From Pontixanthobacter gangjinensis (GTDB lineage: Bacteria; Pseudomonadota; Alphaproteobacteria; Sphingomonadales; Sphingomonadaceae): a stretch of 64,000 nucleotides of DNA. The DNA lies in assembly GCF_009827545.1 (NCBI RefSeq), contig NZ_WTYS01000001.1, positions 186,001 through 250,000 on the forward strand, written 5' to 3'. Each line of letters starts with the position of its first letter. Position 1 is the first letter of the stretch. Below are positions 1 through 64,000 of this stretch, piece by piece. The notes under the pieces were generated by a model. It searched no databases. It was not told the origin of the DNA and saw nothing but the letters and a program-made list of their open reading frames with translations. A program made the position numbers and the translations under genes.

Positions 1-2176
1 CGGTGCCGACAAACGGCGCTTCGGCTTTCACCAAAGGCACAGCCTGACGTTGCATGTTCGAACCCATCAATGCGCGGTTGGCGTCATCATTTTCCAGGAA
101 TGGAATGAGCGAGGCCGCAACCGAAACCAACTGCTTGGGCGAAACGTCCATTAGCGTGATCTGATTGTTGGGCAGCATTACAAACTCGCCAGCCTGACGG
201 GCCGAAACGAGCTCTTCAACAAAAGTACCATCGTCGTTGAGGGCAGCCGAAGCTTGCGCAACCGCATGCTTCTGCTCTTCCATCGCCGACAGATAGTTCA
301 CTTCACCGGTAACCTTGCCGTCTTTGACAGAACGGTAAGGCGTTTCGATGAAACCGTATTTGTTGACGCGGCTGAACGATGCGAGGCTGTTGATCAGACC
401 AATGTTCGGGCCTTCCGGCGTTTCAATCGGGCAGATACGGCCATAGTGGGTTGGGTGGACGTCGCGGACTTCGAAGCCGGCACGCTCTCGTGTAAGACCA
501 CCCGGCCCAAGCGCCGACACACGGCGTTTGTGGGTGACTTCGGACAGCGGGTTAGTCTGATCCATAAATTGCGACAGCTGCGACGAGCCGAAGAATTCAC
601 GAACCGCAGCAACCGCCGGCTTCGCATTGATCAGATCGTTCGGCATAACAGTCGAAACATCGACGCTGCTCATCCGCTCTTTAACGGCGCGCTCCATACG
701 AAGCAGACCAACGCGGTACTGGTTTTCCAGCAGCTCGCCAACCGAACGAACACGGCGATTGCCGAGGTTGTCGATGTCATCGACCTCGCCTTTGCCGTCT
801 TTCAAATCGACCATTTCCTTGACCACGGCGAGGATGTCTTCCTTACGCAGGGTGGTCACGGTGTCTTCGGCGTCCAGTTCAAGACGCATGTTGAGCTTCA
901 CACGGCCAACAGCAGAAAGGTCATAACGCTCACCATCGAAGAACAGGCCTTCGAACAGAGCTTCTGCGGTTTCCTTGGTTGGCGGTTCACCCGGACGCAT
1001 GACTTTGTAAATCGCTTCGAGGCCTTCGTCGCGATTTTCGGCCTTGTCGACTGCAAGTGTGTTGCGGATCCACGGGCCGGTGTTGATTTCATCGATGTCG
1101 AGCAGTTCGAGATGGTCGATCCCGGCATTGTCGAGAATTTCGAGGTTCTCGGCCGAAACTTCATCACCCGCTTCGATGTAAATGCGGCCCGTTTTCTCGT
1201 CGATCAGATCGCGAGCGGCATAGCGCGCAAAGACTTCTTCTGTCGGGATCAGCAGCGTTTCAAGACCATCCTTGGCAGCTTTGTTGGCCGCACGCGGGCT
1301 AATCTTCTGATTGGCGGCAAAGATTTCTTCGCCAGTTTTGGCATCGACCAGCGGGAATGCCGGCTTGGCATTACGCCATGCATCGGCAACGAATGGCATT
1401 TTCCAGCCACCCTCTGCGCCGCCCTTCCCGGCGACACGTTCCCAAGTAACAGTGTCGTAGAAGTGGTCGAGGATACCTTCGTGATCGAGGCCCAGCGCGA
1501 ACAGCAGGCTGGTTACCGGCAGCTTGCGCTTACGGTCGATACGAACATTGACAATGTCCTTGGCGTCGAATTCAAAATCGAGCCACGAACCGCGATAAGG
1601 AATTACGCGTGCGGCGAACAGAAGCTTACCCGACGAGTGGGTTTTGCCGCGATCGTGGTCAAACAACACACCCGGCGAACGGTGCATCTGGCTGACAATA
1701 ACGCGCTCTGTGCCATTGATGATAAACGTGCCGTTGCCGGTCATGAGCGGCATATCGCCCATGTAAACATCCTGCTCTTTAATATCGAGTACAGAACGGG
1801 TTTCGGTTTCTTGGTCGACCTCGAACACGATCAAACGCAGCGTCACCTTCATCGGCGCCGCGTAAGTAATACCGCGCTGGCGGCATTCGGTTGTGTCGTA
1901 TTTTGGCGGCTCAAGTTCGTAATGCACGAAATCAAGCTCGGCAGTGCCGGCGAAATCGCGAATCGGGAACACGCTGCGAAGCGTCTTTTCGAGACCTGAA
2001 ACATAATCAATCGAAGGGTCGCTGCGGAGGAACTGTTCGTAGCTCTCGCGCTGGACTTCGATCAGGTTTGGCATTTTCACAACTTCGTGAACATCGCCAA
2101 AAATCTTACGGATGCGTTTTTTCGCAGTACCGGTGTTCGCCCCGGTCTTACGAATTGGTTTTGCCTTGGTCGCCAT
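1..2176 (-). CDS. rpoB: RNA polymerase beta subunit, N-terminal half (runs off window)
   Basis: Catalytic beta subunit of RNA polymerase. About 725 codons are present, roughly half of the usual ~1380; the 3' half lies beyond base 1. The reading starts [16 protein letters not shown] at the CAT complement ending at 2176, with AGAGG about ten bases upstream. The rifampicin-binding region reads [20 protein letters not shown] near bases 530-590, with the usual Asp, His and Ser at the three main resistance positions, so it looks rifampicin-sensitive. The gene is unusual in not following rplJ-rplL directly: those lie 3 kb away on the opposite strand, and rpoB has its own promoter at 2406-2434. Identification is certain; the truncation is a window effect. 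Confidence 0.98.
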
Positions 2177-2405
2177 GGAGGTAAGTCGCCTCTTTATCAG
2201 TAAGGCTGGCACTTGGTAGCCAGCGGTAAATATGTGTCTGCGCGCGGAACACGCCATTATCGAAAACGCAAAATAGCCGCAGCGAATCGCACCCGATTAG
2301 GCACTGCTGCAGCTTGAAAACGTCGCGACTATGGAAACGCCACTTCCGTTCTTGGACCGGCCCTCGCGTAAAGGCCGCTCGCGCTCGAAGTAAGCGATTG
2401 ACGGT
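2177..2405 (-). other. Long 5' leader of rpoB
   Basis: Between the predicted transcription start (about base 2399) and the rpoB start codon there are some 220 bases without a convincing gene. A GC-rich hairpin (GGCC...GGGCC, around 2360-2377) is visible. No known riboswitch was recognised. The length suggests room for post-transcriptional control, but this is inference. Confidence 0.45.
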
Positions 2406-2434
2406 CATATAGGATTTGGGGTGCCAACTGTCAA
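2406..2434 (-). promoter_or_regulatory. Sigma-70 type promoter of rpoB
   Basis: On the minus strand TTGACA (2434-2429) is followed after exactly 17 bases by TATATG (2411-2406). This is a near-consensus housekeeping promoter pointing at rpoB, whose start codon lies 230 bases downstream. It explains how rpoB is expressed without rplJL read-through. Confidence 0.75.
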
Positions 2435-2472
2435 ACGATTGCAGGGCGATCATCTGATAGAAATAGGCTCCA

Positions 2473-2537
2473 CCATACTTTGGGGCCATACTTTGGTCCC
2501 ATACTTTGGTCCCAAACTTTGGCCCCAAACTGCGGTC
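2473..2537. repeat. Five tandem 13-base units
   Basis: Five consecutive units with consensus CCATACTTTGGTC occupy 2473-2485, 2486-2498, 2499-2511, 2512-2524 and 2525-2537. Units 2 and 3 are identical; unit 1 ends GGGG, unit 4 has CCAAACTTTGGCC and unit 5 is the most diverged. The array sits between the divergent rpoB promoter and the methyltransferase start at 2584. It may be a simple slippage array or a multi-copy binding site. Confidence 0.9.
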
Positions 2538-2583
2538 CAATCCTGCGACTTGCATTTTAGCGGCATTCCGTCAGAAAACCGCA

Positions 2584-3621
2584 ATGAACAAACCCGCCAA
2601 GCCGCCGCTCCATCGAGACGTTGAAGCATTCTTGCGAACGGGGATGGAGTTGGCAACCAGCGACAGGGGGGAACTTGCCCTCTCCTTGGCTGCAAAGGCA
2701 TTGGCCGAGGTGCCCGGAGACCCGCGCATGGCGGCGTTCGGACGATTGGTAAGCAGCCATCAGGTGCCCAAATTCCACCATGGCATGCTGCGCGATACGC
2801 AGCGCAACCAGCTCTACCGTAAGGCTATTGAACGGCTCGCTCCTGGCCGAAAAGTGCTTGATATCGGGACTGGGTCGGGTCTGCTGGCGATGATCGCTGC
2901 ACGAGCCGGCGCGGAAAAAGTGATAGCATGCGAACTCAATCCGATGCTGGCGGCTACTGCCAGAGAGATAGTCGCCGCAAATGGCTTGTCCGAGAAAATC
3001 ACGGTAATCGGTCGGCATTCGGGGATGCTTGACCGGAATGGCGATCTGGATGGCGGCGCCGACCTGGTCATCTCGGAGATATTTTCAGATGATTTGCTCG
3101 GAGAAAGTGTGCTCCCCGCTTTAAAACACGCAAGACAGGAACTGTGCGCGCCCGGCGCCATCTTCATTCCCGATAGTGCAGAAATCCTTGTCGCGGCAGT
3201 CGAATTTTCAGGATCTTCGATGGCTTTGGGCGAGGTGGAAGGATTCGATTTGTCGCTGTTCGAACGTCACCTCGGGCCCGTTCGAACATTCAATCCCGCC
3301 AGTGCCAACATAGCGCTAAGCAGTGATCCGCGGACATTGTTCCGGTTCGATTTTAACGCCGCAGATTATCCTGCGCTCAGCCGAGAGAATGAGATAGATT
3401 TGGGAATCCCAACCGCGGCAACCAATGGGCTGGCGCAATGGATCAGATTCACATTGGCGGAAGGGATTGTGTATGAAAACCGCCCCGGATCGGCCCGCGC
3501 CACTCATTGGCCGGTGCGCTTTACCCCGCTGGGCCCGCACACCAACCCAATCCGTAATGACCTCAGGATTGGCGGATGGCACAATGCAGAAAAATTGGCG
3601 ATTTGGCCCCTTATCGACTAA
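2584..3621 (+). CDS. PRMT7-like protein arginine methyltransferase family protein
   Basis: A 345-residue class I SAM-dependent methyltransferase. SAM-binding motif I is VLDIGTGSGLLAMIAARAG, followed by the acidic ACELNP that binds ribose. The loop SEIFSDDLLGE matches the double-E loop of protein arginine methyltransferases, and RATHWPVRF near the C terminus matches the PRMT THW loop. The N-terminal stretch with HHGMLRDTQRNQLYRKAI resembles PRMT7. The ATG at 2584 (MNKPAKPP) is preferred over upstream in-frame starts that run into the 13-base repeats. Substrate is unknown; arginine methylation is inferred from loops, and another N- or O-methyl acceptor remains possible. Confidence 0.75.
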   Translation: MNKPAKPPLHRDVEAFLRTGMELATSDRGELALSLAAKALAEVPGDPRMAAFGRLVSSHQVPKFHHGMLRDTQRNQLYRKAIERLAPGRKVLDIGTGSGLLAMIAARAGAEKVIACELNPMLAATAREIVAANGLSEKITVIGRHSGMLDRNGDLDGGADLVISEIFSDDLLGESVLPALKHARQELCAPGAIFIPDSAEILVAAVEFSGSSMALGEVEGFDLSLFERHLGPVRTFNPASANIALSSDPRTLFRFDFNAADYPALSRENEIDLGIPTAATNGLAQWIRFTLAEGIVYENRPGSARATHWPVRFTPLGPHTNPIRNDLRIGGWHNAEKLAIWPLID

Positions 3622-3638
3622 GCTGCCCTTACGGTTAT

Positions 3639-3675
3639 TATCGAAAAACAACCCTCGGCATATTGTTTTTCGATA
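3639..3675. promoter_or_regulatory. 13-base perfect inverted repeat, operator candidate
   Basis: TATCGAAAAACAA (3639-3651) and TTGTTTTTCGATA (3663-3675) are perfect inverted copies separated by 11 bases. The right arm ends eight bases before the -35 box of the downstream promoter. A second small dyad TTATTG-N5-CAATAA (3676-3692) overlaps that -35 box. The XRE regulator encoded at the end of the same operon is the natural candidate ligand. It has no U-tract, but could alternatively be a weak terminator of the upstream gene. Confidence 0.55.
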
Positions 3676-3682
3676 TTATTGA

Positions 3683-3711
3683 TTGACAATAAATCGAATC
3701 GCCCTTATTGA
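3683..3711 (+). promoter_or_regulatory. Promoter of the small peptide/DUF2975/XRE operon
   Basis: TTGACA (3683-3688), a 17-base spacer and TATTGA (3706-3711) form a good sigma-70 promoter. Transcription would start near 3718, leaving a leader of about 26 bases with GGAG before the ATG at 3744. Confidence 0.65.
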
Positions 3712-3743
3712 TTACCGATATCAACCATATTGGAGATCAACAA

Positions 3744-3905
3744 ATGACAAATCTGTTCCAAAATTCGCTTGCGGCCTTTGCTGCGCTTCTCATTGCATCT
3801 GCAACCATGATGCCAGTCGTCACCGTACCACCTGCTCAGGCTAGCGAGGCCCAGGTTAGCGGGGCCCAGGTTAGCGAGATAGTGACCCTTAGCGTCGCAG
3901 CCTGA
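3744..3905 (+). CDS. Small secreted or periplasmic peptide, unknown function
   Basis: A 53-residue product starting MTNLFQNSLAAFAALLIA, chosen because GGAG lies eight bases upstream. The N terminus is a typical signal peptide with a hydrophobic core and a PPAQA-S cleavage site, leaving a mature peptide of only about 20 residues. That mature part contains the repeated SEAQV/SGAQV unit encoded by a 15-base duplication at 3843-3872. It opens an operon with DUF2975 and XRE genes. I do not recognise a family; a role as signal or partner of the membrane protein is speculation. Confidence 0.55.
   Translation: MTNLFQNSLAAFAALLIASATMMPVVTVPPAQASEAQVSGAQVSEIVTLSVAA
3843..3878 (+). repeat. 15-base direct repeat within the small secreted peptide gene
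   Basis: AGCGAGGCCCAGGTT (3843-3857) is followed directly by AGCGGGGCCCAGGTT (3858-3872) and a partial third AGCGAG. It encodes the SEAQV-SGAQV-SE repeat and keeps frame. Confidence 0.8.
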
Positions 3906-3926
3906 AGCTAGAAGCGGAGAGACCCC

Positions 3927-4457
3927 ATGCCCTTAGTAAAAAGAGATCCGCTGCTAACAGCCGCTCGTTGGATCGTTAATTTCATCATGGCCGTCATGGC
4001 CTTCGCAGCATCGTTATTGCTGATCGCCATTCCAATTTTGCTCTTCAATCAAGGCAAAGTTGTTGCCGAAATCGTGGCAGAGCATCCTGAAGCCGCGGGA
4101 TCGAGCCTGATCGGGCCGATTATAGTGCTTATGCTCGTAGTCATCGCTTTGTTCTGTTTGGCGATAACCTGGCTGGTGAATTTGCGCCGGATCATTGGCA
4201 GCGTTGCCCAAGGCGACCCGTTTATCCCGGTCAATGCCGACCGCTTGGCGCGGATGGGTTGGATTACCTTGACCATGCAACTCGCCGCTTTCCCAGCGAC
4301 AGCTGTGGCCGGCTGGATTCAGACGCAAATCGATAATTTGCAATTGGATTTCGAATTCTCGCTGACAGGATTGCTGCTTGCCCTCCTTCTGTTCATTCTC
4401 GCCCGGGTCTTCCGCCACGGAACCGCGTTGCGTGACGATTTGGAAGGAACCGTCTGA
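3927..4457 (+). CDS. DUF2975 family integral membrane protein
   Basis: A 176-residue inner-membrane protein with four likely membrane segments (about residues 12-38, 60-85, 112-130 and 143-160). The domain layout and the immediate downstream small XRE regulator match the widespread DUF2975-HTH gene pair, in which the membrane protein is thought to be linked to the regulator. The start ATGCCCTTAG at 3927 has GGAGAG upstream. Its TGA overlaps the ATG of the next gene by one base, implying coupled translation. Molecular function unknown. Confidence 0.75.
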   Translation: MPLVKRDPLLTAARWIVNFIMAVMAFAASLLLIAIPILLFNQGKVVAEIVAEHPEAAGSSLIGPIIVLMLVVIALFCLAITWLVNLRRIIGSVAQGDPFIPVNADRLARMGWITLTMQLAAFPATAVAGWIQTQIDNLQLDFEFSLTGLLLALLLFILARVFRHGTALRDDLEGTV

Positions 4458-4690
4458 TGCCAGAGGATAATGAAACCGGGAGAATTACCGTGAAACTCGA
4501 CGATTTGCTCCACGAACGCCGGATGACCCTGACGCAATTGGCTGAACGCGTGGGTTTAACCCTTGCCAACCTGTCGATCCTTAAAACTGGTAAAGCCAAG
4601 GCTATACGTTTCTCTACGCTAGAGGCAATCTGCCGCGAACTGGATTGCCAGCCGGGTGATTTGCTTGGCTACCACGCAGACTCGCCATGA
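4457..4690 (+). CDS. Small XRE/Cro-CI family transcriptional regulator
   Basis: A 77-residue helix-turn-helix protein. The segment MTLTQLAERVGLTLANLSIL is the HTH, and CRELDCQPGDLLGY is the usual C-terminal signature of this short YozG-like family. It starts inside the stop codon of the DUF2975 gene (TGATG at 4455-4459). It probably binds operator sequences upstream of its own operon (see 3639-3675), a prediction from gene order. Confidence 0.85.
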   Translation: MPEDNETGRITVKLDDLLHERRMTLTQLAERVGLTLANLSILKTGKAKAIRFSTLEAICRELDCQPGDLLGYHADSP

Positions 4691-4738
4691 GCTTCGAGGA
4701 CTGCTAGTTGGCCTTCGAATCAACAGAAGGAATTGATT

Positions 4739-4981
4739 ATGAAGAAAATTATGATGGTCGCTCTCCCTTTTGCTTTTGCTCTCACTGCCTGTGATGGCGC
4801 AAAGGAAGACCTCGGCGAAGAAATGGACGACGTAACAGAAGCACAAGCTGAAGTGATCGACGAAAAGTCTGACGTTCTTGAAGCGCAAGCTGAAATCGCA
4901 GAGGAAGCTGGTAACACCGGCGAAGCCGCGGAGCTCGAAGCTCAAGCAGAAACAATGGACGACAAAGCTGACGGAATGTAG
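4739..4981 (+). CDS. Small acidic lipoprotein
   Basis: An 80-residue product with signal MKKIMMVALPFAFALTAC; LTAC is a lipobox, so the mature protein is probably lipid-anchored at Cys18. The rest is rich in Glu, Asp and Ala with heptad-like spacing (EAQAEVIDEKSDVLEAQAE), likely a soluble helix or coiled coil. The ATG at 4739 has GAAGGA eight bases upstream; an in-frame TTG two codons earlier is less likely. A terminator follows at 5008. The Ala-rich lipoprotein at 25307-25555 has a similar design. Function unknown. Confidence 0.75.
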   Translation: MKKIMMVALPFAFALTACDGAKEDLGEEMDDVTEAQAEVIDEKSDVLEAQAEIAEEAGNTGEAAELEAQAETMDDKADGM

Positions 4982-5007
4982 TTCCGCCTAATCTTATTAC
5001 AGCAAGA

Positions 5008-5040
5008 GGCCTGCCGCGAACGCGGTGGGCCTTTTGTGTT
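5008..5040 (+). terminator. Rho-independent terminator after the acidic lipoprotein
   Basis: GGCCTGCCGCG (5008-5018) pairs with CGCGGTGGGCC (5021-5031), with two G-U pairs, followed by TTTTGTGTTT. It isolates the lipoprotein gene from the ribosomal protein operon. Confidence 0.8.
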
Positions 5041-5069
5041 TCAGGGCCAGGGCAGTGTCGTCAAATCGG

Positions 5070-5097
5070 TTGACTCCTGCACCGGGTCCGCTAGACG
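5070..5097 (+). promoter_or_regulatory. Promoter of rplJ-rplL
   Basis: TTGACT (5070-5075), a 16-base spacer and TAGACG (5092-5097). The -35 is strong, the -10 is weak. It lies just upstream of the structured rplJ leader. Confidence 0.45.
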
Positions 5098-5104
5098 CGC
5101 CCTC

Positions 5105-5363
5105 GTTCACTGGGCTGACGGGCTCAGTGGACATCCGTCCGAGACAGTTGGCGAAGGCAATCTGGCCTTCTTAATCTCCAGCCGAGACGGGGACAGAGAT
5201 TTTCACGAAGCGCCCACAAGGCCTTCGTACCGCGCTTGCTCCAATAATTGGCAGCGCACCTCCTTCCCCAACAACGGACTCGCCCTTTTCGCTCCGGCGG
5301 ATTGGACAAATGTAGCCGGCCGTTTGGCGTTACTGCCACACGGCCATAGTGAAGGAGTAAGGC
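5105..5363 (+). promoter_or_regulatory. Ribosomal protein L10-type mRNA leader
   Basis: The 260 bases before rplJ contain no credible gene but several hairpins: TCACTG...CAGTGGA (5108-5131) and GAAGGC-aatctg-GCCTTC (5153-5170), followed by TTAATCTCCAGCCGAGACGG, wording I associate with alphaproteobacterial rplJ leaders. In the known L10 leader, excess L10/L12 complex binds the mRNA and represses translation. Autoregulation here is by analogy. Confidence 0.6.
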
Positions 5364-5879
5364 ATGGATCGTTCGCAAAAATCCGACGCGGTCGCTGCAC
5401 TTAACGCAACTTTCACAGAGAGCGGTGTCGTAGTTGTCACTCGCAATCTGGGCCTTTCGGTGGCGCAATCCACCGAATTGCGTACGAAAATGCGGGAAGC
5501 CGGCGCATCGTATAAGGTTGCGAAGAACCGTCTTGCCAACCTCGCCCTGAAAGACACGGCATATGAAGGCCTCAGTGACTTGCTCACCGGCCCGACTGCA
5601 CTGGCAACATCAAGCGACCCTGTCGCTGCTGCCAAGGCTGCTGTGGAATTCGCCAAGACGAACGACAGGCTCGAAATCGTCGGCGGATCAATGGGCGGGC
5701 AGATGCTCGATGAAGCTGGTGTGAAGGCTCTTGCCTCTATGCCGAGCCTCGACGAGCTTCGCGGCAAATTGGTTGGGCTCATCAACGCACCGGCGACGAA
5801 AATCGCTCAGGTCGTCAATGCACCCGCTGCCAAACTTGCCCGTGTCTTCGGTGCGTACAGCACCAAAGAAGCGGCGTAA
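5364..5879 (+). CDS. rplJ: 50S ribosomal protein L10
   Basis: A 171-residue protein that forms the base of the ribosomal stalk and carries L7/L12 dimers. The reading MDRSQKSDAVAALNATF and the RTKMREAGASYKVAKNRLA segment are typical L10, and the C-terminal helices hold the L12-binding sites. GAAGGAG lies seven bases before the ATG. It is followed by rplL after 71 bases but not by rpoB, which lies in the opposite orientation 3 kb upstream. Confidence 0.97.
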   Translation: MDRSQKSDAVAALNATFTESGVVVVTRNLGLSVAQSTELRTKMREAGASYKVAKNRLANLALKDTAYEGLSDLLTGPTALATSSDPVAAAKAAVEFAKTNDRLEIVGGSMGGQMLDEAGVKALASMPSLDELRGKLVGLINAPATKIAQVVNAPAAKLARVFGAYSTKEAA

Positions 5880-5950
5880 GCGGTTTTTCTTTGAACATTT
5901 CGGGCTGCGGTACACCCGCTCCCGCCAAGCATTTTTTGGAGTATTAAATC

Positions 5951-6319
5951 ATGGCAGATATCGCCAAATTAGTTGAAGAACTTTCGAAACTGACCGTCCT
6001 TGAAGCGGCTGAACTTGCCACTGCATTGGAAGATACATGGGGCGTTAGCGCCGCTGCTGCTGTTGCAGTTGCCGGTCCTGCTGCTGCTGCAGAAGCTGTT
6101 GAAGAGAAGGACGAATTTGACGTCATTCTTACCGGCGACGGCGGCAAGAAAATCCAAGTGATTAAAGAAGTCCGCGCCATCACTGGCCTGGGCCTCACCG
6201 AAGCTAAGTCACTCGTCGAGTCCGCTCCTAAAGCGGTCAAAGAAGGCGTGAACAAAGCTGAAGCCGAAGAAATCAAAGGCAAGATCGAAGCAGCCGGCGG
6301 TACTGTTGAACTCAAGTAA
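5951..6319 (+). CDS. rplL: 50S ribosomal protein L7/L12
   Basis: A 122-residue stalk protein that recruits translation GTPases. The N-terminal dimerisation helix ([20 protein letters not shown]), Ala-rich hinge ([17 protein letters not shown]) and C-terminal domain with [20 protein letters not shown] are complete and typical. GGAG lies nine bases upstream. The gene ends in the operon terminator at 6402. Confidence 0.98.
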
Positions 6320-6401
6320 TTGAGTTTGGCGGACTGCTTGGGTACGCTCAAGTGATCTAGCTTAAGAGTTTTGTGGGTGTCTTGAAGCGCCCGCAGATGG
6401 G

Positions 6402-6431
6402 AGGGCGGTACCGCAAGGTGCCGCCCTTTTT
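6402..6431 (+). terminator. Terminator of rplJ-rplL; member of a 30-base identical pair
   Basis: AGGGCGG...CCGCCC forms an imperfect hairpin (arms 6403-6412 and 6417-6426, loop GCAA) followed by TTTTT. The same 30 bases occur, inverted, at 25255-25284, where they follow another gene. Confidence 0.85.
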
Positions 6432-6487
6432 CATTGGGCCTTTTCCATTGGGCCTTTTCCATTGGGCCTTTTCCATTGGGCATATTC
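6432..6487. repeat. Four tandem 14-base units
   Basis: CATTGGGCCTTTTC is repeated three times exactly (6432-6445, 6446-6459, 6460-6473) and a fourth time with two changes (CATTGGGCATATTC, 6474-6487). It begins at the end of the rplL terminator. No protein or binding role is evident; replication slippage is the simplest origin. Confidence 0.9.
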
Positions 6488-6605
6488 GGTTTCGCCTGTC
6501 GCCAGACATTTCCGATTAGCGGCTGAGGCCATCCGACAAACAGGGCTTGGCACAGGCCTCAAACTCCGCCAGCAACGTCCGACGAAAAACAAGGGATTGA
6601 ACTTC

Positions 6606-8852
6606 ATGCTGGCCAAATCACGCCTATTCGCAACCGTTGCAACCGCTGCCATATTGGTCAGCGCACCCACACTCGCCCAGACAGCGCCGATTGTTCAACC
6701 GGGCGCAGTAGGGCAGCCGGTCAAGGTGCTGACCGCGGATGAAGCGACTGCGCTAGCTTCAGCGTCCTACGCTCCGGCAGATGCAATGTTCATGCAGGGC
6801 ATGATTGTTCACCACCAGCAGGCTGTCGATATGGCCGCGTTGGTGGGAGAACGGACCAATAAGGAAGAAATTCTCGCGGTTGCGGGCCGGATCAATTCTT
6901 CGCAAGCTGATGAAATCAAATTCATGACCGACTGGCTGACCGAAAAGGGCGAGCCGCTGAAAATGGACGGCATGGGCCACGCATCCCATATGGGCATGAT
7001 GGGCATGGCAACGCCCGCCCAAATGGAGCAATTGGCAGCATCGCGTGGCACCAATTTTGACCGTCTGTTCCTAGAACTGATGGTTCGTCACCACACCGGC
7101 GCGATTGATATGGTCGATGACCTGATCGGCCAGCCGGGCACGGCTTCCGATCCGGTGTTCCTCGAATTCACCGACGAAGTGAAGAACGACCAGAATGCCG
7201 AAATCGAACGCATGAATGCAGTCCTTGCCAGCCTATCGGATGATCCGCGTGCGACCTTGACCGCAGGCCTGACCAATGCCGGTGAAGCGATTAGCAACCT
7301 TCGTAAAGTGGCATCGCTGCCCAAACCGACAGGCTTTTTCGATCCAACAAATCCGGCCGAACTGCGTCCGATTGTCGCCGCGAAAGACGATGATGAAAAA
7401 AGCGAGCTTGGCAAAGTGGTGGCAGCGGTTGCTGTAATTGCCGATGCCCTCAAAGTCGGTGAGCCCGATAAGCCAAAGAAACCGGAATTCGCAAAACGCG
7501 GACCGCTGCTCGATTTTGCCAATACCGACATGGCTTTCAGCGGCGATATTCTGGTTGCAGGTAGCTATCACGGTTTCAATGCGTATCGGCTAGGCGATGA
7601 CGGTATGCCGAACCTTTTGAGCTCGGTGGTTTGCCCCGGCGGACAAGGTGACGTTTCGATTATTGGCGACCTGCTGATCATGAGCGTTCAGGATACAAGG
7701 GCTCGCAAAGATTGCGGCCTGCAAGGCGTGCCAGAGACGATTAGCGATGAACGCTTCCGGGGCTTGCGCATTTTCGACGTGTCCGATTGGGCCAATCCGC
7801 TGCAAGTCGGACAGGTTCAGACATGCCGCGGGTCGCATACCCACTCGGTAGTGTCGCAATCGGACGACGCGTTAATCGTCTACAATTCGGGCACTTCGCG
7901 CATTCGTGACGAGAAGGAGTTGGCAGGCTGCATCGGAGATGTTCCCGGTGATGACCGGACCGCGCTGTTCCGTATCGACGTGATTGAAATTCCGCTGGCT
8001 GATCCATCCAAATCGCGCATTGTCGATAGCCCGGCTGTGTTTGCCGATCCGGCAACTGGCCGGCTCGCCGGGCTATGGCAAGGCGGCGACCATGGCGACG
8101 AGACACAGGAAACCAATTCCACCAATCACTGCCATGACATTACCGTATTTCCCTCCCTGAAACTGGCTGCTGGCGCCTGCTCGGGCAATGGCATTATATT
8201 CGACATCAGCGACCCCCTTGCCCCCAAGCGGATCGATGAAGTGACCGACAAGGGCTTCGCCTATTGGCATTCCGCCACATTCAACAATGACGGCACCAAA
8301 GTGATGTTCACCGACGAATGGGGCGGCGGCGTACGGCCCCGCTGCCAGGCAACCGACCCACGCAATTGGGGCGCCAACGCCATCTATGAAATCGTCGATC
8401 AGAAACTGGAATTCCGCAGCCTCTACAAACTGCCCGCGCCGCAAGGCGACAAGGAAAACTGCGTGGCGCATAATGGGTCAATCATCCCCGTTCCGGGCCG
8501 CGATATTTTTGTTCAGGCATGGTATCAGGGTGGCATCAGTGTGATCGATTTCACCGACGCGACCAACCCGTTTGAAATCGCCTATTTTGATCGCGGACCG
8601 ATTGATAAAGACCAGCTGGTCACAGGCGGGTACTGGTCAGCCTATTGGTATAAGGGCCGCATTTACGGCACCGAAATCACGCGCGGTCTGGACGTGTTCG
8701 CGCTGGAGCCAAGCGAATTTTTGAGCGCAGAAGAAATCGCCGCAGCTGAATCCGCCAATCAAGGCGATACGTTCAACCCGCAAACGCAATTCCCGGTCAC
8801 CTGGTCCGCTGAAATTGTGTCCAAGGTAGAGAACAGCCGCAAAGGCGGATAA
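6606..8852 (+). CDS. Secreted DUF305 domain fused to LVIVD-type beta-propeller
   Basis: A 748-residue exported protein. Residues 1-25 are a signal peptide ending PTLAQ. Residues about 45-215 hold the DUF305 domain with its paired motifs MIVHHQQAVDMA (His69-His70) and MVRHHTGAIDM (His162-His163); between them lies a Met/His-rich stretch GMGHASHMGMMGM. From about residue 290 the protein has repeated strands typical of LVIVD/propeller proteins (DISDPLAPKRIDEV, VIDFTDATNPFEIAYF). DUF305 proteins are often found in metal, especially copper, contexts, so metal binding is plausible. The ATG at 6606 is chosen over longer frames that cross the 14-base repeats. Exact function unknown. Confidence 0.75.
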   Translation: MLAKSRLFATVATAAILVSAPTLAQTAPIVQPGAVGQPVKVLTADEATALASASYAPADAMFMQGMIVHHQQAVDMAALVGERTNKEEILAVAGRINSSQADEIKFMTDWLTEKGEPLKMDGMGHASHMGMMGMATPAQMEQLAASRGTNFDRLFLELMVRHHTGAIDMVDDLIGQPGTASDPVFLEFTDEVKNDQNAEIERMNAVLASLSDDPRATLTAGLTNAGEAISNLRKVASLPKPTGFFDPTNPAELRPIVAAKDDDEKSELGKVVAAVAVIADALKVGEPDKPKKPEFAKRGPLLDFANTDMAFSGDILVAGSYHGFNAYRLGDDGMPNLLSSVVCPGGQGDVSIIGDLLIMSVQDTRARKDCGLQGVPETISDERFRGLRIFDVSDWANPLQVGQVQTCRGSHTHSVVSQSDDALIVYNSGTSRIRDEKELAGCIGDVPGDDRTALFRIDVIEIPLADPSKSRIVDSPAVFADPATGRLAGLWQGGDHGDETQETNSTNHCHDITVFPSLKLAAGACSGNGIIFDISDPLAPKRIDEVTDKGFAYWHSATFNNDGTKVMFTDEWGGGVRPRCQATDPRNWGANAIYEIVDQKLEFRSLYKLPAPQGDKENCVAHNGSIIPVPGRDIFVQAWYQGGISVIDFTDATNPFEIAYFDRGPIDKDQLVTGGYWSAYWYKGRIYGTEITRGLDVFALEPSEFLSAEEIAAAESANQGDTFNPQTQFPVTWSAEIVSKVENSRKGG

Positions 8853-8868
8853 TACGCTCGTATTGATA

Positions 8869-8892
8869 GGGCTGCCTCTATTCAGGCAGCCC
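8869..8892. terminator. Hairpin between convergent DUF305 and cytochrome c genes
   Basis: GGGCTGCCT (8869-8877), loop CTATTC, AGGCAGCCC (8884-8892): a perfect nine-pair stem abutting the cytochrome stop codon. There is no clear U-tract on either side, so efficiency is uncertain, but position between convergent genes fits a shared terminator. Confidence 0.6.
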
Positions 8893-9282
8893 TCATAGCG
8901 TCTTCAGATAGCCGATTATCTCGGCGCGCTTTTGTGCATCTTTCAGGCCGCCGAAACTCATCTTTGTGCCGGGCACCGCAGCTTGGGGGTTTGTCAGATA
9001 GGCATCGAGCGAGGCCTCGTCCCAAACCAAGCCGGATTCGCGTATGGCAGAGCTGTAGGCATAATCGCCGACATGACCGGCCTTGGCCCCCACCACCCCA
9101 GCCAGCGACGGGCCGATCAGCTTCGCACCGGGCGCGATACCGTGGCATGACGCACACTGGTTGAATGCTTTGGGCCTGTCACCCATCGCAAATTCAGCCT
9201 CATCTTCTGAAACGCCAGATTGTCCGCATCCGGTTAACGTGAAAACCGCAATTCCCAATAGTGCCAGACGGATCGATTTCAC
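8893..9282 (-). CDS. Lipoprotein c-type cytochrome, class I (cytochrome c2-like)
   Basis: A 129-residue electron carrier. The N terminus MKSIRLALLGIAVFTLTGC carries the lipobox LTGC, so the protein is probably membrane-anchored in the periplasm. The haem motif CASCH sits near residue 43-47, PGAKLIGPSLAGVVG follows, and the distal methionine is likely in GTKMSFGGLKD. The layout matches small cytochrome c2/c550-like proteins. Its electron partners are not evident from neighbours. Confidence 0.88.
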   Translation of the reverse strand: MKSIRLALLGIAVFTLTGCGQSGVSEDEAEFAMGDRPKAFNQCASCHGIAPGAKLIGPSLAGVVGAKAGHVGDYAYSSAIRESGLVWDEASLDAYLTNPQAAVPGTKMSFGGLKDAQKRAEIIGYLKTL

Positions 9283-9441
9283 AATTATGCTCCCAGAAAG
9301 TTGCCGCCCTCTTGCCGCCGCGATTAGGCTAAATCAAGCACCGTGCTGTGGCGGCATAGACGCTACCCCAGCGTGAAATAGGCCCAGCTCGAATTTGCCT
9401 CTTTGTCGCGCGCCGCCGCTTCCCTATCCGACACCGTTGTG

Positions 9442-10848
9442 ATGGCGCATTCGCATGACCTAAGCGCTGACCCCCGTAAAATCGAACGGGCACTTTGGCG
9501 CACAGAGCTAGGAGCCACTTTGCGGCTTTCCTGGCCGCTGGCGCTTGCCAATCTACTGCAGATGTCGATCTATATCGTCGATGTGATATTTATCGCGCGG
9601 CTCGGCGAGGAACCGCTTGCAGCGTCGGGCCTTGCTGCTGGCTTATTTGGGCTGGTAGTTTGGACCCTGGCGTCGTTAACAGGCGCTGTCGCCCCGCTGA
9701 TCGCTGAAGCAATCGGCTCGCGCTCCCCTTCATTTCGTCCGGTCCGCCGGGCGACACGAATGGCGCTATGGCTGGCTTTGCTAGCTGGTATCGCGGGGAT
9801 GGGCCTCAGCCTGTTGCTCGGCCCGGTTATGCAACTGACAGGGCAAGAGACTGCGATCATCGCGCTCGCCAATGAGTATAATTACGTGATTATATTCTCG
9901 ATGATCCCCATGCTACTCGCATCGGTGTTGCGCAATTATGTCTCTGCCTTGGGCCGCCCGGTTTTCGCTACGGCAATCACAGCGCTGGGAATACCGGTCA
10001 ACGCGCTGGCCAATTACGCATTCATCTTTGGGAATCTCGGCGCGCCGGAGCTTGGTATTACCGGCGCGGCAGTCGCCACCATCATCACCGCCTTCGTGAC
10101 GCTCGGAGCGTATGTCGCAATCATTTTGCTCAGCGCGCCCCTTGCACGCTACCGGATTTTCTACAGGTTTTGGCGACCTGACTGGCAGCGTTTCTGGTTA
10201 ATCTTGCGGATAGGAACCCCAATCGCGCTTACTGTAATGGCAGAAGCGGGCGTGTTCAGCGCGGCGGCATTTTTGATGGGCCGGATAGGCGCAGCGGAAC
10301 TCGCCGGTCACATAGTGGCGCTCAATATCGCCGCGCTGGCATTCCAGGTTCCTTTTGGCGTGGGACAGGCAGCCACAATTCGTGTCGGATATTTCTATGG
10401 TGCGCGTGATCCCAAGGGGATCAAACTTGCGGGATGGCTGTCACTTGCAATCGGCACCGGGTTCATGGCTTTAACGGCTGCCGCAATGGTTCTGGTGCCT
10501 GAGACATTATTGCAGATATTTGTTGACCCCTCCGATCCTGCCAATGCCGATCTGGTCCGTTTTGCCTTGCAATTCCTGGTCCTTGCCGCGGCATTCCAGC
10601 TGGTTGACGGTGTGCAAGCGGTTGCGGCTGGTGCCCTGCGCGGATTGCAGGATACGCGCGTCCCGATGTGGATCGCAATTTTCAGCTATTGGGTGCCCGG
10701 CTTTGGGCTTGCCGTTGGTCTCGGTTTCTTTACGCCGCTCGAAGGAACGGGCGTTTGGATCGGCCTTGCAACGGGCTTGTCATTTTCCGCTATTTTCCTA
10801 ACTTGGAGATGGATCTTGCGGGACCGGATTGGCCTGACCCACAGATAA
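9442..10848 (+). CDS. MATE family multidrug/toxin efflux transporter
   Basis: A 468-residue polytopic inner-membrane protein with about twelve helices in two related halves (start of half 1: LRLSWPLALANLLQMSIYIV; half 2: LRIGTPIALTVMAEAGVFSA). The family exports cationic drugs and metabolites using Na+ or H+ gradients. ATG at 9442 (MAHSHDLSADP) is preferred to a TTG 13 codons upstream. Substrate cannot be read from the sequence. Confidence 0.9.
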   Translation: MAHSHDLSADPRKIERALWRTELGATLRLSWPLALANLLQMSIYIVDVIFIARLGEEPLAASGLAAGLFGLVVWTLASLTGAVAPLIAEAIGSRSPSFRPVRRATRMALWLALLAGIAGMGLSLLLGPVMQLTGQETAIIALANEYNYVIIFSMIPMLLASVLRNYVSALGRPVFATAITALGIPVNALANYAFIFGNLGAPELGITGAAVATIITAFVTLGAYVAIILLSAPLARYRIFYRFWRPDWQRFWLILRIGTPIALTVMAEAGVFSAAAFLMGRIGAAELAGHIVALNIAALAFQVPFGVGQAATIRVGYFYGARDPKGIKLAGWLSLAIGTGFMALTAAAMVLVPETLLQIFVDPSDPANADLVRFALQFLVLAAAFQLVDGVQAVAAGALRGLQDTRVPMWIAIFSYWVPGFGLAVGLGFFTPLEGTGVWIGLATGLSFSAIFLTWRWILRDRIGLTHR

Positions 10849-10915
10849 ACTCTGCCAAACTGGAGATGTCTGACAGAATGATTGTCTGTGCTGAATTTTT
10901 TCCCGCGCCAACCTG

Positions 10916-10944
10916 TTGACTCGTGGCATCGGGATACCCATTTC
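10916..10944 (+). promoter_or_regulatory. Promoter of groES-groEL (heat-shock type possible)
   Basis: GTTGACT (10915-10921) followed by CCCATTT (10937-10943). The -35 fits both sigma-70 and RpoH promoters and the CCCAT element resembles an RpoH -10 box. It lies just upstream of CIRCE, the usual place for a groE promoter. Confidence 0.4.
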
Positions 10945-10951
10945 CCTCTCG

Positions 10952-10978
10952 TTGGCACTCTCACCCTGAGAGTGCCAA
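10952..10978. promoter_or_regulatory. CIRCE operator for HrcA repressor
   Basis: TTGGCACTC (10952-10960), nine-base spacer, GAGTGCCAA (10970-10978). This is the CIRCE inverted repeat with one symmetric change from TTAGCACTC-N9-GAGTGCTAA. It lies 35 bases before groES and indicates HrcA control of the chaperonin operon. hrcA itself is not in the window. Confidence 0.95.
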
Positions 10979-11013
10979 GATGTTTTAACCATTTAAACGA
11001 AGAGGTCATCACT

Positions 11014-11301
11014 ATGGCATTTCGTCCGCTTCACGACCGCGTGCTCGTTCGCCGCATCGAAGCCGATCAAAAAACTGCTGGCGGGATTATTATTCCCGAC
11101 AGCGCTCAGGAAAAACCCAGCGAAGGCGAGATCGTCTCGGTCGGTTCAGGTTCCAAAGCAGAAGACGGCACTGTCACCCCGCTTGACGTTAAGGCTGGCG
11201 ACCGCGTGTTGTTCGGCAAATGGTCGGGCACCGAAGTCCGGGTCGACAATGAAGATCTGATTATCATGAAAGAAAGCGACATCATGGGGATCGTTACCTG
11301 A
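11014..11301 (+). CDS. groS: Co-chaperonin GroES
   Basis: The 95-residue lid of the GroEL chamber. [20 protein letters not shown] and the mobile loop [20 protein letters not shown] are canonical, and the C terminus reads [10 protein letters not shown]. The ATG at 11014 follows GAAGAGG. Located directly below CIRCE and 52 bases before groEL. Confidence 0.98.
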
Positions 11302-11323
11302 TCCGTCATCGCTAACGCTTTAA

Positions 11324-13006
<1,683 letters not shown>

Positions 13007-13035
13007 AGCGCTCAATTCTCGCAAAGCTAACAAGG

Positions 13036-13070
13036 AGGCCCGGGGGAGAGATTCCCCGGGCCTTTCTTTT
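13036..13070 (+). terminator. Terminator of groESL
   Basis: GGCCCGGGG (13037-13045) pairs with CCCCGGGCC (13054-13062), loop GAGAGATT with flanking G, followed by TTTCTTTT. Confidence 0.92.
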
Positions 13071-13129
13071 CATGCAAAGCTGACGCATCGTACCGGGAAT
13101 CTTGAACACCATTTGAGGATTCGCCGATC

Positions 13130-14968
13130 ATGAAACGCTTTGCCGCCCTTTTGCTCGCTTCGGCCGCCATCACCAGCTGCAGCCCCATCGGCGCGCAAGT
13201 CGCCACGATTGAATGCGCCACCACGCAAACCGAATGCATCAACATTTGGTTCGACGATAAGTTTGACGAACTGGTCGCTTTCAGCCCGCTGCAACAGACA
13301 GCGCTCGGCATGAAAACCGATTACGACAAAATCGACGATTTAAGCGTAGAGGCCGAGCAGAAGCAGCTCGAATGGTGGCAGCAGACAACTGCCGAGATGG
13401 AAGCCAATTTCGACTATGACGCGCTGTCAGATGATGCCAAACTGTCATGGGACATGTGGCAGTTCCGCACGGATCAGGCAGAAGCGGGCGCCGAATTCCG
13501 CGGCCAGCAATATATTCTTCATCAGATGAATGGCACGCATTCGGGCCTGCCCAGTTTCCTGATCAGCCAGCACCGGGTTGAAAGCGAAGACGACATGGTG
13601 GCATTTATCGCACGCATCGGCGGTATCGGGACCGCAATCGATCAATCACTGGTTCGGGCGCAGGACAATGCCAAGGCTGGCACCCGCCCTCCGCAATTTT
13701 CCTATGATGCGGTGATTGCCGAATCAAAGAAAATCACCAGCGGCACGCCATTCGATGAAAGCGGCGAACCATCAGCGCTATGGACCGCGAGCGAGGGGCA
13801 CCTTGATACCCTGACCAAAGATGGGGTCATCACAGCAGAACGCGCGAGCGAATTGCGCGAAGAGGCACGGACCGCGCTAACCGATAATTTTGCTCCTGCT
13901 TACACCCGCGTAATCGACTGGTTTACCAAAGACCGTGAAAACGCAGATGCCCAAGCACGCGGCGTAAGCGCGCTGAACGATGGTGCTGATTTCTATAATT
14001 ACCGCCTCAATGCCATGACCACCACCGATCTGACGGCAGACGAAATCCACGATATCGGCCTGTCAGAAGTCGCCCGCATCCGGACTGAAATGGAAGCTAT
14101 CACCAAGCAGGTCGAGTATGATGGCGACTTACAATCCTTCTTCACATTCATGCGCGAAGATGATCAATTCTACTTTTCGAATGATGATAAGGGCGCACAG
14201 GATTATATCGACGCTGCGAAGGGTCACCTCGCCTTCATCGACACCAAACTGCCTGAATATTTCGGAATTCTGCCCAAGGCTCCGCTAGAAGTCCGCCGCG
14301 TAGAACCGTTCCGCGAACAGGACGGTGCAGCGCAGCATTACCGCACAGGCACGCCAGACGGATCGCGACCTGGTATCTATTACGCGCATTTATCCGATAT
14401 GCGTGCGATGTCGATTCCGGCGCTGGAAGTGATCGCGTATCACGAAGGCAATCCCGGTCACCATATGCAGCTGTCCATCGCGCAAGAACTGACTGGCATC
14501 CCGAAATTCCGCTCGCAAGGCTTCTATCTTTCCGCCTTTGGCGAAGGCTGGGGCCTCTATTCGGAGCTTCTCGCCAAGGAAATGGGCGCATACAAAGACC
14601 CCTATTCCGACTTTGGCCGTCTAACGACCGAAATGTGGCGCGCAATCCGGCTGGTGGTTGACACGGGCATCCACTCCAAAGGGTGGACTGAACAGCAAGC
14701 GGTCGATTACTTCCTCGCCAATTCACCAATCCCCGAAGCAGCAGTAAAGTCAGAGGTCCGCCGCTACATCGTGATGCCTGGCCAAGCGACTGCTTACAAA
14801 ATCGGCATGCTCAAAATACTTGAATTGCGCGCAAAGGCCGAGGCAGATCTTGGCGATGATTTCGATATTCGCGGGTTCCACGACACCGTGCTTGGTGGTG
14901 GTTCGGTGCCGCTCAATCTGCTTGAAACACGGGTGGACCAATGGATCGCAGAAGTGAAAGGCGGCTGA
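13130..14968 (+). CDS. DUF885 family secreted lipoprotein, putative metal-dependent hydrolase
   Basis: A 612-residue exported protein. The N terminus MKRFAALLLASAAITSC has an ITSC site, compatible with a lipoprotein. DUF885 is recognised by YHEGNPGHHMQ, a zinc-metallopeptidase-like HExxH variant, by YLSAFGEGWGLYSE, and by a C-terminal PGQATAYKIGMLKILELR segment. Family members are believed to be peptidase-like. It is monocistronic, with groESL upstream. Confidence 0.85.
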   Translation: MKRFAALLLASAAITSCSPIGAQVATIECATTQTECINIWFDDKFDELVAFSPLQQTALGMKTDYDKIDDLSVEAEQKQLEWWQQTTAEMEANFDYDALSDDAKLSWDMWQFRTDQAEAGAEFRGQQYILHQMNGTHSGLPSFLISQHRVESEDDMVAFIARIGGIGTAIDQSLVRAQDNAKAGTRPPQFSYDAVIAESKKITSGTPFDESGEPSALWTASEGHLDTLTKDGVITAERASELREEARTALTDNFAPAYTRVIDWFTKDRENADAQARGVSALNDGADFYNYRLNAMTTTDLTADEIHDIGLSEVARIRTEMEAITKQVEYDGDLQSFFTFMREDDQFYFSNDDKGAQDYIDAAKGHLAFIDTKLPEYFGILPKAPLEVRRVEPFREQDGAAQHYRTGTPDGSRPGIYYAHLSDMRAMSIPALEVIAYHEGNPGHHMQLSIAQELTGIPKFRSQGFYLSAFGEGWGLYSELLAKEMGAYKDPYSDFGRLTTEMWRAIRLVVDTGIHSKGWTEQQAVDYFLANSPIPEAAVKSEVRRYIVMPGQATAYKIGMLKILELRAKAEADLGDDFDIRGFHDTVLGGGSVPLNLLETRVDQWIAEVKGG

Positions 14969-15082
14969 TATTTTTGCAATTGGCGATACTTTTCAGAGGC
15001 TTCGTAACGCGTAGGCTGAGGATTTTTACATTCGTCGGGTTTTTACAATCCATCCTTGCCGTGCAAATGCTATCATTTGTGA

Positions 15083-15847
15083 ATGAACCAACCTGCTCGC
15101 CAGAGTAAGGTCGCACATAATCCGCCTGACGCGGAGCGGTACATTCGCCCCAAGCAAAAGCGGTTGATCAGGCTTGGCAAGCGGTTGCGCGATCCGGTCA
15201 ACCGCTTGCTCGCCGGACAATCAAAAGTTGGTGACGCCCCGATAATTGACCCAGCGTTGGTACCGGGACTGAACGAAGTCGCGCACCAATGGGCAGCAAT
15301 GCGCGCCGAAATTGCACCATTAATGCGAGAACGAGAGGCTATTCCTCCGCTCGGCAGGATTTCCCCTGACCACCGGCGCATCGCTTCGACCCCAGCTTGG
15401 AAGAGCTTCTTCTTCCAGGGCTATGGCTATCATGTGGAACAGAATGAGGCCCGTTGCCCCACCATTGTTGAAGCAATCAGTCGCATCCCCGGTGTGGTCG
15501 TAGCGTTTCTTTCAATAATGGAACCTGGTACCCATGTGCCCCGCCACAGGGGGCTGACCAAGTCATGGCTCAATTGTCACTTACCCCTGATGCTGCCTGA
15601 CGACGATGGCCGCTGCGAGATTGCGATTAACGACAAGATCGTCCAGTGGCGCAAAGGCGAATGGTTGGTGTTCGACGAGACCTATCCGCACGAAGTGTGG
15701 AACCAGTCGGGAGAGCCGCGTGTCGTGCTGCTGTTGCAAGTGCAGCGGCAAATGCGTCTGGCAGGCCATCTCGCCTCACGCGCCCTTTATCACGCGATCA
15801 GGCATTCAAGCTTTGTGGGCGATGTCCGAAAGTCTGTCGGGAAATAG
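15083..15847 (+). CDS. Aspartyl/asparaginyl beta-hydroxylase family dioxygenase
   Basis: A 254-residue Fe(II)/2-oxoglutarate-dependent oxygenase. The conserved core includes MEPGTHVPRHRG, with the first iron-ligand His, LNCHLPLM, and FDETYPHEVWNQS with the second His followed by PRVVLLL with the 2-oxoglutarate-binding Arg. Bacterial members hydroxylate lipid A acyl chains (LpxO) or proteins; this one is shorter than animal enzymes. It abuts the minus-strand fatty-acid hydroxylase tail-to-tail with a two-base gap. A lipid substrate is possible but unproven. Confidence 0.82.
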   Translation: MNQPARQSKVAHNPPDAERYIRPKQKRLIRLGKRLRDPVNRLLAGQSKVGDAPIIDPALVPGLNEVAHQWAAMRAEIAPLMREREAIPPLGRISPDHRRIASTPAWKSFFFQGYGYHVEQNEARCPTIVEAISRIPGVVVAFLSIMEPGTHVPRHRGLTKSWLNCHLPLMLPDDDGRCEIAINDKIVQWRKGEWLVFDETYPHEVWNQSGEPRVVLLLQVQRQMRLAGHLASRALYHAIRHSSFVGDVRKSVGK

Positions 15848-15849
15848 GC

Positions 15850-16650
15850 TTAACCCTCCGGTAGGCGCGGCGCGGAAATCTGCCGGAAGGGCGCGCCTAA
15901 TGCCCGGTCGATCGCGACATCTTCGGCAGCTTCCGGGTCGTCAACACCGATAGTAATCCCGTCCTGAGGCGGCTGAGACAGGAAAGTGCCGTGCAGCCGG
16001 TCCCAGAAGCTCAGCCCGCTGGTGAAATTGCTATCGCTTTCAGCCACCACATTCGAATGGTGGATGCCGTGCATTTTGGGCGTGGTCAGAACGGCTGACA
16101 GCTTTTCATCAACGCCATCCGGCAGCTTTATATTCGAATGGTGGAACAGGATCGAAAAATTGAAGAAATTGCGCCAGTAACGCAGCGATTTCGGGCTGAC
16201 CCCCGAAAGGCGCACCTGCACCAGCCGCCATGGTAGCGACACCAGCATATCCACCGGGTGAAAACGCACCGCTGTGCTCGCATCCATATCAGGGTCGATG
16301 TGATGGACACGGTGAAAACGCCACAAGAACGGCAGCTTATGCGTGGCAACGTGCCACCAATAAAACCCGTAATCCATCGCAGCAATCCCGCCAAGCAGCC
16401 GTAAGGGGCGCGGCAGATGCTGGGCAAAACCGCGCTTTCCAGCCAGATTTTTCTCGGCGATCGCCTTGGTCAGCGGTTCCTCAACCGCCGCCACTATCAC
16501 AGCGCAGCCAGCACCCATTGCCAGATTGCGGATATTGCGTGGGATCGCTGGCTTCTTCTGTTCACGTAAGGGCACTTTACGTTCGGCAAGCAGAATCCCG
16601 CCCACTACTGCGCCAGCGCCGATCAGCATTGCCAGTTTGCCAAATTTCAT
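15850..16650 (-). CDS. Fatty acid hydroxylase/sterol desaturase superfamily membrane protein
   Basis: A 266-residue membrane di-iron oxygenase. The histidine clusters HVATHK, FHRVHHID, LFHHSN and HGIHHSN match the eight-His signature of the superfamily. The N terminus has one or two membrane segments (MLIGAGAVVGGILLA; LAMGAGCAVIVAAV). Such enzymes hydroxylate or desaturate acyl chains, sterols or carotenoids. Its start is 53 bases from the divergent glycosyltransferase that begins the arsenic island, so it may share regulation. Confidence 0.85.
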   Translation of the reverse strand: MKFGKLAMLIGAGAVVGGILLAERKVPLREQKKPAIPRNIRNLAMGAGCAVIVAAVEEPLTKAIAEKNLAGKRGFAQHLPRPLRLLGGIAAMDYGFYWWHVATHKLPFLWRFHRVHHIDPDMDASTAVRFHPVDMLVSLPWRLVQVRLSGVSPKSLRYWRNFFNFSILFHHSNIKLPDGVDEKLSAVLTTPKMHGIHHSNVVAESDSNFTSGLSFWDRLHGTFLSQPPQDGITIGVDDPEAAEDVAIDRALGAPFRQISAPRLPEG

Positions 16651-16703
16651 ACCATCTCAATGCCCCATGGCGCAGGTCCAGTCGAGCCGTTAGAACCCTT
16701 AAT

Positions 16704-17282
16704 ATGACCGAACCGCTGATTTCAATCTTCTGCCGTTGGCCCACTCCGGGCGAAGCCAAAACACGGCTGATACCTGGATTTGGTCCTGAGGGAGCAGCGG
16801 CGATCTACACCAAATTGCTCGCGCACACTGTCGAGGTCGCACGCGCCAGCGGTATTGCGTTTGAACTGCGTGTAACCGGCGCGCCGCCCACGCATTTCCG
16901 CGAAGCGCTGGGCCAGGATTTGCGCGTTGTGGAACAAGGCGATGGCGATCTGACCGCTAAGCTCAGCCGAGTTTCCGCCCCGGCTATCGTGATCGGCAGC
17001 GATTGTCCCGGCCTTATCCCGCAAGTTCTGATCGCAGCGCGCGACACGCTTCAGACCGACCCAATGGTGATTGGTCCGGCGAGCGATGGCGGTTATTATT
17101 TGCTCGGCTACAAAGAATCCGCTGACTTTGCCTTTACCGATATGGAATGGAGCACTGACACCGTCTTTGCCGAGACCCTGAAGAGGTTTGTCGCGCAAGG
17201 CATCCGGCCAGCCGTCCTGCCCGAATTGAGCGATGTAGACACTGCAGCAGACCTCGAACAATGGCCGGAATTCTTGCCGTGA
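16704..17282 (+). CDS. TIGR04282-type glycosyltransferase (rSAM-associated transferase 1, DUF2064)
   Basis: A 192-residue GT-A fold nucleotidyl/glycosyl transferase. The start MTEPLISIFCRWPTPGEAKTR contains the P-x-G-x-x-K-T-R nucleotide-binding loop; GSDCPGL is the metal-binding motif, and GPASDGGYYLLG is the family signature. TIGR04282 enzymes co-occur with radical SAM and TIGR04283 genes in arsenosugar-type clusters. It overlaps the next gene by 22 bases, so translation is probably coupled. The acceptor is unknown. Confidence 0.85.
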   Translation: MTEPLISIFCRWPTPGEAKTRLIPGFGPEGAAAIYTKLLAHTVEVARASGIAFELRVTGAPPTHFREALGQDLRVVEQGDGDLTAKLSRVSAPAIVIGSDCPGLIPQVLIAARDTLQTDPMVIGPASDGGYYLLGYKESADFAFTDMEWSTDTVFAETLKRFVAQGIRPAVLPELSDVDTAADLEQWPEFLP

Positions 17283-18004
17283 CCGATGTCGGTATTGTCC
17301 TTCCTGTGCTGAACGAGGAAGCCGCTCTGCCGGCGATGTTCAAGGTCCTTGACGGCCTTAACCCGAAACCTGCCGAAATTCTGTTTGTCGACGGCGGCAG
17401 CGGCGATGCAACTTGTGATTTGATCCGAGGAGCCGGGCACCAACTGCTCGAAACCGAGCCCGGGCGAGCGGTCCAGATCAACGCCGGCGTTGAGGCGAGC
17501 ACGGCCACACAGATCTGCGTTCTTCATGCCGATACGGTTCCGCCTGCCGACATGGTCCAAGTGATCAGCGACACGCTGGCCTATCCCAAGATTGCTCTCG
17601 CCAGCTTCACGCCGCTGATCAAAGGTCCACAGAAGACCCGCTGGTTCACAACGTTCCACAATTGGATCAAGACTTGGTACGCACCGCTCATCACCCGCCC
17701 GCATTTGTTTGTGCGCGGGGTACGGCTGCTGTTTGGCGATCACGCGATGTTTTTCCGCCGCGCCCAATTCCTCGCAATTGGTGGCTGCACGCCGGGGGAC
17801 ATTGTGATGGAGGAAGCCGATTTATGCGTTAAATTCGCACGGCTTGGCAAAATAAAGCTGGTCCGCCGCTGGGTCGAAACTTCGGATAGGCGCATCGCAG
17901 CTTGGGGGCCGCTCAAAGCCAACTGGATTTACTTCAAGGTCGGGATCTTATGGGCTGTGGGAGCACGCAGCCGGATGGCGAAGGATTATCCAGACATTCG
18001 CTAG
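17261..18004 (+). CDS. TIGR04283-type family 2 glycosyltransferase (rSAM-associated transferase 2)
   Basis: A 247-residue GT2 enzyme. VGIVLPVLNEEAAL is the start of the Rossmann-like donor domain, FVDGGSGD and CVLHADT are the donor and metal-binding loops, and MEEADLCVKFARLG holds the catalytic acidic cluster. LGKIKLVRRWVETSDRRI is typical of TIGR04283. It forms a two-gene operon with the TIGR04282 gene. Its tail is three bases from the convergent SDR gene. A sugar-transfer role in an arsenosugar-like product is inferred from neighbours. Confidence 0.85.
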   Translation: MAGILAVTDVGIVLPVLNEEAALPAMFKVLDGLNPKPAEILFVDGGSGDATCDLIRGAGHQLLETEPGRAVQINAGVEASTATQICVLHADTVPPADMVQVISDTLAYPKIALASFTPLIKGPQKTRWFTTFHNWIKTWYAPLITRPHLFVRGVRLLFGDHAMFFRRAQFLAIGGCTPGDIVMEEADLCVKFARLGKIKLVRRWVETSDRRIAAWGPLKANWIYFKVGILWAVGARSRMAKDYPDIR

Positions 18005-18007
18005 TGC

Positions 18008-19048
18008 TCACTCCGCCGCCTCTTCCTGAGCCCCCTTCAAGAACCTAGCATCGATGCAATAGCTGATCAGCCGGTGTAAATATTCCGCGCCCGTTGGCGG
18101 ACAGACCAAACCTGTCATTTCCTGCGCCACGCGATCATCGAAATGCGGATCGCGCTGAAAATAGCTCGCATAGAGACCGGCCACGCGTTTGTAGAGGCGT
18201 CGCTCCAGCGCAGGCAATGCTGCCGGGTCGAAGCTCTCTGGTTCGACCAATTCTGGTCGGTGAAACTGCGGAAAAGCCGCGATCCCATCGGTGAACATGC
18301 CCACGGGAATGGGGCGCCCTGAAACCAGATGACAGATGGCACCGTCTGCGCGGCGCATATTCTGCGCCAGCGCAACGATCCCTGCCGCGACATGGTCAAG
18401 CGGAACAAAATCCAGCGTCGCATACGCGCGCGCCGGCATGTGCCGTACGCGCCCTTCTGCAATCAATTTGAACGCGGCATAGGTTGTGTCGAACTGGCGA
18501 ATGCGGCCAGTTACGCTTTCACCCACAACAATACTGGGGCGCGCAATTGCAAACGGCACTCCACTGGCCCGAACCAGCTTTTCTGCCGACGCCTTGCTGG
18601 CCTCATACCCGTTGGCAAAGCCGCTTTCCGGTAGCCGGTCGCTCTCGAGGATGGGTCCGTTGCGAGTGCCGCAAACATAAGCGGTACTCACATGGAGGAT
18701 TGGCATATCGCCCGACCGTGCGAATTCCACGGCATTGGCCGCGCCACCTGTATTAACCTTGCGATAAGTCTCGTCATCGAGATCAAACCGCACGGTTGCC
18801 GCGCAGTGGATCAGCAGATCGTGGCTTCCGGTCAGCCGGTCCCACTCGGCCTTTTCCCAGCCGAACAAAGGCGCGGAGACATCTCCCGCGACAACTTCCT
18901 GCGGCGAAATTTCGATGCTGTCGTTGGCGCGAATATCCCGATTATTGTGAACGAGCGCAGTTACGCTGTGCCCCGCGGAAAGCAGGCGCGCAGCGACCTC
19001 TCCGCCGATCAATCCGGCGGCCCCTGTCAGAAATATCTTCAACAGCAA
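18008..19048 (-). CDS. SDR family NAD(P)-dependent oxidoreductase of the arsenic island
   Basis: A 346-residue extended SDR. TGAAGLIGGEVAARLL holds the GxxGxxG dinucleotide motif, HVSTAYVCGT and NGYEASKASAEKL provide the Ser and Tyr-x3-Lys of the active site. It resembles the NAD-binding domain of fatty acyl-CoA reductases and epimerases (VNTGGAANAVEFA). The start at 19048 lies ten bases inside the end of arsM, so the two are probably co-translated. It could reduce or epimerise a sugar or acyl intermediate. Confidence 0.82.
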   Translation of the reverse strand: MLLKIFLTGAAGLIGGEVAARLLSAGHSVTALVHNNRDIRANDSIEISPQEVVAGDVSAPLFGWEKAEWDRLTGSHDLLIHCAATVRFDLDDETYRKVNTGGAANAVEFARSGDMPILHVSTAYVCGTRNGPILESDRLPESGFANGYEASKASAEKLVRASGVPFAIARPSIVVGESVTGRIRQFDTTYAAFKLIAEGRVRHMPARAYATLDFVPLDHVAAGIVALAQNMRRADGAICHLVSGRPIPVGMFTDGIAAFPQFHRPELVEPESFDPAALPALERRLYKRVAGLYASYFQRDPHFDDRVAQEMTGLVCPPTGAEYLHRLISYCIDARFLKGAQEEAAE

Positions 19049-20097
19049 GCAGCCGGAGCGGAAGCAGAACTTTCGCCGGCACCATCAGCAAACGGCGCGG
19101 CAATGCCGCAATCGGGAAAAATGCCGTAATGAGTGCTGAAATCGCCAATAAAGGTGAAATGCTCGGCAAAGCGCGAGTCTGCGAGCATCTTCCAGCTGTT
19201 GCCGCAAATCGGGAAGATTTTGCCTGCCTCAATATGGTGGTGCTCATCCAGTTCGAACACGCGTTCCTGTCCGCGAATGGTGCCCCTATAAATTACTGCC
19301 TGGCCGTAATCTTCGCATTGCGTTTCCAGATCGGGCAATTTGAACAGGCGGTAAGTAGCCGAATGAAAATTGATCCCATCCAATTTGGCCGCGACATCCT
19401 TGTCACCAATTGCCAATGGCCGGCTAAAAACGAGGCGCGGATCGAGGAAGCCTGCTTTCTTGGCGTGGTCGATAAAGTCGCCCCAATACAGAGCGCCCGA
19501 AAGGCATTCGCCGTGCAACACCGGATCGCTTTGCAAATGCGTAGGAACGCGGCGGTCGGAATAAACGTCGGAGAAATACAGCTCGCCGCCCGGTTTCAGC
19601 AAACGGTAAGCGGCCGAAAACACTGCATGTTTGTCGGCAACGAGATTGATCACGCAATTCGACACGATCACATCATAGTGATTTGCGGGCAGATCGAGCT
19701 GGTCGAGCTTTTCGATATCGCCTTCGACAAACATCACATTCGATTTGGCGTAGCCGAATTTCTCGCGGTGCCATTCCAGATGATCATTCGCCACGGCCAG
19801 CTGCTCGGGTGTGGTGTCCACTCCGGTGACAGTGCCCGCTTCGCCGACAATCTGCGCGAGAATATAGGCATCCTGACCGCTGCCAGACCCCAGATCGAGA
19901 ATATGCGCGCCCTCAATCGCTTGCGGGCTGACGAGGCCGCAGCCGTAGTAACGCGCTCGCACTTCCTCATGAACGTTCATCATTGCGTCCATAATGGCTG
20001 GCGGCGGCGCTTCTGTGGTGCAGCAGGCATCGGTTTTCAGATCATCCGATCCGCCTAGAACCTTGCCATAATAGTCGCGGCTATTTTCGATATTCAT
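19039..20097 (-). CDS. arsM: Arsenite S-adenosylmethionine methyltransferase
   Basis: A 352-residue class I methyltransferase that transfers methyl groups from SAM to As(III). Motif I is ILDLGSGSGQDAYIL. Cysteines at about 25/26, 53, 148 and 198 keep the 28- and 50-residue spacings of the four catalytic cysteines of characterised ArsM (44, 72, 174, 224 in the algal enzyme), including SNCVINL and GECLSGALYW. The C terminus ends AACC, an extra vicinal Cys pair able to hold trivalent arsenic. It leads a two-gene minus-strand operon with the SDR gene and is divergent from the FAD oxidoreductase. Confidence 0.94.
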   Translation of the reverse strand: MNIENSRDYYGKVLGGSDDLKTDACCTTEAPPPAIMDAMMNVHEEVRARYYGCGLVSPQAIEGAHILDLGSGSGQDAYILAQIVGEAGTVTGVDTTPEQLAVANDHLEWHREKFGYAKSNVMFVEGDIEKLDQLDLPANHYDVIVSNCVINLVADKHAVFSAAYRLLKPGGELYFSDVYSDRRVPTHLQSDPVLHGECLSGALYWGDFIDHAKKAGFLDPRLVFSRPLAIGDKDVAAKLDGINFHSATYRLFKLPDLETQCEDYGQAVIYRGTIRGQERVFELDEHHHIEAGKIFPICGNSWKMLADSRFAEHFTFIGDFSTHYGIFPDCGIAAPFADGAGESSASAPAACC

Positions 20098-20200
20098 GTA
20101 ACTTCCAGTCCCGTTCCGGCGAATGCCAGGCCATTACCAATGACGCGAGCTTCACAAAAGGGTTCGTTTGCGCGCCATAGCCCGTTACAGAGGGACCACA

Positions 20201-21619
20201 ATGAAATTTACCCATGATGTTATCGTAATCGGCGGCGGAGCCGCTGGCCTAACCGCAGCGGGTGGCTGCGCACTATTTGGACTGAAGGTTGCCTTGATCG
20301 AAGGCAACAAGATGGGCGGCGAATGCCTGAATAATGGCTGCGTCCCCTCCAAGGCAATCATAACGGCAGCCAAGCGCGCACAGGAAGCCCGCGAGGAGAA
20401 GCGTTACGGTGTTCAACTCGCTGCGCCTAAGGTCGAATGGGCCGGTGTCCACAAGCATATTCACGACGCCATCGCCCATATCGAGCCGCATGATTCGGTA
20501 GAAACATTCGAGGAAATGGGCTGCGAGGTTATGTTGGGGCGCGCCACAGTGACCGGCAAACAAACCGTCGAAGTTGGCGGACGCACGTTGAAGGCCCCGC
20601 GTATTGTTATTGCGACCGGCTCAGAACCTTTTGTTCCGCCAATCGAGGGCCTTGATAGCGTTTCCTATCTGACCAACGAAAACCTGTTCGAACTGACCGA
20701 GCAACCGAAACACCTCGTTATTATTGGTGGCGGCGTGATCGGCATGGAAATGGCGCAAAGCTTCCGCCGCCTCGGCTGTGAAGTCACAGTGATCGAACCG
20801 GGTACGCCGATGAGCCGTGATGACCGCGAATCGGTTCAAGTCGTGGTTGATGTGATGAAGGACGAAGGCGTCCGCTTCGTCGCGGGCAAAGGCATGAAGG
20901 TAGAAGGTAGCGAAGGTAGCATCAGCGTTCATACCGATGGCGGCGAAACAATAACCGGATCGCATCTACTGATCGCGGTTGGCCGTAGCGCGCGGGTTTC
21001 AGGTTACGGCTTGGAGGAATTGGGCATGGAGCTGGGCCGTAACGGCATCAAGGTTGACGCCCGCCGCCGCACTTCGGTCAAGGGCATATACGCCATCGGA
21101 GATTGCCGCGAGGGGCCGCGCCTGACGCATGTCTCGGGCTATGAAGGTTCCAACGTTGCGCTGGAAATAACCACCGGCATTCCAACCAAGGTCGATTGGA
21201 AGGCGTTGCCGTGGTGCACCTATACCGAACCCGAAGTCGCGCAAATTGGCATGACCGAGGAAGAGGCACGTAAGGAATTCGGCGACAAAATCACAGTGGT
21301 GAAAGAAGCCTTTGCCGACAATGAACGCGCCATCGCCGAGGATTCGACCAAGGGCCATCTGAAAGTAATGTTCAAAGGCAAGAAGGTGGTCGGCGCGAGC
21401 ATTTGCGGCAAGAATGCCGGCGAATTGCTGTTGCCCTTCACCCAAGCGATCACCGGCAAAAGCAGCAGCTTTGCGCTTGGTTCCGCAATCATTTCCTACC
21501 CTACCCGCAGCGAGATATCGAAGGCCGCAGCGTTTTCTGCCTGGGAGCCGACCGTGTTCGGTTCGCTGCCCAAGAAATATGCCGGTTTCGTCGCCAAGAT
21601 GCGCCGCACCTTTAGCTGA
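20201..21619 (+). CDS. FAD/NAD(P) disulfide oxidoreductase, mercuric-reductase/LPD-like
   Basis: A 472-residue class I flavoprotein disulfide reductase. IGGGAAGLTAAGG binds FAD, GGECLNNGCVPSKA holds the redox Cys pair, IIGGGVIGMEMAQ binds NAD(P)H and YAIGDC is the second FAD site. At the C terminus the usual HPT-x-x-E catalytic dyad reads SYPTRSE: the His is Tyr, so it is not a normal dihydrolipoamide dehydrogenase. ATG at 20201 has AGAGGGA upstream. It starts an operon with the radical SAM gene (15-base gap). Reduction of an arsenical or thiol partner is a plausible, untested role. Confidence 0.82.
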   Translation: MKFTHDVIVIGGGAAGLTAAGGCALFGLKVALIEGNKMGGECLNNGCVPSKAIITAAKRAQEAREEKRYGVQLAAPKVEWAGVHKHIHDAIAHIEPHDSVETFEEMGCEVMLGRATVTGKQTVEVGGRTLKAPRIVIATGSEPFVPPIEGLDSVSYLTNENLFELTEQPKHLVIIGGGVIGMEMAQSFRRLGCEVTVIEPGTPMSRDDRESVQVVVDVMKDEGVRFVAGKGMKVEGSEGSISVHTDGGETITGSHLLIAVGRSARVSGYGLEELGMELGRNGIKVDARRRTSVKGIYAIGDCREGPRLTHVSGYEGSNVALEITTGIPTKVDWKALPWCTYTEPEVAQIGMTEEEARKEFGDKITVVKEAFADNERAIAEDSTKGHLKVMFKGKKVVGASICGKNAGELLLPFTQAITGKSSSFALGSAIISYPTRSEISKAAAFSAWEPTVFGSLPKKYAGFVAKMRRTFS

Positions 21620-21633
21620 GCGAGAGTATCCGA

Positions 21634-22629
21634 ATGTCCGACGCCCGCACAAAAGGCCGCAACGCGCCTACCGGTCCCTCCCCTTTTCGGGTTGAGGCCG
21701 AGGCGCTGCCAGAGGCCAAATTCTCCGATCCCGTGCGGACCGCGAAGGGCGAACTGCGCGCGTCGGTTCCCATGACCAAGCTGGAAACGCTGTGGTTCAA
21801 CACCGGCACTTTGTGCAACCTTGCCTGCGCCACCTGTTATATTGAAAGCAGCCCGACCAATGATGCGCTGGTCTTTATCAGCCGCGATCATGTTGCAGCC
21901 TATCTGGACGAGATTGCCGCGACTGGCCTGCCGACTTCCGAAATCGGCTACACTGGCGGCGAGCCGTTCATGAATCCAGAATTTGTCGCAATGTTGACCG
22001 ATACTTTGGAGCGCGACTTTGACGCGCTGGTACTCAGCAATGCGATGAAGCCGATGCGCCGGCATGAAGCAGCGCTGCTCGATCTGAAAGAACGCTTCGG
22101 CGGCAAGCTGACAATCCGCGTCAGCCTCGATCATCATACGCAGGCTGGCCATGAAGGCGAACGCGGGCCGCGCAGTTGGGATGCAGCCATTAACGGCCTG
22201 AAATGGCTGTCGGACAATGGCTTTTCCATCGCGGTCGCGGGCCGATTGCTTCCCGGCGAGACTATGGAACAGGCCCGTTCTGGCTATGCAGAATTGTTCA
22301 CGGCGCATAATATCCGGATCGATGCGCATGACCCGGCACGAATGGTCCTGTTCCCCGAAATGGACGAGACCAAAGACATTGCCGAGATTACCACTGAGTG
22401 CTGGAGCATCCTTGGCCAATCACCGGCCGACATCATGTGCGCCACCAGCCGCATGGTCGTCCACCGCAAGGGCGAAGCCGCCCCGCGCGTCGCGGCTTGC
22501 ACGCTAATTCCCTATGATGCCGGCTTCGATATGGGTGCGACGTTGGCAGAGGCGTCACGTGACGTGTCGCTCAACCACCCGCATTGTGCGCGGTTCTGCG
22601 TACTGGGCGGGGCCAGCTGCTCGGCTTAG
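21634..22629 (+). CDS. Radical SAM protein of the arsenic island (ArsS-like role)
   Basis: A 331-residue radical SAM enzyme. The cluster motif is CNLACATC (Cys61, 65, 68), followed by IGYTGGEPFMNPEF, the SAM-binding GGE region. Cysteines 318, 322 and 329 in HCARFCVLGGASC may bind an auxiliary cluster or arsenic. Canonical ArsS proteins of this gene context usually read CN-x2-C-x-HCHV; this one does not, so it may be a separate family doing the related C-As step. Operon with the oxidoreductase. Function is inferred from arsM, the two transferases and the phosphorylase beside it. Confidence 0.72.
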   Translation: MSDARTKGRNAPTGPSPFRVEAEALPEAKFSDPVRTAKGELRASVPMTKLETLWFNTGTLCNLACATCYIESSPTNDALVFISRDHVAAYLDEIAATGLPTSEIGYTGGEPFMNPEFVAMLTDTLERDFDALVLSNAMKPMRRHEAALLDLKERFGGKLTIRVSLDHHTQAGHEGERGPRSWDAAINGLKWLSDNGFSIAVAGRLLPGETMEQARSGYAELFTAHNIRIDAHDPARMVLFPEMDETKDIAEITTECWSILGQSPADIMCATSRMVVHRKGEAAPRVAACTLIPYDAGFDMGATLAEASRDVSLNHPHCARFCVLGGASCSA

Positions 22630-22695
22630 CTCCTTGGCTAACTCACCCACCGTCAACTCCGGACATGATCCGGGGCTATGAAGGCAGAAAAGCAC

Positions 22696-23562
22696 TCACA
22701 AAATCCGCCCAGCCACAGCATCCAGCTTCGCCAGCAATGCTGGATCGCGCGCATCTGGTGCAGTGATCACCGCAAAATCGAGGACTGTGTCGAGCGGTGA
22801 CGCCTCGCGTTCTGCAGGCAGCGCACCGATAAACTCCTCGACTGTCCGCCTTGCAGTTTCGCCATTGGCATTCATTTGCGCGATCACTTCGCTGACCTCG
22901 ACAAAGGCCGCATCTTCACGCCAGCAATCATAATCGGTGACCATGCCGACCAGCGCGTAAGGCATCTCCGCCTCGCGGCTTAGTTTCGCCTCGGGCATTG
23001 CAGTCATACCGATAATATCGGCGCCCCAGCTTCGGTAAAGATGGCTTTCGGCGCGGCTCGAGAACTGTGGTCCCTCCATCGCCAGATAGGTGCCCCCATG
23101 GGCGACTTTGGCATCTGCCCGGGTCGCTGCCGCCGCAGCAAAAGTGCTGATCCGTTCGCATACGGGTTCAGCCATGCTGACATGGGCGACCATGCCTGTG
23201 CCAAAGAAGCTGGAGGCGCGTGTCTTTGTCCGGTCGATAAATTGGTCCGCCACCACGAAATGGCCGGGCGGTAATTCTTCCTGCAGGCTGCCGACCGACG
23301 ATATGGCGAGGATGTCGGTGCATCCGGCCCGCTTCAGCGCATCAATATTGGCGCGCGCATTCACTTCGCTCGGCGGTATCTTGTGTCCGCGACCATGGCG
23401 CGGAAGGAAACGCACCTGCACATCGCCAATCCGGCCGCACAGGATTTCGTCCGATGCCTCGCCAAAGGGGGAATTCACCCTGATCCACTGCGCATCTTCC
23501 AGCGCATCAATCTGGTAGAGGCCGCTGCCTCCGATAATACCGATGGTCCAATTTGTTTTCAT
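22696..23562 (-). CDS. mtnP: S-methyl-5'-thioadenosine phosphorylase
   Basis: A 288-residue nucleoside phosphorylase that cleaves methylthioadenosine with phosphate. IGIIGGSGLY is the N-terminal signature, RHGRGHKIPPSEVNARANI binds phosphate and substrate, YLAMEGPQFSSRAES is the purine-ribose region, and TDYDCW is diagnostic of MTA phosphorylase rather than purine-nucleoside phosphorylase. It ends 67 bases from the convergent radical SAM gene. It may serve ordinary methionine/polyamine salvage, or remove adenine from an arsenic nucleoside analogous to MTA. Confidence 0.92.
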   Translation of the reverse strand: MKTNWTIGIIGGSGLYQIDALEDAQWIRVNSPFGEASDEILCGRIGDVQVRFLPRHGRGHKIPPSEVNARANIDALKRAGCTDILAISSVGSLQEELPPGHFVVADQFIDRTKTRASSFFGTGMVAHVSMAEPVCERISTFAAAAATRADAKVAHGGTYLAMEGPQFSSRAESHLYRSWGADIIGMTAMPEAKLSREAEMPYALVGMVTDYDCWREDAAFVEVSEVIAQMNANGETARRTVEEFIGALPAEREASPLDTVLDFAVITAPDARDPALLAKLDAVAGRIL

Positions 23563-23662
23563 ACAATGATACTATCATTCCGCAGCGGATCAGAAAACCT
23601 CGAAAACCCGGCAACGAATTGGGCTCTCGAACGTTAGAGCATTATACAATCAGGAGAATTTA

Positions 23663-24070
23663 ATGAAACTGCCGAATAATGCCCATGTTGCAATCGTCGA
23701 TGGTGAAAATTTCATAGTCATGCAGAACACGGGCCAGATCTTCGAGCCAAAATTGAAGCAGGTAGCTAAGCCTGATCTGGACGCGACCAATTTCAGCGCC
23801 GGGGTGAAGCATCAAGACGATGGCGGTCAGAAAACAGGCGCGACTGACCTGACTGAATTGGCGCATGGAACGGCGGCTGCCGAATGGCTTAATTCGAAAG
23901 CGCTCAGCGGTGATATCTCGGACCTGTTGGTGATCGCTGACCCAAAGACACTGGGCGAAATGCGCCGGCATTATCACTCCGAATTGGAGAAGCGTTTGGT
24001 CGGCGAGATCGCCAAAACCATGACTGGCGAGCCGACGGACCGAATTGAGAAAGCGATTATTGCGGCCTGA
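23663..24070 (+). CDS. Host attachment family protein (BaeRF-related)
   Basis: A 135-residue cytosolic protein starting MKLPNNAHVAIVDGENFIVM, with DLLVIADPKTLGEMRRHYH and a C-terminal VGEIAKTMTGEP segment typical of the host_attach Pfam family. The family was named from an Agrobacterium plant-attachment gene but is eRF1-domain-like and found in many free-living bacteria; role uncertain. AGGAG precedes the ATG. Confidence 0.85.
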   Translation: MKLPNNAHVAIVDGENFIVMQNTGQIFEPKLKQVAKPDLDATNFSAGVKHQDDGGQKTGATDLTELAHGTAAAEWLNSKALSGDISDLLVIADPKTLGEMRRHYHSELEKRLVGEIAKTMTGEPTDRIEKAIIAA

Positions 24071-24190
24071 CGCATGATTTGGTCGCCCCGATAACACTTC
24101 TCACCGCTATCATGGTTGCATCGCGGATTCTTGCGTCGTTAGGATCCGCGTTAAGAATTTACAAACCATCCTAGGGGTATTCACGCGGTC

Positions 24191-25213
24191 ATGCGATTAG
24201 GATCAAAGATGTTCGGGCAGCTTAGTGCTGCGTTTGCGCTTGGCATTGCAGCGATTGCGCCGGCACAGGCCCAATCAACCGATTTTCAGGCGGCGTTCGA
24301 CCGATCATTCGGAACCGAGCAACGCACTCCGCAAAGCTTCGATGCTGTCTACGACAGCGGTTTTGAACGACGAATTGCCCAGATCGCTGATGGCGATGAG
24401 GGCAGGATCGGCGTGGCCGCGGTTGATTTGTCGACTGGTCAGGCGATATCGATTCTGGGCGACCAGCGCTTCCCGATGGCCAGCACCAGCAAGTTGGCAA
24501 TCGCAGCAACTTTCCTAGAAGGGGTCGAGCGGGGCAGATGGAGCCTTTCGAGCGAATTTCCTTTGCTGGTTCCCGTACGTTCCGCGAAATATTCATCGCT
24601 CAAGGCGCCCGTGCGAAAAGGGAATTATTTGCCCGCAAGCGATCTGATTGAAATTATGATCACCCGCAGCAGCAATTCGGCCACCGATGCGCTGCTTAAT
24701 GTTGTAGGCGGCCCTAGCGCCGTGAACGCTTGGATGCGCCGCAACGGGATGGACGAATTCCAGTTGACGCGCGACATCGCCACTTTGGTGCGCGATGATG
24801 GAGAATTTGATCCGGTTGCGCATATCGACGAACGCGACAGTGCCACACCGAAGGTAATGGTTCAGTTTCTGACCGGATTGTATCAAGGCCGTTTTTTATC
24901 GGCCAGTTCGCGCAGCGTGATCATCGGGGCAATGGAGCGATGCCGTACCGGTAAGCGCCGGATACCCGCTCTGCTGCCCGATTCGGCAAACGTAGCGCAT
25001 AAGACGGGTTCACTGAACAACACGTCGAGCGATATCGGGACTTTCATTACGCCAGACGGACGGACGATTGCAGTCGCGATTTATGTCACCGGCCAAGGCG
25101 CCCGCCTCAAGCGGGAAGCGCGCATCGCACAGATCGCTAAGGCACTGTATGACGGATATTCGGACGGCAGCAGCCGGAACTGGACAAACGCAGAATACCG
25201 CAATGGCGGTTAG
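24191..25213 (+). CDS. Class A beta-lactamase-like secreted serine hydrolase lacking Glu166 motif
   Basis: A 340-residue exported protein with a signal peptide ending APAQA. It keeps the serine motif STSK (Ser98, Lys101), SSN (160-162, equivalent to SDN) and KTG (271-273), plus DERDSATP matching the class A RDTTTP loop. The omega-loop motif E-x-x-L-N that supplies the deacylating glutamate is absent; that segment reads TRDIATLVRDDGE. It may therefore be a penicillin-binding or peptidase-like member rather than an efficient beta-lactamase. Terminates near the shared 25255-25284 hairpin. Confidence 0.85.
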   Translation: MRLGSKMFGQLSAAFALGIAAIAPAQAQSTDFQAAFDRSFGTEQRTPQSFDAVYDSGFERRIAQIADGDEGRIGVAAVDLSTGQAISILGDQRFPMASTSKLAIAATFLEGVERGRWSLSSEFPLLVPVRSAKYSSLKAPVRKGNYLPASDLIEIMITRSSNSATDALLNVVGGPSAVNAWMRRNGMDEFQLTRDIATLVRDDGEFDPVAHIDERDSATPKVMVQFLTGLYQGRFLSASSRSVIIGAMERCRTGKRRIPALLPDSANVAHKTGSLNNTSSDIGTFITPDGRTIAVAIYVTGQGARLKREARIAQIAKALYDGYSDGSSRNWTNAEYRNGG

Positions 25214-25254
25214 CAACAGGGCGGCGGACTAGCTTTTCCGCCAATTGGGCAAAC

Positions 25255-25284
25255 AAAAAGGGCGGCACCTTGCGGTACCGCCCT
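25255..25284 (-). terminator. Second copy of the 30-base terminator, minus orientation
   Basis: Reverse complement is identical over 30 bases to the rplL terminator at 6402-6431, including the TTTTT. It lies 23 bases past the stop of the minus-strand lipoprotein gene; the hairpin is also followed by TTTCG on the plus side, so it may serve the convergent serine hydrolase too. Confidence 0.85.
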
Positions 25285-25306
25285 TTCGTAATTCTAAAGC
25301 GAGCGC

Positions 25307-25555
25307 TTATTCAGCAGCTGCTTCAGCTTCAGTTTCGCCTTCAACAGCAGCTTCTGCTTCAACAGCAGCTTCTTCAGCGCCTTCAGCAGTTGCTTCAGCA
25401 GCGCCTTCAACAGCGTCGCCAGCAGCTTCTACGTTTGCTTCTGTGTCAGCAGCCATTGCGTCTACAGTTTCACCAGCTTGATCGGCAGTTTCCGAGCAAG
25501 CAGCGAGAGTCAAAGCGGCGCCGGCAGCTGCGGCAGCAAATACGATCTTACGCAT
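25307..25555 (-). CDS. Small Ala/Glu-rich lipoprotein
   Basis: An 82-residue product starting MRKIVFAAAAAGAALTLAAC; LAAC is a lipobox, so Cys20 is probably lipidated. The mature part is almost entirely Ala, Glu, Thr and Gly in helical repeats (EGAEEAAVEAEAAVEGE), similar in design to the lipoprotein at 4739-4981. The ATG complement ending at 25555 follows AAGGAA. Function unknown; such proteins are often small stress-related envelope proteins. Confidence 0.78.
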   Translation of the reverse strand: MRKIVFAAAAAGAALTLAACSETADQAGETVDAMAADTEANVEAAGDAVEGAAEATAEGAEEAAVEAEAAVEGETEAEAAAE

Positions 25556-25712
25556 GTATAAATTCCTTAAAACAGCGAGTGGATATCGCACGGCCGGTTC
25601 TGGCCATACGCGAAATCTCCCACGTGGACAGACTTCGTGAGTGCTAAATAATGGCAGAAATGTGTCAGCGCAATAGGCATCGACCATTTTCTGCCTTTTT
25701 TCTGCCTTATTT

Positions 25713-25741
25713 TTGATAAAGCGTTATAATCCCGCTATATT
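25713..25741 (+). promoter_or_regulatory. Promoter of polA
   Basis: TTGATA (25713-25718), 17-base spacer, TATATT (25736-25741). A TATAAT hexamer also lies in the spacer (25725-25730) without a matching -35. Confidence 0.55.
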
Positions 25742-25805
25742 TTCCCTGCGCAAAACTTTCTGCAAGTAAGCTGACCAAGCGGCTCCGCACTGCTAGATAG
25801 CGTCT

Positions 25806-28646
25806 ATGGCCGAAAAACAGCACCTCTATCTCGTCGATGGTTCCGCATATATTTTCCGTGCTTACCACCGGTTGCCGCCGCTAACTGACCCTGAGGGGAC
25901 GCCCGTTGGCGCGGTTTACGGATACACGACCATGCTCTGGAAGCTGGCGGAGGATTTGGACAAGGCAGAAGGGCCAACACACCTCGGGGTGATTCTCGAC
26001 AAATCGAGTCATTCCTTCCGCAATGATATTTTTCCTGAATACAAAGCGAATCGCCCGCCCCCGCCCGAAGATCTGGTGCCGCAATTCCCGTTAATTCGCG
26101 ATGCGACGCGCGCCTTTAGCCTCGAATGTATCGAAGAGCAGGGGTTGGAGGCCGATGACCTGATTGCATCCTATGCCCGGGCGGCAGCCGCACAGAACTG
26201 GGATGTCACCATCGTTTCATCCGACAAGGATTTGATGCAGCTAATCGGTGAAGGCAGCGAATCGATTGGCAAGATCGACATGCTTGATACAATGAAGAAT
26301 CAGCGCATTTCGATCCCCGAAGTGGCTGAGAAATTCGGCGTTGCACCTGAACTGGTTGGCGATGTGCTCGCGCTGATGGGCGATTCGGTCGATAATATTC
26401 CAGGTATCTATGGCGTCGGTCCGAAAACCGCGACCAAGCTGATCCAGGAGCATGGCAGTCTTACCGCCGCGCTCGATTCGGCAGCGGATATGAAGAAATC
26501 CAAGCTGAAAGAGCGCCTACTAGAACACCGCGCCGACGCAGAACTCAGCCGCATTTTGGTAACGTTGAAGGAAGATTGCGATCTGCCAGTGCCGATCGAA
26601 TCATTCAAGTTAGACGGGGTGCCGCCCGAACCGCTCGCGACATTCCTCACCAAGCATGGATTCACCAGTCTGCTGCGCCGTTTGGATACGGGTAGCGGCA
26701 GTCCAGAGCGCACAACCAATCTTAACCCGGCCAAGGCAATTACCGCAGGCGTAGCAGGCACAGAAAAGGGCAACCGCCAAGCTTCGCCCGAAATGACGCC
26801 GATTGACCGGAGCGCCTATGAATGCGTTCAGGATCGCGAAACGCTGGACCGCTGGATCTCCAAATGTTTCGCGGCTCGTGTCATTGCGGTCGACACTGAA
26901 ACCAGCGCGCTCGACGCAATGCAAGCCGATCTAGTTGGAATCAGCCTTGCGACAGGACCAAATGAGGCCTGCTATATCCCGCTGGCGCATGGCGGTAGCG
27001 ATATGTTCACCGAGAAGCCGAAGCAGATCGACCGCGAGGAAGCTTTGGAGGCGCTCCGCCCGCTGTTGGCCAGCGATGCCGTTCTGAAAATCGGCCAGAA
27101 TATCAAATATGACCTCAACGTGCTGGCACGTTACAACACCCCGATTTCGCCAATTGATGACACGATGATCATCAGTTTCGATCTGGACGCAGGCCGCGGG
27201 GAAGCAGGCATCGGCGGCGGTCACGGAATGGATGAATTGTCCGTCCGGCATCTTGGCCACTCGCCGCTTAGCTTCAAGGACGTTTGCGGCACCGGCAAAA
27301 AGCAGATCCCTTTTGGCGAAGTGCCGCTGGACCGGGCAACCGAATATGCGGCAGAAGATGCCGATGTGACCTGGCGCCTCCACTCGCTGCTCAAACCGAG
27401 ATTACCGATAGAGGGAGGCACCAAAGTATACGAGCGGGTCGACCGGCCCTTAGTGCCCGTAGTGGCGCAGATGGAGCGGCATGGCATCAAAGTTGATCGC
27501 GCCCAACTGTCGCGGCTGTCTGAAGAATTTGCGACCACCATGGGGACGCTAGAAACGCAAATTCACGAAGATGCAGGACAGGAATTTTCCATCGGAAGCC
27601 CCAAGCAATTGGGGGAAATTCTGTTCGACAAGCTTGGCTATAAGGGCGGACGCAAAGGCAAAAGCGGGCAATATTCGACCGATCTGACCATGCTAGAAAA
27701 GCTCGCTGAACAGGGCGCGGGAATTGCCACACGGGTGCTCGAATGGCGGCAGCTGGCGAAGCTTAAATCGACCTATACCGATGCGTTGCAAGCCGCGATC
27801 AATCCCAACACTGGCCGCGTGCACACAAGCTACAGCTTAGTTGGTGCACAGACAGGCCGGCTGTCCTCCACCGATCCAAATTTGCAGAACATTCCGATTC
27901 GGACCGAAATCGGCCGGCAAATCCGCGAAGCATTTGTTGCGGACGAGGGTAATGTATTGCTCGCCGCCGATTATTCGCAAATTGAGTTGCGGCTGGCGGC
28001 GCATATGGCGGACGTCCCTTCGCTGAAAGAGGCCTTCGAACAGGGCGAGGATATCCACTCGCGCACCGCACGCGAAATGTATGGCGAGGTCAATCGCGAA
28101 ACCCGCGCGCAAGCCAAGACGATCAATTTCGCCATCCTCTACGGCATATCGCGTTGGGGGCTTGCAGGGCGGCTCGGAGTCGAAGCCGATGAGGCGCAGG
28201 CGATGATTGACCGGTATTTCGAACGGTTCCCAGGCATCCAGCGCTATATCGCTGAAACGCTGGAGACGGTGCGCGAGCGCGGGTATTCGGAAACTCTGTT
28301 TGGCCGCAAAACCTGGTTCCCGCGGATCAACTCCAAAAATCAGGCCGAACGCCAAGGCAGCGAACGCGCCGCGATCAATGCACCGATCCAAGGAACCTGC
28401 GCCGATATTATCAAGCGTGCCATGGTGCGGATGATGCCGGCGCTCGACACTGCTGGCCTCGGCCATGTGCGGATGCTGCTGCAAGTCCACGATGAATTGG
28501 TGTTTGAACTGCCAGAAGGCGATGTTGAGGCGGCGACATCAATTATCAGAAACGTTATGGCAAAGGCTGCAGAGCCGGCGGTAAAGCTGGATGTGCCGCT
28601 GGGAATCGAAATCGGTTCGGGCACAAGTTGGGGCGCAGCGCATTGA
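25806..28646 (+). CDS. polA: DNA polymerase I
   Basis: A 946-residue enzyme for Okazaki-fragment processing and repair. The 5'-nuclease domain spans about 1-290 (YLVDGSAYIFRAYH). The 3'-5' exonuclease domain is intact: VIAVDTETSALD near residue 362 keeps the two acidic metal ligands. The polymerase domain carries motif A AADYSQIELR near 720 and motif C VHDELVFE near 895. Length is typical of alphaproteobacteria. A non-essential downstream MscS gene follows after 48 bases. Confidence 0.98.
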   Translation: MAEKQHLYLVDGSAYIFRAYHRLPPLTDPEGTPVGAVYGYTTMLWKLAEDLDKAEGPTHLGVILDKSSHSFRNDIFPEYKANRPPPPEDLVPQFPLIRDATRAFSLECIEEQGLEADDLIASYARAAAAQNWDVTIVSSDKDLMQLIGEGSESIGKIDMLDTMKNQRISIPEVAEKFGVAPELVGDVLALMGDSVDNIPGIYGVGPKTATKLIQEHGSLTAALDSAADMKKSKLKERLLEHRADAELSRILVTLKEDCDLPVPIESFKLDGVPPEPLATFLTKHGFTSLLRRLDTGSGSPERTTNLNPAKAITAGVAGTEKGNRQASPEMTPIDRSAYECVQDRETLDRWISKCFAARVIAVDTETSALDAMQADLVGISLATGPNEACYIPLAHGGSDMFTEKPKQIDREEALEALRPLLASDAVLKIGQNIKYDLNVLARYNTPISPIDDTMIISFDLDAGRGEAGIGGGHGMDELSVRHLGHSPLSFKDVCGTGKKQIPFGEVPLDRATEYAAEDADVTWRLHSLLKPRLPIEGGTKVYERVDRPLVPVVAQMERHGIKVDRAQLSRLSEEFATTMGTLETQIHEDAGQEFSIGSPKQLGEILFDKLGYKGGRKGKSGQYSTDLTMLEKLAEQGAGIATRVLEWRQLAKLKSTYTDALQAAINPNTGRVHTSYSLVGAQTGRLSSTDPNLQNIPIRTEIGRQIREAFVADEGNVLLAADYSQIELRLAAHMADVPSLKEAFEQGEDIHSRTAREMYGEVNRETRAQAKTINFAILYGISRWGLAGRLGVEADEAQAMIDRYFERFPGIQRYIAETLETVRERGYSETLFGRKTWFPRINSKNQAERQGSERAAINAPIQGTCADIIKRAMVRMMPALDTAGLGHVRMLLQVHDELVFELPEGDVEAATSIIRNVMAKAAEPAVKLDVPLGIEIGSGTSWGAAH

Positions 28647-28694
28647 TAGGCTACGCTCTCTCTAAAAATCCCTGAAGAAAATTAAGGCCGCTCG

Positions 28695-29774
28695 ATGCTC
28701 GACCAGTTAAACCCGACCAATTGGACCATAATCTGGGAAGATGTGGCCATCGCAGCCGCCGCATTGGTGCTTTCTGTATGTGCCGCCTATTTCATTTACC
28801 GCATTGTCTTTGCGATATTGCGGCGGATAACTGCGGCATCGGAAAGCTCCGCTGATGATCTTATTATTGAAAGCATTCGCAGACCGATAAAATGGTCGCT
28901 GATTGCAATCGCCATAACGCTGGTGGCGCAGGCGAACGCATCGCTCGCATTTGTATGGGAACCGCTTGCCAAATTCGTTCGCCCAGCTTTGCTCGGCTGG
29001 ATCGCCTATACTTTGGTCAAATCCTTCACTGCTGCGATGGAAATCAAGCTTGAGGCATCGGAGGATCCTGTTGCTGTCCGCAGCCGCCGGACGCGTATTT
29101 CGATACTGTCCCGCACGGCGACGTTCGCAATCATTTTTATCACCGTCGGGCTAATGCTGCTGGGGATTCCCGGTGTCAGCGAAATCGGAGCAACGCTGCT
29201 TGCATCAGCCGGCCTTGCCGCATTGGCCATTGGTGCAGCCGCTCAGCCTGCGCTCAAGTCGCTGATAGGCGGCCTGCAAATGGCAATCACCGAGCCACTG
29301 CGGATCGGCGATTTGGTGGTGGTCGATGGCCATACGGGGCGCGTCGAGGAAATCCGCATGAGCTTCATTACCGTGCGCACATGGGATGAGCGGGCGATTA
29401 TCGTGCCCACAACGCAAGTGCTCGAAAGCAGTTTTGAAAACTGGTCTCGCAAGAGCGAGATGTTGACTGGTCCGGTCTTTCTCCATCTCGATCCAGCGGC
29501 AGAAATCGAACCGATCCGCGCCGAATTTACCCGCTTTGTCGAAGAGCAAGAGAATTGGGATGGCCGCACGGTCGCGCTGCTGATGACCGAAGCCTACCCA
29601 GAAAGCATTGAATTGCGCCTCTCGATGAGCGCCAAGACAATTGGCGAATTGTTTGCGCTTCGCTGCGCAGTGCGCGAACATATGATCGATTGGCTACGCA
29701 GGGAAATGCCGCATGCGCTGATCCGCCACCGGCTTGAAGTCGAGGCGGCGAACCAGCGTGCTATGGGTAATTAA
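28695..29774 (+). CDS. MscS family mechanosensitive ion channel
   Basis: A 359-residue inner-membrane protein. Four hydrophobic segments (about 15-40, 65-85, 95-110, 135-155) precede the pore helix LASAGLAALAIGAAAQPALKSL and the beta domain MAITEPLRIGDLVVVDGHTG that are characteristic of MscS. It releases solutes under hypo-osmotic shock. It lies 12 bases from the convergent CDC48 gene. Confidence 0.92.
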   Translation: MLDQLNPTNWTIIWEDVAIAAAALVLSVCAAYFIYRIVFAILRRITAASESSADDLIIESIRRPIKWSLIAIAITLVAQANASLAFVWEPLAKFVRPALLGWIAYTLVKSFTAAMEIKLEASEDPVAVRSRRTRISILSRTATFAIIFITVGLMLLGIPGVSEIGATLLASAGLAALAIGAAAQPALKSLIGGLQMAITEPLRIGDLVVVDGHTGRVEEIRMSFITVRTWDERAIIVPTTQVLESSFENWSRKSEMLTGPVFLHLDPAAEIEPIRAEFTRFVEEQENWDGRTVALLMTEAYPESIELRLSMSAKTIGELFALRCAVREHMIDWLRREMPHALIRHRLEVEAANQRAMGN

Positions 29775-29786
29775 TCTACCTGCAAA

Positions 29787-32117
29787 TTAGTCTTCAATAT
29801 TGCCGTGCTTCTTATCACGGGTCGGTTCGAACATCCCGTCATGAACGAAGCCGATGGGCTGAACCTGCGCAGCGCGCGTTTTCAGCTCGCCCCGCATCTT
29901 TTTATATTCGTCCTCCATCTTTTGCGTGACTGTGGCGCGCGAATCTTTAAGCGCCTCGGAAAAATCAGCTGCGGTGACTTGTTTCACGTCACCGCCAGCA
30001 CGGCGCAGAGCGTTGAGACCGGCACGGCGCACGACATCTTCCAGATCAGCCCCTGTGAAGCGCGCGGTTTTGCTTGCTACATCAGCCAACTTCACATCCT
30101 TGGCGAGAGGCATGTCAGCGGAATGAATAGATAAAATTCGCTCGCGCCCCTTTTCATCGGGCGTTCCAACATAGACCAACTCATCGAACCGGCCTGGTCT
30201 CAGCAAGGCAGGGTCGACCAAAGCAGGGCGATTGGTTGCCCCGATGACAATCACCGATTGCAATTCCTCCAGCCCGTCCATTTCAGCAAGGATGGTGTTG
30301 ACCACTCTTCCGGTGACTTGCGGTTCCCCTTGCCCACTACCGCGAGCGGGAACCAGACTGTCAATTTCGTCGATAAACACAACGCACGGCGCAACCGAGC
30401 GAGCACGCTGGAACATCCGGGCAATCTGCTGTTCGCTTTCGCCATACCATTTCGACAGCAAATCGGAGCTTTTCATCGAGATGAAATTGGCTTCGGCCTC
30501 CTTCGCCACCGCTTTCGCTAGCAAGGTCTTGCCAGTGCCGGGAGGACCATAGAGCAGGAAGCCCTTGGCTGCGCGAATACCGAGCCGCTCGAATGCTTCA
30601 GGGTTCTTAAGCGGGAGTTCAATGCCCTCTTTGAGCTTGTCTATAGCATCATCAACGCCGCCAATGTCAGCCCAGCCGACATTGGGCATTTGCACCATTA
30701 CTTCACGCATCGCGGATGGTTGCACACGCTTGAGCGCCGACAGGAAATCTTCCCGCGTCACACACAGATCGTCGAGCACATCTTGCGGGACCGTGCGTTC
30801 ATCCAAATCCAAACGCGGCATAATTCCGCGCACCGCATCAATCGCCGCTTCTCTGGCGAGCGCCGCAATGTCGGCGCCGACAAAACCATGCGTTGTCTTG
30901 GCAAGCTCGTCCAAATTGACCTTATCGCCGAGCGGCATTCCACGGGTATGAATCGCTAGAATTTCGCGGCGCCCCTTCTCATCAGGCACGCCGATGATGA
31001 TTTCGCGGTCGAAACGGCCAGGACGGCGGAGCGCTTCGTCCATTGCATCGGGTCGGTTGGTTGCGGCAATAACCACCAGATTAGACCTAGCTTCCAACCC
31101 GTCCATCAGCGTCAGCAATTGAGCAACTAGCCGCTTCTCGGCCTCGCCCGGTACTTGCGTGCGCTTGGGTGCGATCGAATCGATTTCATCAATAAAGATG
31201 ATTGACGGAGCAACCCGAGTGGCTTCCTCGAACACTTCGCGCAGCTTTTTCTCGCTCTCGCCATAGCCCGATCCCATGATCTCTGGGCCGTTAATGGTGA
31301 AAAATTCCGCGTCGCTTTCGTTGGCGACCGCTTGCGCAAGCCGAGTCTTACCGGTGCCAGGAGGGCCGTGCAGCAGCACGCCCTTGGGCGGATCAACACC
31401 AAGGCGAGTGAATAATTCAGGATATCGCAGCGGCAATTCGACCATTTCGCGCAATTGCTGGATCGTGTCACCGATGCCGCCGACATCATCATAATTGACG
31501 CCCGCACGCGGATCGCGCGGCTCCTCGAATTCGGCCCGCAATTCGACCTCGGTGTTCTCGTCAATATGAACGATACCCTTGGGAGTGGTTGAAACAACGC
31601 TCAAACGTATTTGAGTAAGCGCGTAGGCTGGCGCATTGAACATACGCTGCACTTGTGGCGGCATGTTCTGGACCGGCTGCTGGCCCGTGGTGGCCACTAA
31701 GTCGCCTGTGACAATCGGTTTGCGGAAGAAATTGCGCTTGAGCGCCTGGGTCGGACCTTGCAGTCGCATTTCGCGCTGCGCCGGTGCGAAAACCACTCGC
31801 GTGGCTGCTTGCGATTTGCTCACGCTAATCTTTACATGCTCTCCAGATCCCGCTTCGGCATTGCCGCGTTGCAGACCGTCGAGCCGGACGACGTCGAGCG
31901 ACTGATCCTCGTCATAGGCGGGCATTGCGATCGCTACCGTGCTTCGCTTGCCAGTAATCTCGACCACGTCACCTTCAGTAATGCCAAGTTTCTGAAACGC
32001 AGAGCGCGGCATTCGCGCAATACCTTGACCGCTTTCTTCCTGCCTCGCTGCTGCGACTTGCAACCGCACGCTTTTGTCTTTCTTCTTTTCTGCTTCAGTC
32101 GCTTTAGCGTTGGCCAT
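29787..32117 (-). CDS. CDC48/VCP-like double AAA+ ATPase
   Basis: A 776-residue protein unfoldase-like ATPase. An N-terminal double-psi barrel domain (1-205, with [20 protein letters not shown]) is followed by two AAA modules, each with GPPGTGKT (near 250 and 525) and FIDEIDS, and conserved ATNRP sensor 1 plus [10 protein letters not shown] / [10 protein letters not shown] arginine-finger regions. The architecture is that of archaeal VAT and eukaryotic p97, rare in bacteria but known in sphingomonads. [10 protein letters not shown] at 32117 is preferred over a start ten codons upstream. Substrates unknown. Confidence 0.93.
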
Positions 32118-32283
32118 CGGGCATCTGCTTTCTGTATATCGGAACAAATAGAAAGCTCTAGCTAGGTAGCGTATGGCAATGATGCAAATGACGATGCAAT
32201 CCAGAGCCCCGCGCAGCCCACAAACTCAGCCAGCCTATGTTGCTGCGCGGACTGAAGAAAACGCACCCTTACTTGCCAGACAA

Positions 32284-32347
32284 GAAAAAAGCCCGGTCGT
32301 TGCCGACCGGGCTATAAAAGTTTGGGAGAGGATGCCTGAAAGGCGCT
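32284..32347 (-). ncRNA. Small RNA candidate resembling the suhB/MmgR family
   Basis: On the minus strand a short transcript is predicted: hairpin GCC-TTTCA-GGC (32344-32334), unpaired CU-rich ATCCTCTCCCAAACTTTTAT, then a perfect nine-pair terminator GCCCGGTCG-GCAA-CGACCGGGC (32312-32291) followed by TTTTTT. A possible promoter is TTGCAC (32379-32374), 18 bases, ATTTAG (32355-32350). No gene ends upstream on this strand, so the terminator needs its own transcript. The CU-rich anti-Shine-Dalgarno-like loop before the terminator resembles the alphaproteobacterial suhB/MmgR RNAs. Family membership is by memory of the pattern, not by search. Confidence 0.6.
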
Positions 32348-32400
32348 ATCTAAATGGCGGATAGGCGGTTTTTGTGCAAGTGCGAAAAGAGCATGGTCAG

Positions 32401-32425
32401 TTGCATTTTGTGCAACAAAATGTAA
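32401..32425. promoter_or_regulatory. 25-base near-perfect palindrome, operator candidate
   Basis: CATTTTGT-GCA-ACAAAATG-type symmetry: eight central pairs on each side are perfect and the outer TTG/TAA add two more, with a single mismatch. It lies 22 bases upstream of the putative -35 of the small RNA and 190 bases before the CoA-transferase gene. Confidence 0.6.
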
Positions 32426-32499
32426 GCTGCTGTGAAATAATGGCTTTATCCGAATTTCTCGGTGATGCCCCCGTAGATTATTCGCTTTCGATTTTTAAT

Positions 32500-32514
32500 T
32501 GTTGCGTCGCAACA
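32500..32514. promoter_or_regulatory. 15-base palindrome upstream of scoA
   Basis: TGTTGCG-T-CGCAACA, seven-base perfect arms. It shares TGTTGC/GCAACA with the palindrome at 32401-32425. Position between the sRNA and the CoA-transferase operon suggests a regulator site. No -35/-10 pair for scoA was convincing. The rest of 32426-32616 shows only a strong but distant AAAGGAGGT at 32588-32596. Confidence 0.5.
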
Positions 32515-32616
32515 TGCGCAGGGAAGTTGAGCGGAGCGGCATTCCATCCCCCTTTCGGCTGGGGTGACATCGTCCATTCGTCATTCTAAAGGAGGTTATT
32601 CCCGCTGGAGGACTGA

Positions 32617-33336
32617 ATGAACAAGATTTTTCCTGATGCTGCAACTGCTCTCGAAGGCGTATTGCGCGATGGCATGCTAATCGCATCCGGCGGCTTTGGA
32701 CTGTGCGGCATTCCGGAGCGCTTTCTCGATGCGATTCGCGACAGCGGCGTGTCTGGACTTACTTTTGCCAGCAACAATGCCGGGATCGACAATGAAGGCA
32801 TCGGCAAGCTGCTCCGCACTAAGCAGGTCAAGAAAATGATCGCGTCTTATGTCGGCGAGAATAAGGAATTTGAGCGGCAGTTCCTGGCTGGCGAGCTCGA
32901 AGTCGAATTTTGCCCGCAAGGTACATTAGCCGAACGAATGCGCGCTGGCGGCGCAGGCATCCCGGGTTTTTATACGAAGACCGGAGTCGGCACCCAAGTT
33001 GCCGACGGCAAGGAAGTCAAAAGCTTCGATGGGCCAGACGGTCCGCAGGATTATATCCTCGAGCGCGGAATCTTCGCGGACCTTGCGATCGTTAAGGCAT
33101 GGAAGGCGGACGAGACCGGCAATCTGGTGTTCCGCAAGACTGCGCGCAATTTCAATCTGCCTGCCGCAACCTGCGGCAAAATTTGTGTGGTTGAAGTCGA
33201 AGAAATCGTGCCGGTAGGCTCGCTTGATCCCGACTGCATCCATCTGCCCGGTGTGTATGTGCAACGAATGGTGGTGGGCGCGCCCTATGACAAGAAGATC
33301 GAATTCGTCACCACACGCGAACGTGCCGATGCCTAA
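32617..33336 (+). CDS. scoA: 3-oxoacid CoA-transferase subunit A
   Basis: A 239-residue alpha subunit of a succinyl-CoA:3-ketoacid CoA-transferase. MLIASGGFGLCGIPERFLDA, TFASNNAGIDNEGIGKLL and the GGAGIPGFYTKTGVGT segment are typical. It activates acetoacetate with succinyl-CoA in ketone body or polyhydroxybutyrate use. GGAG lies ten bases before ATG; a stronger AAAGGAGGT lies 20 bases further up. The beta subunit is separated from it by an inserted lipoprotein gene. Confidence 0.95.
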   Translation: MNKIFPDAATALEGVLRDGMLIASGGFGLCGIPERFLDAIRDSGVSGLTFASNNAGIDNEGIGKLLRTKQVKKMIASYVGENKEFERQFLAGELEVEFCPQGTLAERMRAGGAGIPGFYTKTGVGTQVADGKEVKSFDGPDGPQDYILERGIFADLAIVKAWKADETGNLVFRKTARNFNLPAATCGKICVVEVEEIVPVGSLDPDCIHLPGVYVQRMVVGAPYDKKIEFVTTRERADA

Positions 33337-33351
33337 CCGGAAGGCTTAACC

Positions 33352-34473
33352 GTGAAACCAGCCTCTCTTCGTCTTGCCGCCTCTCTGGCATTGTTACCAT
33401 TGCTCGGCGGCTGCGTCGCGGCGCTGATTCCTGTTGCCGCTGGCGGGGCAATGTTTGGCAAGGATAAAATCGGATTGGGCGACAGCAGCGATGATCCTGT
33501 TCAGGCAGATCCAACTGTGATTGTCGAGGCAGCCATTGCTGCGAAAGGATTGGCTGAAGCAACCTCCGAAGAAACGGTTGCCGATCCTCTGCCCGCTGCC
33601 GAGCTGCTAGCAGAAAATCCTACAATTGCCGGGGCTTTTGCAGAATCAGCCCCAAATGCAGTGGCCGTGAAGAGCCAACCTTCAAAGACCACCGAACTTC
33701 CCGCCAGGTTGCCGAAAACAACTGGGTACAAAGAGCCATCGGTCGCAGGAGCACCTACTGCGGAACCCCGTTTTGAAGAAGCATTTGCGCCCGTCCAAGC
33801 GGTTTCCATGCCGATCGTTGCAACAACAACAACAACCAGCACGCCGCCGATAACCGCAGGTGTGACGCAGTCCGCACCAACATACGGGCCGACAGATTTC
33901 AGGGCATATGACGCACTGTATAGTTATGTCGATTCGCAAGCGAGGCGTGATCCTGTGCAAAGTTCACGGCAATCGGCATTGCTTGCAGCCCCAGGCACGC
34001 TCAGCCCGATACGGACCGATTGCAGCATCCGGCCACCAGCAGTCTTAATTGATCTGGATCCAGAGAATGCCGTTTTTGACCCAGGTGTTGAGGCACAGCC
34101 CAACCCCGCGCTTTCACAATTGCTGGCATCGCTGCGAGCGCAAGAGATTGAGGTTTTCTGGATTTCCGAGCTGTCTGCGATTCAGGCAGGTGCCGTGCGC
34201 AAGGCTTTGGTAGCAAGCAGCATGGACCCCGTCGGGCGTGACGGATTGTTGCTGATGCGCCGGATCGAGGACCGCAAACAAGCGCGGCGCAAAGAACTGG
34301 CCGAAACGCACTGCTTATTGGCGATTGCTGGAGATACACGAGCCGATTTTGACGAGCTGTATCTTTATCTGAAAGACGCCAACACTGCGCAACCACTTGA
34401 ATCGTTGATTGGAGCTGGCTGGTTCATAACGCCGCTTCCGCTCATCACACCAAATCAAAATCCCGAAGGATAG
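33352..34473 (+). CDS. Lipoprotein with degenerate HAD/acid phosphatase-like domain
   Basis: A 373-residue exported protein starting at a GTG with GAAGG upstream. LPLLGGC is a clear lipobox. Residues about 60-190 are low-complexity, with a run of six threonines. From about 225 the sequence follows class B/HAD acid phosphatases: AVLIDLDPENAVFD, EVFWISEL and CLLAIAGDTRADFDELY fit motifs I, II and III/IV. Motif I reads DLDPEN instead of DxDxT, so phosphatase activity is doubtful. It lies between scoA and scoB in the same orientation, with gaps of 15 and 6 bases. Function unknown. Confidence 0.65.
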   Translation: MKPASLRLAASLALLPLLGGCVAALIPVAAGGAMFGKDKIGLGDSSDDPVQADPTVIVEAAIAAKGLAEATSEETVADPLPAAELLAENPTIAGAFAESAPNAVAVKSQPSKTTELPARLPKTTGYKEPSVAGAPTAEPRFEEAFAPVQAVSMPIVATTTTTSTPPITAGVTQSAPTYGPTDFRAYDALYSYVDSQARRDPVQSSRQSALLAAPGTLSPIRTDCSIRPPAVLIDLDPENAVFDPGVEAQPNPALSQLLASLRAQEIEVFWISELSAIQAGAVRKALVASSMDPVGRDGLLLMRRIEDRKQARRKELAETHCLLAIAGDTRADFDELYLYLKDANTAQPLESLIGAGWFITPLPLITPNQNPEG

Positions 34474-34479
34474 ACCGCA

Positions 34480-35115
34480 ATGAGTTGGACCCGTGATCAA
34501 ATGGCTGCCCGAGCAGCGCAGGAATTGCAGGACGGTTATTACGTCAATCTGGGCATTGGTATCCCGACGCTGGTCGCCAACCATATCCCCGCAGGGATGC
34601 AAGTAACATTGCAATCCGAAAACGGCATGCTCGGCATTGGTCCTTTTCCCTTCGCGGGCGAAGAGGACGCCGATTTGATTAACGCTGGCAAGCAGACGAT
34701 CAGCGAGCTTCCGCATTCGGCCTATTTTGACAGCGCGGCTAGCTTTGCCATGATCCGTGGCGGGCATATCGACTTGACAGTTCTTGGCGCGATGGAAGTC
34801 GCGGAGAACGGCGATATTGCCAACTGGATGATCCCCGGCAAAATGATCAAAGGTATGGGCGGCGCGATGGATCTGGTGGCGGGGGTTAAGAAAATCATCG
34901 TTGTGATGGAGCACACCAGCAAGAACGGTGATCCAAAGTTCATTCCCGCTTGCACACTACCGCTCACCGGGACCAATGTGGTTGATATGATCGTGACCGA
35001 CCTTGCCGTGTTCAGACGCGATGATCACGCTAGCCCGTTCAAGCTTATCGAACTCGCTCCCGAAGTGACCGCAAAAGAAGTCGCTTCAAAGACAACCGCA
35101 CATTATGTCACCTAA
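34480..35115 (+). CDS. scoB: 3-oxoacid CoA-transferase subunit B
   Basis: A 211-residue beta subunit. [20 protein letters not shown] is typical and [12 protein letters not shown] contains the catalytic glutamate that forms the enzyme-CoA thioester. The gene starts six bases after the inserted lipoprotein gene and is followed six bases after its stop by a second CoA-transferase. It works with the product of 32617-33336. Confidence 0.95.
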
Positions 35116-35121
35116 TTGGGC

Positions 35122-36273
35122 ATGAACGATGACCGCTTTCCGCTAAGCGGCCTGAAAGTTGTCGAACTTGCGCGAGTCTTGGCTGGCCCTTGGGTCGGGC
35201 AGACTTTGGCGGACCTTGGTGCGGATGTGATCAAGGTCGAAAGCCCTGACGGTGACGGAACCCGCCAATGGGGCCCACCTTGGATTGATAGGGGGGCCGA
35301 GGCACCAGAGGCAGCCTATTACCACGCCTGCAATCGCGGCAAGCGAAGCGTTGTGGCCGATTTCAATGACCCAGCCGATCTGGATAGCGTTCGTCATTTG
35401 TGTAGCAGAGCCGATGTCGTGGTGGAGAATTTCAAGACCGGAACATTGGCGAAGTTCGGGCTCGATTACCGAAGCCTCCAGCCTGCTAATCCGCGTCTAG
35501 TCTATTGTTCCATCACTGGCTTCGGACAAACCGGACCCCGCGCTCATGAAGCAGGATATGATTTTGTCGTGCAGGGGATGAGTGGCTTTATGTCGCTAAC
35601 AGGAGAGCCTGACGGCAATCCGATGAAAATGGGTATTTCAATTTCAGATCTGACCTGCGGTCTGTATTCCACAATTGCCATCCAATCCGCTTTGATGATG
35701 CGCGAGCGGACTGGCACCGGCCAGCATATCGATATGTCGCTGCTCGATTGCTCGATCGCGCTCCTGGCGAGTCAGGCGCTCAGCCAATTTGCCACCGGGG
35801 CTAACCCGCCACGCATGGGTAATGCTCATGCGCAGGTTGTACCCTATGGGGTATTCGCCACTGCAGACGGTCATGTGATTCTTGCGCCCGCCAATGACCG
35901 GCTCTTTGTGAAAATGATGCACGTTTTGAAGCGAGATGATCTGGCCGGAGACATACGGTTAGCAGACAACCCCGGGCGGATCGAAAACAGGGGCTGGATG
36001 GACAAAGAGATCGCTGATGAGGTCCGTACATGGAATTCAGCTGAATTAATGGCCGCATGCAAACTGGCGGGCGTGCCAGCAGGCCCTATTAACCGGATCG
36101 ATGAGGTCTTTGACGAACCCCAAGTTGCCGCCCGCGGGATGAAAATCGAAACCGACGGTGTGCCTGGGGTGCGCAGCCCGTTCGTCTTTTCGGGCGCCGA
36201 TCTCGCGTTTGGCCGCGCGTCACCGAAGCTCGGCGAGGAAAATGTGTCGATCTGGTCCAGTTGGGACAGTTGA
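35122..36273 (+). CDS. CaiB/BaiF family (class III) CoA-transferase
   Basis: A 383-residue enzyme. LSGLKVVELARVLAGPWVGQ is the family start, LGADVIKVESPDGDGTRQWG and YYHACNRGKRSV follow, and RADVVVENFKTGTLAKFGLD holds the catalytic aspartate region (VVVENF). QHIDMSLLDCSIALLA is also characteristic. It transfers CoA between carboxylic acids; the acid is unknown. Position after scoB suggests a link to short-chain acyl-CoA metabolism. ATG at 35122 preferred to TTG two codons upstream. Confidence 0.92.
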   Translation: MNDDRFPLSGLKVVELARVLAGPWVGQTLADLGADVIKVESPDGDGTRQWGPPWIDRGAEAPEAAYYHACNRGKRSVVADFNDPADLDSVRHLCSRADVVVENFKTGTLAKFGLDYRSLQPANPRLVYCSITGFGQTGPRAHEAGYDFVVQGMSGFMSLTGEPDGNPMKMGISISDLTCGLYSTIAIQSALMMRERTGTGQHIDMSLLDCSIALLASQALSQFATGANPPRMGNAHAQVVPYGVFATADGHVILAPANDRLFVKMMHVLKRDDLAGDIRLADNPGRIENRGWMDKEIADEVRTWNSAELMAACKLAGVPAGPINRIDEVFDEPQVAARGMKIETDGVPGVRSPFVFSGADLAFGRASPKLGEENVSIWSSWDS

Positions 36274-36306
36274 ACGAAACGCAACACTACCCAGCCTAAA
36301 ATCACA

Positions 36307-36335
36307 TTGACCGCGAATATGTTTCGGGTATTTCT
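36307..36335 (+). promoter_or_regulatory. Promoter of the GbsR-type regulator
   Basis: TTGACC (36307-36312), 17-base spacer, ATTTCT (36330-36335). The -10 hexamer is weak and is buried in the palindrome at 36331-36348, as expected for an autorepressed gene. Confidence 0.45.
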
Positions 36336-36348
36336 GTTCCAACAGAAA
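36331..36348. promoter_or_regulatory. Operator candidate 1 for the GbsR/MarR regulator
   Basis: TTTCTGTTCCAACAGAAA, a perfect 18-base palindrome (nine pairs with flanking A/T), ends 11 bases before the regulator ATG. A second copy with the same outer bases and length occurs at 36959-36976. Confidence 0.65.
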
Positions 36349-36358
36349 TGGATGAATC

Positions 36359-36904
36359 ATGGAGCAATTGCTCGAAATCCCTGAAGTCCGGTCTTTTATC
36401 CTTCACTGGGGGGAGATGGGCAATCATTGGGGCGTGAACCGGTCTGTCGCGCAGGTTCATGCGCTGCTTTATCTCTCAGACCGTCCACTGCATGCTGAAG
36501 AGATCACCATCGGCCTAGGGCTAGCGCGGTCTAATGTTTCCACTGCGCTCAAAGAACTCCAATCTTACGCAATCGTCCGGCGGGTGCATGTCGAGGCCGA
36601 TCGGCGCGACCACTTCATTGCCGAGACCGATTTATGGGACATGCTGATGAAAATCGTCAGCGAGCGGAAAAAGCGTGAAATTGACCCTACCATCCAGATG
36701 CTCGGCGGATTGGCAGAGCAACTAGAAGGCCGCACCGATGTACCCGAACACGTGACCCAGCGTATCCAGCGGATGCATGAATTTATCGGCACGCTCGGCC
36801 ATTGGTATGACGATGTCCGGCGCCTGCCTAAATCTACGTTGGTCACACTCATGAAGCTCGGCTCGAAAGTTTCGCGCTTCCTACCCGGTAAGTCGAAAGA
36901 CTAA
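36359..36904 (+). CDS. GbsR/MarR family transcriptional regulator
   Basis: A 181-residue winged-helix regulator. HALLYLSDRPLHAEEITIGLGLARSNVSTALKELQSYAIVRRVH is the helix-turn-helix and wing region and closely fits the GbsR family, which often controls osmolyte or membrane genes. The C-terminal half (MKIVSERKKREIDPTIQMLG onwards) is helical. Start ATGGAGCAAT at 36359. Probably represses itself and the downstream membrane protein through the paired palindromes. Confidence 0.9.
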   Translation: MEQLLEIPEVRSFILHWGEMGNHWGVNRSVAQVHALLYLSDRPLHAEEITIGLGLARSNVSTALKELQSYAIVRRVHVEADRRDHFIAETDLWDMLMKIVSERKKREIDPTIQMLGGLAEQLEGRTDVPEHVTQRIQRMHEFIGTLGHWYDDVRRLPKSTLVTLMKLGSKVSRFLPGKSKD

Positions 36905-36958
36905 AATCCACACAAACTAAAAGGAGCAAACCAGACCAGGCAAACTTAGAAACACGTA

Positions 36959-36976
36959 TTTCTCTAATTACAGAAA
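36959..36976. promoter_or_regulatory. Operator candidate 2 upstream of the membrane protein gene
   Basis: TTTCTCTAATTACAGAAA matches operator 1 at 13 of 18 positions, with the same TTTCT-N8-AGAAA frame. A further AGAAA half-site lies at 36948-36952. It ends 12 bases before the next ATG. Confidence 0.55.
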
Positions 36977-36988
36977 GAACAGGAGTTT

Positions 36989-37405
36989 ATGATGACTGCA
37001 ATTGTAATTTACGTCGCCTATTTGGTGATCAGCATCGGACTAACCATTTGGGTCGCTGGCACCCTATCCAAAAATGGAGAGATCTTCTTGATCGACTGTT
37101 TCGGGCATGACGAGAAACTGGCGCGGTCGACCAACCATTTACTCGTGGTCGGGTTCTATCTGGTCAATTTGGGATTCATCCTGCTGGCTCTTCAATTCGG
37201 CCATCCGCCGGACGATGCTGCAGGTGCCATTCGCTTCCTCTCCAGCAAAATCGGCCTGTCTGTGCTGGTGCTCGGTGCAATGCACTTCTTCAACATGAAT
37301 GCGATTGCCAAATTTGGCCGGAAAGTCGGAACCTGGTTCCGCGAAGGCCAATGGGCTGATGCGGCCATGCACGGACAGCCTGCTGAGCCAGCGCACCCCG
37401 CTTAG
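36989..37405 (+). CDS. Small integral membrane protein, unknown function
   Basis: A 138-residue inner-membrane protein with three likely helices (about 3-25, 47-70, 88-108) and a hydrophilic C terminus. Two adjacent ATGs (36989 and 36992) share the AGGAG at 36981; spacing slightly favours the second. I do not recognise a family beyond hypothetical membrane protein. Probably controlled by the GbsR-type regulator encoded just upstream. A bidirectional terminator follows. Confidence 0.75.
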   Translation: MMTAIVIYVAYLVISIGLTIWVAGTLSKNGEIFLIDCFGHDEKLARSTNHLLVVGFYLVNLGFILLALQFGHPPDDAAGAIRFLSSKIGLSVLVLGAMHFFNMNAIAKFGRKVGTWFREGQWADAAMHGQPAEPAHPA

Positions 37406-37420
37406 CCTTAGGCAAATAAT

Positions 37421-37454
37421 AAAGGCGATCGTTCCGACAGGACCGATCGCCTTT
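37421..37454. terminator. Bidirectional terminator
   Basis: AAAGGCGATCG (37421-37431) pairs with CGATCGCCTTT (37444-37454), with A- and T-tracts flanking both sides. It serves the membrane protein gene and the convergent metK. Confidence 0.88.
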
Positions 37455-37475
37455 ATTGCAAGCAATCCAACCGGA

Positions 37476-38693
37476 CTAGGCCAGTGCGGCTTTCAGCTTC
37501 TCAACCAAATCAGTCCGCTCCCATGGGAACAAATCGCCCTCAGCCTTGCGGCCGAAATGACCATATGCAGCCGTACCGCGATAGATCGGCTTATTAAGAC
37601 CGAGATGCGTGCGGATACCCCTAGGCGTAAGTTTGACCAGCCCGGGGATGGCCGCCTCAATCCGGCTTTCGTCAACGCTGCCAGTGCCATGCAGATCGAC
37701 GTAAATCGACAAAGGCTCTGCCACACCAATCGCGTAAGACAGCTGGATCGTGCAGCGCCGAGCCAAACCGGCCGCAACAATGTTTTTTGCCAGATAGCGC
37801 GTGATGTAGGCTGCCGAACGATCCACCTTGGTCGGATCTTTACCACTGAATGCGCCACCGCCATGTGGGGCTGCGCCGCCATAGGTGTCGACGATAATCT
37901 TGCGTCCGGTCAATCCGGCGTCCCCGTCTGGTCCGCCAATTTCGAATTTTCCGGTCGGATTTATGTGATAGACCGTGTTGTCGGTCAGCAGTTCCGCCGG
38001 AAGCACGTCAGCAATCACGCCCTTCACATAATCACGAAGCTCGGCATATTTTGCCTCATCGCCTTCGCCGTTATGGAAGTAGTATCCCGGCGCGTGCTGG
38101 GTTGAAACGACGATTGCAGTTGCTTCAACAGGACGCTCATTGGCGTAACGCAATGTCACTTGGCTCTTGGTGTCAGGCTCTAAGAATGGCGCTTTGCCCG
38201 ATTTGCGATCGGCCGCCATCTGTTCAAGAATCTTGTGGCTGTAATCGAGTGTTGCTGGCATCAAGTCAGGGGTCTCGTCCGACGCATAGCCAAACATTAT
38301 GCCCTGATCGCCTGCGCCTTCATCCTTGTCATCGGCAGCATCAACGCCTTGCGCGATATCGACCGATTGACCGTGCAAATTGTTCTCGAACTTGAGGGTT
38401 TTCCAGTGGAAGCCAACTTGCTCATAGCCGATCTCGCGGACGGTCTGGCGAACTGCTGCTTCGATTTTCTCGGGAATTCCATCGGCCCATTGACCGTCTT
38501 GATAGATACCCTGACCTCGAATTTCACCAGCCAGTACAACCAATTGGGTTGTCGTCATCGTTTCGCAAGCAATCCGAGCCTCGGGATCAATGCCGAGGAA
38601 TAGGTCGACGATAGCGTCCGAGATTTGGTCCGAAACCTTGTCCGGATGGCCTTCGGAAACGCTTTCTGAAGTGAAGAGAAAACTGTTACGCAT
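37476..38693 (-). CDS. metK: S-adenosylmethionine synthetase
   Basis: A 405-residue enzyme making SAM from methionine and [37 protein letters not shown] and [19 protein letters not shown] are the standard signatures. The start at 38693 is fixed by the family. It lies 40 bases downstream of lnt on the same strand; no SAM riboswitch was recognised, though ATAAAG-AAAT-CTTTAT (38703-38718) could form a small hairpin in the leader. Confidence 0.98.
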
Positions 38694-38733
38694 GATGCAC
38701 CATATAAAGAAATCTTTATGTCTTGCGCGGGTC

Positions 38734-40308
38734 CTAGCTGCGCCGGAAGCGTGTTGCAACCATCGATGCGATGATTGAGAGAATTGCCCAGGAAAGCGGC
38801 AATATATTGCCAAACCGAGAAAACAGCGTTGGCTCTTTGGCCGGTGGCACAATCCCATCAATCCGAGCCGCTTCATGCTTCGAGATATATTTCCGCACCA
38901 CGCCATTGGCATCAATGACAGCGCTTATGCCGGTGGTGGTCGAGCGCAAGACTGGAAGCCCTTCTTCGATTGCCCGCATTCTGGCCTGCGCCAGATGCTG
39001 CGGTGGACCCCACGCGCCAAACCAACCGTCATTAGAGGGATTGAATATATAATCAGGTCGGTTCTCCGCATCGACAACTTGACCGGAAAAAATGATTTCG
39101 TAGCAAATCTGAACGCCGGCTTTGCCCCATTCACCCAGTTCAAGCGTCTGCGGGCCAGGCCCGGGAATGAAGTCGATTGCGCCTGCGACCAGGCGCGTTG
39201 CGCCAAGCGGTTCCAACAACCAGCGCAAAGCCAGATATTCGCCGTAAGGGACCAGATGCGCTTTGTCATAACCGGCGACAATCCGGCCATTTGAATTTAT
39301 CGCAGTGACTGCGTTGCGTGCGCCCGACACCTTGCCATCCTCGAATTCGAGATCGACAGCTCCGGTCAGCATTAAACCACCGTCACCAGCGACTTTTCCT
39401 AACCGAAGGCGCGCAAAGAGGGGGTCCCCTGCTGCCGTCATTTGGTCATAATATCGTTGCGGATAGCCGTCGCGAAGATAGTCTGGAACGCCCGATTCGG
39501 GCCAAAGAAGCAAACGTTTTCCAACGTCGCGTTGCTTAACTGAAAGCGACGCTGATCGCAGAAAATGCCCTTCAAATTGCGCGGGATCGTCGAGCACTTC
39601 TTGCCGTACATCCGGCTGAATCAGGGTAAAAGCGAGGGTGCCTTCCTCGCGTTCCGGAGCGGGGAAATACATCGCTACGGCCATGGCCGCTGTCACACCA
39701 ATCGTGGCCACAAAGCGGCGCGATTGGATCAACGCCAACAGACCGGCGGCAAGGCATACAACCAAGCCTGACAGCGCGTAAGTTCCAAGCCAAGGCAAAA
39801 TAACCGCAGCACCGGGACGATCAAACGATCCCAGCAAAACAAGGCCCAGAGGGTCCCAAGCATAGCCGGTAAACACCCAACTGCGCAGCCACTCGGAAAT
39901 TGTCCAACTGCCCGCAAACGCAAATGCGAACATTCCAAGCCTATCGCCAGACACTAACCATTTGGCCAACCAGCATGCCAATGCCGGGTAGACAGCAAGA
40001 TAAAGCGACAACAGAGGTACAGCAAGCCAGCCCAAAGCCGCGGGCATTTCCGCTTGGTAGGTGAAGGCGGTGGCAATCCAATTGTTCGCCAGAGTGAAAT
40101 GGGAAACCCCAAACAGCCAGCCAAGCAAAGCCGCCCGCTTGCGTGTTTCAGCCTGCAGAACCAGCCAGCCAAGCCCCGCCATCGCGAAAAGGGTCAATGG
40201 CCAAGCGGATAGCGGCGGAAAGCCAGTTGCAGCAAGCAAGCCCAACACCAGCGCAAAAAGGCGCGGCCAATCGGAAACGAATTCAAGCGCTTTTGCGAGG
40301 ACAGTCAT
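38734..40308 (-). CDS. lnt: Apolipoprotein N-acyltransferase
   Basis: A 524-residue inner-membrane enzyme that completes lipoprotein maturation by N-acylating the terminal cysteine. Six or more membrane segments occupy about residues 1-210; the periplasmic nitrilase-like domain carries the catalytic triad regions [11 protein letters not shown] (Glu), [13 protein letters not shown] (Lys) and VQICYEIIF (Cys). A final helix closes the protein. It sits between DUF4167 (39-base gap) and metK (40-base gap), a likely operon. Confidence 0.96.
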
Positions 40309-40347
40309 GTTCCGCCCCTCCGCGCCGGCGACCTAAACGGTCAAGCT

Positions 40348-41064
40348 TCAGCTAACCGCTTCAGCCGCATTATCGTCGCTGGCCGGCTTACGCCTGCGCG
40401 GCGCACGCTTGGGTTTTTCCGGCGCTTCTTCGGATAGAGCGCCAATTGATGGCGGAAGCGCCGCTGCATCAATCTCGCCACTGCCCGCATCCATTTTGGG
40501 TTTGGCAACTCTAGGCTTGCGAGGCCGCTTGACTTCGCGAGTTACGATTGCGTCGTCGCGCTGAGCTTCGTCCTTGGCTTGGCCTTCATTGCGATCACCA
40601 CCCTCCGAGACACCTTCATCGCGCCTGCTTCGGCCACGTCCGCGGCCGTGTTGCTGCCGATCTTCACGGGGCCGATCTTCACGGGGCCGATCATTGGTAT
40701 TGCGGTCATTGGGGCGCCGCTGGTTAGGCCGGCGATCTTCATTGTCGCCGCCTTCAGCATTGTCGCCATCATTATCACCGCGTTCGTCCTGACGCTTCGC
40801 ACGCGATTCGTCCTGCCGCGCCTTATTATCGGCAATCACACGAAAATAATGATCGGCGAATTGCAGATAATATTCTGCCTGTACGCGATCATCATTATGC
40901 TGCGCGTCCTGTGCCAGCTTTTTATATTTATCGAGCATCTGCGCCGCATTTCCGCGCGCACGATTATCAATTCGGTTGGCCTGATTACCACCTGCTGGAC
41001 CGCGATTGGTATTTGGACGACCGCGGCCACGGCGATTGCTGTTATTGTTACGATTGTTATTCAA
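40348..41064 (-). CDS. DUF4167 domain-containing protein
   Basis: A 238-residue protein. The N-terminal domain (about 1-95) with ARGNAAQMLDKYKKLAQDAQ and QAEYYLQFADHYFRVIADN is the conserved alphaproteobacterial DUF4167. The remainder is low-complexity, rich in Arg, Asp, Asn and Gly (RPREDRPREDRQQHGRGRGR), resembling RNA-binding tails. The N-terminal 40 residues are also Asn/Arg/Gly rich. An RNA-related role is a guess from composition. The 246 bases upstream to prmC show no clear RNA gene. Confidence 0.85.
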   Translation of the reverse strand: MNNNRNNNSNRRGRGRPNTNRGPAGGNQANRIDNRARGNAAQMLDKYKKLAQDAQHNDDRVQAEYYLQFADHYFRVIADNKARQDESRAKRQDERGDNDGDNAEGGDNEDRRPNQRRPNDRNTNDRPREDRPREDRQQHGRGRGRSRRDEGVSEGGDRNEGQAKDEAQRDDAIVTREVKRPRKPRVAKPKMDAGSGEIDAAALPPSIGALSEEAPEKPKRAPRRRKPASDDNAAEAVS

Positions 41065-41310
41065 GGAATTCTCTTCCCGGTAGCGACCATTGGCGGCGTG
41101 AAATATGCCGGCCTGGTCAAATGAGCCCTCGCCGCGATTGAATTATCGCGAACCGCGCTGCCCCATCTGCAATTTGCCTGTTCCGTTCGCCAAAGCACCC
41201 GTGTGCACGCGTATCGCAAATGTTGGAGCTAGACCGGGTTCGGAACGAAAACACTGCGAACCACTGATCTGAAGTAGGAGGTAACCACTGTTTGCGCCTT
41301 TGCCAAGCCT

Positions 41311-42135
41311 TTATCGCAACAATAGCGCGCGCGGCCTGTGGGCAAGATCGCGATGAAGCTCAGTCTGGAAACCGGATTGCTGCGCGATCCGGGCAACGGA
41401 CACATCTTGCTGATAGCCGATCTCCAGCACCGCGACACCTTGCTGGGTGAGTAGGTTTCGCAATTGTGGGACCAGAATCCGGTAATCATCGAGCCCGTCT
41501 GGCCCGGCATAAAGCGCCTTTGCAGGCTCATAATCAGCGACCGATTTTTCGAGCGCGACTGTCGTTTCGACATAGGGCGGATTGGCAACAATCAGATCGA
41601 ATCGGCCAAGCGCATCAGCCCAGCCATCTTCCGTCCAATCGGCATGGATCAAATGCGCGCGATCCGCCACACCTAGCTTGGCCGCATTGGCCGCCGCAAC
41701 AGAGACTGCGGCAAGCGATTCATCGATCCCTATCCCGGTGGATTGTGGCAGTTCAGCCAGCAGAGTCAGCAGCAACACCCCTGACCCGGTCCCGAGATCA
41801 AGAATCCGGGCATCCGGCTGACAATTAGCCAAAGCGGTTTCGATGATGGTCTCGCTGTCGGGGCGCGGTATCAGTACATCGGGCGTGACTAAAAATTCGC
41901 GGCCGAAAAACTCCTGATGACCGAGGATATAGGCAACAGGCTCATAATTTGTACGGCGCTGCAGCAAATCGGCGAATTGCCGCGGGACTTCCAAGCCAGA
42001 CCCGCTCAAGAGCATTTGAGAACGCGAAATGCCAAGCGCATGGGCCATCAACAATTCGGCATCGAGCCTCGCTGTGTCAGAGATATCGCCAAGCTGATTG
42101 GCCGCTTCGCGCAAGGTGGCGGCAACCGAATTCAT
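41311..42135 (-). CDS. prmC: Release factor glutamine N5-methyltransferase
   Basis: A 274-residue class I methyltransferase that methylates the GGQ glutamine of release factors. [13 protein letters not shown] is the SAM motif and [12 protein letters not shown] contains the NPPY active-site motif. The start overlaps the prfA stop by four bases, as its substrate gene is prfA; this is the common arrangement. Confidence 0.96.
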
Positions 42136-43199
42136 GATTCTAGCGTGGCGAGCCGCTTAGCTTCGTCTTCAGCGATCAACGCGTCGATCAATTCGGGCAG
42201 ACCTGATCCTTCGAGCACTTCGGTCAATTTGTGCAGCGTCAGACCAATCCGGTGGTCGGTCACGCGCCCTTGCGGGAAATTATACGTCCGGATACGTTCG
42301 CTGCGGTCGCCGCTGCCGACCATGGCCTTGCGCGCTTCCGCCTCGGCCCCGTGTGCCTCGGCGCGCTTCAAATCGTACAGCCGCGTGCGCAGGACCTGCA
42401 TCGCCTTGTCTTTGTTCTTGTGCTGGCTGCGCTGATCCTGTTGGATTACAACCAGTCCGGTCGGCAAGTGAGTCAGGCGCACAGCGGAATCGGTGGTGTT
42501 GACGTGCTGACCGCCCGCTCCGCTGGCGCGGTAGATGTCGATTTTGAGATCATTTGCGTCGATATGAACATCGACCTCGTCCGGTTCCGGCAGGACCGCG
42601 ACGGTCGCCGCCGAGGTGTGAATTCGCCCGCCACTTTCAGTGACCGGAACGCGCTGAACACGGTGGACACCACTTTCGAATTTCAGTTTGGCGAACACGC
42701 CGGTGCCCTGAATATTGGCGACAATTTCTTTGAAGCCGCCCACATCGGACGCACTCATGCTCACTGGCTCAACCTTCCAGCCCATTTCGCCAGCATATTT
42801 CTCGTACATCCGGTAGAGGTCGCCCGCGAACAAGGCCGCTTCGTCGCCGCCGGTGCCTGCGCGGATTTCGAGCATGGCAGGGCGGCTGTCGGCGCTGTCA
42901 CGCGGCAGCATCGCGATGGACAGTGCGCGTTCTTTTTCGGGCAATGTCTGCCGTAATTGAGCCAGCTCTTCATCCGCCAGCGCCTTCATTTCAGGATCTT
43001 CGGTCATCACCGCAAGCTCAGCGATTTCAGCTCGGATCTCGCTGACTTCAATGGCGAGTTTCGCAACAGGTTCAAGCTCGGCATAATCGCGGCTGGCCTT
43101 GACGAACTCCTCCCCCTCCAAGGTACCCGAAGCCATCCGCGCCTCAAGTTCAGCGAAGCGATTTGTGATCTGGCGGAGGCGGTCAGCGGTGATGGTCAT
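42132..43199 (-). CDS. prfA: Peptide chain release factor 1
   Basis: A 355-residue release factor for [25 protein letters not shown] near residue 228 contains GGQ, and the P-x-T-like stop-recognition region lies near the [14 protein letters not shown] segment. It overlaps hisS by four bases upstream and prmC by four bases downstream, so the three are co-translated. Confidence 0.97.
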
Positions 43200-44452
43200 T
43201 TTGACAAAATCTCGGCGGCGAGGAGTATTTCAGTGACCTTGTAAACAATCCCTTCTTCTCCTCGGGCAGGGGCGTCTGACATTCCTTCACCGCCTAAAGA
43301 CAATATCGCCCGCGGACTCGCATTGGAAGCTTTGGTAAAGCGTTTGCGCGGAGAACCGCTCGCAAAAAGTTCGGATACAAGCCCATGTTTTCTTAACTCG
43401 CTTACAGCTGCAATTCCCTTGCAGAGCATCTCGTCATTTTCGACCACTACAATTACATCTGCTACAAGCTCATTCTTCTCCCCCACCAGCATCGCCAGCC
43501 GCTCGATCCCCGCAGCCCAGCCGACCGCAGGCGTTGCCGGACCGCCAAGGCCCTCCATCAATCCGTCATAACGTCCGCCGCCCAGCACTGTACTTTGTGC
43601 GCCGAGAGCCGATGCCGCCGCACTGCCTACGTCGGGGATGAACTCGAACGCTGTGTGACGGTAATAGTCGAGTCCGCGCACCAGGCTTTCGGCGCGGACC
43701 CACTTTACCCCTGCTGCATCCAGCCCGCTGGTAACAGCGCCGAAAAATGCCCGTGCTTCGTCTGACAAAAAGTCATCAATCTTGGGTGCATTGGCCAAAA
43801 ACGGCTTGTCGCGCCGGTCCTTGCTATCGAGAATCCTCAGCGGGTTTTTCTCAAGCCTCTCCTGCGAATCTTCGCTCAACTGGTCTTTGACCGCCATGAA
43901 ATATTCGATCAACGCAGCGCGCCACGCCTCGCGGCTGGTGCCATCGCCGAGCGTATTGAGGTGCAGCGTTACGCCTTCAATACCCAGCTCCTTCAACATC
44001 TGGTCGGCCATTGCGAGCAGTTCGACATCGGCTTGCGGTTCACCTGCTCCGATAATTTCGGCATCAATCTGATGGAACTGGCGGTAGCGGCCCTTCTGCG
44101 GTCGCTCGTAACGGAACAAAGGACCGTGCGTTGCCAATTTGAGCGGCGCATGTTGCTGCCAGCCATTGGTGATGTAGGCACGCGCAATTCCGGCGGTAAA
44201 TTCTGGCCGCAGCGTCAGCGATTCCCCGCCGCGATCATCGAAGCTGTACATTTCCTTCGACACAACATCGGTGGTTTCGCCCAGCGAACGCGCGAAAACT
44301 TCGGTCTTTTCGAAAACCGGCATTTCTGCCCGCCGAAAACGGTAAAGCTTGCGCACGCGTTCGAAGGTTTCGACCACGAACGCAAATGCCTCTGCATCGG
44401 GTCCGAAAATATCCTGTGTGCCGCGTATCGCATGTGGTGTCTTGCTGCTCAT
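43196..44452 (-). CDS. hisS: Histidyl-tRNA synthetase
   Basis: A 418-residue class II synthetase. The start [20 protein letters not shown], motif 2 [16 protein letters not shown], the histidine loop [15 protein letters not shown] and the motif 3 arginine region [12 protein letters not shown] are complete. The C-terminal anticodon-binding domain follows. It heads the hisS-prfA-prmC operon and is divergent from ppa. Confidence 0.97.
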
Positions 44453-44572
44453 AATCGCCGCTTAGGCGAGTGCGACCACACTCGCAATAATCACCCCGCA
44501 ATATCTGCGCCTTGCCGCATTGCAGCATTTTCGTTCTTGGCGATGCTGTCAGTGACCGCTAAGGGCGCGCCT

Positions 44573-45100
44573 ATGGATATCAGCAAAATCAGCATTGGCG
44601 ACAATCCGCCAGAGAGCCTTAACGTCATCATCGAAGTACCCACTGGCGGCGAACCGGTGAAGTATGAATTCGACAAAGCATCGGGCGCATTGTTCGTGGA
44701 CCGCATCCTACACACGCCAATGCGGTATCCCGCCAATTACGGCTTCATTCCGCACACTTTGTCGCCAGATGGCGATCCGCTGGACGCTCTGGTAATTGCG
44801 CGCACCCCCTTCATCGCAGGCTGTGTCGTCCGCGCACGCCCGATTGGCGTGCTCAATTTGGAAGACGAGCACGGCGGCGATGAGAAGCTGATCTGCGTGC
44901 CAGTCGACACAACGTTCCCCTATTATTCTGACGTCGGCGAAACCAAGGATTTGCCGTCAATCATCTTTCAACAGATCGAACATTTCTTCACCCATTACAA
45001 AGACCTCGAAGCTGAAAAATGGGTGCGTATCGGCAATTGGGGCGATGCGGAGGAAGCGCGTCAGATTGTTATCGAGGCGATAGAGCGAGCAAAAGCGTAA
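44573..45100 (+). CDS. ppa: Inorganic pyrophosphatase
   Basis: A 175-residue family I soluble pyrophosphatase. The signature DGDPLDALV contains the three catalytic aspartates, and YEFDKASGALFVDRILHTPM is typical. ATG at 44573 (MDISKISIGD) is the family start; a longer frame upstream only reads hisS antisense. Its stop lies three bases from the convergent MscS-BON gene. Confidence 0.97.
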   Translation: MDISKISIGDNPPESLNVIIEVPTGGEPVKYEFDKASGALFVDRILHTPMRYPANYGFIPHTLSPDGDPLDALVIARTPFIAGCVVRARPIGVLNLEDEHGGDEKLICVPVDTTFPYYSDVGETKDLPSIIFQQIEHFFTHYKDLEAEKWVRIGNWGDAEEARQIVIEAIERAKA

Positions 45101-45103
45101 CGC

Positions 45104-46486
45104 CTATTCAATTGGACGCTCTGAATCGAGCAGATCATCGTCGCCCAAATCTGCTGCTCGTTCAGCTCTTACCATTTCCGAAATCTCGGTGACGGGCGAA
45201 ACATCCTCATCCGGCAAAGGCGGTCGCACGGGTTTGTCCGGCCTTTCTACCTTTGGTTTCTCGCCAGTGGTCATAGTCGCTGCCCCTTCAAAATTGAGCG
45301 GAGCCGCCGAGTCGAACCGCAAGCGGTAAATCGGTTCCGGCAGGGCAAACCCATTGTTTTCAAGTGCGTCTTTAACCGCATGGATCGCCCTGCTTCGCGC
45401 TTTGTAGATATCCGCCTGCTGTTGATCGATCCAGCCCAGGTAGCGGATGACAATGTTGGAATCGCCCACCTGTTCAATCCTTGCGCTTGGCTCGGGATTG
45501 TCGAGCACAAATGGCAGCTCCTTGAGGACACTGACCCCGAGACAACGCGCAGCGGTTGGATCATCTTCCGCATCCACGCCCAATTCAAAGTCGAATCGGC
45601 GCTGCGGGTTGCGGGTGAAATTGGTGATGACCGCTTTGAAAACAGTCGAATTTGGCACGCGCAGATGGTTACCGTCCATCGTCATCATCACCGTTGCACG
45701 GCTAGTCAGGCGGATAATCCGCCCCTCAAGATCATCGATCAGGACATGATCATTGGCCTGAAACGGTTGGCGGAGGCTAAGCATCAGCGACGCGACGTAA
45801 TTCTCAATTGTTTCGCGCATCGCAAAGCCAAGCGCGATACCAATTACACCGGCTCCGCCAAGCACCGCGCCCAGCAAAGCGCCTGCGCCGATCATATCGA
45901 GAGCAATCACCGCCCCGCCAATAACAAACACAAACCGGATCGCGCTGGCGATGAGTTCTGCCAAGAAAACGTTGGGTGAAATTCGGCGCCAGAACCCGCG
46001 AAGACCCGCAATCGCGTAGCCAAGCAGGCTGATAAGCAGTGCCACGAGAAAAGCCGCGCCAAGCAAGGGCAGGAACTTCACAAAATCGGTAAACCGCTCC
46101 GACAGGCTGCCCAACGCGCCCAAATTTTCGCCAATTGATACATCGCGCTCAATTTTGTTTTGCACAGTCACCACGCCATCAATCTGATCAGCGAGCCCTT
46201 CGGCTTCATCGATATCGGCTTGCGATGCGAGCGCACCATTTAATGTGACAACGCCCTGCTCAACTTCAACTGTGACGGCGGAGAGATGATCCAGAACCCC
46301 ATAAATTCCGCGAAGCCGCTTTGCGATGCGCTCGTCTTCGCCGGGGACGATCTCCGGCTCGATCAGTTGCGCGGGAGCGGGTTCCCCGGCTTCAGTCTCC
46401 GGAGCCGCGGGGAGTATCGCGTAGGCTGGCCCGGTTAACATCAAAAGGCACATTGCCACCGCTTGCCATATCTTGCGCATTGTCAT
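45104..46486 (-). CDS. MscS-type channel with N-terminal BON domain
   Basis: A 460-residue protein. A signal-like segment (1-24) is followed by a BON domain at about 55-115 (VTVEVEQGVVTLNGALASQA), usually a membrane or phospholipid-binding module. Three membrane helices and the MscS pore/beta region (LGGAGVIGIALGFAMRETIENYVASLML; QPFQANDHVLIDDLEGRI) follow, and a Pro/Glu-rich tail ends the protein. Its ATG overlaps the pmbA stop by four bases. Either Met1 or Met3 could be the start. Confidence 0.88.
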   Translation of the reverse strand: MTMRKIWQAVAMCLLMLTGPAYAILPAAPETEAGEPAPAQLIEPEIVPGEDERIAKRLRGIYGVLDHLSAVTVEVEQGVVTLNGALASQADIDEAEGLADQIDGVVTVQNKIERDVSIGENLGALGSLSERFTDFVKFLPLLGAAFLVALLISLLGYAIAGLRGFWRRISPNVFLAELIASAIRFVFVIGGAVIALDMIGAGALLGAVLGGAGVIGIALGFAMRETIENYVASLMLSLRQPFQANDHVLIDDLEGRIIRLTSRATVMMTMDGNHLRVPNSTVFKAVITNFTRNPQRRFDFELGVDAEDDPTAARCLGVSVLKELPFVLDNPEPSARIEQVGDSNIVIRYLGWIDQQQADIYKARSRAIHAVKDALENNGFALPEPIYRLRFDSAAPLNFEGAATMTTGEKPKVERPDKPVRPPLPDEDVSPVTEISEMVRAERAADLGDDDLLDSERPIE

Positions 46487-47829
46487 TCTCCTGCAACAGT
46501 CATCCCGTCGATCCGCAAGGTCGGCGCGTTGATTGCACGGTACATTTCCAAATCGCTTGCAGGGATTAAAGCGGCGAACATATCCAATAGGTTCCCCGCA
46601 ATCGTAAAATCGGCAACCGGCCCTACCAATTCACCGCTGCGAATCCGGAAACCGGACGCTGCCCGGCTGTAGTCGCCAGTCAGGCCGTTCACACCCTGCC
46701 CGACCAATTCAGTCACGAGCACACCATCGCTGATTTCGGCAATCATTTCCTCGCGGCTGATCTCACCCGCTTCCATATGGACATTGCTGGCCGAGATTCC
46801 CGGTGCACCGCCGCCGCTACGAGCAGCGTGGCCGGTTAGCGGCAAATCAAGCTGGCGCGCAGCGGCGCTGTTGAGAAGCCAGCCCGTGCATTTACCAGCC
46901 TCGACCAAGGCTCGCGCTGCTGTGGGCAAGCCCTCGCCATCAAACGGGCGCGAGCGGGGGCCGCGTAGGCGGTGGGGGTCATCCAGGATGCGGATGCTCG
47001 CTGGAAATAATGTGTCGTCGATTCGGTCCAGCAGGAAAGTTGATCGCCGCGCCGCCGACATTCCGCTCATCGCCGCGATCAAATGGCCGATCAAAGTTCC
47101 GCTAACCCGCGGATCGAACAGAACTGGCATAGCGCCGCTCGGCAATTTACCGGGATTCATGCGTGCAATCGTACGCTCCGCAGCGGTCAGGCCAATGGAT
47201 GCGGGGGACGGCAAATCCTCCAGATAATGCGCGGCGCGATACTCATAATCGCGCTGCATTGCGTCACCTTCGCCTGCGATCAGGCTGGCGCTGAGTGCAT
47301 GCGAGGTCGATTCGAAGCCGCCAGAAAAACCGTGGCTGGTCACCAGCGCCACGACCGAGCGGCTAAAACCTGCATTCGCTCCGCCGCTATTGGTCACGCC
47401 CTCCACCGCACGCGCGGCATCTTCCATTTCCAAAGCCCGGTCTCGCAATGAAGCCGGAGTTGGCTCAGCTGGATCGCTCAAGTCGTAATCGGCGTGACCA
47501 GTCCGTGCCAACAAATCTGAAGGGGCAAGGCCCGCGAAAGGATCTTCAGGCGCGAGCCTTGCCATCGCGACCACGCGCTCGGTCAATTCGGCGAAGGCCT
47601 CATCGGAGAAATCGCTGGTGCTGATAGTTGCCGAACGCTGGCCTAAGAACACGCGAAGACCTATTTCCTCACCTTCTGACCGCTCAACATCTTCCAACGC
47701 GCCCAACCGGACAGAGACGCTTTCGGACGCGCTGGCCGAAGTAACCGCGTCCGCAGAATCGGCGCCCTTCTTCACGGCGAGGCCAATTAACTCCGCGCAA
47801 CGTTCTTGCGCTTGTTCCGGTGTAATCAT
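46483..47829 (-). CDS. pmbA: TldD/PmbA family metalloprotease
   Basis: A 448-residue protein of the TldD/PmbA pair that processes small peptides. SVSVRLGALEDVERSEGEEI and ARTGHADYDLSDP match the N-terminal domain; the second half has EGLPTAARALVEAG and SRAASGFRIRSGELVGPVADFTIAG. As usual for PmbA, the zinc HExxxH motif of TldD is absent. tldD is not in the window. Confidence 0.93.
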   Translation of the reverse strand: MITPEQAQERCAELIGLAVKKGADSADAVTSASASESVSVRLGALEDVERSEGEEIGLRVFLGQRSATISTSDFSDEAFAELTERVVAMARLAPEDPFAGLAPSDLLARTGHADYDLSDPAEPTPASLRDRALEMEDAARAVEGVTNSGGANAGFSRSVVALVTSHGFSGGFESTSHALSASLIAGEGDAMQRDYEYRAAHYLEDLPSPASIGLTAAERTIARMNPGKLPSGAMPVLFDPRVSGTLIGHLIAAMSGMSAARRSTFLLDRIDDTLFPASIRILDDPHRLRGPRSRPFDGEGLPTAARALVEAGKCTGWLLNSAAARQLDLPLTGHAARSGGGAPGISASNVHMEAGEISREEMIAEISDGVLVTELVGQGVNGLTGDYSRAASGFRIRSGELVGPVADFTIAGNLLDMFAALIPASDLEMYRAINAPTLRIDGMTVAGE

Positions 47830-47913
47830 GTTAGTGTGCTGGTCCGTTTCATGTCAGCGGACCTAGTGATCTAATGCATCGCAGGCAATGTAGCATACAG
47901 CCTGCGAAAGCCG

Positions 47914-48285
47914 TCAGCCAATCAAAGCAATCGCCTTAAACAACCCGGTCAGCGCAAATGGGAGACCGATGGCCAACAACCACAACAGCGCAAGATCTCG
48001 CCGGAAAGCTGGTGCCAGCGATGGGTCGGACGCCTGTGCATCGCTTAGATTGCGCCAGCGACGCTCGAAGGAGCGGCAAGCCGGGATGATGCCGACCACA
48101 AGAACCACAAGCGCAAAGAGGGCCAGCGATTTGAAACCGGTTTCTTTCATCGCACCGACAGTCGCAAAGATATGCAGCGCAGTATAAATAATCAGCGCAT
48201 AGGCGACATGATCGCTCATGCTCTTACGCCAATCGCGCCCGCGCAATTTTGCGACCGGTGCAGTATCTTCCAAAATCTTGTTCAT
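47914..48285 (-). CDS. Hypothetical membrane protein
   Basis: A 123-residue product beginning MNKILEDTAPVAKLRGRDWR, preferred because GGGAGAGG lies upstream; a longer frame to 48357 lacks a site. Three hydrophobic helices (about 28-48, 52-75, 100-120) mark it as integral membrane. Family not recognised. Confidence 0.7.
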   Translation of the reverse strand: MNKILEDTAPVAKLRGRDWRKSMSDHVAYALIIYTALHIFATVGAMKETGFKSLALFALVVLVVGIIPACRSFERRWRNLSDAQASDPSLAPAFRRDLALLWLLAIGLPFALTGLFKAIALIG

Positions 48286-48482
48286 GCGTCCTCTCCCCAG
48301 AGTGGCATTTTCCCTCAATTCGATTCGAAGTGTCACAGATTTCCGCACAAAGTTCAAGCGCAGTAACCAAACCGAAACCGGCGATGTGTTCTATCAGCAA
48401 ATATGCTGGTCATGCAGGAATCCTGCCAATTTAGGGCAAACGGGGCTTTTCAAGGCGTCCTGCAATGCTACATGGTGGAGTT

Positions 48483-49265
48483 ATGAGCGAGATCATACAC
48501 GCCGAACCCACCGCGTCCGTGGATGCCAACGCCCCCATGCCACAAGGCGGACTGGAAGTTATTTCCATCGCCAAAAGCTATGACAAGCGAGCGGTCCTGA
48601 CCGACATTTCCCTGACTGTGGGTAAGGGAGAGGTGCTTGGACTGCTTGGCCCCAATGGCGCGGGCAAGACCACCTGCTTTTATTCAATCATGGGCCTGGT
48701 TCGCCCTGATTCCGGGCGTATCTTGATGGATGGCGATGATGTCACCAAACTGCCGATGTATCGCCGCGCGATCCTTGGGCTCGGTTATCTACCTCAGGAA
48801 ACCAGCATTTTTCGCGGAATGACTGTGGAGCAAAATATCAATTGCGTGCTCGAAATGGTCGAGCCTGACAAGGAAACCCGCGCGGCTGAACTGGAACGGC
48901 TGCTAGACGAATTCGGCTTGGTGAAATTACGCGCTTCGGCAGCAATGGCGCTATCGGGTGGTGAACGACGGCGCTGCGAGATTGCCCGCGCATTGGCAGC
49001 CAAACCCTCCATCATGCTGCTCGATGAACCGTTTGCCGGAATTGACCCGCTGTCGATCAGCGACATTCGCGATCTGGTCAAAGATTTGAAGACCCGCGGC
49101 ATCGGCGTGCTCATAACTGACCATAATGTTCGTGAGACACTCGAAATCGTTGACCGCGCCTGCATCATTTATGGCGGACAAGTGCTGTTTGCCGGCACGC
49201 CTCAAGATCTGGTCGCGGATGAGAATGTGAAGCGCCTGTATCTGGGCGAAGGCTTCACTTTGTGA
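48483..49265 (+). CDS. lptB: LPS export ABC transporter ATP-binding protein
   Basis: A 260-residue ATPase that powers lipopolysaccharide transport with LptFG. Walker A is GPNGAGKTT, the signature LSGGERRRCEIARAL and Walker B IMLLDEPFAGIDP, followed by the switch His in ITDHN. The final LYLGEGFTL is typical LptB. ATG at 48483 follows GGAGTT; an in-frame start six codons upstream is less likely. It is followed after 26 bases by rpoN, the usual order. Confidence 0.96.
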   Translation: MSEIIHAEPTASVDANAPMPQGGLEVISIAKSYDKRAVLTDISLTVGKGEVLGLLGPNGAGKTTCFYSIMGLVRPDSGRILMDGDDVTKLPMYRRAILGLGYLPQETSIFRGMTVEQNINCVLEMVEPDKETRAAELERLLDEFGLVKLRASAAMALSGGERRRCEIARALAAKPSIMLLDEPFAGIDPLSISDIRDLVKDLKTRGIGVLITDHNVRETLEIVDRACIIYGGQVLFAGTPQDLVADENVKRLYLGEGFTL

Positions 49266-49291
49266 TGAGAATTCTGGCGGGACATTGATTT

Positions 49292-50767
49292 ATGGCCTTG
49301 GGGCCGCGCCTAGACCTCCGCCAATCGCAATCGCTGGTTATGACTCCCCAGCTGCAGCAAGCTATCAAGCTGCTGGCGCTGTCAAATCTCGAAATCGAAA
49401 CCTTCATCGGAGATGCGCTGGAGGCTAACCCGCTGCTCGAAGCTGGCGAGATCCAAAGTCAGGACGCGCCCGATAATGCTGGCGATGCAATTTCAGAACC
49501 CTCTGCTGATGGCCCAGCCGGAGATGACACCGCACTAGATATCGACAGCAGCGCCATCGATGTGGACCGTGACACCGGCGACGGGCAAACTGGCGATGGC
49601 GAATGGGGGGCAGCTGGCTCTGCAAGCGGTTCCATATCCGATGACATGCCTGGGATTGAGGAGCGCAGCACTGCTACTATATCGCTAGCTGACCATCTTG
49701 AAGAACAAATCGGCGGAGCCACCAGCAATCCTCGCGAAGAATTTGCCGCGCGTTACCTGATCGGCCTGCTCGATGAAGCAGGCTATCTCGGCACCGATTT
49801 GCGCAGCGCAGCGCTCGATCTCGATATGAACCCAAGCGAGGTAGAAAGCGCGCTGAAAGCCGTCCAGTCGCTCGATCCCACCGGTGTCGGAGCAAGGACA
49901 CTGAGCGAATGTCTCGCTTTGCAAGCACGCGAAGCCGACCGTTATGACCCCTGCATGGCGCGTTTGATCGACAATCTTGATCTGGTCGCGAAAGGCGAAT
50001 TCGCCCGACTGAAGCGCATGTGCGATGTCGATGACGAGGATTTTGCCGATATGCTGAACGAGCTGCGCAGCTATGACCCCAAACCGGGGCTAGCCTATGG
50101 CGGCGATCCCGAAAGCGCGGTTCTACCCGACATTCTCATATCACCCGGCAAGGCTGAAGGCTGGGATATTAGGCTAAACGAAGCGACATTGCCGCGGCTT
50201 GTGGTCAATCGCGGTTATTTTGTCGAATTGCGCGAAGGTTGCACCGACAAGGAATCGCGCGGCTGGCTGAATGAAAAACTGGCCGATGCAAACTGGTTGA
50301 TAAAGGCGCTTGATCAGCGTCAGAAAACCATTCTCAAGACCGCTGCGGAAATCGTAAAGAAGCAGGAAGGTTTTTTCAAACATGGGGTGTCAGAATTGCG
50401 TCCTTTGACTTTGCGTGAGGTCGCCGAAGAGATCGATATGCATGAAAGCACCGTCAGCCGGGTGACCAGCAACAAGTATCTGCACTGCGATCGGGGCACA
50501 TTCGAGCTCAAATATTTCTTCATGAGCGGGGTTGGCGCAGATGCAGACGGCGAAGGCGGCGCGTCTTCGGAAAGCGTCAAGGCGCGAATAAAGTCACTAT
50601 GCGATGCGGAAGACCCGAAAAAAATCCTCTCCGATGATAAATTGGTCGAGTTACTCAAGGCAGAAGGCTTCGACATTGCGCGCCGCACCGTGGCCAAATA
50701 TCGCGAAGCAGTTGGCATCGGCAGCAGCGTTCAGCGGAGGCGAACCAAAAAGCTCAACAGTTTTTGA
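49292..50767 (+). CDS. rpoN: RNA polymerase sigma-54 factor
   Basis: A 491-residue sigma-N. Region I (LDLRQSQSLVMTPQLQQAIKLL) interacts with enhancer-binding activators; an acidic linker follows (about 60-125); the core-binding and DNA-binding domains carry MHESTVSRVTSNKYLHCDRG, and the RpoN box ARRTVAKYRE lies near the C terminus. The usual hpf and ptsN genes do not follow. Encodes nitrogen and flagellar-type promoter recognition. Confidence 0.97.
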   Translation: MALGPRLDLRQSQSLVMTPQLQQAIKLLALSNLEIETFIGDALEANPLLEAGEIQSQDAPDNAGDAISEPSADGPAGDDTALDIDSSAIDVDRDTGDGQTGDGEWGAAGSASGSISDDMPGIEERSTATISLADHLEEQIGGATSNPREEFAARYLIGLLDEAGYLGTDLRSAALDLDMNPSEVESALKAVQSLDPTGVGARTLSECLALQAREADRYDPCMARLIDNLDLVAKGEFARLKRMCDVDDEDFADMLNELRSYDPKPGLAYGGDPESAVLPDILISPGKAEGWDIRLNEATLPRLVVNRGYFVELREGCTDKESRGWLNEKLADANWLIKALDQRQKTILKTAAEIVKKQEGFFKHGVSELRPLTLREVAEEIDMHESTVSRVTSNKYLHCDRGTFELKYFFMSGVGADADGEGGASSESVKARIKSLCDAEDPKKILSDDKLVELLKAEGFDIARRTVAKYREAVGIGSSVQRRRTKKLNSF

Positions 50768-51058
50768 ACGTAATCTTTTGTGTGGGGACCCTTAGACGCC
50801 GAGCGCCTGCATCCGCAGGCTTGGCGCCGCACTACCGGGCGACGCGCGGTCAGCGCGGTAGGCTATCGAAGCGCAAGCGACCAATGATGTCTGAGGCTAA
50901 ACAAGCAAAATACCCGTGACTCAAAAGCCACGCGACTCGTGGAGTCAGGCGGGTTTACGACTTATTAACCTTTTTTGTTCAGAAGTTTTGTGGTTAATCC
51001 AATGCAACACTGATTATCGAAGTGTTACTAAACGAATTCGGGGCAAAGGGGAATTCCC
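50768..51058 (+). promoter_or_regulatory. rpoN-ctrA intergenic region with CtrA-type box
   Basis: A hairpin GCCTGC-ATCC-GCAGGC (50805-50820) may end rpoN, although no U-tract follows. TTTACGACTTATTAACC (50954-50970) is TTTA-N7-TTAACC, one base from the CtrA consensus TTAA-N7-TTAA. GGTTAAT at 50992-50998 forms a further inverted half-site. This suggests CtrA autoregulation, as in other alphaproteobacteria. Ribosome site GGGGAA precedes the ATG. Confidence 0.55.
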
Positions 51059-51754
51059 ATGCGGGTACTGTTGATTGAAGACGAGCCGACAACGGCAAAA
51101 GCTATCGAGCTCATGCTTACAACAGAAGGGTTCAATGTCTACTCGACCGATTTGGGCGAGGAAGGTTTGGATCTGGGTAAACTGTATGATTACGACATCA
51201 TCCTGCTGGATCTTAATTTACCGGACATGCACGGATATGATGTGTTGAAGAAATTGCGCGTTGCCAAGGTGCAGACGCCGGTTCTGATCCTTTCGGGTAT
51301 CGCAGAAATGGACAGCAAAATCCGCAGCTTCGGCTTCGGTGCTGATGATTATGTGACCAAGCCGTTCCACCGCGAAGAACTGGTTGCACGCATTCATGCG
51401 GTTGTCCGCCGCTCGAAAGGCCACAGCCAATCGGTCATCCGCACCGGCAAGCTGGCCGTGAACCTTGATGCCAAAACTGTAGAAGTTGACGGCGCCCGTG
51501 TTCACCTGACCGGCAAAGAATATGCGATGCTCGAGCTTCTTTCGCTTCGCAAGGCCACGACGCTCACTAAGGAAATGTTCCTCAACCACCTTTATGGTGG
51601 AATGGACGAGCCTGAACTCAAGATCATTGACGTCTTCATTTGCAAGCTGCGCAAAAAACTCAGCCATGCATGTGACGGCGAGAATTATATCGAAACTGTG
51701 TGGGGCCGTGGTTACGTCCTGCGCGATCCGGAAAGTGCAGCCGCAGCTGCGTAA
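51059..51754 (+). CDS. ctrA: Cell cycle response regulator CtrA
   Basis: A 231-residue OmpR-type response regulator. The receiver domain has the phosphoacceptor Asp51 in [16 protein letters not shown] and Lys104-type [12 protein letters not shown]. The winged-helix DNA-binding domain contains [20 protein letters not shown], near identical to CtrA of Caulobacter. It controls cell cycle and flagellar genes. CtrA-like boxes lie in its own promoter region. Confidence 0.97.
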
Positions 51755-51793
51755 TTTCCGAACAAAATTATAGTCTCCTAATTGCAGCGAGGG

Positions 51794-51830
51794 CGCCCGG
51801 GATGGAAACATGCCGGGCGTTTTCGTTTGA
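51794..51830 (+). terminator. Terminator of ctrA
   Basis: CGCCCGG (51794-51800) pairs with CCGGGCG (51813-51819), loop of twelve bases, followed by TTTTCGTTT. Confidence 0.85.
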
Positions 51831-51869
51831 GTTAACCCGATGCCAACGCTCCTACCCTAAGCGGATTAC

Positions 51870-53093
51870 ATGAGTTCGAGCAGCCTCTCTCCTCAGCGTT
51901 CCCACACACGCATCCATGCGATTGACGCCATTCGCGGGTTTTGCCTGCTCAACATTTTCGTGAACCACATAACAGTCGGTTTTCTGAACGGCCTTTCACC
52001 ATCAAGGATCATGTTTTCCGACAGCGCAGAAGCATTTGTATTCCTCGCCGGAATATCATGCTTTCTGGCCTATGGGGCCTATGGCGGCAAAAATTTCACT
52101 GCCATCAATCGCCAGCGAATATGGCACCGCGCCATTACGCTGCTCTGGGTCAATTCGCTGATTGCTTTGATATCGGTCGCGATTCTGCTGATCGCAGCGA
52201 GAATTGCCACACCAGCCGAACCTTCGCTGTTTCCTACAGAATTGATTAAAGAACACGGCATCGTCCCTTACCTCTGGCATGTACTGACAATGCAGGAGAC
52301 CGCCGGATACTCGGTTGTGTTGCGGCTCTATGTCGCGCTGATGCTGGCCGCGCCGCTGTATATCTGGCTGGCTGGTAAACGGTTCTGGTACCCGCTTATT
52401 CCGGCAGGACTGTTGTGGCTTGGTGCCGGGCATTTTGGCCTTGCCGAAAGCAACAGTTTAAGCGGCGTCCCGCTCGCTCTTACCTTGCTGCCGTGGAACA
52501 TGGTGTTTGCATCGGGTATCGCGCTGGGAGCGGCTATCGCTCAAGGCAAAGCATTGCCACAAAGCAGGCCCCTGACATTTGCTGCAGCTGCTCTGGTGCT
52601 TGCAGGGCCGGTATGCTTCACTGTTCTCACGCGTCTTTCGCCAGATATTCTGGCCTGGGTCGATACGCGCAATGATTATTTCTGGACAGGGGCAAGCAAG
52701 TCTCTGCAATCGCCGCTTCGTGTCGCCTATATGCTCGCGCTTGCCTATCTGGTTATCGCCCTGAGAAAAGCGCCGGTCATCAGGTTAGTCTACGGCGTTT
52801 CGCCCGGAAATGTTTTGACGATATTGGGCCGTCGCTCGCTCGAAGTCTTCTCGGTTGGCGCGGTTCTCGCGCTCGTTGCCGACCAAGTGCTGTGGGCGCT
52901 GTTCACCCATGATGTTGTTACCTCAGGATCATTAGGCGCGATCGCGATAGAGGGCGCGATGTGCGGCTTGGCGGTATTCGCCATGCTGCGCGCGGCACAA
53001 AGCAAACGGTTTACCGCTGACGCAATCGGCTCAACCATTGCAAGATTCATGACCAATCAGGCCGCTCCAACGCAAACTGCTGCCAAAATCTGA
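51870..53093 (+). CDS. opgC: OpgC-type acyltransferase, periplasmic glucan succinylation family
   Basis: A 407-residue integral membrane protein with about ten helices. The start RIHAIDAIRGFCLLNIFVNH and LNGLSPSRIMFSDSAEAFVF are the OpgC pattern. Family members add succinyl groups to osmoregulated periplasmic glucans. No mdoG/opgH is in the window, so the substrate is uncertain. Confidence 0.85.
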   Translation: MSSSSLSPQRSHTRIHAIDAIRGFCLLNIFVNHITVGFLNGLSPSRIMFSDSAEAFVFLAGISCFLAYGAYGGKNFTAINRQRIWHRAITLLWVNSLIALISVAILLIAARIATPAEPSLFPTELIKEHGIVPYLWHVLTMQETAGYSVVLRLYVALMLAAPLYIWLAGKRFWYPLIPAGLLWLGAGHFGLAESNSLSGVPLALTLLPWNMVFASGIALGAAIAQGKALPQSRPLTFAAAALVLAGPVCFTVLTRLSPDILAWVDTRNDYFWTGASKSLQSPLRVAYMLALAYLVIALRKAPVIRLVYGVSPGNVLTILGRRSLEVFSVGAVLALVADQVLWALFTHDVVTSGSLGAIAIEGAMCGLAVFAMLRAAQSKRFTADAIGSTIARFMTNQAAPTQTAAKI

Positions 53094-53153
53094 AAGCGTG
53101 TACAAAGTGTCCGCGCTTGAGAGTAAGGACAAGACCCACTACACGCACGCCCC

Positions 53154-53855
53154 ATGACTGCGCATAAACCCGGTGACCCGACCACCCTGAACCGCCTCTA
53201 TGGCCGATCCATCGGCAAGCCTTTGCGCGCCTTCCAGCAAAGTCTGGTCGATGATTTCTTGCCACAGATTGCGGTGCCGGATGAAGGTCCGGTTACGGCC
53301 GAGCGATTGTTCGGAGACGACCGCCCGATGCATTTCGAGATCGGCTTCGGTTCGGGCGAACATATGGCCGACCGCGCCGAAAATTTGCCCGATCACGGAT
53401 TTATCGGAGCCGAACCGTTCCTCAACGGCGTGGCGGCGGCGCTGGGCCATGTGAAGGAACGCACGCTGCCCAATATCCGCCTGCATCACGGCGACGCGCT
53501 GGAGGTGCTCGCGCGTATTCCCGATGGCTCGCTCAGCTTCGCCTATCTTCTCCACCCCGACCCGTGGCCCAAGGCGCGCCATGCAAAGCGCCGGATGATG
53601 AATGACGGGCCGGTCGAAATGCTCGCCGCCAAGCTTAAACCGGGCGGCGAATTTCGCTTCGGCACCGACCACGACATCTATCTGCGCCACGCGCTGATGA
53701 TTATGCGGCGGCACTCGGACACATTCGAATGGCTCGCCGAAGGGCCGCAAGACTGGCAAAATCGCCCGAGCGGCTGGAGCGAAACCCGTTATGAGCGCAA
53801 GGCGCGCGATGTGTTCGGGCATGAGGTGTGGTATTTCAAATATCGGCGACGGTAA
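53154..53855 (+). CDS. trmB: tRNA (guanine-N7-)-methyltransferase
   Basis: A 233-residue methyltransferase that makes m7G46 in tRNA. EIGFGSGEHMADRAENLPDH is the SAM motif, and FLHPDPWPKARHAKRR-type wording (LLHPDPWPKARHAKRRMM) is diagnostic. The ATG at 53154 starts MTAHKPGDPTTLNRLYGR. It is followed three bases later by the DUF3592 gene. Confidence 0.95.
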   Translation: MTAHKPGDPTTLNRLYGRSIGKPLRAFQQSLVDDFLPQIAVPDEGPVTAERLFGDDRPMHFEIGFGSGEHMADRAENLPDHGFIGAEPFLNGVAAALGHVKERTLPNIRLHHGDALEVLARIPDGSLSFAYLLHPDPWPKARHAKRRMMNDGPVEMLAAKLKPGGEFRFGTDHDIYLRHALMIMRRHSDTFEWLAEGPQDWQNRPSGWSETRYERKARDVFGHEVWYFKYRRR

Positions 53856-53858
53856 TCG

Positions 53859-54308
53859 ATGATTGGAGCCAAAAGTCTGGTTGGCGCTCCCTTCCTGCTA
53901 TTGGGGCTGGTGTTTGTGGGCGCAAGCGCAGTGAGGACATGGGAAGTGAACGCTTTGGCCGTTACCGGAGCGCACACGCTTGGTGAAGTCTCCAGCATGA
54001 CCCGCAAATCGAACAACGCGAGACGTGGGGGCCGTAGTTGGCATGCAGGCGTGGTGTTCAAAACCGCGGCTGGTGCAGAAATCGGCTTCGTGAACAGACA
54101 GGGCAGCGCCCTTCGTTCATTCGACAAGGGCGAGATTGTGGAGGTCGCTTACGATCCGGCAAATCCCGAAAATGCGATAATCAACAATTTCTGGACCCGC
54201 TCCGCATCGGTTTTTGATGCACTCTTTGCCAGCATCTTCGTTGCACTGGGCGGCTGGTTGATCCGGCGAGATCGCAGGGAAGCCAAGGAAACCGGCTGGG
54301 GCCGCTAA
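53859..54308 (+). CDS. DUF3592 domain-containing membrane protein
   Basis: A 149-residue protein with an N-terminal helix (about 8-28), a DUF3592-like beta domain (about 45-105: VFKTAAGAEIGFVNRQGSAL and FDKGEIVEVAYDPANPENA) and a second helix near 118-138. Function unknown. It overlaps the end of the convergent maeB by four bases and follows trmB closely. Confidence 0.82.
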   Translation: MIGAKSLVGAPFLLLGLVFVGASAVRTWEVNALAVTGAHTLGEVSSMTRKSNNARRGGRSWHAGVVFKTAAGAEIGFVNRQGSALRSFDKGEIVEVAYDPANPENAIINNFWTRSASVFDALFASIFVALGGWLIRRDRREAKETGWGR

Positions 54309-56566
54309 CCCACCACCCCCGCAGCCGCCAGCACTGCCAGCGTTAGAATATCCGGCGCATTGGCGGTCATCGGGGCCAGCTGGACCGGTTTTTCCATACC
54401 AATCAGCATCGGGCCGATAGTGTCATCGCCGCCTAGCTCCCGCAGAATTTTGGCAGACAGATTGGCCGATTGCAGGCCGGGCATCACCAGCACATTTGCG
54501 GGGCCTGATAGGCGACTGAACGGATAAAGCGCCATGACTTTCGGATTGAGCGCGGCATCGGGCGCCATTTCCCCTTCATATTCAAAGCCGGGGTCTTCCC
54601 GATCCAATATTGCAACCGCGCCGCGAATATTGTCGAGCCATTTTCCGCTCGGATTGCCGAAGGTTGAATAGGACAGGAACGCCACGCGCGGTTCATGGCC
54701 CATACGGCGCGCAACAGCGGCAGTTTCGCGCGCGATATGCGCCAGTTCTTCCGCGCTTGGGCGTTCGTTTATTGTTGTATCAGCAAGGAACGTTGTGTGG
54801 TTTTTGCCGATCATCATGTGGATGCCAAACGGCAGAGCTCCCTTCTTCGCATCAAGCACAAGATTCACTTCGCGGGCCGATTGCGCGAATGTTCGGGTCA
54901 GGCCCGAAATCATCGCATCGCCATGCCCCAGCGCGACCAGCAAAGCTGAAAATACATTGCGTTCCTGATTGACCATCCGGCGCACGTCGCGCTCTGTAAA
55001 ACCGCGCCGCTGAAGCCGCTTGTAAAGGAAGTCGACCATTGCCGGCACATGTTCCGAATCAGCCGAGTTCTGGATTTCGAAGTCACCAGGATTATCCACG
55101 CCCAGCATATGGAGTTTATTCGCCACCGCTTTTGTACGGCCAACCAACACTGGCGTGCCGTATCCGAAATCGCGGAACTGAATTGCTGCGCGCAGCACCA
55201 CGTCTTCCTCCGCCTCGGCAAATACCACCCGCTTAGGGTTGGCCTTCGCGATTTCATAGGTGTTGGTGAGCACCGAGGTGGTCGGATTGAGTCGGGCCTT
55301 TAATGACAGACGGTAAGCGTCGAAATCATCGATTGGAGCCTGAGCGACGCCCGAATCCATCGCAGCCTTGGCCACGGCAGAGGAAACGACTTCCATAAGG
55401 CGCGGATCGAACGGTGCAGGAATGATATAGTCAGTGCCGAATTTGTGGTTCTTACCATAGGCGGCAGCCACTTCATCGGGAACGCGTTGCCGCGCCAGAT
55501 CTGCGATGGCGTGTGCCGCAGCAACTTTCATTTCTTCATTGATCGCGGTCGCACGAACATCGAGCGCACCGCGGAAAATGAACGGGAAGCCAAGAACATT
55601 ATTGACCTGATTGGGATAGTCGGAACGACCGGTCGCAATAATCGCGTCGGGGCGAACTGCTTTGGCATCATCAGGAGTAATTTCTGGGTCGGGATTGGCC
55701 ATCGCGAAGATAATCGGGCTCTTGGCCATTTTCTTGACCCATTCGGGCTTCAGTGCGCCTGCCGCCGACAGGCCGAGGAAAATATCCGCGCCGTCGAGCG
55801 CTTCTTCCAATGTCCGCGCTTCGGTAGGCACAGCATGTGCGCTTTTCCATTGGTCGACATTCTCCCGGCCGGGATAAATCGGTCCGCTTCGGTCGCACAC
55901 GGTCACATTTTCATGCGGAACGCCGATCGACTTTATCAGAGCGGTGCAGGCGAGCGCAGAAGCGCCAGCTCCATTCACGACCATTTTCACGTCTTTGAAA
56001 TCGCGCCCGGTCAGGAAGCAGGCGTTAATCAATCCAGCCGCAGCAATAATCGCAGTTCCGTGCTGATCATCATGCATAACCGGAATATTCATCCGGTCGC
56101 GCAAAGCCTGTTCGATGATGAAGCATTCGGGCGCAGCGATATCTTCAAGATTAATCCCGCCGAAAGTCGGCTCCATCAGCGCAACAGCTTCGATAAATTT
56201 GTCTGGGTCTTCGGTGTCCAACTCGATGTCGATCGAATCCACATCGGCAAAGCGTTTGAACAACACCGCTTTACCTTCCATCACCGGCTTGGATGCCAAG
56301 GCACCCAGATTTCCCATGCCGAGAATGGCGGTTCCGTTAGAAATCACCGCAACCAGATTGGCGCGCGCTGTGTATTTTGCCGCATTGGCCGGATCGTCGG
56401 CAATCGCCTGGACCGGCGCAGCAACACCGGGGGAGTAAGCAAGCGACAAATCGCGCTGCGTAGCCATTGGCTTGGAGGCGATAATCTCGATTTTACCGGG
56501 CCGGATTGTCTCGTGGTAAAACAGCGCCTCGCGCGTCGTGAAGCTATCCTGAGTGTCGTCGGCCAC
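54305..56566 (-). CDS. maeB: NADP-dependent malic enzyme with phosphotransacetylase-like domain
   Basis: A 753-residue two-domain enzyme. The malic domain (about 1-430) has SLAYSPGVAAPVQAI, the LENMDLD-type NAD(P) domain GAGASALACTALIKSIG and the catalytic region DDQHGTAIIAAAG. The C-terminal PTA-like domain (about 430-753) includes FAQSAREVNLVLDAKKGAL. It decarboxylates malate to pyruvate, making NADPH. The GTG at 56566 (VADDTQDSFTTREAL) follows GGGGAA and is preferred to a start 15 codons upstream. Confidence 0.95.
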   Translation of the reverse strand: MADDTQDSFTTREALFYHETIRPGKIEIIASKPMATQRDLSLAYSPGVAAPVQAIADDPANAAKYTARANLVAVISNGTAILGMGNLGALASKPVMEGKAVLFKRFADVDSIDIELDTEDPDKFIEAVALMEPTFGGINLEDIAAPECFIIEQALRDRMNIPVMHDDQHGTAIIAAAGLINACFLTGRDFKDVKMVVNGAGASALACTALIKSIGVPHENVTVCDRSGPIYPGRENVDQWKSAHAVPTEARTLEEALDGADIFLGLSAAGALKPEWVKKMAKSPIIFAMANPDPEITPDDAKAVRPDAIIATGRSDYPNQVNNVLGFPFIFRGALDVRATAINEEMKVAAAHAIADLARQRVPDEVAAAYGKNHKFGTDYIIPAPFDPRLMEVVSSAVAKAAMDSGVAQAPIDDFDAYRLSLKARLNPTTSVLTNTYEIAKANPKRVVFAEAEEDVVLRAAIQFRDFGYGTPVLVGRTKAVANKLHMLGVDNPGDFEIQNSADSEHVPAMVDFLYKRLQRRGFTERDVRRMVNQERNVFSALLVALGHGDAMISGLTRTFAQSAREVNLVLDAKKGALPFGIHMMIGKNHTTFLADTTINERPSAEELAHIARETAAVARRMGHEPRVAFLSYSTFGNPSGKWLDNIRGAVAILDREDPGFEYEGEMAPDAALNPKVMALYPFSRLSGPANVLVMPGLQSANLSAKILRELGGDDTIGPMLIGMEKPVQLAPMTANAPDILTLAVLAAAGVVG

Positions 56567-56753
56567 TATATTTCCCCTGCGTATCAATCTGCCAGTCCAG
56601 TGAGCCGGCATCTAACCCACGGCGGCGCTAAGCGATAGGGAAAAGGCGACAGGTGGGAGCATAACGCCCGTGACAACGACCTATGAAAGGCGGTCGGGGA
56701 ATAGATTGTCCTTTCCCTTCACGAATCGAGTGCGGCGCGGGTAACCCCGCAAT

Positions 56754-59372
56754 ATGGCCGCCAAGCAGTCCCCGAAACAAACTCCGATGATGGAGCAATA
56801 TCATGCACTGAAAGCGCAGGCCGAGGGCTGTCTGCTATTCTACCGGATGGGTGATTTCTTTGAATTGTTTTTTGATGATGCGAAGCAAGCCGCCGCCATC
56901 CTCGACATCGCTCTGACCGCGCGCGGCAAAGATAGCGGAGAACCGGTGCCGATGTGCGGGGTGCCGGTCCATGCAGCAGAAGGCTATCTAGCACGGCTGA
57001 TCAAGGCTGGCTGCAGGGTAGCGATAGCTGAACAGGTTGAGACGCCCGAACAAGCCAAAAAGCGCGGTGGGTACAAGGCGCTGGTGCAGCGCGATATCGT
57101 TCGTTTTGTAACCGCTGGGACACTGACGGAAGAAGCGCTGCTCGAACCGCGCCGCGCCAATATGCTGGCGGCTGTGTGCGAAGTGCGCGGCATTATCGGG
57201 CTGGCAAGTTGCGACATTTCAACCGGCCAGATGGTGCTGGAGGAATGCGACGCTGAAAGTTTGAACGCCGCGCTCGCCCGGATTGGCGCATCGGAAGTCG
57301 TCGCGCCGGAAGGCTGGGAGTCGGTGCCTGAAGACGCAATCGAGCGGCCACGCGCAGACTTCAGCAGTGATGAGGGTGAACGGCTGCTCAAATCTTTGCA
57401 TGAGGTAAAAACGCTCGACGCTTTCGGCGACTTCAGCCGGGCAATGCTGGCTGCCGGGGGCGGGCTTATTGCCTATCTTGATCATGTCGGTCGCGGCAAT
57501 TTGCCGCTGCTCCTGCCGCCAAGGATCCGCGCTGGAAACGCGCAATTGGCGATGGACGAGGCAACCCGCGCCAGTCTGGAAATTCTGGTCTCGCAGCAAG
57601 GCGGGCGGCCAGGTAGCTTGATTGCCGCGGTTGATCGCTGCGTGTCCGGCGCAGGTGCGCGGCAATTGGCGGATGATCTGTCCTCGCCCCTATGCGATCT
57701 ATCCGCAATTTCGCAGCGTCTTGCGCTGGTTGATTACTTTCACCGCGACCCTTTATTACGCGCCGATTTGCGCGAGGTTTTGCGTGCTCTGCCTGATATT
57801 GGCCGCGCGCTTGGAAGGGTCGTCGCTGGCCGAGGCAGTCCGCGCGACCTCGGTCAAATACGCGATGGTCTGGCGGAAGCGCGGCGCATTCGCGACTTCC
57901 TAAGTCAGAAAACCGATAGGCCGCCCTTGCTAGATGCATTGCTGCCCATGATGGCGGGGCATGGCGCCTTAGTTGATATGATGCAGCGTGCATTAATTGC
58001 CGCGCCGCCAACCGAGCGATCAAATGGTGGCTACATCGCCGAAGGATATGACGCCGCGCTCGACGAGTTGCGCAGCGTATCGGGTAATGCGAGGCGCGCA
58101 ATCGCAGCGCTAGAGGCACGCTACCGAACTGACACCGGAATTGCCGCACTGAAGATAAAGCACAATGGCGTGCTAGGGTATTTCATCGAAGTGCCAGCCA
58201 AACATGCCGATCCGCTAATGTCGGCGGACAGCGGCTTCACCCACAGGCAAACCATGGCGGGCGCGGTCCGGTTTAACTCGCTGTCGTTGCATGAAGAAGC
58301 CGGACGGATAAACGAAGCTGGCGGTCATGCGCTTGTTGCAGAAGATGCCCATTTCGAGCAGCTCACCAGTGCCGTTGTGGCGGACCGCCAAGCTATTGCG
58401 GTTACTGCAGATGCACTATCGCGGCTTGATGTCAGCGCTGGCCAGGCAGAACGCGCGGCCGAGAGCGACTGGTGCAGGCCGGAGATTTCCGAATCCACTA
58501 CGCTCGAGATTCTTGGTGGCCGTCATCCGGTCGTGGAGGCTGCCCTAGCCAAATCGGGCGATCGGTTCGTCGCCAATGATTGCATATTGGATGAGTCCGA
58601 CCGGCTTTGGCTCATAGGCGGGCCCAATATGGGCGGTAAATCGACATTCCTGCGGCAGAACGCGTTAATCGTTCTGCTAGCGCAGGCTGGAGGCTATGTT
58701 CCCGCGGCATCGGCCCGCATCGGGCTTGTCGACAGGCTTTTCAGCCGTGTCGGCGCATCGGATAATCTTGCAAAGGGCCGTTCGACTTTCATGGTCGAAA
58801 TGGTCGAAACTGCGGCCATTCTTTCGCAAGCAACTGATCGCAGCTTCGTTATTCTAGACGAAGTTGGGCGCGGAACTTCAACCTATGACGGCTTGGCTTT
58901 GGCATGGGCGGTGGTCGAAGCAGTGCATGAAACCAATCGCAGCCGCTGCCTTTTCGCAACCCACTATCATGAATTGGCTCGGCTAGCCGACAGTTGTGAC
59001 TCGCTGTCCCTTCACCATGTCCGCGCCCGCGAGTGGAAGGGTGATCTAGTCCTGCTGCACGAATTGGCAGAGGGACCAGCGGATCGTTCTTATGGTCTGG
59101 CAGTGGCGCGTCTTGCCGGTATTCCCAAGCCCGTTGTCAAGCGTGCAAAGTCAGTGTTGGACAAGCTTGAAAAAGGCCGCGCTGAAACGGGCGGGCTGGC
59201 GGCGGGTCTGGGCGACTTGCCGCTTTTCGCCGCTATAATAGAGCAGGAAGGTACGCAGGATACCGGCATCCTCGCGCAATTGATGGAGACCGATGTCGAC
59301 GCTCTATCGCCGCGAGAAGCGCTCGAATTGATCTACCGCCTGAAGCAGGATGCGCAGGCGGCAGAACTCTGA
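56754..59372 (+). CDS. mutS: DNA mismatch repair protein MutS
   Basis: An 872-residue mismatch-recognition ATPase. The mismatch-binding loop region GCLLFYRMGDFFELFFDDAK contains the F-x-E wedge. Walker A GGPNMGGKST near residue 622, DEVGRGTSTYDGLALAWAVV and THYHELARLA are complete. The clamp and lever domains occupy the middle. MutL is not in the window. Divergent from maeB with 187 bases between starts. Confidence 0.97.
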   Translation: MAAKQSPKQTPMMEQYHALKAQAEGCLLFYRMGDFFELFFDDAKQAAAILDIALTARGKDSGEPVPMCGVPVHAAEGYLARLIKAGCRVAIAEQVETPEQAKKRGGYKALVQRDIVRFVTAGTLTEEALLEPRRANMLAAVCEVRGIIGLASCDISTGQMVLEECDAESLNAALARIGASEVVAPEGWESVPEDAIERPRADFSSDEGERLLKSLHEVKTLDAFGDFSRAMLAAGGGLIAYLDHVGRGNLPLLLPPRIRAGNAQLAMDEATRASLEILVSQQGGRPGSLIAAVDRCVSGAGARQLADDLSSPLCDLSAISQRLALVDYFHRDPLLRADLREVLRALPDIGRALGRVVAGRGSPRDLGQIRDGLAEARRIRDFLSQKTDRPPLLDALLPMMAGHGALVDMMQRALIAAPPTERSNGGYIAEGYDAALDELRSVSGNARRAIAALEARYRTDTGIAALKIKHNGVLGYFIEVPAKHADPLMSADSGFTHRQTMAGAVRFNSLSLHEEAGRINEAGGHALVAEDAHFEQLTSAVVADRQAIAVTADALSRLDVSAGQAERAAESDWCRPEISESTTLEILGGRHPVVEAALAKSGDRFVANDCILDESDRLWLIGGPNMGGKSTFLRQNALIVLLAQAGGYVPAASARIGLVDRLFSRVGASDNLAKGRSTFMVEMVETAAILSQATDRSFVILDEVGRGTSTYDGLALAWAVVEAVHETNRSRCLFATHYHELARLADSCDSLSLHHVRAREWKGDLVLLHELAEGPADRSYGLAVARLAGIPKPVVKRAKSVLDKLEKGRAETGGLAAGLGDLPLFAAIIEQEGTQDTGILAQLMETDVDALSPREALELIYRLKQDAQAAEL

Positions 59373-59414
59373 AAATCTACCAAATTTTAAGATTTTCGGC
59401 CCAATGCTACGGCG

Positions 59415-59780
59415 ATGTACACGCTATTGTTCCGCAACCGACTGGCCGCGCTAGGGTTTGTCCTACTGATGATTATCAGCGCGATAAGCTTGGTTGGCAC
59501 TGAGGATCAGGAAGGCGTAATCACTAAAACCGCCAATGAAATCGAAGCGCAGAAGGCTGAATTTGAAAGTGCGGTTGAGGCTGTCGGCCCACCAAAAACT
59601 CTGAACGGCCAAGGGTCAGAAGAAGAAACCCCAATCGAGTTTCTCGATGACGAGGAGCTTATTGACTCAGCAGAGGGATTTGATCCGACACCCGACGACG
59701 AGTTCAACCCTGAGTCGCTTGCCGAGCAGGAAGAAGTCGTTATTGTTCTTGAAAATGAGCAAAGACCAGAAACAGAATAG
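59415..59780 (+). CDS. Hypothetical single-span membrane protein with acidic tail
   Basis: A 121-residue product with one helix (about 10-28, LAALGFVLLMIISAISLVG) and a long, very acidic Glu/Asp-rich soluble tail. Family not recognised. Its last 26 bases overlap the start of the DUF202 gene, so the two are likely co-translated. Confidence 0.65.
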   Translation: MYTLLFRNRLAALGFVLLMIISAISLVGTEDQEGVITKTANEIEAQKAEFESAVEAVGPPKTLNGQGSEEETPIEFLDDEELIDSAEGFDPTPDDEFNPESLAEQEEVVIVLENEQRPETE

Positions 59781-60153
59781 TTCCAACGAGTTAGCCGAAC
59801 AACGGACCGACTGGGCGGAAGATCGGACCGTTCAGGCGACAGAACGAACTTACGCCGGTTGGCTCAGAACTGCATTTGCAGCTATCGGTATTGGGCTAGG
59901 ATTCCGGGCTTTGTTCGGCGAATTTGACCCGCCTTGGCTCGCCAAAGGAATTGCCACCGTTTTTATCCTGCTGGGCGGAATTGTCGCATGGTCTGCGCAA
60001 AGAAATGCGTGCAAATCGCTTTCACGACTTAGCACGCATGACGTTGATGCCCCAAAAGCGCTGCATATGCGCTGGCTTAGCTACATAGTCTCCGGCGGCG
60101 CAATCGTTTTGGTCTGTGCGCTGTGGTTCTTGCGCAAAACGATTATTGACTAG
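59755..60153 (+). CDS. DUF202 family membrane protein
   Basis: A 132-residue protein starting MSKDQKQNSSNELAEQRTDW, with three helices. ERTYAGWLRTAFAAIGIGLG and the RLSTHDVDAP loop are the DUF202/YidH pattern. Function unknown. The start lies inside the end of the preceding gene; it ends three bases before the minus-strand hypothetical. Confidence 0.82.
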   Translation: MSKDQKQNSSNELAEQRTDWAEDRTVQATERTYAGWLRTAFAAIGIGLGFRALFGEFDPPWLAKGIATVFILLGGIVAWSAQRNACKSLSRLSTHDVDAPKALHMRWLSYIVSGGAIVLVCALWFLRKTIID

Positions 60154-60156
60154 AAT

Positions 60157-60540
60157 TTAGGTGCCGTCACCGCGCAGACCATCGAGCTTTGCTGATTTGC
60201 CAAATTTATCGACATTATCATCGTGATTTGGTTCGCCTGCAAAGGCGCCCATGTCGATCCGGCCCGAACTTTCCATATCGCGCATGTGGTCGATGGTATC
60301 CTGCGTTGAGTCGCCCATCAAGCCGCTCGAATTATGATCTTTGGTGCTTTCTGTCGGGCTACCGGTTTGCTCGGTCAAAGACTGCGCTTGTCGGGCGATC
60401 TCTTGCGCTTGGCTGGCATAATCGGCTTGTTCACTATTGTGAGTTTCAGGCGCAAGATCGGCCTGACGCTGCTGTTGCGAAAGTGGGGTCTGTTTGGCCG
60501 TCTGTTCGGGTGCCTGCGATGGGCTTGCTGTCTTAGTCAT
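60157..60540 (-). CDS. Hypothetical Gln/Ser-rich hydrophilic protein
   Basis: A 127-residue soluble-looking protein with no membrane segment or signal. It is rich in Gln, Ser, Thr, Ala and Asp (SQAQEIARQAQSLTEQ) and ends DDNVDKFGKSAKLDGLRGDG. ATG complement at 60540 follows GGAG (AAAGGAGAATTTGT), a good site. I do not recognise a family; it may be intrinsically disordered. Confidence 0.6.
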   Translation of the reverse strand: MTKTASPSQAPEQTAKQTPLSQQQRQADLAPETHNSEQADYASQAQEIARQAQSLTEQTGSPTESTKDHNSSGLMGDSTQDTIDHMRDMESSGRIDMGAFAGEPNHDDNVDKFGKSAKLDGLRGDGT

Positions 60541-60592
60541 ACAAATTCTCCTTTGCATAACCAACGGCTAGACCCCTGCGCTTGTTCCGAGA

Positions 60593-61462
60593 TTATCGGG
60601 TGGGAACAGGCGTTTCACCGGTGTAATCGTAAAATCCGCGTCCCGTTTTGCGGCCAAGCCAACCTGCCTCGACATATTTTACCAAGAGCGGTGCCGGGCG
60701 GTATTTGCTGTCGCCTGTGGTGTCGTAAAGCACCTTGATAATCTCGAAGCAGGTATCGAGACCGACGAAATCTGCGAGTTGCAGCGGACCCATCGGGTGG
60801 TTCAGGCCAAGGCGGCAGCCCTTATCGATATCTTCGATATTAGCGGTGCTTTGGCCGAGCACAAAAATCGCTTCGTTGATCATCGGCAGCAAAATCCGGT
60901 TCACCACAAAGCCCGGCTCGTCCTGTGACAAGACAACTTGTTTGCCGAGACTTTCAGCAAATGCAGTAATCTGATCGGTCGTATCCTGCGCCGTGGCAAG
61001 GCCGGGGATCACTTCGATCAGGCCCATAACCGGTACCGGATTAAAGAAATGCAGGCCAATGAAGCGTGCGGGATCTGGCGCATAATTGGCCATCCGGGTG
61101 ATCGGAATGGAGCTGGTGTTGCTCGCCATAATCGCATCATCGCGCAACACTTTGCCGGCGGATTCGAAGATAATTTTTTTGACGTTCTCTTGCTCGGTCG
61201 CCGCCTCGATAATCAGGTCGGCTTCTGCCATCGGTGCGCTTTCCCCGATCGGAGTAATAAGGCGCAATGCCGATTCCGCTTCGGAGATTTCGATCTTGCC
61301 GCGTCCAACCAGCTTGCCAAGCGATCCTTCGATCCCCGCTTTCGCCTTCTCCGCAACGGCAAGATCAATATCGGACAACAAGACTTGTGTGCCATGTTGG
61401 GCGATTGTTTGGGCAATACCCGAACCCATTTGACCCGCACCGATAATCGCGACTTTACGCAT
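60593..61462 (-). CDS. hbd: 3-hydroxybutyryl-CoA dehydrogenase
   Basis: A 289-residue NAD(P)-dependent 3-hydroxyacyl-CoA dehydrogenase. [20 protein letters not shown] is the dinucleotide-binding fold and [21 protein letters not shown] is the active-site His region. [15 protein letters not shown] and [11 protein letters not shown] are the C-terminal signature. It fits short-chain acyl-CoA metabolism, as with the CoA-transferases at 32.6-36.3 kb. Confidence 0.95.
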
Positions 61463-61541
61463 TAGAAATCCCTTCGCATTTGCAGCAAAGCGGGTCTGTT
61501 AGCGATCTGATGGTGGTCTGACTAGCGGATAGAGACTTGCT

Positions 61542-62132
61542 TCACGCAGTCCGGCTCGATCCCGGCACCCATTTAACATCGGCTGTGCCATTATCATTCA
61601 GCACGCGGGCGAGTACGAACAGATAATCCGACAAACGGTTGATGTAGGCAAGCGCCTGAGGATTGGTCGGTTCTTCTGCGGCCATTGCGGTCATTGCCCG
61701 TTCTGCCCCGCGCACCGAAGCACGGGCGATGTGCATCCGGGCCGCAGCTTCTGTTCCGCCCGGCAGAATAAAGCTGGTCAGCGGCTCAAGCTTCGCATTC
61801 AGCGCATCAATTCGTTCTTCAAGCCATTCCACTTGGCTTGCGACTATTCTCAAGACCATTTCGGACGGCTCGAAATCTTCACCGCCAAATTCACCAAGCG
61901 GCGTCGCCAAATCGGCACCAAGATCGAACATATCGTTCTGGATGCGCTCAACATCGGCGGCATAGGCCCCGCCTTGAAGCGATGTCGCAGCAAGTCCGAT
62001 TACGCTGTTCGCTTCATCGACTGCACCAATTGCCGCCATGCGCATTGCATGTTTCGCCAGACGTGAACCGTCGACCAATCCGGTCGAACCATCATCGCCA
62101 GTGCGTGTATAAATCTTGTTGAGCTTTACCAT
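61542..62132 (-). CDS. Cob(I)yrinic acid a,c-diamide adenosyltransferase, PduO type
   Basis: A 196-residue ATP:corrinoid adenosyltransferase. YTRTGDDGSTGLVDGSRLAK is the ATP-binding signature, and RASVRGAERAMTAM with the DYLFVLARVLN C terminus matches PduO. It makes adenosylcobalamin. The next gene on this strand is the HIG1 protein, ten bases upstream. Confidence 0.95.
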   Translation of the reverse strand: MVKLNKIYTRTGDDGSTGLVDGSRLAKHAMRMAAIGAVDEANSVIGLAATSLQGGAYAADVERIQNDMFDLGADLATPLGEFGGEDFEPSEMVLRIVASQVEWLEERIDALNAKLEPLTSFILPGGTEAAARMHIARASVRGAERAMTAMAAEEPTNPQALAYINRLSDYLFVLARVLNDNGTADVKWVPGSSRTA

Positions 62133-62141
62133 TTCGGGTGG

Positions 62142-62381
62142 TTACGCGCCGCCGCGCGAAATTGCCAAGATGATCGCAACCACCACAATCGCCAGCGCCT
62201 GATATTTAATCCGGGCGAACATTGCCTTGTTCTGTTTCAGCTGCATATCGCTCGCATCCATGCTCTCGCCGGTTTCAAGATCGATTTTGGTGCTCTGCAT
62301 AAACGCGACGATGCCGCGGATGAGCGACACGATAACAAGAACACAAAGGATGATGAGGGCGGGGATGAGGATATAGTTCAT
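62142..62381 (-). CDS. HIG1-type twin transmembrane protein
   Basis: A 79-residue protein with two hydrophobic helices (about 5-30 and 58-76) and the loop NKAMFARIKYQALAIVVV between, matching bacterial HIG1 family proteins, which are often near respiratory or cobalamin genes. Function unknown. Close spacing to the PduO gene suggests an operon. Confidence 0.82.
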   Translation of the reverse strand: MNYILIPALIILCVLVIVSLIRGIVAFMQSTKIDLETGESMDASDMQLKQNKAMFARIKYQALAIVVVAIILAISRGGA

Positions 62382-62410
62382 AATCTCTACCTAAGCATTT
62401 GAGAGCGAAT

Positions 62411-63253
62411 TTAAACCTGTGAGAGTGAGTTTACACCGGCCAAACGCCCGGCGCGCAATTCTGTGCCCAAATCTTTTCCATCCACCCCCTTTGCCCGCAA
62501 ATCAGCAAGCGATGCGGAGCCGCGCCGCTTGGCCAATTTCTTTCCCGATGCGTCCAGCACCAGCGCATGATGATGCCATCTTGGCACTGGCAAATCGAGC
62601 AGCGCCTGTAGCAAGCGATGAACATGCGTCGCAGCGAACAAATCCTGCCCCCGTGTGACCAGCGTAACGGCGTCAGCGGCATCATCAAGCGTCGCGGCGA
62701 GGTGGTAGCTTGCCGGATTGTCTTTACGCACCAGCACAACATCGCCCAGCAATTCAGGCTGCGCGACTTGCAAGCCTGCCAGATCATCGCACCAATCAAG
62801 TGGTCCGGTGCGCCCGATAGCCTCGGCGATATTAAGCCGCCATGCGGCAGGAACGCCGGGATCAAACGCCTTATGCTTGCATGTGCCCGGATAGACCGGA
62901 CCCTCCGGCCCCGTTTGCCGCGCTGCCGCCGCGATTTCGCTGCGAGTGCATTGGCACGGGTAGAGCAAGCCTTCTGACTTCAGCCGCTCGGCAGCTGCAG
63001 CGTATCTTTCCAGCCGCGAGGATTGCGGGGGGACTTCCTCCCACTCCAGACCCAGCCATGCCAAATCCTCACGAAAGGCCTCTGTCAGTTCCGGCCTGCT
63101 CCGCTCCCCGTCAATATCCTCGATCCGCAGCAGAAAGCGTCCGTCCGCCGTCCCATCTTGCCCGCGCGCCAGATCATGCGCGACGATTGCCGAATAGGCA
63201 TGGCCCAAATGCAACATTCCGTTCGGGCTAGGGGCGAAGCGGGTGACGATCAT
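62411..63253 (-). CDS. gluQ: Glutamyl-queuosine tRNA(Asp) synthetase
   Basis: A 280-residue truncated GluRS paralogue that attaches glutamate to queuosine in tRNA(Asp). MIVTRFAPSPNGMLHLGHAY holds the HIGH motif, CQCTR and YPGTC the zinc site, and GKKLAKRRG a KMSKS-like loop. The anticodon domain is missing, as in GluQRS. The start at 63253 fits the family; a longer frame to 63340 does not. Confidence 0.95.
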   Translation of the reverse strand: MIVTRFAPSPNGMLHLGHAYSAIVAHDLARGQDGTADGRFLLRIEDIDGERSRPELTEAFREDLAWLGLEWEEVPPQSSRLERYAAAAERLKSEGLLYPCQCTRSEIAAAARQTGPEGPVYPGTCKHKAFDPGVPAAWRLNIAEAIGRTGPLDWCDDLAGLQVAQPELLGDVVLVRKDNPASYHLAATLDDAADAVTLVTRGQDLFAATHVHRLLQALLDLPVPRWHHHALVLDASGKKLAKRRGSASLADLRAKGVDGKDLGTELRAGRLAGVNSLSQV

Positions 63254-63351
63254 GGCTGCTTTTCCCTTCCCGACCGGGCGATATGGCGAAATTGCCTGTG
63301 GATTGCACCTGTGTAACAGGGTTGACGCTTTTTGGCGCAAATGCTCACTTC

Positions 63352-63981
63352 ATGTCTATCAGAAGGGAGCAGACTTTGTTCAAGGCCGAACTGATCGAAC
63401 GCGCCGCACACTTCAGAAGCGCGGCTGATGATGGAACCCGCAATCTGGCGGGATGCCCCACGCTTGTGCTCAATGCGGATTACACCCCGCTGTCCTACTA
63501 CCCGCTCAGCCTCTGGCCGTGGCAAACCGCGATCAAGGCGGTGTTCCTCGACCGGGTCGATATCATCGAATGCTATGACCGCGAGGTCCATTCGCCCTCG
63601 CTCGATATGAAGATCCCCTCGGTCATCGCATTGCGGCAATATGTGAAGCAAAGCGAATTTCCCGCCTTCACCCGCTTCAACCTGTTCCTGCGCGACAAGT
63701 TCGAATGCCAATATTGCGGCAGCGGGCAGGATTTGACCTTCGACCATGTCATCCCGCGCCGTCTGGGCGGCAAGACCACGTGGGAAAACATCGCCAGCGC
63801 CTGCGCGCCGTGCAACATGAAGAAGGGCGGGCGCACGCCCAAACAGGCGCATATGAAGCAGGTCAACCCGATCCGCCCGACCAGCTGGCAATTGCAGCAA
63901 TATGGCCGCAGCTTCCCGCCCGGCTATCTCCACGAAACATGGCGCGACTGGCTCTATTGGGACATCGAGCTGGAGGCGTGA
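63352..63981 (+). CDS. HNH endonuclease family protein
   Basis: A protein of about 209 residues from ATG at 63352 (MSIRREQTLFKAELIE); a longer start at 63283 is possible. FECQYCGSGQDLTFDHVIPR carries the CxxC and DH of the HNH nuclease, and ACAPCNMKKGGRTP the second zinc Cys pair. The N-terminal part has LVLNADYTPLSYYPLSLWPW, typical of a conserved chromosomal HNH family. It is not near phage genes. Substrate unknown. Confidence 0.85.
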   Translation: MSIRREQTLFKAELIERAAHFRSAADDGTRNLAGCPTLVLNADYTPLSYYPLSLWPWQTAIKAVFLDRVDIIECYDREVHSPSLDMKIPSVIALRQYVKQSEFPAFTRFNLFLRDKFECQYCGSGQDLTFDHVIPRRLGGKTTWENIASACAPCNMKKGGRTPKQAHMKQVNPIRPTSWQLQQYGRSFPPGYLHETWRDWLYWDIELEA

Positions 63982-64000
63982 TTCGTTCAGCTTTGGGGCG

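Follow-up and report, generated by a model that had tools for sequence, protein, structure and literature searches.

The minus strand of the window (the whole 64,000-nt stretch of DNA analysed) carries at 32345–32285 a small RNA gene of about 61 nt, of the RF00519 (suhB/mmgR) type by covariance search and fold. It is flanked by a Cdc48/VCP-like AAA ATPase gene on the same strand and by a divergent gene for a ScoA-like CoA-transferase subunit (Table 1). The ATG of the AAA gene, at 32117, stands about 167 bases downstream of the RNA. Among named records, the AAA protein is 86% identical to that of an Erythrobacter MAG and 87% identical to that of an uncultured Sphingomonadaceae bacterium, its best matches there, which points to an Erythrobacter-like sphingomonad as the probable source. 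Between the two CoA-transferase subunit genes lies a 373-codon frame (33352–34473, plus strand) that begins like a lipoprotein and matches no Pfam family.

From 5' to 3', the RNA consists of a small hairpin, unpaired AUCCUCUCCCAAACUUUUAU and the terminator. The terminator stem-loop, GCCCGGUCG-GCAA-CGACCGGGC at 32312–32291, has nine perfect pairs, with a flanking A-U as the tenth, and is followed by a U6 tail (32290–32285). The preliminary description had noted a nine-pair, GCAA-looped, U6-tailed terminator pointing leftward where no minus-strand gene ends, with a CU-rich single strand, a short hairpin and a weak promoter upstream. All are present: the terminator at 32312–32285, the single strand at 32331–32322, the hairpin at 32334–32344, and the promoter (TTGCAC, 17 bp, CATTTA) with elements that recur in relatives. 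Added to this is the AAA gene, which begins downstream on the same strand.

Table 1. Features of the RNA locus and adjacent copies in other genomes.
Feature	Position	Strand	Basis
Cdc48/VCP-like AAA ATPase gene, downstream neighbour	29787–32117	-	PF02359, PF02933, PF00004 (profile run on 29787–32114)
Candidate separate AAA-gene promoter (TTTGCA ... CCTAGCTAG)	32158–32188	-	read by eye
Predicted mature SuhB-type sRNA, ~61 nt	32285–32345	-	RF00519 match, fold; predicted start
Intrinsic terminator, ten-pair stem, GCAA loop, U6	32285–32313	-	all ten pairs covary, 98 copies
Single-stranded recognition core CCUCUCCCAA (anti-Shine-Dalgarno)	32322–32331	-	near-invariant in 98 aligned copies, partly via selection pattern
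5' hairpin GCCU-UUC-AGGC	32334–32344	-	folds
RNA promoter, -35 TTGCAC (32379–32374), 17 bp, -10 CATTTA (32356–32351)	32351–32379	-	positions conserved, 52 AAA-linked and 47 other copies
TTCGCACTTGCAC element covering -35	32374–32386	-	conserved
Upstream inverted repeat TTGCA-N5-TGCAA	32401–32415	-	conserved at -71 to -57
CoA-transferase subunit (ScoA-like), divergent neighbour	32617–33336	+	PF01144
Adjacent suhB-type copies	L145 2501–2577 and 2692–2769; L143; L119 and L154; L121 and L158

The suhB/MmgR-type assignment of the preliminary description is borne out by the covariance search with RF00519, which matches 32275–32351 with 49.8 bits (cut-off 41, E 3e-7) over the full length of the model (positions 1–77 of 77). 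No further Rfam family reaches its own cut-off in the whole 64,000-nt window. In the whole genome (2.89 Mb, one contig) the locus is the sole RF00519 match over the cut-off; 15 lesser matches, listed at E up to 10, score at most 25.3 bits. Folds and alignment place the RF00519 architecture in the window copy: 5' hairpin, unpaired C/U stretch and Rho-independent terminator. Folding of the 131-base region gives -38.4 kcal/mol, versus -25.9 ± 3.0 in 200 shuffles (z -4.2). Consensus scans alone are unconvincing: one terminator-like site versus 0.7 expected, and no promoter above the threshold, the RNA promoter falling below it. The covariance match and the conservation in relatives place the RNA far beyond chance. 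Membership in RF00519 is firm; the observation is real, and the RNA adds a branch to an already known family.

RF00519 matches over the cut-off occur in all eight genus genomes and in 48 of the 59 genomes of the family sample (G000 and G007 belong to both samples). At E ≤ 1e-4 a match is found in 51 of the 59 and is absent from eight. Pooling genus, family sample and seven named records gives 112 matches, 99 of them core copies, defined by the pattern GCC..GGCAT(C/T)CTCTCC; 98 distinct copies were aligned. Dropped before alignment were 13: seven loci with a CCUCCCU core, three copies of another C/U-rich RNA (L002, L018, L019), one with a slightly divergent core (L016), and L188 and L189. Core copies are present in 49 of the 59 family genomes, at least two in 20 and at most five. 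In some family genomes suhB-type copies stand side by side, about 190–1020 bases apart (Table 1).

The C/U stretch AUCCUCUCC is nearly unchanged across the 98 aligned copies. AGGCAUCCUCUCC is constant except for one base in one copy, an invariance arising partly by construction, because the selection pattern includes most of it. The terminator played no part in the selection; all ten of its pairs vary on both sides, and none of 500 shuffles reaches its covariation score. Over both helices 95.7% of cells are paired, versus at most 57.2% with partners shifted by 1–3 columns. RNAalifold gives 13 pairs, ten with compensatory change. The hairpin whose conservation the preliminary description had left to be checked is thus kept in relatives through compensatory changes; the 5' hairpin is without covariation support because it is nearly invariant.

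Promoter positions are numbered from the first G of the 5' hairpin. AAA-linked copies (52) and the remaining core copies (47) have in common TTGCA at -71, a half resembling TGCAA between -61 and -57, TTCGCANTTGC-like sequence covering the -35, and a -10 of the CANA type. The recurrence of these elements at unrelated loci argues for their function. A loose promoter pattern allowing three mismatches was not useful, giving 172 sites in the window's genome versus 69 for the reversed control.

The motif YGCRNYGCR is the centre of the Sinorhizobium meliloti PhaR (AniA) motif; PhaR binds the mmgR promoter in vitro, and its loss raises MmgR (PMC12542648). At least one such motif stands within 90 bases upstream of 17 of the 52 AAA-linked and 23 of the 47 other copies; base shuffles give means of 0.7 and 1.0 and maxima of 3 and 6, respectively. 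It starts exactly at -19, over the -10, in 30 of 99 copies (10 AAA-linked, 20 other). A review describes PHB granules as promoting suhB transcription in Sphingopyxis granuli, with no mechanism given (PMC6563040). The PhaR-type box over the -10 of 30 copies suggests a route for this effect. Within 100 bases upstream of the window copy and of the seven other genus copies the motif is absent; PhaR control of the window copy is unsupported, and the PhaR link appears, from the motif, as a pattern of the family that the window copy does not display. The PhaR gene is found in 57 of the 59 family genomes, and its presence is therefore uninformative. G022 and G027 have no PF05233 match yet carry suhB copies, and one copy of G022 (L169) is boxed at -19. 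The window's genome itself encodes PhaR and two PhaC-type genes. Before its phaR (L191, ~1850–1910), a TGC/GCA-rich stretch holds TGCACTGCA, which by eye matches the S. meliloti PhaR centre, as would be expected for self-control.

Candidate targets were sought as GGGAGAGG-N2-14-ATG. The window's genome has 18 such sites versus two for the reversed-pattern control, and the eight genus genomes have 135 versus 35; since the reversed pattern does not resemble a Shine-Dalgarno sequence, ordinary ribosome-binding sites account for some of the excess. From the GGGAGAGG places 104 loci were read, and 58 sites with a frame of at least 60 residues were kept. In seven of the eight genus genomes, CCTTGGGAGAGG stands three bases upstream of the ATG of a short-chain dehydrogenase gene (PF13561), whose ribosome-binding site is complementary to the RNA core over 10 contiguous bases; the dehydrogenase coordinates in the window's genome are C1:1079608–1079621, minus strand. 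The G004 dehydrogenase (91% identity) has AATGGAGAGG in its leader and keeps only GGAGAGG. The site may partly reflect a slowly changing leader, because other parts of the leader are also conserved. The duplex with the dehydrogenase leader is -27.1 kcal/mol versus -18.2 ± 3.3 in 500 shuffles, the best of which reaches -31.7, hence it is not extreme; the strongest duplex among 49 long window frames is -23.8 kcal/mol. In G005 the neighbours of this gene resemble, by eye, acyl-CoA dehydrogenases and a transporter. To judge by its start site, the dehydrogenase gene is the best candidate target, and a testable one. SuhB of S. granuli is said to need targets other than those for tetralin, because it is conserved in strains without tetralin genes (PMC6563040); given that expectation, the dehydrogenase start site offers a concrete candidate in another genus. 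Five of the eight genus genomes, the window's own not among them, have a site at a lipoprotein-like gene, and TonB-receptor-like genes, recognised by eye, occur a few times. Within the window, GGGAGAGG stands four bases before the ATG of a 123-codon frame (48283–48297, minus strand), a possible SuhB site seen in this genome only.

Across the family, TTGGGAGAGG-N2-14-ATG gives 88 sites in 39 of the 59 genomes versus eight for the control; one of the 88 is a suhB copy itself, matched on its reverse strand (G044). Thirty of these loci were read, and several sites open no long frame. Tracking of the RNA core type by target sites is rejected: mean sites per genome are 1.5 with a C-core (28 genomes), 1.5 with a U-core (19) and 1.0 without a core copy (10). 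Most single sites should accordingly be regarded as ordinary strong ribosome-binding sites. The Hfq gene of the window's genome lies outside the window (L362 1405–1962, plus strand; C1 ~1854428–1854985). Its product is a single protein of 185 residues in which two Hfq domains stand in tandem; a limited literature search returned nothing clearly on tandem-domain Hfq.

The window RNA is very probably a stand-alone, trans-acting, Hfq-type suhB/mmgR sRNA that blocks translation at ribosome-binding sites. Transcribed from its own promoter, it would end at the terminator as an RNA of about 61 nt. The exposed CCUCUCCCAA would pair, probably aided by Hfq, with ribosome-binding sites rich in purines, such as UUGGGAGAGG, just before start codons; in the presence of a better carbon source, this pairing would keep uptake and catabolic genes from being translated. 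Antisense action of the window RNA at ribosome-binding sites is likely on this analysis; its transcription, Hfq binding, repression, trigger and every target are predictions.

The position of the RNA would also suit a 5' leader or attenuator of the AAA gene, with one promoter, readthrough of the hairpin and the free RNA as a by-product. The RNA precedes a Cdc48-like AAA gene on the same strand in 52 of the 112 matches, with a gap of about 36–283 bases, and the AAA-linked copy occurs in all eight genus genomes and in 38 of the 59 family genomes. YTAGCT, part of TTTGCA...CCTAGCTAG, is missing from 25 of the 52 gaps, including nine of the ten shortest (≤59 bases), where there is little room for a second promoter. 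The separate promoter-like element does follow the terminator in 27 of the 52 gaps, the window's among them (background: 0.75% of random 130-base stretches). Moreover, 47 of the 99 core copies are without AAA linkage in the flank examined (1.5–2.5 kb at most loci; farther linkage would escape the count), a point in favour of action in trans. It is the unpaired core that is near-invariant, and no alternative antiterminator is seen. A leader or attenuator is disfavoured and improbable, though less so where gaps are 36–59 bases. Linkage also varies on the other side: a divergent ScoA-like gene stands less than 500 bases away at 28 of 99 core copies, and a LysR-type-regulator-like gene, recognised by eye, takes its position at 18 loci. 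A scan of named genomes with the AAA protein gave 80 loci, of which eight sphingomonad loci (L021–L028) were read further; in the record of Sphingopyxis microcysteis the AAA gene is present and no window-type RNA occurs within the 14 kb examined.

Still less probable is an RNA acting chiefly on another sRNA or a protein rather than on mRNAs. Target statistics in the family genomes are weak, and Caulobacter CrfA, in a sponge relationship with SisA, binds the alpha-r8 core, but both SuhB and SisA act directly on mRNAs (PMC12559287, PMC6563040). That the hairpin is due to chance, or belongs to a dead, untranscribed copy, is hardly credible: simple scans show neither a strong promoter nor an excess of terminators, and against this stand the covariance score, the compensatory changes and the family-wide conservation of the promoter.

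A trans-acting sRNA of this kind has described relatives. SuhB of S. granuli TFA binds the 5' UTR of thnR and, together with Hfq, reduces thnR translation (PMC6563040). It is alike in its sphingomonad host, in being RF00519-type by name and in the presence of an Hfq gene in the window's genome; its length is reported as 61 nt, and about 61 nt is predicted for the window RNA from hairpin to U-tract. This comparison is by description, with a shared core assumed. MmgR of S. meliloti belongs to the same Rfam family and likewise has a 5' hairpin, a C/U single strand and a terminator. It differs in being 77 nt long, in having the alpha-r8 10-mer where the window RNA has a variant core, and in being repressed by PhaR, whose box the window copy lacks (PMC7143759, PMC12542648). 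SisA–D of Caulobacter crescentus are likewise a multi-copy family with an unpaired C/U core pairing near start codons, in SisA just upstream of one (PMC12559287); TonB-receptor-like genes are, by eye, among the candidate sites in genus and family genomes too. The cores differ (UUUCCUCCCU versus AUCCUCUCCC), and SisA adjoins an N-formylglutamate amidohydrolase gene, whereas the window copy adjoins the Cdc48-like AAA gene.

The RF00519 model alignment sets AUCCUCUCCCAAAC opposite GUUUcCUCCCUAgAC; the window core is a variant of the alpha-r8 10-mer, and the RNA is therefore filed under RF00519, outside alpha-r8 in the narrow sense. The textbook alpha-r8 core, CCUCCCUGAACC (CCUCCCU), occurs in seven of the 112 matches (L017, L020, L179, L185, L186, L187, L190). 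At all seven an N-formylglutamate amidohydrolase gene lies directly downstream and convergent by tblastn (PF05013 confirmed in the four loci tested), and most alpha-r8 RNAs are reported to adjoin such a gene (PMC12559287). The window copy has none adjoining; its neighbours are the AAA and ScoA genes. Six of the seven genomes with a CCUCCCU-core locus also have a window-type copy; the two are therefore paralogous lineages, the window type being a separate branch. Tentatively, and with considerable doubt, sphingomonads may hold an FGase-linked alpha-r8 lineage and a SuhB-type lineage with its own core, up to five copies and many PhaR boxes, the latter passing storage-polymer status to catabolic genes; the window copy would be its stable AAA-linked form, the PhaR box lost or never had. 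The weaker matches examined in the window's genome (L002–L008) hold no CCUCCCU-type core, and L003–L008 appear by eye unrelated. L002 (C1:293655–293732, minus strand), with L018 (G004) and L019 (G007), represents a further candidate RNA, C/U-rich and likewise provided with a terminator; its core is UUCCUCCUGCGAACAACAC, its RF00519 score of 25–30 bits is below the cut-off, and it is alike in the three genus genomes.
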